IMG/VR virus record: IMGVR_UViG_3300030430_000877
Location: 1 to 25,364 of that record
From: a virus
Direction: 5' to 3' (one strand)
Length of the DNA: 25,364 nucleotides
Every line of letters starts with the position of its first letter. The stretch's first letter is position 1. Positions 1 through 25,364 of this stretch are shown in pieces. Below the pieces are notes generated by a model. It was not told where the DNA came from, made no database searches, and saw nothing but the letters and a program-made list of their open reading frames with translations. Position numbers and translations under genes: made by a program.

Positions 1-210
1 TTCTTTGCAACGTCAGTTGCAGACGGAACTACAGCGGTTGCGGATCTGAGGACAGAGGCAGCAGACATCAACACGATTGGTGCGAAACTGTACACAAATG
101 CAGGAGCGTCAACTGATCCGGGTGGGTATTACTACATAGCCGCTACATTCAATGCCACTGGTGGCACTGGTGGCGATATGTCGTTTATCATCCACTATGT
201 TGTAAACTAA
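1..210 (+). CDS. Virion protein, C-terminal 69 residues (capsid position)
   Basis: The window opens inside this gene; frame 1 runs open to TAA at 208-210. The 69 residues include two glycine-rich turns and end in an aromatic and aliphatic beta-like stretch (GGYYYIAATF, then MSFIIHYVVN), typical of a structural protein. It sits directly upstream of the gp11-like tail gene and is separated from it by hairpins, which is the place of the major capsid gene 10 in T7. The capsid identity rests on gene order only. It could also be a capsid decoration or fibre protein. Confidence 0.6.
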   Translation, partial: FFATSVADGTTAVADLRTEAADINTIGAKLYTNAGASTDPGGYYYIAATFNATGGTGGDMSFIIHYVVN

Positions 211-216
211 AGGATT

Positions 217-246
217 GAGAGGGCGGTGTAAGCCGCCTTCTCTTCT
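217..246 (+). terminator. Hairpin terminator after the capsid-position gene
   Basis: A 10-bp stem (GAGAGGGCGG at 217-226 with CCGCCTTCTC at 233-242, one G-T pair) closes a 6-base loop and is followed by TTCT. It starts 6 bases after the stop codon. The T-run is short, so termination may be partial. In T7 the terminator T-phi lies at the same place, between gene 10 and gene 11. Confidence 0.6.
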
Positions 247-251
247 ATGGC

Positions 252-276
252 AGGGGGTTACTTCCGAACACCCCCT
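252..276 (+). other. Second G/C-run hairpin in the gp11 leader
   Basis: AGGGGGT at 252-258 pairs perfectly with ACCCCCT at 270-276 across an 11-base loop. It lies between the terminator-like hairpin and the gp11 ribosome binding site (AGGAG at 287-291). It may protect the 5' end of a processed tail-gene mRNA or strengthen the preceding terminator; the sequence does not decide. Confidence 0.45.
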
Positions 277-297
277 ACCACCATTTAGGAGTTTGCT

Positions 298-894
298 ATG
301 GCATCAGTGGTTGACTTGTGCAACAGAGCGTTGGACTTGCTAGGCGCGGCAAACATAACGGCGCTGACTGAGAACTCAAAAGAAGCAAGATTATGTAACG
401 GCAACTTTGATGATGTCAGAGATGCTGTTTTGCGTTCTCACCCTTGGAACATAGCAATCACAAGAAAAGCCTTGCCAGCCGACTCAAGCACCCCGGCGTT
501 TGGTTTCTCATTCCAGTTTAGTTTGCCTACAGACCCATTTTGTTTGCGTGTCCTGTCATTTTGGAACAGCAATGTAAACAACGATGTAGCCGCGTATGAC
601 AGCAATGTGATGTTTAAGATTGAAGGCCGCAAGGTTTTATCGAATGAAGACACATGCAATATCATTTACATAGGCCGCATAACTGACACCGAACTATATG
701 ATAGCCTTTTGAACAAAGCCATATCAGCGCGTCTAGCGGCTGAGATTGCCTACAATATTACAGGTAGCAACTCTGTCGCGCAAAACATGTTGACCATATA
801 CGAAGCGCGGCTCAAAGAAGCGAAGGGCGTTGACAGTATGGAAGGTTTCCCAGAGCAACCACAGGCAGACGACTTCACAAACATTAGGTTGTAA
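298..894 (+). CDS. Tail tubular protein A (T7 gp11-like)
   Basis: 198 residues, close to T7 gp11 (196). This is the adaptor ring that joins the portal to the tail nozzle in podoviruses. The N-terminus carries the family's opening pattern LCNRALDLLGA followed by a conserved VRDAVLRSHPWNIA segment (about residues 42-55). The C-terminal half has a helix with alternating Ala and charged residues (about 145-180), matching the long helices of gp11. Start: ATG at 298 with AGGAG 6 bases upstream. The next gene follows after 3 bases. Identification rests on the N-terminal motif, size and gene order. Confidence 0.85.
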   Translation: MASVVDLCNRALDLLGAANITALTENSKEARLCNGNFDDVRDAVLRSHPWNIAITRKALPADSSTPAFGFSFQFSLPTDPFCLRVLSFWNSNVNNDVAAYDSNVMFKIEGRKVLSNEDTCNIIYIGRITDTELYDSLLNKAISARLAAEIAYNITGSNSVAQNMLTIYEARLKEAKGVDSMEGFPEQPQADDFTNIRL

Positions 895-897
895 AAC

Positions 898-3630
898 ATG
901 GCGCGTGTATCCACCATTATCACCAACTTTAGAACTGGTGAGATATCGCCGAAACTTGAGGGCCGTATTGATCTACAAAAATACAATGAGGCCGTACAGA
1001 CTCTAAATAATATGCTTGTGTTCCCATCTGGCGGTGTGACTCGCAGACCGGGTTCGTTTTTCGCTGGGCGTTCAAAAGATGGCGGCAAAGTCAGATTGAT
1101 TAACTTTGAGGTCAGTGACGAACAGGCATATGTGCTTGAGTTTGGTGCAACATACATCAGGTTTTACAAGGATGGTGGCATACTTACAGAGGCCACAACA
1201 AACATCACTGGCATCACTCAAGCAAACCCAGCGGTTGTAACAGCCGCGTCACATGGTTTGAGTGACGGTGACAGAGTTTTTATCAAGTCTGTGGTTGGTA
1301 TGGTAGAGGTAAACAACTTGGAGTTTACGGTTGCAAACAAAACAACCAACACCTTTGAATTATCTGGCATCAACAGCAGTGCGTTCACGGCGTATTCAAG
1401 TGGCGGCACTGTTGGAAAAATAGTTGAGGTCACAACCACATACTCAGTGACAGACATATTTGAAATCAATCATGCACAATCTGCTGATGTATTGTTTTTG
1501 GCACACAAAGATCACGAACCAGCAAAGCTGACAAGAACCACAGCAACCAGCTTTACGCTTGCTGACATTGATTTTACAGATGGCCCATATCTTGATGAGA
1601 ATGAAACAACCACAACTCTGTATGCCTCTGCAAACACTGGAAGCGTGAGCATAGTTGCGTCTGCAAATTTATTTGCAGCAACTGACGTAGGGCGTTTGAT
1701 TCGTTTCAGAGAGGTAATAGAGGTTGAGCATGATGTTTGGGAAGCTAGTAAAAGTTACGCTCAAAACGATTTGGTAAGATTTGGTAACAATGTTTACAAG
1801 AAAACTGACACCGGAACAGAAACAAGCGGAAGCACACCACCAGTGCATTTGTCAGGAACAGAGACATATGGCAGTCTTGAGTGGGAGTTTCAGCACAGTG
1901 GCTCTGGGTTTCTTAAAATCACAGCCTTTACAGACGCACAAAATGTAACTGCTACATTCAAAAATACAAACGGTGTTTTGCCAGCCAGCGTGGTTGGATC
2001 GGGCAATCCAACAACAAAATGGTCACTAGGCGCATTTGGCGGCGATCAGAGCTTCCCTAAAGCTGTTGCGTTCTATGAGCAGCGTTTATACTTTGCTGGC
2101 ACTACAGGCCAGCCACAGACCATATTTGGCTCAGTATCGGCTGATTTTGAGAACATGACACCCGGCACAAACGATGACTCAGCAGTCAATTTTACAATTG
2201 CTTCTGACAAAGTGAACGTCATCAAGCACCTATTGCCAGCGCGTTTCCTACAAGTGTTAACCACAAGCGCAGAGTTTACCTTGTCAGGCGGCACAGGTTC
2301 TACGCCAGTAACACCAACAAACGTAAACGTGTTGCGCGAGACAACATTTGGTTCATCAGATGTGCGTCCTGTAAGGGCGGGAAACAGTACAATCCTTATC
2401 CAAAAGGGTCAAGAAAAGGTCAAAGAGATTACGTTTGATTTAGATACAGATGGTTTGCTTGGCATCGACTTGACAATACTAGCTGACCATATACCGCGTG
2501 GTGGTCTTACAGATATGGTATGGCAGCAAGAGCCAGAGTTAATCTTGTGGTTTGTTCACAATGACGGGCGGTTGGTAGGTCTTACATATGACAGAGCCAA
2601 CGCTGCTATAGGATGGCACGATCATACGATTGGCGGTACAAGCGCACATGCAACCATAACAGTCAGTGATTTTGCGAACATAGCGGTAGGAACAACGCTG
2701 GTGTTAACAAAGAGCGATGGCACGACTGTTACATTTACATCAGAAGCCGTTGGCAGTTCATCACCATCATCATCGCTTGGGTTTAGGCCAAACACCAACA
2801 ATGACACAACTGCTGATAACATATTTACCGCAATCAATTCCCATGATGATTTTACTGTGGCAAACCCGGCAGCGGCGGTTGTCACCGTAAAAGAAACATC
2901 ACCCACTCCCGGCGGTTTGTTAAGTATCAAGAGTTCTGACACAACAAGACTAACAACAACTAATCAAGCAGCAGCCATTGTTGAAAGCGTTACATCAATA
3001 CCGTCCGGGGCAGAGGATCAGGTCTATGTATCTGTGAGGCGTGAAATAAATGGAAGCACAGTCAGACATGTAGAGTTTCTAAAACCCATAGAGTTTGGAA
3101 CCGATGTTGCGGATGCTTTCTTCTTAGACAGCGGCTTGACATATGACAGCACGGCAACAAGCACTATTACAGGGCTGAATCACCTTGAGGGTGAAGTCGT
3201 GTCTGTGTTGGCAGATGGCTCAACGCATCCCGACAAAACAGTGTCAGGTGGCGTAATTAGTTTGGACAGAAGCGCATCAAAAGTGCATGTTGGCTTTGGT
3301 TTTAGATCAACTGTAGAAACGTTGCGGCTGGAAGCTGGCGCAGAGGATGGCATAGCGCAAGGCAAGATCAAACGTATACATGGTATAACTGTTAGATTTT
3401 TCAATACGGTTGGCGCAGAGATGGGGCCAAACACAGGCAGTTTAGACAGATTGCCATTCCGTGACAGCAGCATGGCTATGGATGAGGCTGTGCCGTTGTT
3501 CAACGGTGACAAAGAGATCAGCTTCCCAGCCGGGTATGAGAACGATGCTAGGGTAGTGGTGAGACAATCTCAACCATTGCCTATGACGGTTTTAGCAATT
3601 ATGAGAAGGTCAAACACATTTGATGCTTGA
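898..3630 (+). CDS. Tail tubular protein B / tail nozzle (T7 gp12-like) with inserted domains
   Basis: 910 residues against 794 for T7 gp12. It forms the nozzle of the podovirus tail. The first 90 residues hold the hallmark opening FRTGEISPKLEGRIDLQKY, then a GGVTRRPG motif that many phage tail proteins share. Three blocks look inserted into the common core. About 101-172 (ITQANPAVVTAASHGLSDGD, ending in a Ser-Gly-Gly turn) resembles the module databases label ubiquitin-activating-enzyme FCCH domain. About 281-340 is a Trp/Tyr-rich small beta module (WEASKSYAQNDLVRFGNNVY). About 580-692 is a Thr/Ser-rich beta domain between WHDHTIGG and the core VESV. The core resumes with the VRREINGSTVRHVEFL region. 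The extra length fits these insertions. Translation likely couples to the next gene, which starts before this stop. Confidence 0.85.
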   Translation: MARVSTIITNFRTGEISPKLEGRIDLQKYNEAVQTLNNMLVFPSGGVTRRPGSFFAGRSKDGGKVRLINFEVSDEQAYVLEFGATYIRFYKDGGILTEATTNITGITQANPAVVTAASHGLSDGDRVFIKSVVGMVEVNNLEFTVANKTTNTFELSGINSSAFTAYSSGGTVGKIVEVTTTYSVTDIFEINHAQSADVLFLAHKDHEPAKLTRTTATSFTLADIDFTDGPYLDENETTTTLYASANTGSVSIVASANLFAATDVGRLIRFREVIEVEHDVWEASKSYAQNDLVRFGNNVYKKTDTGTETSGSTPPVHLSGTETYGSLEWEFQHSGSGFLKITAFTDAQNVTATFKNTNGVLPASVVGSGNPTTKWSLGAFGGDQSFPKAVAFYEQRLYFAGTTGQPQTIFGSVSADFENMTPGTNDDSAVNFTIASDKVNVIKHLLPARFLQVLTTSAEFTLSGGTGSTPVTPTNVNVLRETTFGSSDVRPVRAGNSTILIQKGQEKVKEITFDLDTDGLLGIDLTILADHIPRGGLTDMVWQQEPELILWFVHNDGRLVGLTYDRANAAIGWHDHTIGGTSAHATITVSDFANIAVGTTLVLTKSDGTTVTFTSEAVGSSSPSSSLGFRPNTNNDTTADNIFTAINSHDDFTVANPAAAVVTVKETSPTPGGLLSIKSSDTTRLTTTNQAAAIVESVTSIPSGAEDQVYVSVRREINGSTVRHVEFLKPIEFGTDVADAFFLDSGLTYDSTATSTITGLNHLEGEVVSVLADGSTHPDKTVSGGVISLDRSASKVHVGFGFRSTVETLRLEAGAEDGIAQGKIKRIHGITVRFFNTVGAEMGPNTGSLDRLPFRDSSMAMDEAVPLFNGDKEISFPAGYENDARVVVRQSQPLPMTVLAIMRRSNTFDA

Positions 3631-4045
3631 GGTAGTTAAATTCAACGCGGATCATGTCGCCAGGATAGAAACAAACTTTGATTTGCCAAAGTCATTCAAA
3701 GATGCGTTCAAATCAGGTGATACAGTTGATGCGTTCACTGTCATGCAGGGTGACACAGTGGTAGCGATTGGCGGTATTCATGTGTTGTGGGAAGGCGTTG
3801 GAGAAGGCTTCTGTATGTTGTCAAAACACGCTGGCAGATGGCAAACGTCAGTTGCACGATATGCAAAAACGATGTTTGACGGTATAATAGCAAACAATGA
3901 CTTGCACAGAGTACAGGCAAGCATCCATGAGCTAGACCCAGAGGCTATCAGATTTGCAAGATGGCTGGGTTTTAAAGAGGAAGGCATGATGCCCAAGTAT
4001 GGGCCAGATGGCTCAAACTATCATAGGATGTCAATGGTGTTATAA
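3623..4045 (+). CDS. GNAT-like protein at the gp13 position
   Basis: 140 residues from ATG 3623; a TTG one codon upstream is the only other choice, and GAAGGT lies about 12 bases before the ATG. The start overlaps the end of the gp12-like gene by 8 bases. The fold signature is that of the GNAT acetyltransferase superfamily: a beta strand VVAIGGIHVLW (about 34-44), an alpha region before DLHRVQASIHELDPEAIRFA, and the GNAT C-terminal pattern RWLGFKEEGMMPKYG. T7 gp13, also in this position, is a small GNAT-related virion-assembly protein (138 residues). I see no clear acetyl-CoA loop (Q/RxxGxG/A), so catalysis is doubtful. Confidence 0.75.
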   Translation: MLEVVKFNADHVARIETNFDLPKSFKDAFKSGDTVDAFTVMQGDTVVAIGGIHVLWEGVGEGFCMLSKHAGRWQTSVARYAKTMFDGIIANNDLHRVQASIHELDPEAIRFARWLGFKEEGMMPKYGPDGSNYHRMSMVL

Positions 4046-4467
4046 TGATTGGCGATTTTCTAAGTTACAAAGGCAATCAAGCGGCTGCAAAAGCAGCGCA
4101 GCAAACTGCTGAGTTTAACGCACAGGTAGCTGAAAATGAAGCCGTTATTTTAAGACGCGCAAAGGTGCGAGAAGAAAGTAATTTACGCAAAGCCTCTGAA
4201 CGCACCATAGCTACACAGAGAGTTACCACTGCTGCATCTGGGATTGAGATGTCTGGCAGCGCTTTGGAAGCTTTAGCTGATTCATATTTTAACACAGAAA
4301 TGGATGCTTTAGATATTCGTTACGCTGCTGACATTGAACAAACAGCAAAGAAGTCAGAAGCTGCCCTTGCTAGAGCAGAGGGAAGATCAAGAGCGACAGC
4401 ATTAAAGCTGGCTTCTTATCAGTCTTTGCTTGAAGGCGGCGAAAAAGCCGCGAATCTTATGGCTTAG
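4045..4467 (+). CDS. Internal virion protein (T7 gp14-like)
   Basis: 140 residues, TAATG overlap with the preceding stop. It is Ala/Glu-rich and almost fully helical (AAAKAAQQTAEFNAQVAENE, then a conserved TTAASGIEMSGSALEAL segment at about 63-80). T7 gp14 (196 residues) is an ejection protein that forms the outer-membrane part of the DNA-translocation channel, and its relatives share the Ala-rich N-terminus and an ASGxxxSGSxxxxL pattern. This copy is shorter than T7 gp14. Assignment comes from that pattern plus its place between the gp13 and gp15 equivalents. Confidence 0.75.
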   Translation: MIGDFLSYKGNQAAAKAAQQTAEFNAQVAENEAVILRRAKVREESNLRKASERTIATQRVTTAASGIEMSGSALEALADSYFNTEMDALDIRYAADIEQTAKKSEAALARAEGRSRATALKLASYQSLLEGGEKAANLMA

Positions 4468-4479
4468 TTGAGGTGAAGT

Positions 4480-7059
4480 ATGCCTAAAATACCGATGGTA
4501 GAGAGACAGGGAGTGTTAGCAACTGGGGGGCTTGGGCCTCGCGCAAATGTTGGCGCGTTCACAGCACCCGGACAGGCATTGGCTGGCCTGGGCAAAACTG
4601 CATCTGATATTCAGTATCGCTTCCACATGGCAGAAAAAGAGGCTGAAACAGAAAAAGCACAACAAGAGATAGCCACATCTACGAATCAAAACTTTAATAA
4701 CTTTACAAACTCATCAGAGGCCACAACGGTTCAGCAATATCAAGATGATGCAGAAGCCTATAAGAAAAAACTAAGACAAGAGAATTTAGAGCCTTTACGC
4801 AAGAAACTTACAAAAAGACAGTTTCAAAAGGTTGAGTCTCAATTTGAAAAGACGGTAGCTGCAAAGGTTGCTACAGGCAGTCAGGTGGCTTTTGCAAAAC
4901 ATCAGAGAATCAGGGCAGATCAGGTCAACACGACTATTGAAGACACTATGTCTCAAATGCGTGGACTTGATAAATCAAGTGCGCTGTATCAACAGTTACA
5001 ACAAAACCTTGATGATGGCTTTGACAGATGGGCAGCGCAAGGTTTGAATTTGAAATACAATAAAGGCGGTTATCGAAGAGAACTGTCAGCCAGCGCCTTT
5101 GAAAATCAAATTCAGTCAGCAGATACACAGGCTGACATAGACAGGATGCGCAGTACACTAGCAGCAGAACGTCCTGATATGACTGCAAAGCAATTCGCTT
5201 TGAGAGATGCTGCTATCACAGCGCAAGAAAAGATTGTGGACGATATACAGGTACAGGCTGCTTTTGATCAGATTGTTAATGAAAATCGAGGGACTTTTTT
5301 GAATCCTCAAGAAATTGACAAAGCTGTTGAGATGATAAGGGCTGGGAAGACAATAGATATTGAAAACAATGCTGGAGAATTGATTTCAGTAGACTTCAAA
5401 ACTATGAAAGCAAGTAACAGAGAGTTACTTATCAATAAAATTCAACAAAGAGGAAACTCAGAAAAAGCAGAAACTCTAAGTGCAAACCTTAATAAGATAG
5501 ATAGAGATATAGCTGTATCTTCTTTAGGTGAATTACAAAATATGGAAGATCAAATAACCGCAACAGGCCCAGACGGTAAATTCCTTATTGCGCCAGATAT
5601 TACAGATTTCCAAGATAGACAAAAAATTAAAAGCCTTATAAATGCAAGCATCCGTGACAAGGCCGTTAAAGCGGTGGCAGATTCACAACAAGTATTAAGA
5701 GATACATCAGCCGCCTTAGCCGCAAGCAAAGATGGAACGCTGACTCAAGCACAGGAGGACGCAGCCGCTGCCGCTATTGTGGGCTTAGAAAATGCTGAAC
5801 AATTTGATCAAGCTAACAAAATGAGACTGGAGTTAGCGGCAATGAAGTCTGCTGGTGCAGATTTCTTGTCCATCGAGTTTGGTTCTGTTGCTCAACAGAC
5901 AGCCATTATAAACGAGGCCAAGGCCAACAGAGGCACAGCGCAAGGCGCGAGAGCTTACGAAATTTTACAAGAAAGGTTGGCTGCTAGAAACAAGGCCATG
6001 AAAGATAATTTTGTTGGGTACTATAATGAAAAACGCCCAGACGATCCAAAGACTCCAAGTGAACTTGTTACCATGCAGTTGCAAATGGGTGTTGCACCGG
6101 GAGATGTAAGGGTTACATCAAACGCAGACCTCACAGCATTTCAAGCGGAATACAATGCTGAGGGTAACACATCTATGGACAAGGCAAGAGTTCTTGATCA
6201 GTTTGTGAAGCAATACGGCGTTGAGAACGAAAACAGAGTTATGCGTCATTTGATGTCAACGAACGTCATATCCTTCGCAGAACATTTGAGAGCAGCATAC
6301 CCAGAGCAAATCAACATGCAAAGTGTTGTTGATGGTAACCAAGAAGTTAATATCCAAAACGCAAAAGATAAATTGACCAGCGATCAAAGAAAAGAGGTTG
6401 ATGAAATAGTGCGTGATACGGTTGATGATTACGCATCAAGTGTGATGGGCGGCATTAGAGATGGTGTTATAGGTGTGGGCGGTGATGCCAATAGAACATC
6501 ACATATCATTAAAATGCAGGATACTATTGCAAACACTGCCAGGCATTTAATGGTTACAAGAACAATAGATCCAGAAGAAGCTGTTGATATTGCGTATAAA
6601 ACTGTTATTGGCAATCATTTCGTATTTGAAAATATCAACGACTCACAGATGAGAGTGCCAACAGCCCTATCTGATCGGGCAGGAGACATAAGCACCGTGT
6701 TACAACATAGTGTTTTTGAGGATCAAGATTATTTGAAAAGTCGCATCATCTTTCCGGCAACCCCAGAGGGGCGAAGTGAAGAAGATTTCCAAAATGAATA
6801 CTTGCAGGACTTGAGAAACAGTGGATCGTGGCGCACGACAGTAGATAACAAAGGTGTGTTTCTTGTAGATCAGTTGGGCAACCTAGTGCCAATGAAACCA
6901 AGTGAAGATTTTGATCCACCGCCGGGAATGGACGGTTTCTCAGGATTTGTGTCTGTTCCGTTCAGTTCTGTACTGCCATTGGCAGATCAATACAAAGATA
7001 TGCAGGGGGTGCTTAAAAGCAGATTGTACAAAATATTTTCTCAAAAGAAGTTGTTTTAA
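4480..7059 (+). CDS. Internal/ejection protein (T7 gp15-like)
   Basis: 859 residues, Gln/Asp/Lys-rich, predominantly helical and soluble, with no membrane segment. Start ATG 4480 with GAGGTGA upstream. Residues 50-250 are heptad-like (KKLTKRQFQKVESQFEKTVA). The middle has alternating Ala-rich helices, and the last 60 residues include a Pro/Gly-rich turn (DPPPGMDGFSGF). T7 gp15 (747 residues) is a helical tube protein of the ejectosome. Position, size and composition agree, but I see no diagnostic motif. The stop overlaps the next start (TAATG), indicating one transcript with coupled translation. Confidence 0.65.
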   Translation: MPKIPMVERQGVLATGGLGPRANVGAFTAPGQALAGLGKTASDIQYRFHMAEKEAETEKAQQEIATSTNQNFNNFTNSSEATTVQQYQDDAEAYKKKLRQENLEPLRKKLTKRQFQKVESQFEKTVAAKVATGSQVAFAKHQRIRADQVNTTIEDTMSQMRGLDKSSALYQQLQQNLDDGFDRWAAQGLNLKYNKGGYRRELSASAFENQIQSADTQADIDRMRSTLAAERPDMTAKQFALRDAAITAQEKIVDDIQVQAAFDQIVNENRGTFLNPQEIDKAVEMIRAGKTIDIENNAGELISVDFKTMKASNRELLINKIQQRGNSEKAETLSANLNKIDRDIAVSSLGELQNMEDQITATGPDGKFLIAPDITDFQDRQKIKSLINASIRDKAVKAVADSQQVLRDTSAALAASKDGTLTQAQEDAAAAAIVGLENAEQFDQANKMRLELAAMKSAGADFLSIEFGSVAQQTAIINEAKANRGTAQGARAYEILQERLAARNKAMKDNFVGYYNEKRPDDPKTPSELVTMQLQMGVAPGDVRVTSNADLTAFQAEYNAEGNTSMDKARVLDQFVKQYGVENENRVMRHLMSTNVISFAEHLRAAYPEQINMQSVVDGNQEVNIQNAKDKLTSDQRKEVDEIVRDTVDDYASSVMGGIRDGVIGVGGDANRTSHIIKMQDTIANTARHLMVTRTIDPEEAVDIAYKTVIGNHFVFENINDSQMRVPTALSDRAGDISTVLQHSVFEDQDYLKSRIIFPATPEGRSEEDFQNEYLQDLRNSGSWRTTVDNKGVFLVDQLGNLVPMKPSEDFDPPPGMDGFSGFVSVPFSSVLPLADQYKDMQGVLKSRLYKIFSQKKLF

Positions 7060-8849
7060 TGGTAGACGTTTATATTCCAGAACAAAACTTTGATCAAAAC
7101 GTACATGATCAATATTTCGATAACGCCAAGGCTGGCACACTAGATGTGTTGGGTGCAACTTTTGAAGAGACTATGTACTACAACCCTCTGAACGCTTTGG
7201 CCCGTATTGCAGATCAAAAGTTAGGAAAAGGCAGAAAAGGCCGCCATCTTACAAGAGAGGAATATTTAGAAAGCGAATATTACAGAGAGGGCATGGACAT
7301 CAATCAGGATGGGATCACTGAGGGTCTAGCTTCTTTGCTTGCTGAGAGACATGATGAGAGATCTGCCTTTCAAACTACCCTGAGTAGATCAAGGGGTGGG
7401 ATTGGCCTTGGTGCTGCACAGTTTGGTGTTGCGCTGGCTGGTAGTGTTTTAGACCCACTGAACATAGCGTCTGCTTTTATACCCTCTGTAGCGGTTGCTA
7501 GAGGGGCTACAATGGCAGCTAAAATAAAACCTGCTGGTGCAGCAAGAGCAGTAAGACAAAGGCTTGATGGCAAGACATCTGGCAGTCGTTTTGCAACTGG
7601 TACAATAGATGGCGCGATAGGCGCGGTGGCGGTTGAGCCGTTAGTTATTGGCGCGGCTGCTTTAGAGGGTGATGATGATTACACCCTTATGGATAGCTTT
7701 CTAAATGTGGCTCTAGGCTCTGCACTTGGCGGTGGACTGCATTGGGGTGCTGGCAAAATATCTGACAGGATCAACAAACTGCCAGCCCCAGTGAGAGATG
7801 AGGCGCAAAGAATATCAATTACACAGGCTGCATTAGATCAAGAAATTGAAGTCACAAATCTTACGGACAACGTAGAAAAAACCAATGTGGCAACGGTTGA
7901 GGAACGTGCTGGCAAAAAGATTGTTTATAAGTCTGACGGAACGACTGTGGCGGTTGATGTTGTTGATATAAGCAAAGATGGCACAATCACTGTGCGTGAT
8001 GTAGATGGTACAGAAAAGATAGTTGATGCGAGTGATCTGCGAGGCAAGTCACCTTTTGATGAAGACTTTGAGGTTGAAGATATTGGCACAGGTGAGATTG
8101 TAAAAATTTCAACAATAAATGAGGAATGGTTGAAAGCCTCTGTTAGAGAGTATGAAGCGCGAATAGAATCAGCAGAATTGTCAAATGATTTCACACTTGC
8201 TGAAAAAATACGAACAGAGAAAAAAGCTGTTGAGGTTGAGCTTGAGAGAAGGGCTGGCAAGACCGTAGAGCGTCCAGCAGACCCAGACATGGAAAAGGCT
8301 CTTTCTGATGACATTGCTAGATTTGAGGCGCGAATTGAAAAAATTAGACAAGATGTAGAAAAACGAAATCAACAAAAAGCAGAAACATCTGGAGTCAAAG
8401 GGGCTTTAGAAAGACGAAGGCTGAACAAGATAAACATGAAAGAAATGAAGGAGTTGGCAGAACTGCAAGAAAAGATTGCAACACGAAAGACTCAATTGCA
8501 GGAAGTCTCTGACCTTGTGGATACAGAGCAAGGAGTTCTCACGACTCAACAAGCGGATGATTTAGCCGAAAACCAACAGATGCAACCAAATAATCTTGGC
8601 AGACTAGCCGAACACAAAGACGCTGTAGATGAGATGGCGGCTGATAAACCTGTCATGGAAGAGATTGATCTAAATGACTTTGAGGCTGAAAACGCACGAT
8701 TACAAGAAGATCTGCAAAATGAAGAGATGCAAGCGGTTTTGCCACCAGACTTAAAAAAGTCTATTGATGACACGGCTATATTAGATGAAAAAGCAAGCAA
8801 GTATGAAGATATAAGTCGTGCTGGTGCGGCTTGTATTTTGAGGCGATAG
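7059..8849 (+). CDS. Internal virion protein, N-terminal part of a gp16-like ejection protein
   Basis: 596 residues. About 105-250 are unusually hydrophobic and Gly/Ala-rich for a virion protein: FGVALAGSVLDPLNIASAFI, GAIGAVAVEPLVIGAAAL and SFLNVALGSALGGGLHW could each enter a membrane. This fits an ejection protein that forms the inner-membrane part of the DNA channel. Residues 350-590 form long charged coiled coils (EIRTEKKAVEVELERRAG style). T7 gp16 is one 1318-residue chain with a lytic transglycosylase head; here the equivalent mass is shared between this ORF and the next, and I see no transglycosylase motif. The ORF ends in ACILRR one base before the next ATG. Confidence 0.65.
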   Translation: MVDVYIPEQNFDQNVHDQYFDNAKAGTLDVLGATFEETMYYNPLNALARIADQKLGKGRKGRHLTREEYLESEYYREGMDINQDGITEGLASLLAERHDERSAFQTTLSRSRGGIGLGAAQFGVALAGSVLDPLNIASAFIPSVAVARGATMAAKIKPAGAARAVRQRLDGKTSGSRFATGTIDGAIGAVAVEPLVIGAAALEGDDDYTLMDSFLNVALGSALGGGLHWGAGKISDRINKLPAPVRDEAQRISITQAALDQEIEVTNLTDNVEKTNVATVEERAGKKIVYKSDGTTVAVDVVDISKDGTITVRDVDGTEKIVDASDLRGKSPFDEDFEVEDIGTGEIVKISTINEEWLKASVREYEARIESAELSNDFTLAEKIRTEKKAVEVELERRAGKTVERPADPDMEKALSDDIARFEARIEKIRQDVEKRNQQKAETSGVKGALERRRLNKINMKEMKELAELQEKIATRKTQLQEVSDLVDTEQGVLTTQQADDLAENQQMQPNNLGRLAEHKDAVDEMAADKPVMEEIDLNDFEAENARLQEDLQNEEMQAVLPPDLKKSIDDTAILDEKASKYEDISRAGAACILRR

Positions 8850-8850
8850 C

Positions 8851-11508
8851 ATGAGTTGCGTTCAAGAAATCATTGATGCCGCAAAGAAGGCCGGGGTTGT
8901 CCTTGATGATGAAGAGGCGCAAGAGGTTTTTGATGTTCTAACTGAGCGTTTACAGAAACGAGTTGAGAACGCTGGCGAAGGTGAAGAGCTAGAGGTCTTT
9001 AATCTTGCAAGAGAGATAGCAAAGCAAGCCAGAATCAATGCAGTCATGCAAAAGCGCAACCGATTGCTAAACGCCAAAGCATACGCTGATATTATGCGAT
9101 TTGTTTCTAAGTCGGATGACCCAGCGGAGGCTTTGTCAGCCATAATGGTTGGCAGTTTTAGATACGCAGAAAGCGGTCAGAACAGTGTTGATGCGCGTCA
9201 ACAGGCGATTATGAGCAAACACGCTGGGGAGATGTTGGCTGCTTTGACCAATGAAAGATTAGACAAACTGTTTGTTAGCAAAGAGTTAGAGCCGTTGATC
9301 TTTGAAGCCATGTTTGACCCAGAGGGATTTGATGTCAATGTAGCTGGCGGCAAAGAGGCAAAGCGTGTAGCAGAGATCATACAGATTACACAAAAACGTA
9401 TGTTGAAGCGCAAAAACCAGCAAGGCGCAATGATTGCAGAGTTGAAAAACTACGCTGTAAGACAGTCACACGATCCAATATTGTTGAGGGCTGGAGCTAA
9501 AACAGATGCAGAACTAGATGCTGCAAGAGCTTCTTGGGTTGAATACATGCTCAAGCCAGATGTGCTTGATCCTAAGACATTTGAAAACAAACCACCAACG
9601 AGAAATGGTGAGCCATACACAAACGAGCAATTTTTAGGCGATATGTGGGACAATTTGGTTTCTGGTCAGCACAGTAAAGTTGATGCTCTAAGAGGTGATG
9701 ACGGTCAAATTGACAGTTTCGCATCATTTACTGGCCCAGCAAATTTAGCAAAGAAACTAAGCCAAAGCCGTATCATACATTTCAAAACTGGCAAGGCGGC
9801 TCATGCTTACATGAAGAAATATAGCAGAATGAGTTTGTCTGACGCTGTGTTGAATGGCATCACACATGATGCTCAAGCTATTGGTTTGATGGAAAGGTTT
9901 GGCACAAATCCGAAAGCCATGTTTGAGCGGATCAAACAAGATCTGAAGGATGTAAATAAAAACAATGCAAACCGAATAGACAAAATTGTCAAAAGAGAAG
10001 CATCTTTTATCGGTAACATAAATCATCAGTTTAGCGAACTTGATGGTACGACAAGAGCGAGAGGGGCCGCAAGACCTGTTATGTTTGGGGCAGATTTTGC
10101 TGGGATAGCGGCTGGTTGGCGCATGTTGCAGAACATGTCAAAGCTAGGAATGGCAACGATTACATCGTTTTCTGACATAGCTAGTAAGGCGTCCTTCATA
10201 AACTCGCGTACAGATCGTGGTATTTTTACATCATACGCTAGAGCGTTTAGTGATGTGTTTAGAAACTACAGTTCAAAAGATCAAAAGCGGCTGGCTTTTC
10301 TTTTGGGCGTGGGTGTTGATGGGTACAACGGAGATGTGTTTGCTAGATTTGGTGCAAATGATAGTGGGCCGGGGAAACTGGCAAAAGCACACAATATATT
10401 TTTTAGACTTAATGGCATGAACTATTGGAACAACGCACAAAAAGTTGGTGTTGCTAAAATGCTTGCGGCTGATCTTGCAACATATGCAGACACAGGTTTT
10501 GGTGACATCCCGGCAGCAACTAGGTTTGATCTTCAAAGGTATGGCATTAACGAAACAGAATGGAACTTGATGCGTCAGATGCAACTCACTGCTATTGATG
10601 GCAACAAGTACATGACATCCTCTGGGGTTGATGCTTTGTCAGACTCAGACATAGCACAAGCGGCGTTGGCAAAGGTAAACGAAACCAGAAAACGTAAGTT
10701 AAAACAGCCTACACAGGCCATGATTGACAAGTACCGTGACGATTTGTCAACAAAGATAGCCACATATCTTACAGATGCAGCCGACACTGCTATTCCCACT
10801 CCGGGTGCGAAAGAACGTGCTATAATGAACCAAGGCACAGCTAGAGGCACGATTATCGGTGAAGCATTGAGAGCGATAATGCAGTTAAAGGGTTTCCCAA
10901 TCACCATCGTTTCAAAGGGTATGGCTGGTCAATATTATTCAAAAAAGCAACTAGCTGGCATGGCTCCGAATGACAAACAGTTTTCATCTAGCGGCATGGT
11001 GGGTCTGGCACAGATGATGGTTGGCGCAACTATGATGGGCTATCTGTCAGTGCAGTTGAAAGAAATTTTAAAAGGCAAAGAGCCGTTAGAGGTGTTTAGC
11101 GATGAGACAGCTTTGAACTTAGAATTGTTAACGAAAGCTATGGTTCAAGGTGGCGGTATGGGTATATATGGGGACTTTTTGTTTGGCGAGTACAACAAGT
11201 ATGGTCAGTCTTTAACGCAAGGCTTGTTTGGCCCTACCTTTGGGTCAATAGACGACATACACAGAATATATAGCAATGTTTTATCAGGAGATGTCGAAGC
11301 CATTACAAGAAATGCTACACGCTTTGCAGTGAGCAACACACCGGGTTATAATCTGTTTTACACAAAAACAGCTTTGGACTACCTGTTTATTTATGGATTG
11401 ATGGAACGAGCAAACCCCGGTTACTTGCGTAGAATGGAACGGCGTATGAAACGTGACATGGAGCAAGAGTTTTATTTTCCACCAAGCAGATATGCAAATA
11501 CCTTTTAA
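8851..11508 (+). CDS. Internal virion protein, C-terminal part of a gp16-like ejection protein
   Basis: 885 residues. ATG 8851 follows a GAGG site overlapping the end of the previous ORF, one base after its stop and in the +1 frame. The C-terminal third carries the pattern typical of marine podovirus ejection proteins: LKGFPITIVSKGM, a Met/Gly-rich amphipathic stretch (MVGLAQMMVGATMMGYLSVQ), then FAVSNTPGYNLFYTKTALDY and a final basic helix PGYLRRMERRMKRDMEQE. Together with the upstream ORF it would equal one long gp16-type chain (1481 residues). In this frame a TGA sits at 8839-8841, so a fusion by frameshifting would need a +1 slip within about 8 bases. Two separate chains are more likely. 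Confidence 0.7.
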   Translation: MSCVQEIIDAAKKAGVVLDDEEAQEVFDVLTERLQKRVENAGEGEELEVFNLAREIAKQARINAVMQKRNRLLNAKAYADIMRFVSKSDDPAEALSAIMVGSFRYAESGQNSVDARQQAIMSKHAGEMLAALTNERLDKLFVSKELEPLIFEAMFDPEGFDVNVAGGKEAKRVAEIIQITQKRMLKRKNQQGAMIAELKNYAVRQSHDPILLRAGAKTDAELDAARASWVEYMLKPDVLDPKTFENKPPTRNGEPYTNEQFLGDMWDNLVSGQHSKVDALRGDDGQIDSFASFTGPANLAKKLSQSRIIHFKTGKAAHAYMKKYSRMSLSDAVLNGITHDAQAIGLMERFGTNPKAMFERIKQDLKDVNKNNANRIDKIVKREASFIGNINHQFSELDGTTRARGAARPVMFGADFAGIAAGWRMLQNMSKLGMATITSFSDIASKASFINSRTDRGIFTSYARAFSDVFRNYSSKDQKRLAFLLGVGVDGYNGDVFARFGANDSGPGKLAKAHNIFFRLNGMNYWNNAQKVGVAKMLAADLATYADTGFGDIPAATRFDLQRYGINETEWNLMRQMQLTAIDGNKYMTSSGVDALSDSDIAQAALAKVNETRKRKLKQPTQAMIDKYRDDLSTKIATYLTDAADTAIPTPGAKERAIMNQGTARGTIIGEALRAIMQLKGFPITIVSKGMAGQYYSKKQLAGMAPNDKQFSSSGMVGLAQMMVGATMMGYLSVQLKEILKGKEPLEVFSDETALNLELLTKAMVQGGGMGIYGDFLFGEYNKYGQSLTQGLFGPTFGSIDDIHRIYSNVLSGDVEAITRNATRFAVSNTPGYNLFYTKTALDYLFIYGLMERANPGYLRRMERRMKRDMEQEFYFPPSRYANTF

Positions 11509-11540
11509 TCTGCTAGATTACATAGCTACTGGAGATTGAT

Positions 11541-12938
11541 ATGACAGTTAGTAGCACAACAACCAAAAGAAGCGCCAGCGGTGACGGATCTAACGATACG
11601 TTTTCGTATAACTTCAAGATATTTGATGATGATGATATTACAGTCATCATTCGTACTGACTCGACAGGCGCAGAAACCACTAAAACTAAAACAACTCACT
11701 ACACTGTAACAGGTGTTGGGAGTGCCAGTGGTGGAAATGTTGTGTTTACATCTGGCAACATACCAGCAAGCGGTGAAACAGTTGTGTTGCTACGCACAAC
11801 CGCTAGGACACAGCTAACAGATTATGTGGCTAACGATCCATTTCCAGCGGCTACACATGAAGATGCGTTAGATAAACTGACATTCATTGTGCAAGAGTTG
11901 GAAGAAGAGATTGGTCGTGCTATCAAACTGTCAAAAACAAATGTGATTGCCACTGCTGAATTTACAGTTGGCGCATCTGATCGTGCAAACAAGACACTTA
12001 GTTTTGATAGTAGTGGTGATTTGACAGTCACTGAGGGCAAGGTTGACACTGTTACAGCTTCAGCGTCTGCTTTGTCTGCCGGGGCCACACCCACAGCGTC
12101 AGCGACATACACTGCCAGTAACGGTGCGCTTGCCATAGCTTTTGGCATTCCGGCTGGTGCAACAGGCCCAACTGGCCCTGCTGGTGGCGGTCTTGCTGAT
12201 TTATCAGCGGACACAACACCGCAACTTGGTGGTGACTTAGATGTAAATGGCAAAGATATTGTCACCGTATCTAATGCTGATATTGAGTTGCTCCCGGATG
12301 GCACTGGTAAAACAGTTCTTAAAGGTAATACCAATCCTGGCACTATAGTATTCAATTGCGAATCAAACAGTCACGGTCAGACTGTTAAGGGTCAGCCGCA
12401 TAGTGCTGGTGTCACAAATACACTGACGCTGCCCCCGGGTGGTGATGGTGAACTGGTCAGCACTGTTGCTACACAACAGCTTACAAATAAAACAATACCT
12501 GATGATGAAAAGCTGTTCTTTGGCACAGGCAATGATGGTTACATAGAGTATGATGAGAATGGTGATGATCGCCTCAAGATAGGCGGTACAAACATTGAGT
12601 TTGAAAAAGCTGTTATTGGCAAAACTGATACAGACACATCAAACACAGGTAGCGTTACACTTGATTTTGCCACAAACCAAAATTTTGTTTTGACACTTAC
12701 AGGCGCTGTTACACTTGCAAATCCGACTACAGAGTTAGTTGGCCAAACGGGCTTTATTGTATTTATACAGGACGGTACAGGTGGCAGGGCTGTATCACTT
12801 GACACGCAATACAAAACAGTTGGTGGTGTAAATACACTTACTTTGTCATCAGCAGCAAACGCGATTGACATAGTTCCTTATGTCGTGTCAGCGGCTGATA
12901 CTATTTTATTGGGTGCGTCCCAGTTGGCGTTTAGTTAG
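11541..12938 (+). CDS. Tail fibre protein with T7 gp17-type attachment domain
   Basis: 465 residues. The first ~135 match the T7 tail-fibre N-terminal domain that docks on the gp11/gp12 tail: DGSNDTFSYNFKIFDDDDI, a VVLLRTTARTQLTDY strand pair, and FPAATHEDALDKL followed by a helix (about 105-130) leading to the shaft. A short collagen-like GATGPTGPAGGG segment lies near 206-216, then LGGDLDVNGKDI typical of phage fibre shafts, and a C-terminal beta domain (about 365-465) rich in Thr/Val/Gly. ATG 11541 has TGGAG upstream. It probably carries or positions the larger adhesin encoded next, a two-gene fibre arrangement inferred from adjacency. Confidence 0.85.
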   Translation: MTVSSTTTKRSASGDGSNDTFSYNFKIFDDDDITVIIRTDSTGAETTKTKTTHYTVTGVGSASGGNVVFTSGNIPASGETVVLLRTTARTQLTDYVANDPFPAATHEDALDKLTFIVQELEEEIGRAIKLSKTNVIATAEFTVGASDRANKTLSFDSSGDLTVTEGKVDTVTASASALSAGATPTASATYTASNGALAIAFGIPAGATGPTGPAGGGLADLSADTTPQLGGDLDVNGKDIVTVSNADIELLPDGTGKTVLKGNTNPGTIVFNCESNSHGQTVKGQPHSAGVTNTLTLPPGGDGELVSTVATQQLTNKTIPDDEKLFFGTGNDGYIEYDENGDDRLKIGGTNIEFEKAVIGKTDTDTSNTGSVTLDFATNQNFVLTLTGAVTLANPTTELVGQTGFIVFIQDGTGGRAVSLDTQYKTVGGVNTLTLSSAANAIDIVPYVVSAADTILLGASQLAFS

Positions 12939-12947
12939 GGGGCTGAT

Positions 12948-15347
12948 ATGTCAGGGCCAATAGGTTCAAGCCAATGGATGTATTCTACTGGGGCGGCAAG
13001 TTTCTTTAGCCACACCGTTAGCCATTCTTTGCGCCTTAATGGAACTAATGCTTATTTAAGTAAAACTAATTTTGGAACCGCCACAAATACATCTAAACGG
13101 ACATTTTCAACATGGATCAAAACTTGCGATGATAGCTACTCGAACTATGACCATATTGTAGGGGCTGGGTCTAGTAATATTGATGGGTTTGGGTTTGACT
13201 CCAGCGCGAAATTTGCATTTTTGCGACTTGGCTCGGATGTTCAAACAGGAACAGCCCGGATAAGAGATGTAAACGCTTGGATGCATGTCATGTTCACTTG
13301 GGACTCTACTGCTGGGAATTGGTACATCTACATAAACGGAGTGCAAGATTCAACAGGCACTGCGAGTGCAGCACTGACTAAACTAGGTCAGAGCGGTCAG
13401 ACCAACACAATCGGAAAGCGAAGCAACGCTGGACAGTATATACATGGCTATTTGGCCCAAACAGTTTTTCTTGATGGCACAATTGGCAGTGTTAGTGATT
13501 TCGGAGAAACTAAAGATGGTATATGGATACCTAAAGATATTTCAGCCGCTGGTCTTACGTTTGGAACTAACGGATATTTTTTAGATTATGCGGATAGCAG
13601 TGATTTAGGGAAGGATGTCAGTGGGCAAGGTAATCATTGGACGTCAAACAATCTAGCTGCTGAAGATCAATTCCCGGATAGCTGCACTAATAGTTTTGCG
13701 ACTTTAAACTCTGTACATTATCACCCAAACATAAATTTTTCAGAGGGTAATTTACGTCATCAAAACTCATCAAACCAACGTGGTGTAGTTGGGGGATTTT
13801 TATTGCCTAAATCTGGCGTTTGGTACTGGGAACATCTGTCAGTATCTTTTAATTACCCAACAGACCACGAGTTACATTCTGTTGGTATTAATGTTCCCGA
13901 AGTAGATTTAGATGGTACACGGGGAGGCCGCAGTACAGGCGTAACTTATGCTTCAAATAATGGTCAAAAATATGTAGAAAGCGGAACAGGCGCTACTTAT
14001 GGAGCTAGCTGGGAAGAAAATGACATTATTGGCGTTGAATTTGATGCGGATAGCGGCACAATTAATTTTAGTAAAAATGGCACATTTCAAGGTGATATAT
14101 CTATAACAGCCAGTAAAGATTGGTTGCCTTTTGTTGGTATGGGTGGCGGTACATCAAGCTCTGTTGGTATATTTAACTTTGGTCAGGACAGTAGTTTTTC
14201 GGGACAAAAAACCAGCGGTTCTGCAAATGCGTCAGATGCAAACGGTGTCGGTGATTTTTATTACTCACCACCATCAGGTGCATTAGCCCTTTGCACATCC
14301 AACTTACCAGACCCAACAATTGGCCCCGGACAAACCGAACAAGCTGACGATAACTTTAATACGGTGCTTTTTAGTGGCACTGGGGCAAATCAAACAGTAA
14401 CTGGCTTTAACTTTCAGCCCGATTTTGTATGGAACAAAACTCGCAATCAAACCAGACATCACACCATTAATGACAGCGTGCGTGGTGGCGGACATTTGAA
14501 ACCCTCAAACACAGACCAAGAAGGTTCAAGCACAATTTCTGCTTATAATTCTGACGGATATGATTGGACGTATGAGGGAACCAATGTATGGTACGATAGT
14601 AGCGCGACAGTTGTTTCATGGGCTTGGAAAGCTGGCGGCAGCGCATCAAGCAACAGCAATGGCACAATAACCTCAAGCGTATCGGCTAATCAGAATGCAG
14701 GGTTTAGCATAGTGTCATATACTGGAAACGCTACTGATGGCGCAACTGTAGGTCATGGATTATCTCAAACCGCTGAAGCAGTTCTGGTAAAACGCAGAGA
14801 TAATGCAGCGCATTGGCAGTACCTCCACAAAAATCTAGCGTCTGGAAAGGTTCTTTTGCTTAGTTCTACTAACGGAGAAGATTCGTATTCAGGTTTCTCA
14901 GGTGGTGGGATCGATAACTTAGCCAGCACAACTTTTTCATTAGAAGATGGCTCATCAAACGGTGATAATGTTAATGCAAGTGGCGGCACATATATAGCTT
15001 ACTGTTTCCACAGCGTTGAAGGTTACAGTAAAATAGGAGAGTTTAAAGGAAATTCAAGTTCAGATGGCACGTTTGTTTATCTAGGTTTCAGGCCAGCGTG
15101 GGTTCTGATAAAGTCCACTAGTTCGGGTGCAAGTTGGTGTATTTTTGATAATAAACGAGAGGGGTATAATGTTGATAATGATCTTATGCGAGTTGCCGCC
15201 GCTACCGAACAAACAGATGATGATGTAGACTTTGTTAGTAACGGGCTAAAATTTCGTAGATCATCTACTAACTTTAATAATAGTTCACATACATACGTTT
15301 ATCTCGCTTTTGCCGAAGCCCCATTTAAATTTGCGAACGCACGATAG
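12948..15347 (+). CDS. Receptor-binding / adhesin protein with LamG-like and SPRY-like domains
   Basis: 799 residues. About 20-175 form a concanavalin-like LamG jellyroll: SHSLRLNGTNAYLSKTNFG, a FSTWIKT strand, then WMHVMFTWDSTAGNWYIYIN and GYLAQTVFLDG. About 285-415 resemble a SPRY/B30.2 domain (SGVWYWEHL, GVTYASNNGQ, DIIGVEFDADSGTINFSKNG). The last ~330 residues (from FNTVLFSGTGANQTVTGFNF) are a Trp-rich beta region with VVSWAWKAGGS, FSIVSYTGNATDGATVGHGL and a closing HTYVYLAFAEAPF, widespread in marine phage tail proteins. Both N-terminal folds commonly bind glycans or proteins, so a host-recognition role is likely. The strand order can be read but no ligand can be named. Confidence 0.75.
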   Translation: MSGPIGSSQWMYSTGAASFFSHTVSHSLRLNGTNAYLSKTNFGTATNTSKRTFSTWIKTCDDSYSNYDHIVGAGSSNIDGFGFDSSAKFAFLRLGSDVQTGTARIRDVNAWMHVMFTWDSTAGNWYIYINGVQDSTGTASAALTKLGQSGQTNTIGKRSNAGQYIHGYLAQTVFLDGTIGSVSDFGETKDGIWIPKDISAAGLTFGTNGYFLDYADSSDLGKDVSGQGNHWTSNNLAAEDQFPDSCTNSFATLNSVHYHPNINFSEGNLRHQNSSNQRGVVGGFLLPKSGVWYWEHLSVSFNYPTDHELHSVGINVPEVDLDGTRGGRSTGVTYASNNGQKYVESGTGATYGASWEENDIIGVEFDADSGTINFSKNGTFQGDISITASKDWLPFVGMGGGTSSSVGIFNFGQDSSFSGQKTSGSANASDANGVGDFYYSPPSGALALCTSNLPDPTIGPGQTEQADDNFNTVLFSGTGANQTVTGFNFQPDFVWNKTRNQTRHHTINDSVRGGGHLKPSNTDQEGSSTISAYNSDGYDWTYEGTNVWYDSSATVVSWAWKAGGSASSNSNGTITSSVSANQNAGFSIVSYTGNATDGATVGHGLSQTAEAVLVKRRDNAAHWQYLHKNLASGKVLLLSSTNGEDSYSGFSGGGIDNLASTTFSLEDGSSNGDNVNASGGTYIAYCFHSVEGYSKIGEFKGNSSSDGTFVYLGFRPAWVLIKSTSSGASWCIFDNKREGYNVDNDLMRVAAATEQTDDDVDFVSNGLKFRRSSTNFNNSSHTYVYLAFAEAPFKFANAR

Positions 15348-15356
15348 GAGAAACTC

Positions 15357-15926
15357 ATGCCTTGGAAATATAAAGATCGCATCATTCGTGCTGGCAAAGC
15401 ATGGGTAGATGATAACGGTATAAAGCATCCCAATATATGGATGCGCTGGACAGACGCTGAGAAAAAAGCATTTGGTCTGACATGGGAAGATTCACCAGCA
15501 TCAGAAGCACCCTTTGATAACAGATTTTATCATGGCAGAAAAACTGATGGCACATTGATTTCAAAAAGCCTGACAGATGTAAACGAAGTAGATGAAGATG
15601 GTAAGGCGTTATTAGATGTAGATGGTAAACAGATCGTAACGCTGGGCCTCAAGTCTATAGCGATTGCACAAGTCAAGACAGAAGCGGCTGGGCTGCTTGC
15701 GCCATACGATTGGTATGTCACTCGCAAAGCAGAGACTAACAAAGCCATACCGTCTGATGTCAGCACCTACAGAACAGCGGTCAGAACGTCATGCGAAAAA
15801 ATTGAGACAGCAATCAATGCTGTAAAAACTCATGCAAAATTTATGGCATTGTACGATACCCCGGTTGATAGTGACGGAAATCCAACAGGCAATGCGCCAA
15901 TTAGTGACTGGCCTGATGCTATCTGA
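15357..15926 (+). CDS. Probable tail-fibre assembly protein / fibre accessory protein
   Basis: 189 residues, ATG with AGGAG upstream (TAGGAGAAACTC). The N-terminus (MPWKYKDRIIRAGKAWVDDN) is the opening seen next to fibre genes in marine phages. The C-terminal half has a pattern also seen in fibre-assembly (DUF4376-like) proteins: AAGLLAPYDWYVTRKAE, then IPSDVSTYRTAVRTSCEKIE, residues about 108-150. Such proteins help fibres fold and trimerise and follow their fibre gene, as here. The call combines motif and position. It could instead be a small structural part of the fibre. Confidence 0.55.
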   Translation: MPWKYKDRIIRAGKAWVDDNGIKHPNIWMRWTDAEKKAFGLTWEDSPASEAPFDNRFYHGRKTDGTLISKSLTDVNEVDEDGKALLDVDGKQIVTLGLKSIAIAQVKTEAAGLLAPYDWYVTRKAETNKAIPSDVSTYRTAVRTSCEKIETAINAVKTHAKFMALYDTPVDSDGNPTGNAPISDWPDAI

Positions 15927-16426
15927 TGGAGCCAGTAACGACAGCAATAGCTGCTGTTACCGCAGCGTCCAATGCGATTGCTTTTATCAAGGCTCGCATA
16001 AATGATGCACAATCTGTTGCTGATATTTCACAACAAATCGGCACACTGTTTGACTGTCAAAAAAAACTTAATGAGGAACGTAACAAGCAAGCTGGTGTTG
16101 GTGATATCAAATTTCAAAGCAGTATTGATGCAGTTCTTGAAGCTAAAAAATTACAGGAGCAAATGCAAGAAATCAAAACTATGATTAACTTGCGGTTTGG
16201 CCCAGACACATGGCAGGAGATTGTCAACCATCATAATCAGAAACTTAGGCAACAAAAGGAAGCGCAAAAAGCGGCGCGTAGGGAGGCTGCCAGAAGGGCC
16301 AAGGAAATTGAAGAAACGATTAAAACAACGCTACTTGTCACCTGTATTATCGCGGTAGCCGTGGCATTATTTGTTTTCTTGTTTGCTACTATTGCTCAAA
16401 GCAGTGCAGAAGAGATTGTGTTATGA
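15926..16426 (+). CDS. Coiled-coil protein with C-terminal membrane helix
   Basis: 166 residues; TGATG overlap with the preceding stop. There is an Ala-rich N-terminal helix, a long basic coiled coil (about 45-130, including QKEAQKAARREAARRAKEIE) and one clear transmembrane helix near 135-157 (VTCIIAVAVALFVFLFATI) with a short tail. It is a C-tail anchored protein in the lysis/late end of the operon. I do not recognise a named family. The topology (helix at the C-terminus) does not match an inner-membrane spanin. It overlaps the next gene by ATGA. Confidence 0.6.
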   Translation: MEPVTTAIAAVTAASNAIAFIKARINDAQSVADISQQIGTLFDCQKKLNEERNKQAGVGDIKFQSSIDAVLEAKKLQEQMQEIKTMINLRFGPDTWQEIVNHHNQKLRQQKEAQKAARREAARRAKEIEETIKTTLLVTCIIAVAVALFVFLFATIAQSSAEEIVL

Positions 16427-16638
16427 CTGACTGGTGGAAGAGATACATACAGTTTAATCTTACAGCTAAGCTTACGATGCTTGCTTCTGTTGCTATGTCA
16501 TGGCGTTGTGCAGAATGGTTTATGAATCTTGAAAATCCAACAACGCAGCAATCTGCATTTGTATCTGTTATCATGGGGGTGATGACAGGCGTTTATGGTA
16601 TCTATCTTGGCAAAGAGGCAAGGACAACAAAAGAATGA
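16423..16638 (+). CDS. Small two-helix membrane protein, holin candidate
   Basis: 71 residues, ATGA overlap with the upstream gene. Two hydrophobic segments are visible: about 12-33 (LTAKLTMLASVAMSWRC) and about 43-62 (SAFVSVIMGVMTGVYGIYLG). The N-terminus has aromatic and basic residues and the tail is charged (KEARTTKE). The size, two-helix layout and charged tail suit a class II holin, and the endolysin lies 1.1 kb downstream. The 114-residue protein encoded at 16911 is the competing holin candidate. Confidence 0.5.
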   Translation: MTDWWKRYIQFNLTAKLTMLASVAMSWRCAEWFMNLENPTTQQSAFVSVIMGVMTGVYGIYLGKEARTTKE

Positions 16639-16805
16639 AAAAGACTGTGTATGTTTTTTGGGGTGGGCGGCGTTACTATGGATGGGTAGAAAATGAAAGA
16701 AACATTATACATTTTAGTTATAAGCATGTGGGGGAGCGATGGTGTTACAAATCATCCCATAGGTCAAATGGCACTTCAACAGCCAATGACCTTAGAGCAA
16801 TGTAA
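16635..16805 (+). CDS. Possible small overlapping ORF
   Basis: A 56-residue frame opens with ATGA on the stop of the two-helix gene (MKKTVYVFWGGRRYYGWVEN...), with AAGGAC nearby, and ends at TAA 16803-16805. Its last 38 codons overlap the 73-residue gene at 16693 in another frame. For it: tight start coupling, and it fills a 54-base gap in a block that otherwise has none. Against it: the C-terminal half (SHRSNGTSTAND) looks like out-of-frame reading of the neighbour. Confidence 0.3.
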   Translation: MKKTVYVFWGGRRYYGWVENERNIIHFSYKHVGERWCYKSSHRSNGTSTANDLRAM

Positions 16806-16914
16806 CTGGCTTCGATCAGATGGCATGTGGCACAAGTCTACCAACAACAAATTTTATTTCATGGTTCCACAGTGCTTTCCAGAAGAATGTTCTGGTAAGG
16901 AGAGATGCGAATGA
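16693..16914 (+). CDS. Small cysteine-containing protein of unknown function
   Basis: 73 residues with a hydrophobic N-terminal stretch (LYILVISMWG) that could be a signal or anchor, then a soluble part with four cysteines (C37, C61, C66, C72) and the segment EQCNWLRSDGMWHK. The cysteine spacing in the last 15 residues (QCFPEECSGKERC) suggests disulfides, which would fit an exported protein in the lysis region. No named family is recognised. GGATGG upstream may serve as the ribosome site. It ends with an ATGA overlap into the next gene. Confidence 0.5.
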   Translation: MKETLYILVISMWGSDGVTNHPIGQMALQQPMTLEQCNWLRSDGMWHKSTNNKFYFMVPQCFPEECSGKERCE

Positions 16915-17255
16915 TACAGCTTCTAGGTGTTGTAGGCAGTCTAGCTCAGACATTTCTTGAGGGCAAAGTCGAGAAAGAAAAAGCCAAGTCAGAAATAATG
17001 AAGACTGCTGCCCAGCATGATAGCAAGTGGGAAATGATTATGGCTGAGTCCACCAAGGGATCTTGGAAGGATGAAGTAATCACAATAGCCGTGCTAACCC
17101 CTTGTATCTTATCATTTATTCCGGGCATGGAAGATGTTGTGAAGTCAGGCTTTGAACGACTGAGTGAACTTCCAGACTGGTATCAGAACATATTGTATGT
17201 CACAATCTTGGCTGGATTGGGTCTGAAGGGGCTAGATAAGTTTAGGAGAAAATGA
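16911..17255 (+). CDS. Membrane-associated protein, second holin candidate
   Basis: 114 residues from ATG 16911, chosen because AAGGAG (16897-16902) is 8 bases upstream and the start overlaps the previous stop as ATGA; ATG 16905 would be too close to that site. There is a helical charged N-terminal half (EGKVEKEKAKSEIMKTAAQH), then a hydrophobic stretch ITIAVLTPCILSFIPGMEDV (about 57-76) and a second one ILYVTILAGLGLKGL (about 94-108). This two-segment domain after a WKDE motif is common in marine phages beside the endolysin, and holin is the usual guess. Lysis function is inferred from position. Confidence 0.5.
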   Translation: MIQLLGVVGSLAQTFLEGKVEKEKAKSEIMKTAAQHDSKWEMIMAESTKGSWKDEVITIAVLTPCILSFIPGMEDVVKSGFERLSELPDWYQNILYVTILAGLGLKGLDKFRRK

Positions 17256-17443
17256 TGCCGGGGAAACGCAAGTTTGCAAAGGTTCCTAAAACAAAAGGCG
17301 GTGTGCCAAAAAAGTATGTGCGCGGCGCAAAAAACCCAAAGAAGCGAGAGGCAGAGATCAAACGTACTGCCAAGCTGTATCGGCAGGGCAAGCTGACTCC
17401 GGCTATGATGGATCGGATTAGTAAGCAAAGGAGCAAGGGATAA
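17255..17443 (+). CDS. Small basic protein (MPG family), 62 residues
   Basis: The start at ATG 17255 is preferred over the ATG directly before it, since AGGAG (17244-17248) then lies 6 bases away and the protein begins MPGK, like two other basic proteins of this block that begin MPGH. About one third of the residues are Lys/Arg (KRKFAKVPKTKGGVPKKYV); the second half is a helix with AAELY-like spacing (REAEIKRTAKLYRQGKL). It is probably a nucleic-acid-binding or virion-associated peptide, inferred from charge alone. No family can be named. TAATG couples it to the next gene. Confidence 0.55.
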   Translation: MPGKRKFAKVPKTKGGVPKKYVRGAKNPKKREAEIKRTAKLYRQGKLTPAMMDRISKQRSKG

Positions 17444-17691
17444 TGTCTAGATATGCAAGTGTTTCTGGTGCATCACGGTATTCCAAAGCAACTCTTGATA
17501 AGGTCTACAAGCGTGGGCTAGGTGCATACTATTCATCAGGCTCTAGACCAAAGGTATCAGCACATCAGTGGGCTATGGGCAGGGTAAAATCTTTTGTGTC
17601 GGGCAAGGGCGGTGCAAGGAAAGCTGATGCTGATTTGCTGCGCGGTGGTAGCAAGAAGAAAAAGAAGACAGCCACAAAGAAGAAAAAATGA
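17443..17691 (+). CDS. Small basic protein, DUF5824-like
   Basis: 82 residues. The central part, YKRGLGAYYSSGSRPKVSAHQWAMG then VKSFVSGKGGARKADADLL (about 22-66), matches a motif I associate with DUF5824 phage proteins (GLxAYxSSGSRPxxSxxxWAxxRVxSF). The C-terminus is an almost pure lysine tail (KKKKKTATKKKK). Function unknown; the tail suggests binding to DNA or RNA. It overlaps the endolysin start by ATGA, so it belongs to the lysis/late transcript. Confidence 0.6.
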   Translation: MSRYASVSGASRYSKATLDKVYKRGLGAYYSSGSRPKVSAHQWAMGRVKSFVSGKGGARKADADLLRGGSKKKKKTATKKKK

Positions 17692-18140
17692 ACAAAGATA
17701 AACTCCGTGAAGAGATAGCTGAAGACGAAGGCTGCAAGTACGAAATATACCTAGATCATTTAGGAATCTGCACGACAGGTGTAGGCCACATGATTACTGA
17801 GGCTGACGAAGAATATGGCAAGCCTGTGGGTACAGTTGTTGAACAAGAGCGTGTGCGTCAGTTGTTTGCTCTTGATATGGCTGTGACTCTTGATGAGTGC
17901 CGGGTGTTGTATGATGACTTTGATGATCTGCCACAAGAGTGCCAGCACATCATAGCTAACATGATGTTCAACATGGGGCGTCCCCGGCTATCCAAGTTCA
18001 AAGGCATGAAGGCTGGTGTAGATGCTAGAGACTGGAACAAAGCAGCAGATGAAATGGTAGACTCGCGGTGGTACACTCAAGTACCCAACCGGGCTAGACG
18101 TTTGGTGGATCGTATGAGAGCATTGGCAGATGGTAGCTAA
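17688..18140 (+). CDS. Endolysin, GH24 lysozyme (T4 lysozyme type)
   Basis: 150 residues. The catalytic Glu-8aa-Asp-5aa-Thr arrangement of T4 lysozyme (E11, D20, T26) is present: E14 in EDEG, D23 in YLDHLG and T29 in TTGVGH, with identical spacing. Helical C-terminal lobe with MMFNMGRPRLSKFKGM (about 92-107) and a final WYTQVPNRARRLVDRM (about 128-143), both typical of phage GH24 enzymes. It cuts the beta-1,4 bond between MurNAc and GlcNAc in peptidoglycan. There is no signal peptide, so it needs a holin to reach the wall; two candidates lie upstream. Slightly shorter than T4 lysozyme (164). Confidence 0.92.
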   Translation: MNKDKLREEIAEDEGCKYEIYLDHLGICTTGVGHMITEADEEYGKPVGTVVEQERVRQLFALDMAVTLDECRVLYDDFDDLPQECQHIIANMMFNMGRPRLSKFKGMKAGVDARDWNKAADEMVDSRWYTQVPNRARRLVDRMRALADGS

Positions 18141-18426
18141 ACGATTTCAAAATCCCAAGGGTGGGCTGAACAAGGCTGGCAGGGCTTTCTTCAAACGCAC
18201 TACCGGAGCCAGACTCAAGCCACCCGTCAAACGCGGAGATAGCCCCAGAAGGGCTAGTTTCTTGGCCCGTATGGGCAATATGAGGGGGGCAGAGTACAAA
18301 AATGGCAAGCCGACACGGTTGTTATTATCACTCCGGGCATGGGGTGCAAGCAGCAAGGCTGATGCAAAGAAGAAGGCAGCAGCAATATCTAAGCGTAACA
18401 AAGCCAAAAAGAAAGGAAAGAAGTGA
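18130..18426 (+). CDS. Small basic protein, DUF6321-like
   Basis: 98 residues; ATG 18130 overlaps the endolysin end by 11 bases. It reads KGGLNKAGRAFFKRTTGARL, KPPVKRGDSPRRASFLARMG, then TRLLLSLRAWGASSKADAKKKA and a Lys-rich tail (KRNKAKKKGKK). The GGLxxxGRxxxK, RRxSFxARMGxM and LRAWG signatures fit a widespread phage and environmental family that I recall as DUF6321; the number should be checked. Function unknown. The charge suggests nucleic acid binding. TGATG links it to the next ORF. Confidence 0.6.
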   Translation: MVAKRFQNPKGGLNKAGRAFFKRTTGARLKPPVKRGDSPRRASFLARMGNMRGAEYKNGKPTRLLLSLRAWGASSKADAKKKAAAISKRNKAKKKGKK

Positions 18427-18557
18427 TGCCGGGGCATTCAAAGAAAAAAAAGATGATGAAAAACGGTAACGGTGGTATGCTGACAGCCAAGCAGAAAACT
18501 CTGCCAGCAGCACTGCAAAAGAAAATTATTGCGTCAAAGAAGAAGAGGAAAAAGTAA
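18426..18557 (+). CDS. Lysine-rich mini-protein MPGH-1 (43 residues)
   Basis: It begins MPGHSKKKKMMKNGNGG and ends SKKKRKK; 17 of 43 residues are Lys or Arg. The start overlaps the previous stop (TGATG) and the stop is followed directly by the next ATG (TAAATG), so it reads as part of the operon and not as chance. Its N-terminus matches the following ORF (MPGH, then Gly/Lys), suggesting tandem duplication. Function unknown. Confidence 0.55.
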   Translation: MPGHSKKKKMMKNGNGGMLTAKQKTLPAALQKKIIASKKKRKK

Positions 18558-18674
18558 ATGCCAGGACATTATGGTGGTAAAAAAGGCGGCATGAAGTCTG
18601 CCAAGATGAAGAAGCAAGCGGCAACAGCCATAGCCATGAAGAAGGCTGGCAAGAAGCCTAAAAAGAAGCGTTAG
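18558..18674 (+). CDS. Lysine-rich mini-protein MPGH-2 (38 residues)
   Basis: It begins MPGHYGGKKGGMKSAKMKKQ and ends KKPKKKR; 15 of 38 residues are Lys or Arg. It is the last gene of the plus-strand late operon. Its TAG (18672-18674) overlaps the TAA of the converging minus-strand gene (18671-18673). Similar MPGHYGxK mini-proteins occur at the end of late operons in other phages. Role unknown; DNA compaction or a virion-internal basic peptide are possibilities. Confidence 0.55.
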   Translation: MPGHYGGKKGGMKSAKMKKQAATAIAMKKAGKKPKKKR

Positions 18675-18922
18675 GTCACTAACTCTCCACCGCTTGCAAT
18701 ATACTGAGCAAGGCACTCTATGACATGTGCCTCTGTGGTGTATGCACTGGCATCAGTCAGTGATACAACGTGCTTGGGTTTCAGTGGCTCAAAGCCATGA
18801 TGCTCAAGGATTCTAAACAATCCCCAGCCCGACAAGATTAGCGCGGCATAGTAGTCAGGTGCTACCAGCCTCGCTTCTTTGATGTCTATATGCTTTTTTA
18901 GTGAAACAACTTTCGTTTCCAT
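18671..18922 (-). CDS. Small protein of unknown function (83 residues)
   Basis: The start at ATG 18922 (METKVVSLKKHIDIKEARL) is preferred: GGGGGAG lies about 10 bases upstream, whereas ATG 18946 has no ribosome site. It overlaps the 71-residue gene upstream by 68 bases in another frame. Mixed alpha/beta composition, with APDYYAALILSGWGLFRILE in the middle. No family recognised. Last gene of the minus-strand operon, converging on the late operon. Confidence 0.55.
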   Translation of the reverse strand: METKVVSLKKHIDIKEARLVAPDYYAALILSGWGLFRILEHHGFEPLKPKHVVSLTDASAYTTEAHVIECLAQYIASGGELVT

Positions 18923-19070
18923 AACACAGTAACTCCCCCAAGCCATTGATGACCCAGTACCCTGTCACCAACGGCATTGATTTCTTACAAGACTCACAGG
19001 CCACATAGTCGATTGCTGGCTGTTTAAACGCCCTCTCAGCGGCTTTGTCACGTTTCCGCTTCCTTACCAC
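18855..19070 (-). CDS. Small putative zinc-binding protein (71 residues)
   Basis: Starts at a GTG (19068-19070) that overlaps the preceding stop by 7 bases. Basic N-terminus (VRKRKRDKAAERAFK), then a CxxC pair (C25, C28) and a second pair (C49, C55) around GLGELLCYGNESCF. Four cysteines in two pairs suggest a zinc ribbon or finger with unusual second spacing. Its final 22 codons overlap the next gene. Both frames look protein-like there, so both are kept. Function unknown. Confidence 0.5.
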   Translation of the reverse strand: MVRKRKRDKAAERAFKQPAIDYVACESCKKSMPLVTGYWVINGLGELLCYGNESCFTKKAYRHQRSEAGST

Positions 19071-19426
19071 CTCTTTTTTACTTTCATCTGTTGTGGGGCT
19101 TCCTGCCGCCCTTCTGGGTAGTGTTGTGTTTCAACGGCCTCTGCAATAGGCTTGAATCCACCTTGTGAAACATTGTCTGCAATGCTGTCCGCTGACTCCA
19201 TCTCAAACACCTCATTGATTGCGATGCCAATAGATCCATCAGCCTCTGTCCAGCCTGACACTTCATACTTGACATCTGGTGACAGTGTAATAGGCCCAAT
19301 CTGTTTCATAATAGGGTCATAGCACTGCATGTTTGCATTGCCATAGTCCGGCGCACGATCTGATTTCTTGTCCCGGTTAGGGAACAACTTAAACCCAAAC
19401 ACTTTCTTTCTTTGTTTTACAGGCAT
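19064..19426 (-). CDS. Conserved-looking phage protein of unknown function (120 residues)
   Basis: ATG 19426 lies one base after the stop of the annealing-protein gene, with GGAG inside that gene's last codons. Basic N-terminus (PVKQRKKVFGFKLFPNRDKK), then a beta-rich middle (ITLSPDVKYEVSGWTEADGS) and an acidic helix (INEVFEMESADSIADNV). No motif identifies it. Tight coupling to the annealing protein suggests a role in DNA metabolism, for example as an accessory or single-strand-binding partner. This is inference from position only. Confidence 0.6.
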   Translation of the reverse strand: MPVKQRKKVFGFKLFPNRDKKSDRAPDYGNANMQCYDPIMKQIGPITLSPDVKYEVSGWTEADGSIGIAINEVFEMESADSIADNVSQGGFKPIAEAVETQHYPEGRQEAPQQMKVKKRW

Positions 19427-19427
19427 A

Positions 19428-20138
19428 CTACCACTCCAGTTTTAATCTACGCGCAGCTTGCGCTAGTTCTTCTTCAATCTTAGCAAACACCTCTGGTGCA
19501 TGTTCTTTTGCGTGTCTCATACAATCAGCAAAATAGTTTGGCGAAACCAATCTCTCAAAGTCATTAGATGTTTTCATGTTGACTGGGCTACATTTCATAT
19601 GAACCTCACGCAAAAAGTTTCTTGCCTTTTGCGCCTCTGGATCAAACCCATTCGTATCAGACTTGCTCTCTGCCTCTTTGGCGAGGTGTACAAGCAAAGC
19701 ATTGGCTGCCTTCTCTTCTTCAGTCGGCGCAAGGTCTGGATTGCTTTTTTCAAAATTATCTGCCTCAGCTTCTGAGTAAACAAAACCAGCGACACCAAGC
19801 AATTTCAAGATAACTCTATCCTTGGCGCGTTTCTCAGCCATAGCGAAAGGATAATTATTAGTAGTGTTGCGCGGTGTGCTTTCACCTATTGACCATTCAG
19901 AGAAATCACCCAAGTATCCAGTGACGCAGACAACCGCTATGTTTTTCTCTGCGTCTGTTTCGATAATCATTGGTGGGTCAAATCTCATGTTTTTTTTGTG
20001 AGCAATACGCTCTAAGGCTTTGTGGTAAACAACCGGCGTACCCCGGCAGTTCCACACAGCACCCTGATCCATGACAGGACTCATGCCCACCTCTTGCAAG
20101 GCTTCGATGAGGTTTTGTGGCAAGTCTGCTCTAGCCAT
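19428..20138 (-). CDS. Probable single-strand DNA annealing protein (ERF/RAD52-like)
   Basis: 236 residues. The core (about 35-130) has strands VVYHKALERIAHKK, IIETDAEKNIAVVCVTGYLG, then the diagnostic block NYPFAMAEKRAKDRVILKLL ending GVAGFVYSEAEADNF. This resembles the helix of ERF and RAD52 annealing proteins (SAxTYARRYAL / ALKTAxSDALKRA) followed by an acidic tail. Such proteins pair complementary strands during phage recombination. An exonuclease of the PD-(D/E)XK fold lies two genes upstream in the same operon, the usual partner. The C-terminal ~100 residues are helical. Confidence in the exact family is moderate; a different RecT-like annealase is possible. Confidence 0.6.
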   Translation of the reverse strand: MARADLPQNLIEALQEVGMSPVMDQGAVWNCRGTPVVYHKALERIAHKKNMRFDPPMIIETDAEKNIAVVCVTGYLGDFSEWSIGESTPRNTTNNYPFAMAEKRAKDRVILKLLGVAGFVYSEAEADNFEKSNPDLAPTEEEKAANALLVHLAKEAESKSDTNGFDPEAQKARNFLREVHMKCSPVNMKTSNDFERLVSPNYFADCMRHAKEHAPEVFAKIEEELAQAARRLKLEW

Positions 20139-20271
20139 TTTTTTGCTCCATCAAATCTGCAATCAGTTTCAAAGCCGTGGTAAAGGCAACCATTTGTTCT
20201 AGCACCTTTGCTTCTAGTTCATCAATTTTCATCTGCATCATGTCGAGACGCTGTTGTGTTTCTTCATCCAT
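20131..20271 (-). CDS. Small coiled-coil protein (46 residues)
   Basis: Reads MDEETQQRLDMMQMKIDELE and continues as heptads (KVLEQMVAFTTALKLIADLM). The start overlaps the stop of the winged-helix gene by 8 bases (ATGGATGA) with AGAGG just before it; the stop overlaps the start of the annealing-protein gene by 8 bases. Without it a 125-base gap would break an otherwise gapless operon. Probably a small oligomerisation or adaptor protein; no family recognised. Confidence 0.6.
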   Translation of the reverse strand: MDEETQQRLDMMQMKIDELEAKVLEQMVAFTTALKLIADLMEQKNG

Positions 20272-20626
20272 CCTCTTGCTCCACATAAAATTCTGTTGCC
20301 CACATCACCAACTGACCACGGCCTGACTTGCCCTTACGCTTGCGGTCATCCACCTTCACCAGCCCCTTCTCTTTTAGTTGCTTGTACCGGGCAGTGACTG
20401 TGCTGTAGCCATAGTGTGGCAGTCTTGCTTGAACCTCATCAGAGATGCACCCTGTCGTACCAAAGTCTTGTATGGCTTCAAGAACTATCTGTTCCATACG
20501 GTTTGCGTCTAGGCTCTCAGCCGCCGCGTGACTTGTTGATGGGTCTTCATTCCGTACCAGCTTGTAAACTGGCGTGGGTATCGAAAACAAATCATCCATG
20601 TCATCTAAATCTTTCGCTGTAATCAT
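20264..20626 (-). CDS. Winged-helix DNA-binding protein
   Basis: Start at ATG 20626, which overlaps the exonuclease stop as ATGA and has GGGAG 8 bases upstream; a TTG at 20632 is less likely. 120 residues. A Ser/Thr region (NEDPSTSHAAAESLDANR) precedes a winged-helix domain (about 40-105): MEQIVLEAIQDFGTTGCISD, then EVQARLPHYGYSTVTARYKQ as the recognition helix and KGLVKVDDRKRKGKSGRGQL as the wing. Small phage proteins of this type sit among replication/recombination genes and are thought to act as regulators or replication accessories. Confidence 0.7.
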   Translation of the reverse strand: MITAKDLDDMDDLFSIPTPVYKLVRNEDPSTSHAAAESLDANRMEQIVLEAIQDFGTTGCISDEVQARLPHYGYSTVTARYKQLKEKGLVKVDDRKRKGKSGRGQLVMWATEFYVEQEDG

Positions 20627-21495
20627 TTCCAAAACTCCCTTGCTAGTTGAAGAATATGTGGCCCATGTTTCCTTGCGATCTCCGTAAAGTCGGGGGCAAC
20701 AAGGCCAGCTAGTGTGTGCCAGTTTCCGTTAGCGGCACGAATAAGATTTTGTGTTGTAATCCAACTACGCTTCACATCTTGGTAGACTTGCTCAAGATGT
20801 TGCTCTTGTAGCAGTTCGCAGTTGTCCTCATCCCAGATGTGATAACCTGATGCAGTGACTTGTAGCAGTGATGGCTTCTGACCTGTCGCTCTCCAATACA
20901 CCGACATCTGTTTGATATTATTTTCGCTAGGCTGGGTGTCGGGCTTTGGTATGCGCCATGTGCGTGTGCCATCTTTTTTCAGTGGGTTTCTCTGTGGCAT
21001 TTTGCATTTGAGATCGCACAGCACATCACCACCATAAAAGTCGCGGAACATCATAATCTTTACATCAAGTTCTGGGACGCTATGCCACGTTTGATGCTCA
21101 CCGTTGATAATGTTGAGTCCATGTTTGTTTTGCCAAGCCTTCAAGCCTTCAAGAGCGTTGCCAAGCATATCAGGCAAGTATTCTCTAAAAGCCTCAAACT
21201 CCTCTCTGTCTTTGCCTTCGTCCCAATCCCTTGGGACATACTCATCAAAGTCTGCCATCATGTGCCGGGTAGCTTCAGCAACTGACATACCGTCTTGCTT
21301 TCCCTTGTCTGGGTCAAAGTTTTCCAATCCCTCGACACGGCGCACCCCACCCTCAACGGTGCGTCCTGTGAGCATAGCTGCATTATCTGGAAACACAGGG
21401 TTTAGATTCGTTGTCGCTCTGAGCCACAACTTAAATATCATTTCGTATTTTGGTGACGTTGCGCCACTCGCGCTATCGTGTTGGTAAATATCCAT
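20623..21495 (-). CDS. PD-(D/E)XK exonuclease (Cas4/YqaJ/lambda-Exo superfamily)
   Basis: 290 residues. Nuclease motifs in order: GRTVE with E48, an acidic residue before the core (D144 or D152), D161-L-K163 in the LCDLKCK strand, and QMSVY (Q196, Y200), the Q-x-x-x-Y helix typical of this superfamily. In the PD-(D/E)XK fold these residues bind two metal ions to cut DNA from an end. Together with the annealing protein downstream it forms a likely exonuclease-annealase recombination pair. The start overlaps the upstream stop by one base (TAATG). The C-terminal codons contain one copy of the AACTAGCAA element. Confidence 0.75.
   Translation of the reverse strand: MDIYQHDSASGATSPKYEMIFKLWLRATTNLNPVFPDNAAMLTGRTVEGGVRRVEGLENFDPDKGKQDGMSVAEATRHMMADFDEYVPRDWDEGKDREEFEAFREYLPDMLGNALEGLKAWQNKHGLNIINGEHQTWHSVPELDVKIMMFRDFYGGDVLCDLKCKMPQRNPLKKDGTRTWRIPKPDTQPSENNIKQMSVYWRATGQKPSLLQVTASGYHIWDEDNCELLQEQHLEQVYQDVKRSWITTQNLIRAANGNWHTLAGLVAPDFTEIARKHGPHILQLAREFWK
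20640..20648 (-). repeat. AACTAGCAA element, copy 1
   Basis: Exact. Inside the last codons of the exonuclease (Leu-Ala), followed by GGGAG and then the ATG of the winged-helix gene at 20626. Confidence 0.6.
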
Positions 21496-21812
21496 TACTG
21501 AATATATCCTCTGTCAGCTTTTTTAACGTAAAGCTTTGGGGTATCAACAATATCTTTTGCTTTTATATTTTTGAGATGATTGATGATGGCTGCATGTGTC
21601 GCGGCAGCAGAGCGACACAACCCAAAATACTCAGGGTCAAACCACGCGCTTTCTTTGTAATAATCGGCATCACTCAGTAGTTCGCGCAGTGCTTCATTGT
21701 CCGTGCCATCAACTAAATAATGTGTTTTTGTCTGACGAATGATTGTCGGTGCAATCAGGTCACGTTCACAATGGTCATCGTAAAACCTTTTTCCAATCTT
21801 TATAGTTTTCAT
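21495..21812 (-). CDS. Tandem paralogue A, unknown function (105 residues)
   Basis: Starts MKTIKIGKRFYDDHCERDLI and contains TKTHYLVDGTDNEAL. About 25 of the first 45 residues are identical to the next gene upstream (21849-22160): KR-Y-DH, D-AP-II-TKTHY-D-T-N-A-EL. The shared half is a compact beta-rich unit; the second halves diverge except for a SAAATH/SAKATL helix. AAGGAG lies 7 bases before the ATG, directly after an AACTAGCAA element. It is early in the divergent operon, consistent with an immediate-early host-modifying role, but nothing in the sequence states a function. Confidence 0.6.
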   Translation of the reverse strand: MKTIKIGKRFYDDHCERDLIAPTIIRQTKTHYLVDGTDNEALRELLSDADYYKESAWFDPEYFGLCRSAAATHAAIINHLKNIKAKDIVDTPKLYVKKADRGYIQ

Positions 21813-21823
21813 TGCTTTCTCCT

Positions 21824-21832
21824 TTGCTAGTT
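21824..21832 (-). repeat. AACTAGCAA element, copy 2
   Basis: Exact. Its last A overlaps AGGAG; the ATG of paralogue A (21812) follows 11 bases after the element. Confidence 0.6.
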
Positions 21833-21848
21833 TTTGCGGCCCTAATTT

Positions 21849-22160
21849 TTATTTTATTTTATGGTCAATACCACCTCTATCGTAAATCTTTGAAACAGAC
21901 TCGCGATAGTCTTTATGGTTTCCTATAATCTTGAGTGTCGCTTTAGCTGAAAGAACAATGCCTCTACAACCGTTTTCCCAATAGTCGGGGAACGTAGTAT
22001 CAGCATACATTTCGGCTCTTTGACGCAACTCAGTCATGGCATCGTTCTCTGTTGCGTCTATGATGTAGTGAGTTTTTGTTTCTTTAATAATCTTTGGGGC
22101 CACGCAGTCACAGTCAACGTGATCCTGATAATATCTTTTTGGAATACGATATGTTTTCAT
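21849..22160 (-). CDS. Tandem paralogue B, unknown function (103 residues)
   Basis: Start at ATG 22160 (MKTYRIPKRYYQDHVDCDCV), chosen because it aligns with the paralogue's start and has TGGAG 7 bases upstream; an in-frame ATG at 22172 lies inside the AACTAGCAA element. Shares the KR-Y-DH-D-AP-II-TKTHY-D block with its neighbour. Differences include extra cysteines (C18, C20) near the N-terminus. It is the first gene after the divergent minus-strand promoter. A 36-base A/T-rich gap separates the pair. Function unknown. Confidence 0.6.
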   Translation of the reverse strand: MKTYRIPKRYYQDHVDCDCVAPKIIKETKTHYIIDATENDAMTELRQRAEMYADTTFPDYWENGCRGIVLSAKATLKIIGNHKDYRESVSKIYDRGGIDHKIK

Positions 22161-22171
22161 TGCTGTCTCCA

Positions 22172-22180
22172 TTGCTAGTT
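22172..22180 (-). repeat. AACTAGCAA element, copy 3
   Basis: Exact, followed by TGGAG and ATG 22160. Copies 2 and 3 may be one inherited leader, since the genes are paralogues. Confidence 0.6.
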
Positions 22181-22185
22181 TTTTT

Positions 22186-22214
22186 ATTTTGGCACAGCGT
22201 AAACATATTGTCAA
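22186..22214 (-). promoter_or_regulatory. Divergent promoter, minus strand (drives 22160 to 18671)
   Basis: Reading minus strand: -35 TTGACA (22214-22209, perfect consensus), a 17-base spacer, then -10 CAAAAT (22191-22186; 4 of 6). It leads into the paralogue/recombination operon. The -35 overlaps that of the opposite promoter almost completely. Confidence 0.55.
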
Positions 22215-22232
22215 CATATTTGTTTTGTGCCA
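22190..22232. promoter_or_regulatory. Dyad operator spanning both divergent promoters
   Basis: TGGCACA (22190-22196) and TGTGCCA (22226-22232) are perfect inverted arms. Their midpoint, base 22211, is also the midpoint of TTGTCAA (22208-22214), the shared -35 core. The outer arms touch each -10 element. Inside, ACATATT repeats directly at 22203 and 22214, 11 bases apart. A regulator bound here would control both operons; the adjacent HTH proteins are natural candidates. Confidence 0.55.
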
Positions 22233-22236
22233 TACT
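22208..22236 (+). promoter_or_regulatory. Divergent promoter, plus strand (drives 22264 to 23750)
   Basis: -35 TTGTCA (22208-22213), a 17-base spacer, -10 CATACT (22231-22236; 4 of 6). A transcript would start near 22243 and reach the HTH gene at 22264, whose ribosome site is GAGGTG. The -35 core is shared with the minus-strand promoter. Confidence 0.5.
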
Positions 22237-22263
22237 GGAAGCCAAATCGAAAAGAGGTGTGTT

Positions 22264-22473
22264 ATGACACTAAGGGAATATTTGAAGACTAACAAGATCA
22301 GTCAGGCCCGATTCGCAAGACGGTGTGGGATTACTCGCTCTGCCGTTTGTCACTTCATAGCTGGCAGACGCTACCCAAGCCCAGAAATCATGCGTAGGAT
22401 TCTATTAGCAACAGATGGTGAGGTAAAGCCGAATGACTTTTTTAATCAGACAATGCTATCGGTGCAACGGTAA
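22264..22473 (+). CDS. Cro-like helix-turn-helix regulator (69 residues)
   Basis: Start at ATG 22264 (MTLREYLKTNKISQARFARR) with GAGGTG just upstream. The HTH of the XRE/Cro type spans about 13-34: SQARFARRCGITRSAVCHFI followed by AGRRYPSPEIMRRILLATDG. A single short domain of this size suits a Cro-type regulator. It is the first gene of the plus operon, facing the minus operon across a dyad operator, so it probably represses one or both promoters. Which one cannot be read from the sequence. Confidence 0.8.
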   Translation: MTLREYLKTNKISQARFARRCGITRSAVCHFIAGRRYPSPEIMRRILLATDGEVKPNDFFNQTMLSVQR

Positions 22474-22696
22474 GGGTTTTCGCTACGTCACGGATTGGTT
22501 TGATCCCACTGATGTTGTTCCAGAGGATTGCGATTTGTGCAACGGAACTGGCAAGCTGCCACCAGAAACTATAGAAGGTGATGGCAGACTGGCTAGACTT
22601 GCGGCGGCTGACCTGTGCTTGCGGTGTGAAACTTTTTTAGATGGCAACCTGACTTGCCCGGTTTGCAAGATGGTGTATGGACAAAGACATGACTGA
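22433..22696 (+). CDS. Zinc-binding protein with DnaJ-type CxxCxGxG repeats
   Basis: 87 residues. Two DnaJ-like motifs, C8-YR-C11-NGKG and C33-DL-C36-NGTG, and a second pair of CxxC knuckles, C62-LR-C65 and C75-PV-C78, giving eight cysteines for two zinc ions. DnaJ itself needs a J-domain, absent here. The start overlaps the HTH gene by 41 bases; no later in-frame start precedes the first zinc motif. Similar proteins in phages are of unknown role, perhaps protein or RNA binding. Confidence 0.65.
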   Translation: MTFLIRQCYRCNGKGFRYVTDWFDPTDVVPEDCDLCNGTGKLPPETIEGDGRLARLAAADLCLRCETFLDGNLTCPVCKMVYGQRHD

Positions 22697-22859
22697 GCAA
22701 GACAACTTCCGCGTCCCAACATACGAAGAAATCATACAGGCTTTGCGATTGCCAGAGGTTGAACAAAAGCTCGACAGCCTTGGCCGGGTGGCTCGCAAAA
22801 AGAACACTGCCAAAAGCGTTTTGACATGGAGTCCTGGCGATGACAAGACAGAAAGATGA
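22677..22859 (+). CDS. Small acidic/helical protein of unknown function (60 residues)
   Basis: ATG 22677 overlaps the zinc-protein stop by 20 bases; ATG 22689 is an alternative start. It reads RVPTYEEIIQALRLPEVEQK, then a basic stretch (GRVARKKNTAKSVLTW). It overlaps the methyltransferase start by 20 bases. The density of overlaps supports it as a gene in the operon. No family recognised. Confidence 0.45.
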   Translation: MDKDMTEQDNFRVPTYEEIIQALRLPEVEQKLDSLGRVARKKNTAKSVLTWSPGDDKTER

Positions 22860-23349
22860 CTTTTATCCGACACCTTTTGTAGCCATTGAAGCATTGCTTG
22901 ACCATGAAACTTTTGATGGTGACATATGGGAGCCAGCTTGTGGCGATGGTGCTATCTCTGCGCCTGTCTCTCTATACCACAACGTCATCAGCACTGATTT
23001 AAACGACTATGGCTTTGGCGAGTCGGGCGTCGATTTTCTCATGGAACAAAACCTTGCAGCCCCCAACATCATAACAAACCCACCATACAAACTGGCTCAA
23101 CAGTTCATACAGAAGGCTATCGACTTGGGTGCAAAGAAGCACTGCTGGTTGTTGCGTCTGTCATTCTTGGAAGGTCAACAACGCCGCGTTTCTCTCTTCG
23201 ACAAACAAAGGCCAGCTAGGGTCTGGGTGTTCTCTCAACGGCTGACAATATGGCGCGGTGATGAAGAACCAAACGGCAGTGGCACAACCGCTTATGGCTG
23301 GTTTGTTTGGGAAGGTAACGCAACGGAAACAAGGATTGATTGGGTATGA
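22840..23349 (+). CDS. DNA adenine (N6) methyltransferase, small phage type
   Basis: 169 residues. SAM-binding motif I, EPACGDGAI (31-39), precedes the catalytic NPPY (80-83, in TNPPYKLAQQF), the order of the N6-adenine class. An FYPTP motif lies near the N-terminus (8-12), and a Trp-rich C-terminal half (VWVFSQRLTIW, YGWFVWEG) closes the fold. It is short and lacks an obvious target-recognition domain. Likely role: methylate phage DNA against host restriction, or mark its own DNA. No cognate restriction enzyme is obvious, but the next gene is a nuclease-fold protein. Confidence 0.8.
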   Translation: MTRQKDDFYPTPFVAIEALLDHETFDGDIWEPACGDGAISAPVSLYHNVISTDLNDYGFGESGVDFLMEQNLAAPNIITNPPYKLAQQFIQKAIDLGAKKHCWLLRLSFLEGQQRRVSLFDKQRPARVWVFSQRLTIWRGDEEPNGSGTTAYGWFVWEGNATETRIDWV

Positions 23350-23750
23350 CTGATAGCAGAAAGAAAGGCGCTGTGTTTGAGCGTCAGATTGTAAACTACA
23401 TCAAAGACCATCTTGGCGAATCATTGCCGGAGTTGCCGAAACGGAACCTCTCTCAATACCAAGTGAAAGGTGAGGCTGACATTCTGATCCCCGGCTACAG
23501 CATCGAGTGCAAGGCTTATGCATCTGGCAGTAGCTACAAACAGGCATGGTGGGAACAGGCTTGTGACTCTTCTGGTGATCGCTTTCCCGTTCTCATTTAT
23601 AAGTTCAACAATCGCCCAATCCGTTGCGTAATACAGCTTATGGCTATCTGCCGTGATTTCTCTTATGACCCACGGCTTGTTGCAGAAATGTCGCTACCAA
23701 CTTGGGTTCAAGTGGTGCGTGAAAGTTATGGGGTTGACAAGAAAAATTGA
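23346..23750 (+). CDS. PD-(D/E)XK endonuclease-like protein (resolvase-type fold)
   Basis: Start at ATG 23346 (MTDSRKKGAVFERQIVNYIK), ATGA overlap with the methyltransferase stop; a TTG at 23340 is not needed. 134 residues. Nuclease signature: E12, G42-E43-A44-D45 (D45), E54-C-K56, then Q66/Q71. This arrangement is shared by Holliday-junction resolvases and small phage endonucleases. Role: resolving branched phage DNA, or cutting DNA alongside the neighbouring methyltransferase. Last gene before the convergent intergenic region. Confidence 0.65.
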   Translation: MTDSRKKGAVFERQIVNYIKDHLGESLPELPKRNLSQYQVKGEADILIPGYSIECKAYASGSSYKQAWWEQACDSSGDRFPVLIYKFNNRPIRCVIQLMAICRDFSYDPRLVAEMSLPTWVQVVRESYGVDKKN

Positions 23751-23778
23751 CTTGATAAAATCGCGCCTGCGCGTTCCT

Positions 23779-23834
23779 TAAAGCAATGCTTAAATAAAGC
23801 ATGCTCCGATCAAGCCTGCTCAAATAAAGCATGC
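23779..23834. repeat. Short direct repeats in the convergent intergenic region
   Basis: AAATAAAGCATGC occurs exactly twice, at 23792-23804 and 23822-23834 (30 bases apart), and a weaker form (TTAAAGCAATGC) starts near 23779. Each contains the palindrome GCATGC next to A/T. Adjacent copies can fold on each other (AGCAATGCTT with AAAGCATGCT, one bulge). It lies just after the nuclease gene ends at 23750. Between 23751 and 23918 there is no gene; this repeat and two hairpins fill it. Confidence 0.5.
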
Positions 23835-23849
23835 AAAACAATCCAATTG

Positions 23850-23890
23850 TAAATAAAAAAAAGCATAGCCAAGTGTTAAGGCTATGCTTT
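23850..23890 (-). terminator. Rho-independent terminator of the rightmost minus-strand operon
   Basis: Perfect 11-bp stem: AAAGCATAGCC (23860-23870) and GGCTATGCTTT (23880-23890), loop 9 bases. On the minus strand the stem ends in TTTTTTTTATTT. It ends the transcript of the genes at 23919-24134 and upstream. The plus-strand side has only CTTTAAG, so plus-strand termination would be weak. Confidence 0.85.
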
Positions 23891-23894
23891 AAGA

Positions 23895-23910
23895 AATGCC
23901 ACGCGGCATT
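23895..23910. other. Small perfect hairpin before the terminator
   Basis: AATGCC (23895-23900) pairs with GGCATT (23905-23910) around an ACGC loop. On the minus strand it lies between the end of the 71-residue gene and the main terminator, and overlaps the last bases of an AACTAGCAA-type element. It may be a secondary terminator arm or an mRNA-end structure. Confidence 0.4.
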
Positions 23911-23917
23911 GCTAGTC
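23909..23917 (-). repeat. AACTAGCAA element, copy 4 (one mismatch)
   Basis: GACTAGCAA, one base after the stop of the gene at 23919, merging into the small hairpin. No gene follows it before the terminator. Confidence 0.45.
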
Positions 23918-23918
23918 G

Positions 23919-24134
23919 TTACTCTCTCCTATCTTCTGTGACATCAAGCCAGTTTCTTTTTCCATCAATAATTTCTCTCATAATGCGTTTCAGTGATGGC
24001 GAAAGATGCCCATAATCTGCGTTATAAAACATATCCGATGCGAAAACTTCAGGCATCATAACATAAGCTAGAACATCAAATTCCTTATCAGACAGGTTGA
24101 TGCGATAGCCTTTTTTCAATTTAGTCACCTTCAT
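23919..24134 (-). CDS. Small protein of unknown function (71 residues)
   Basis: ATG 24134 with GGGAG upstream, four bases after the XRE regulator's stop, so co-transcribed with it. MKVTKLKKGYRINLSDKEFD, then VLAYVMMPEVFASDMFYNAD and a basic helix KRIMREIIDGKRNWLDV. Alpha-rich, without a recognised motif. A partner or target of the regulator is possible but not shown. Confidence 0.55.
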   Translation of the reverse strand: MKVTKLKKGYRINLSDKEFDVLAYVMMPEVFASDMFYNADYGHLSPSLKRIMREIIDGKRNWLDVTEDRRE

Positions 24135-24138
24135 TGGT

Positions 24139-24480
24139 TCAACTCCCTCTCTGTTTGATAAATTCTTGGCAAGTAAGCATGACTACATATGCGTAGTCTT
24201 TTTGATTGCTAAATTGTTTTATATCTAAGGTTGATATAATTTCTGCAAACTCTGTAAGTGAATCAACAAGCCAATCTAAATCGTTGTTCAACTCTTTCTC
24301 TCTCTCTATTCGCTCTTTCTCTTTTAGACAGTTGTGTAGCTTGGTTACGGTATCTGGCACATGCGTTTTGCCAGATTCGTAGTTCCTGATTGTTCTTGCT
24401 ATTACACCTAACCTCTGAGCCATCTTCTCTTGACTAAGGCCTAGCTGTAGACGTTCAAGCTTGATTTTTTTTGCATCCAT
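24139..24480 (-). CDS. XRE-family helix-turn-helix regulator (113 residues)
   Basis: HTH_3-type domain in residues 4-57: RLQLGLSQEKMAQRLGVIAR followed by TIRNYESGKTHVPD, the classic XRE recognition helix and loop. The C-terminal half (about 60-113) is a charged helical extension, perhaps for dimerisation. There is no peptidase domain, so it is not a LexA/CI-type self-cleaving repressor. Start ATG 24480 with AAAGGAC upstream. With the Cro-like protein on the plus strand it makes two DNA-binding regulators within 2.2 kb, suggesting a regulatory switch. A 60-base leader with an AACTAGCAA copy precedes it. Confidence 0.8.
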   Translation of the reverse strand: MDAKKIKLERLQLGLSQEKMAQRLGVIARTIRNYESGKTHVPDTVTKLHNCLKEKERIEREKELNNDLDWLVDSLTEFAEIISTLDIKQFSNQKDYAYVVMLTCQEFIKQRGS

Positions 24481-24532
24481 GTTATTGTCCTTTCACTCCT
24501 AAGACTGATGGGTTTATTAGAGAGTCTCCTAA

Positions 24533-24541
24533 TTGCTAGTT
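24533..24541 (-). repeat. AACTAGCAA element, copy 5
   Basis: Exact, followed by TTAGGAG but with no ORF start at the expected distance; the XRE gene starts about 50 bases further on, with its own ribosome site. Confidence 0.5.
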
Positions 24542-24547
24542 GGGTGT

Positions 24548-24588
24548 GAGAAGCCGCCATAGCGCAACGCTTTGGCGGTTTCTCTTTT
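24548..24588 (+). other. Strong stem-loop with T-run on the plus strand
   Basis: GAGAAGCCGCC (24548-24558) pairs with GGCGGTTTCTC (24574-24584, one G-T), and an inner AGCG/CGCT stem closes a CAA loop. TTTT follows on the plus strand. On the minus strand it begins three bases after the stop of the 70-residue gene but lacks a T-run there. It may therefore stop plus-strand (antisense) transcription or structure the minus mRNA. Confidence 0.55.
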
Positions 24589-24799
24589 ACCCTCTCTCTA
24601 TTCTGTTATGCTTGTAAACAATACGTTGAACACCGCCCACTTGATCACCGTCATCATCCATCAATGAGCACTCTTTGTCTCTAATGACTGTATCGGCATC
24701 AAAGTTGAATCTATCGGCGTTGAGTCTCAACTCTTTTCTGCCGTGAATCAAATAACGATCACCGTCATTGAACCAAATTTCATACCATTGTTTTGCCAT
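24587..24799 (-). CDS. Small protein of unknown function (70 residues)
   Basis: MAKQWYEIWFNDGDRYLIHG, then ADRFNFDADTVIRDKECSLM and a DDDGDQ acidic turn before VQRIVYKHNRIERG. It looks like a small beta-rich soluble protein. The ATG is 17 bases downstream of an AACTAGCAA element that is followed by AAGAG/AAAGGG. Probably transcribed from the candidate promoter at 24843-24871. No family recognised. Confidence 0.55.
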   Translation of the reverse strand: MAKQWYEIWFNDGDRYLIHGRKELRLNADRFNFDADTVIRDKECSLMDDDGDQVGGVQRIVYKHNRIERG

Positions 24800-24818
24800 T
24801 ACTTTTGCCCTTTCTCTT

Positions 24819-24827
24819 TTGCTAGTT
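24819..24827 (-). repeat. AACTAGCAA element, copy 6
   Basis: Exact, followed by AAGAGAAAGGG and ATG 24799. Confidence 0.55.
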
Positions 24828-24842
24828 GTGTAATTGCCAGCG

Positions 24843-24871
24843 ATTTAAGCCTCACTGACAGGCTTTGTCAT
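24843..24871 (-). promoter_or_regulatory. Candidate promoter with internal dyad, upstream of 24799
   Basis: Minus strand: -35 ATGACA (24871-24866, 5 of 6), 17-base spacer, -10 TTAAAT (24848-24843, 4 of 6). A perfect 6-bp dyad, AAGCCT (24847-24852) and AGGCTT (24860-24865), 19 bases overall, lies across the spacer and -10, like a phage repressor operator. No other gene occupies 24800-24901. Confidence 0.35.
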
Positions 24872-24901
24872 GTCCGGGCTAGGTATCCAGCCAGGATAAA
24901 G

Positions 24902-25060
24902 TTAGTCGCGCTGGTAGGCTTTTATTCCAGCCCATACGGCCCCAATGAGTCCCCCATAAAGCAACACCACTTGCAAAATAAATGCGTTTGTTGTGTGTGG
25001 AACCATTGAAGCGCCAATGATAAAGGCTAAACAGCCAATGAATAAAAACAGCTTTGCCAT
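24902..25060 (-). CDS. Small membrane protein with two helices (52 residues)
   Basis: ATG 25060 is preceded by AGGGGGG. It reads MAKLFLFIGCLAFIIGASMV, a short polar linker (PHTTNA), then FILQVVLLYGGLIGAVWAGI and a charged end (KAYQRD). Two transmembrane helices, hairpin topology. The start is 10 bases after the stop of the gene at 25071-25265, so the two are probably co-transcribed. Function unknown; possible host-membrane effector or superinfection factor. Confidence 0.6.
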   Translation of the reverse strand: MAKLFLFIGCLAFIIGASMVPHTTNAFILQVVLLYGGLIGAVWAGIKAYQRD

Positions 25061-25070
25061 GTTCGCCCCC

Positions 25071-25265
25071 CTAAAAAATACGCCTAGCGCGAAGAATAGA
25101 TTTTAACTGATGTAATTTTCGCGTTTCTGGCGGTTCTTGTTGCATTCTTAGCTGATAGGCATCACTCAACAAATCGCGTTGTCTCTTGCTATTTTCAGCG
25201 CAATAGTACTCAGCTGTTGTCTCTAAATGCACAATTGATTCAATTGCTTTATCGCGTTTTTGCAT
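25071..25265 (-). CDS. Small charged helical protein (64 residues)
   Basis: MQKRDKAIESIVHLETTAEY, then CAENSKRQRDLLSDAYQLRM and a basic tail (KLHQLKSILRARRIF). It is highly charged and helix-rich, possibly a nucleic-acid or protein binder. AAAGG lies directly before the ATG; an AACTAGCAA element lies 15 bases before it. No family recognised. First complete minus-strand gene at the right edge; its promoter may lie beyond the window. Confidence 0.5.
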   Translation of the reverse strand: MQKRDKAIESIVHLETTAEYYCAENSKRQRDLLSDAYQLRMQQEPPETRKLHQLKSILRARRIF

Positions 25266-25280
25266 CCTTTTGATTCCTTT

Positions 25281-25289
25281 TTGCTAGTT
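25281..25289 (-). repeat. AACTAGCAA element, copy 7
   Basis: Exact, followed by AAAGGA and, 15 bases after the element, ATG 25265. Confidence 0.55.
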
Positions 25290-25308
25290 TGCGTTATCGG
25301 CTTGCGCC

Positions 25309-25361
25309 GCATGGCACCATGCCGAAACATGAGGCCATGAGGCGGCACGGTTGCCCGTGCC
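25309..25361. repeat. Cluster of dyads and a tandem repeat at the right edge
   Basis: GCATGG (25309) with CCATGC (25317) nearly touching, a tandem 8-mer CATGAGGC twice (25328-25335, 25336-25343), then GGCACGG (25344-25350) pairing with CCGTGCC (25355-25361) over a TTGC loop. All are GC-rich, unlike the flanks. On the minus strand they lie in the leader of the gene at 25265. They may be mRNA structure or protein-binding sites. No gene is visible from 25266 to the window end. Confidence 0.4.
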
Positions 25362-25364
25362 AGC

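Follow-up and report, generated by a model that had tools for sequence, protein, structure and literature searches.

Why should a virus surround its endolysin gene with small, strongly basic proteins? The question is raised by IMG/VR record IMGVR_UViG_3300030430_000877, in which the window, that is, the whole stretch of DNA that was analysed (25,364 nucleotides, or 25.4 kb out of the 33.6-kb virus record), carries rightward genes for tail and internal proteins up to position 18674, followed by convergent leftward genes. Its tail protein B is 48.6% identical to the counterpart in pelagiphage HTVC010P, with 93% of the query covered. The cluster at the end of the rightward genes is laid out as follows, the dN/dS medians covering those relatives whose dS was 0.03-1.5 and in which 80% or more of the codons could be aligned:

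17252..17443, + strand: 63-aa basic protein, probable N-terminal half of DUF5824, PKKYVRG motif; relative encoded in 80/80 loci (best 80 of 579 loci of the 82-aa protein); median dN/dS 0.046 (12 of 89 relatives kept)
17443..17691, + strand: 82-aa basic protein, C-terminal half of DUF5824 (PF19141, E 1.4e-11), Lys tail; median dN/dS 0.076 (22 of 89 relatives kept)
17688..18140, + strand: endolysin (Phage_lysozyme, PF00959, E 3.7e-9), acidic, inside the cluster
18130..18426, + strand: 98-aa basic protein, DUF6321 (PF19846, E 1.2e-20), Lys/Arg tail; median dN/dS 0.184 (13 of 112 relatives kept)
18426..18557, + strand: 43-aa basic protein, MPGH leader, core LTAKQKTLPAALQKKI, Lys/Arg tail; median dN/dS 0.095 (8 of 24 relatives kept)
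18558..18674, + strand: 38-aa basic protein, MPGHYG leader, core KSAKMKKQAATAIAMKKAG, Lys/Arg tail; median dN/dS 0.184 (9 of 16 relatives kept)

An earlier note on this DNA had described five small basic proteins around the endolysin and Lys/Arg tails on four of them, and both descriptions hold for 17252-18674, the tails being those of the 82-, 98-, 44- and 38-aa proteins (the fourth gene encodes 43 aa from ATG 18426 and 44 aa from GTG 18423). A common MPG start in three of the proteins stands in part: MMPGK, MMPGHS and MPGHY are found at the start or one codon later, but the MPGK of the 63-aa protein is local, being shared by three near relatives (L090, L091, L099). Since other 63-aa relatives begin MRKF, MKRKF or MARKF, a wider leader is common to the MPGH pair only. 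Lys and Arg make up 28-37% of the five cluster proteins, whose net charge is +14 to +28, against a mean of 12.6% and a maximum of 19.7% for the other 30 genes of the hand-drawn set of 35 in the window. The basic clustering exceeds chance; five such genes fell within six consecutive ones in 87 of 200,000 random placements. With dN/dS medians of 0.05-0.18, all five are taken as protein-coding genes under purifying selection, and the conservation in relatives on which the earlier note had staked its reading was found for every one of the ORFs. Blastn of 16900-18674 against phage records (E 1e-5) gave no relatives at the DNA level, and promoter- and terminator-like sites occur about at chance (4 found vs 4.8 expected, and 6 found vs 3.4 expected, respectively). 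Profile matches place two of the five proteins in Pfam families that are already known, and the cluster is a sample of a widespread modular set, not five isolated mini-proteins.

The 98-aa protein exceeds the DUF6321 cut-off of 28.5 bits by a wide margin (74.3 bits) and covers positions 2-72 of the 72 in the profile, to which it adds about 27 Lys/Arg-rich residues, whereas in larger PHROG proteins the domain is C-terminal. In seven PHROG profiles (141 to 928 positions) it lies at or near the C-terminal end, the match stopping 1 to 9 positions before the last, and it also ends larger proteins of the T4-like phages S-SM1 and S-B43, where the other small basic families were not matched in the stretches read. 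Tblastn located DUF6321 in at least 444 phage records with the window protein as query and in 508 when a cyanophage sequence served as query. A scan of species genomes from bacteria and archaea (84,980 in all), limited by sequence pattern, returned 38 loci, whose titles mark them as metagenome bins or single-cell assemblies, which points to a phage rather than a host gene. AlphaFold2 models of the 98-aa and 82-aa proteins reached mean pLDDT values of 89 and 73, respectively. Neither has a significant structural match in the PDB, so that the fold gives no function and this route to a function was dropped; PDB sequence searches gave nothing significant either. A literature search, outside which most subscription papers lay, found no paper for DUF6321, for DUF5824, for phage together with DUF5856 or for phage together with DUF6496.

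The 82-aa protein matches positions 69-123 of the 127 in DUF5824 (45.1 bits, cut-off 25 bits), but what is probably the N-terminal half is encoded by a gene of its own next to it, both in the window and in relatives. A scan of environmental loci with the 82-aa protein gave 579 relatives; in 72 of the best 80 loci the 63-aa relative is directly upstream (gap 0, -3 or -7). Alone, the 63-aa protein has no Pfam match. Joined to the 82-aa protein, the match extends over profile positions 1-123, at 43.4 bits vs 45.1 for the 82-aa protein by itself. Similar side-by-side pairs occur in pelagiphage HTVC026P (63-aa family E 3.5e-6) and Prochlorococcus phage MED4-184 (E 8e-14). The joined HTVC026P pair matches from profile position 1 at 33.0 bits (second gene alone 31.5, two shuffled controls 30.2 and 29.5), and the joined MED4-184 pair from position 22 at 27.9 bits (second gene alone 27.1, shuffled 20.6 and 23.0). 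Aligned by hhalign with three natural N-half segments, the 63-aa family was the best of nine families (E 0.041), at a probability of only 1.3%. The two parts are arranged differently elsewhere: HTVC008M has both in one chain (a 101-aa piece matches 1-57 at 22.2 bits, below the cut-off of 25, and the C-terminus 60-123), C48C1 has the N-half on a cytidyltransferase (profile 1-55 at 24.0 bits, again below 25) and the C-half as the next gene, and CRP-823 has the C-half at a sub-threshold 22.2 bits with no N-half detected. The Melnitz piece corresponding to the N-half gave no DUF5824 match. Judging from these profile matches and gene orders, the 63-aa protein is likely a split-off N-terminal half of DUF5824.

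How far do these proteins travel together? A few components turn up close together time and again, though not always in the same combination, and show conservation at the protein level: DUF6321, both parts of DUF5824, a family that we call GLYANI after that sequence, and short MPG-leader peptides. In T7-like and other small aquatic phages, DUF6321 adjoins these small basic families, frequently within the head genes. Of the best 80 (of 594) environmental DUF6321 loci, 65 encode a member of one or more of ten small basic families no more than 1.5 kb from the domain, as do 45 of the 52 with full flanks, the ten families having been defined largely from these same 80 loci; a reversed-sequence control gave no matches. 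GLYANI is within 60 bases of DUF6321 in 32 of these best 80, and phrog_11180 (141 positions), which takes GLYANI at 14-54 and DUF6321 at 67-139, reads as a natural fusion of the two. Cultured phages, which played no part in defining the families, agree with the environmental set in part. Between scaffold and capsid, HTVC022P encodes a leader with a core of the 43-aa type, GLYANI and DUF6321, HTVC304P encodes DUF6321, GLYANI and the 43-aa core, and CRP-171 encodes an unannotated 19-aa leader and GLYANI, DUF6321 not being seen in the 3.7 kb read. An unannotated leader peptide (23 aa in P-SCSP1u), DUF6321 and GLYANI come just after the capsid gene in P-SCSP1u, and after the scaffold gene, ahead of psbA and capsid, in S-SBP1. 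DUF6321 stands before the connector in MEP301, between gp16 and gp17 in S-SM1, and ahead of a core of the 43-aa type in Hodr. DUF6321, DUF5824, GLYANI and the leader gave no match in Syn5, P-SSP7 or the first 50 of the 107.5 kb of P-SS2, and the set is therefore dispensable, an accessory.

The large neighbours of DUF6321 bear on an association with virion genes that the earlier note had proposed. Relatives often lie among head and packaging genes; in the window, lysis genes and no head genes adjoin the cluster. Among 134 large neighbours (144 were selected and ten left out; one protein may match several PHROGs), the commonest PHROG is phrog_1276, of no known function (14 of 134), and the commonest annotated ones are head-tail adaptor or portal (11, 11 and 8), terminase large subunit (10 and 7) and major head protein (7, 6 and 5), all raw counts, uncorrected for background, from phage genomes that are rich in head genes generally.

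The two MPGH proteins at the end of the cluster raise a question of their own, as a tandem duplication had been thought likely. At the DNA level their similarity does not exceed that of codon-shuffled versions (326 of 500 shuffles reach the score), and a recent duplication is rejected for this reason. The proteins align above residue shuffles (1 of 500 reaches the score, and 7 of 500 without MPGH), and an old common origin is possible. A shared leader that moves between different cores explains the likeness better than a gene copy. Compared with relatives, the MPGH starts of the 43- and 38-aa proteins are a short form of a leader MPMGKGTYGSxxGRPxK. The 43-aa core, LTxKQKTLPxALxKKI, is found behind MPGH, MPGHYG, MPMGKGTYGSxxGRP or MYGKK starts, and is kept in Hodr, HTVC304P, HTVC022P and environmental loci with other leaders; the 38-aa core follows either MPGHYG or a GKGTYGSxRGRP leader, the latter in L002, L068 and L007. 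Among 726 distinct small basic ORFs from the first 160 loci, chance ORFs included, MPG starts number 25 vs 2.5 in residue shuffles, GTYG 13 vs 0.12 and RGRP 11 vs 2.3.

Of the first 600 matches in a scan for the long leader, 274 were relatives, and 80 loci were kept, some sharing contigs with the first sets (L183 with L068, for example). Grouping by simple sequence patterns puts the leader ahead of the 43-aa core 31 times, of nothing but a Lys-rich tail 19 times, of the 38-aa core seven times, of four further patterned cores ten times and of other sequences 13 times. LSKLP, one of the four further cores, may be a variant of the 43-aa core. GRP is present in all 80 loci and RGRP in 49, partly by construction of the search. 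Across 78 distinct leaders, five cultured phages added, synonymous codon differences outnumber nonsynonymous ones by 20,318 to 7,335, against a neutral ratio of about 1 to 3, a constancy that is in part built in, the loci having been chosen by peptide pattern. DUF6321 lies within 2 kb in 43 of the 80. A lenient tblastn of named phages with the leader (E up to 10) gave 39 records, seven of them mycobacteriophage matches inside methyltransferase genes; with these set aside, 25 of 32 records list no gene at the leader, 17 of the 25 coming from one isolate series. In all, the leader is found ahead of six or more different cores and also by itself, in peptides of 19-30 aa that are often unannotated, which suggests that the leader itself is functional.

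Nucleic acid is a plausible target of these proteins in view of their charge, of the AT-hook-like GRP motif and of a position close to genes for heads, packaging or lysis. In the scenario that appeals most, very different aquatic phages share a modular set of small cationic proteins that bind nucleic acid, and the cluster is one copy of this set. Each protein would combine a Lys/Arg tail with a small element, either folded or hook-like, its gene being placed among head or lysis genes so that it is made late, and the proteins would cover or neutralise the DNA while heads are assembled and filled. Such action would take place during packaging and would not require the proteins to stay in the finished virion. 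We favour this reading tentatively, at somewhat less than an even chance, the binding being inferred. The earlier note had also allowed for coating of nucleic acid during lysis, for which, the place beside the lysozyme apart, nothing found speaks. Given hundreds of phage records with DUF6321 and shortest peptides that often go unannotated, a late function common to marine phages may have gone unnoticed, and if the peptides bind DNA, tailed phages would have a chromatin or protamine equivalent of their own, built from exchangeable parts.

A bolder version of the favoured DNA-coating reading centres on the leader MPMGKGTYGSKRGRPPK (17 residues, strongly conserved), which would be a detachable minor-groove-binding microprotein, acting alone (down to 19 aa) or swapped before at least six mostly cationic cores, and forming with DUF6321, DUF5824 and GLYANI a chromatin-like set that dresses DNA late, with the MPGH pair as a reduced form. 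The relatives' leader resembles the AT-hook (PF02178) in its GRP core with basic neighbours, but it stays below the cut-off of 17.4 bits (10.7 bits for the first member), GRP is absent from the window's own MPGH leaders, and an AT_hook comparison that admitted E values up to 10 picked up no more than 3 of 42 leader proteins (best E 0.054). In this full form we consider the idea possible but on balance unlikely.

It is also conceivable, if doubtful, that the proteins belong inside the head and are packaged and injected together with the DNA, the MPG leader serving as a capsid-targeting signal. The internal proteins IPI-III of T4 are small, basic, equipped with a capsid-targeting leader that the prohead protease cleaves, packaged with the DNA and injected. 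The proteins described here resemble them in being small, basic and late and in carrying a short shared N-terminus on different bodies, but here the leader also exists alone. Position, charge, head-gene neighbours and one leader common to different cores all suit internal head proteins, although a mere targeting tag would leave the leader-only peptides of 19-30 aa unexplained. Lys/Arg-rich proteins yield poor tryptic peptides, and for this reason an absence from virion mass spectra weakens but does not exclude a virion role. Such an absence is on record: the DUF6321 protein of cyanophage S-SZBM1, SSZBM1_192, is not among 30 virion proteins identified by mass spectrometry (PMC9146016, Table 1, section 3.4). 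S-SZBM1_190, a 424-aa "virion structural protein", was considered as virion proof and set aside, the DUF6321 protein being SSZBM1_192. Cytidylyltransferase, which carries DUF5824 in HTVC008M and Melnitz, is reported as a virion protein in S-SZBM1 (PMC9146016), and T4-GC190, the cytidylyltransferase of S-SM1, is reported in the S-SM1 virion in the accessible parts of PMC3037559 / PMC2784084. However, the S-SM1 copy has no DUF5824 match, and with this the chain to a virion proof breaks. In the same accessible parts, T4-GC119, the DUF6321 protein of S-SM1, appears once, as a hypothetical protein in a gene cassette (PMC3037559 / PMC2784084). One result speaks against packaging inside the virion, and none speaks directly in its favour.

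Rather unlikely, too, is that the proteins bind RNA, ribosomes or the host nucleoid in the cytoplasm, helping the late takeover of the host instead of packaging. The same charge pattern would bind RNA, the window set adjoins lysis genes, and the failure to find DUF6321 in the S-SZBM1 virion fits a cytoplasmic site, but the repeated occurrence amid head and terminase genes of various phages does not. It seems improbable that the Lys/Arg tails arise mainly as a side effect of purine-rich 3' ends that supply the ribosome-binding site of the next gene in a tight operon: the genes ahead of the 82-, 44- and 38-aa genes do carry Shine-Dalgarno-like purine runs within their 3' ends, yet the 38-aa gene, the last before the convergent genes and with no same-strand gene directly behind it, keeps its tail, and the cores are conserved as well. 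Cationic lysis helpers that act on the envelope with the endolysin are very improbable, for although the proteins flank the lysozyme in the window and a lysozyme relative occurs in 40 of the best 80 (of 579) DUF5824 loci, HTVC304P, MEP301, S-SBP1, S-SM1 and P-SCSP1u have DUF6321 among head or terminase genes, and 6 of the 134 large neighbours match the endolysin PHROG.

Two smaller observations concern other families near DUF6321. DUF6496 (PF20106), a small basic phage family found next to DUF6321, contains a QAxAIAxxxAG stretch that resembles the 38-aa core, but the 38-aa protein is not matched by it (nor by any Pfam family at E up to 1); phmmer of the 38-aa protein against DUF6496-type ORFs gave E values of 0.07-1. 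A possible link to Dps was considered as well: six of the 134 large neighbours match DUF5856, one example of which, L044, has no Dps match in the PDB, and six match phrog_858, annotated as a 'starvation-inducible transcriptional regulator'.

The leader, an N-terminus (MPMGKGTYGSxxGRPxK) that precedes different cores, occurs as peptides of 19-27 residues in P-SCSP1u, CRP-171 and S-SBP1, whose records annotate no gene for any of them:

L301:1801-1872, leader peptide of P-SCSP1u; no gene listed at the site
L303:1801-1860, leader peptide of CRP-171; no gene listed at the site
L087:3865-3954, leader peptide of S-SBP1; only an overlapping neighbour listed at the site

The leader ORF of P-GSP1 (L302:1786-1951) stops after 22 residues and shares part of its length with a core-like ORF in a different frame, which could reflect a frameshift, a broken gene or simply chance.

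The T4-GC119 gene ends in DUF6321, the Pfam family of the window's 98-aa protein, in S-SM1, whereas in metaG-MbCM1 the domain lies in an unannotated frame overlapping the end of that gene (L086:4001-4222). The late region of HTVC010P encodes a weak DUF6321 relative (L088:26149-26430, E 0.089). DUF6321 is also carried by a 263-kb SAR116 contig (L268), presumably a single-cell assembly judging from its name, and it is possible that this contig represents a provirus or an infected cell. Among 134 larger proteins encoded near DUF6321, six matched DUF5856, for example:

L044:3309-3668, DUF5856 protein upstream of DUF6321

In siphophage MED4-184, an unannotated peptide, MPSHYGSMKPKGKKKKVKKGGKK (L171:4582-4653), lies ~100 bases upstream of the pair formed by the 63-aa family and DUF5824. 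In CRP-823, the DUF5824 C-half resides within a 238-aa protein labelled 'major capsid protein' (L169:4340-5056), a doubtful label; the protein is flanked by the portal and a 750-aa protein likewise labelled 'major capsid protein'.

Another gene lies upstream of the window's basic cluster:

16905-17255, 116-aa protein of phrog_2524, a PHROG of unknown function

By eye, this protein has hydrophobic stretches, and it may be a lysis membrane protein.

Two other small basic families, which we named WRTKSG and STVN, are encoded by separate adjacent genes in L067 and L079 and are joined in one fusion in Hodr (L082:4955-5353).

Follow-up and report, generated by a model that had tools for sequence, protein, structure and literature searches.

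Two predicted divergent promoters sharing one -35 core in an uncultured virus related to HTVC010P-type pelagiphages

In the lambda-type Cro/CI region a small HTH_3 gene is the first gene of an early unit, the early promoters are divergent and recombination genes lie on the opposite side. The conjugation switch of pLS20 has the overlapping divergent promoters Pc and Pr, and the inability of RNA polymerase to bind both of them is part of the switch (PMC4207663). Bidirectional promoters described by the Grainger group consist of pseudo-symmetric DNA which polymerase can bind either way, one binding event blocking the other (PMC12825309). HTVC010P-type phages (proposed Ubiqueviridae) rank among the most abundant marine viruses, have no RNA polymerase of their own and include phages with under 60% average nucleotide identity; for Skadi-1 only four unspecified sigma-70 promoters are listed (PMC10504331). 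A published transcriptome covers other pelagiphage types (PMC12753301).

Here we analysed the first 25,364 bases (the window) of a 33,596-base (33.6 kb) record of an uncultured virus. Core elements of two predicted divergent promoters overlap at 22208-22214, and this overlap is conserved. The two -10 elements are separate and not shared as in the bidirectional promoters of the Grainger group.

The promoter gap and its gene setting

The terminase of the window virus is ~50% identical to HTVC010P-type pelagiphage terminases. Its connector, capsid and tail proteins could be matched to known phage families, and the terminase, connector, capsid and HTH/nuclease gene pair are all related to HTVC010P-type phages. 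The link to the pelagiphages came via the terminase and nuclease proteins; at the DNA level, 5 kb of the window matched nothing among known phages. Open reading frames in both halves of the 33.6 kb record were inspected, and no integrase was noticed among them.

The gap (22161-22263, 103 bp) lies between the minus-strand gene of a 103-aa protein and the plus-strand gene of a 69-aa HTH protein (Table 1). The leftward unit contains small proteins, the nuclease and recombination genes, and the rightward unit HTH, zinc-ribbon-like, RusA-like and methyltransferase-like genes. A structure model of the 69-aa protein shows five helices at a mean pLDDT of 77. The structures most similar to it were controller proteins (C.BclI), YdaS, HigA and P22 c2, every match being weak by E-value because the protein is small. 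The gene of a 113-aa HTH protein is found 1.9 kb from the promoter pair, in another unit; upstream of it, at 24551-24580, the G+C-rich inverted repeat GAAGCCGCCATAGCGCAACGCTTTGGCGGTTTC precedes a T-rich stretch on the plus strand. Between the nuclease and the promoter lie two similar small minus-strand genes (21495-21812 and 21849-22160) with near-identical starts, a 31-bp repeat being present at both. In close kin (L003, L004 and L006-L008) the first leftward gene differs and the promoter is kept, giving a mosaic junction at the promoter.

According to the initial annotation, TTGACA on the minus strand and TTGTCA on the plus strand overlap at TTGTCAA with 17-bp spacers, and all letters and distances were found to be exact. 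The plus -35 (22208-22213) and the minus -35 (22214-22209) overlap by five bases, and we infer promoter activity and the start sites from this sequence. The record was scanned for overlapping -35 elements on opposite strands, each with a -10 at 16-18 bp. Among 836 scan candidates in the 33.6 kb record the site in the gap ranked first, and the shared-core site had a P of ~0.004 in dinucleotide shuffles of the region. The strongest promoter-like match in the 4 kb scanned, TTGACA-16-TAAAAT with TG, was at 23734-23761 on the plus strand; it overlaps the end of the rightward unit and faces the convergent region.

Table 1. Features of the promoter gap and adjacent genes (window coordinates).
Feature	Position	Strand	Remarks
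Shared -35 core TTGTCAA	22208-22214	both	invariant in 7/7 of window clade; recurs in isolated pelagiphages and 59/74 contigs
Predicted rightward -10 CATACT	22231-22236	+	17-bp spacer; TG one base upstream; predicted start near 22243; 5/6 positions invariant in window clade
Predicted leftward -10 CAAAAT	22186-22191	-	17-bp spacer; TG one base upstream; predicted start near 22179
20-bp block AGCGTAAACATATTGTCAAC	22196-22215		invariant in all seven window-clade members
Candidate HTH operator GTAAAC-ATATT-GTCAAC	22199-22215		centre 22207; degenerate form of the TTGAC-N5-GTCAA present upstream of HTH homologues
43-bp dyad, arms TGGCACA/TGTGCCA	22190-22232		present, not conserved
Leader element AACTAGCAA	22172-22180	-	just downstream of leftward -10; part of repeated start-associated element
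69-aa Cro/CI-type HTH protein	22264-22473	+	first gene of rightward unit; HTH_3 E 2e-8, phrog_35 E 1e-10
103-aa protein, no family match	21849-22160	-	first gene of leftward unit; resembles 105-aa product of 21495-21812
290-aa nuclease homologue	20623-21495	-	family directly divergent from HTH gene in 9/10 HTH clades

A constant distance gives independent support to the predicted leftward promoter. The leftward -35 is 29-30 bases from ACTAGCA both in the window clade and in the diverged L063 clade, in which the intervening sequence differs from that of the window clade, and this places the predicted leftward start at the ACTAGCA element. Repeats of AACTAGCAA(A/G)GGA stand just ahead of the start codons of leftward early genes, and ten of the 11 ACTAGCA copies in the record are on the minus strand within the leftward early region (26689, 26478, 25579, 25288, 24826, 24540, 23916, 22179, 21831 and 20647 in record coordinates; the window ends at 25364). 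The start-associated element was also detected in L006, L015, L019 and L074; the L084 and L109 stretches had no copies and HTVC010P showed no such pattern. In placement the element is like the Start Associated Sequences of cluster K mycobacteriophages, whereas in sequence it is unlike them (PMC3203893).

Conservation of the core and of the 43-bp dyad

In total thirty-five HTH relatives were found, with the HTH protein being 93-97% identical in the six nearest. Together with the window these form the window clade (n = 7), and across its 103-bp gap both -35s are invariant, as are five of the six columns of the rightward -10 and two of the six columns of the leftward -10. The leftward hexamer differs in kin (TAGGCT, TAGAGT), with the spacer length, the TGTG and the distance to ACTAGCA unchanged. 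The invariant block reaches 15 bases to the left of 22211 and only 4 to the right.

The 7-bp arms centred on 22211 and the ACATATT repeat, which the initial annotation had also described, are all present (arms at 22190-22196 and 22226-22232, ACATATT at 22203-22209 and 22214-22220). The dyad is symmetric at 15/21 positions (P ~0.005 within the region). It only ties for second across the whole 25 kb window, the inverted repeat at 24551-24580 being equal to it in symmetry, and shuffling of 103-bp regions produces a pair of 7-bp arms by itself in 16% of cases. When conservation of the dyad centre was checked in the six close relatives, the score at 22211 dropped to 9-13/21, with four of seven columns of the left arm and three of seven of the second ACATATT invariant, and the genes were kept. 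Because of this decay the 43-bp dyad is largely private to the window sequence; loss of the dyad with retention of the genes is the outcome that the initial annotation had named as refuting it, and the dyad was rejected as an operator. Part of its symmetry arises because both promoters have a similar extended -10 (TGTGCCA; TGTGC(C)-type) equidistant from the shared -35.

The matching gap of ten isolated HTVC010P-type phages has the same design, with -10s 16-18 bp off on both sides, the HTH gene or its successor on one side and the nuclease/annealing-protein operon on the other. The core is TTGTCAA in seven of the ten and TTGCAA or TTGTAAA in the other three. Gp14 of HTVC034P is homologous to the window HTH (31% identity over 67 residues, E 3e-10) and is divergent from the nuclease, which is followed by the annealing protein. 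HTH homologues were also present in HTVC010P, HTVC203P, HTVC204P and the Lederberg and Skadi phages. In the shared-core scan the gap ranked first or joint first genome-wide in HTVC010P, HTVC204P, Skadi-1, HTVC035P, HTVC024P, HTVC100P, Greip and the window, and fourth to seventh in Lederberg, HTVC034P and HTVC203P. Shuffle P values of these sites ranged from 0.001 to 0.18, three of the ten isolates (0.06 to 0.18) being not clearly above chance alone, and the combined P was ~2e-10 (Fisher, ten isolates; shared ancestry ignored). HTVC106P, HTVC028P and C72C1 had no clear shared core. Some annotated starts, of the HTH gene in HTVC034P and HTVC010P and of the nuclease gene in HTVC034P, reach into the promoter gap (L123, 5070-5342 and 5327-6322; L133, 30415-30801). 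These annotations are probably too long, because conserved starts (MTL...) are found further in.

In HTVC035P, HTVC024P, HTVC100P and Greip a six-frame search detected no HTH homologue (best E 0.36), and their first gene is a homologue of the second gene in the HTH-bearing phages. The TTGTCAA core is the best shared-core site in each of these four phages, and the shared -35 is therefore independent of the HTH. This speaks against the initial proposal that nearby HTH genes are needed to read the element. The 113-aa HTH was likewise rejected as a reader of the site, as several kin records with the same intergenic signal, some of them incomplete, contain no homologue of it.

Additionally, we examined 180 bp upstream, on the HTH strand, in 74 viral contigs with an HTVC010P-type nuclease and enough flank. 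The 80 loci behind this count are those closest to HTVC010P and sample the group unevenly. TTGTCAA was found in 59 of the 74 contigs as compared to 0.011 expected per locus (~0.8 in all), with both -10s at 4/6 or better in 45 of the 59. Eight further contigs had TTGCAA, which is itself palindromic, and the remaining seven had apparent coding sequence there, probably since the match starts inside the gene. Recurrence at the locus in ten isolates and most of the contigs thus supports the two divergent promoters on one -35 of the initial annotation, here read as sigma-70-type.

Explanations for the shared core

We consider it probable that the gap holds two host sigma-70 early promoters which exclude each other via one -35, with Cro-like HTH feedback where the HTH is present. 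Both divergent early promoters of a phage using the host RNA polymerase would then lie in this gap. Sigma region 4 would hold TTGTCAA in one orientation only and the polymerase footprints would overlap by some 45 bp, so that the leftward and rightward units could not start simultaneously; mutual exclusion of RNA polymerase at the shared core may reasonably be inferred. Early output would be split between the two units by competition. The HTH product is probably Cro-like, binding at or beside the core and lowering both promoters as it accumulates, and this feedback may run through TTGAC-N5-GTCAA-type sites where the gene is present. The importance of the exclusion depends on how strong the promoters are: in E. 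coli, promoters built on a similar logic often fire with no measurable competition, and mutually exclusive ones compete only if one or both are strong (PMC12825309). Points against this explanation are the variable leftward -10, the upstream regions of HTH clades 1-9, which lack the shared-core layout, and the three isolates near chance. More tentatively, HTVC010P-type phages could control the first step of infection independently of a regulator: host RNA polymerase would have to use one -35 in one direction or the other, and this would set in what ratio or order the regulator operon and the recombination operon are expressed, HTH feedback having been added in some lineages.

The upstream regions of 64 HTH loci were sorted into ten groups (clades). 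In clades 1 and 2 the leftward -35 is kept but a clear rightward promoter is missing. In place of one shared core, clades 3 to 9 carry a pair of inverted -35-like boxes spaced 9 bp apart. The left half of the TTGAC-N5-GTCAA palindrome can act as a rightward -35, and in several clades (L079-L110) only 5-6 bases separate the end of the predicted rightward -10 from the ATG of the HTH gene, whose messages may therefore be leaderless. On this sequence evidence the palindrome may be an HTH operator, two inverted -35 boxes, or both. HTH relatives were also sought in bacterial and archaeal genomes, and none was confirmed there.

It was considered whether the conserved sequence is primarily a repressor operator, with an HTH dimer on TTGACA-N3-TGTCAA (in the window the degenerate TAAACATATTGTCAA, centre 22207). 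The shared -35 would then follow from operator placement, the half-sites merely coinciding with the -35 boxes. GTCAAC (TTGAC on the other strand) is found upstream of the HTH gene in 9/10 clades, exceeding shuffles, and TTGAC-N5-GTCAA or near forms in seven of the ten. In 10 of 13 kin records there is a single exact palindrome, located at the HTH gene ~20 bp before its start codon, and the reversed control never occurs; clades 3 and 4 have a second GTCAAC 32 bp upstream. The half-site spacing of 10 bp fits a Cro-type dimer, and the invariant block of the window clade reaches leftwards into the leftward spacer. However, TTGTCAA is kept in the four pelagiphages without the HTH gene, which weakens an operator as the sole reason for conservation, and the palindrome is absent from the isolates, HTVC034P among them. 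A matrix derived from the other clades gave the window copy a poor score, and a scan of the 33.6 kb record with this matrix neither singled that copy out nor ranked it first. The HTH recognition helix varies strongly between clades (TRSAVC, SRATIC, NESTIS) and GTCAA is constant, and therefore polymerase contact is argued to be part of the reason for its conservation. Taken as the primary explanation, an operator is unlikely.

Chance was also weighed, as AT-rich intergenic DNA could yield promoter-like matches on both strands and make the overlap meaningless. There were nine promoter-like sites against 6.4 expected in the 4 kb scanned, and AT-rich pelagiphage genomes commonly yield shared-core scores of 17 to 18, but the recurrence of this core at one locus in phages whose average nucleotide identity is below 60% (PMC10504331), together with its frequency in the contigs, makes chance very improbable. 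Hardly credible is the model of the initial annotation, in which one 43-bp operator with outer arms centred on 22211 is read by HTH proteins and forms a bistable either/or switch. The dyad is real in the window, but its decay in the six relatives largely refutes this model, no repressor gene lies across the promoter pair, and the core persists without the HTH gene.

If two competing host sigma-70 promoters are indeed present, a conserved pair in one 100-bp gap, with natural versions with and without an adjacent regulator, would allow a direct test of gene timing and offer a clean natural case for the effect of polymerase competition at a shared -35.

Comparison with known systems

The window is similar to the lambda-type Cro/CI region in having a Cro/CI-type HTH at the promoter pair and recombination genes on the other side. 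In contrast to lambda, it has no second repressor across the promoters, the divergent gene coding for a nuclease homologue in nine of the ten clades and, in the window, for a small protein with no family match. It also appears to lack a three-operator set, an integrase was not seen, and the core survives loss of the HTH. HTVC010P-type pelagiphages share with the window the gene pair, the terminase, connector, capsid and tail-tube genes and the shared -35 core. However, the terminases are only ~50% identical, and the window has extra paralogous small genes between the promoter and the nuclease. The window virus probably has another host, because its G+C is 45% in comparison to about 32% in the HTVC010P-type phages.

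Both pLS20 and the window have overlapping divergent promoters, one of them leading to a regulator gene, with exclusion in the window being suggested by the geometry. In pLS20 the coincidence is between the -10 of one promoter and the -35 of its partner, whereas in the window it is between the two -35s. The pLS20 regulator activates its own promoter and the DNA loops between two operators; neither activation nor a second operator was found in the window. The Grainger-group promoters are alike in that polymerase could bind either way, but they share a -10 and their starts are commonly 10, 18 or 23 bp apart, whereas the window shares a -35 and the predicted starts are ~64 bp apart (PMC12825309). 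Arrangements of this kind are already known from pLS20, in which polymerase contributes to switching at overlapping divergent promoters (PMC4207663). No report of a shared -35 in a phage was found in the open-access literature and, as far as this search could tell, the new part is the shared -35 as a conserved trait of a whole phage group.
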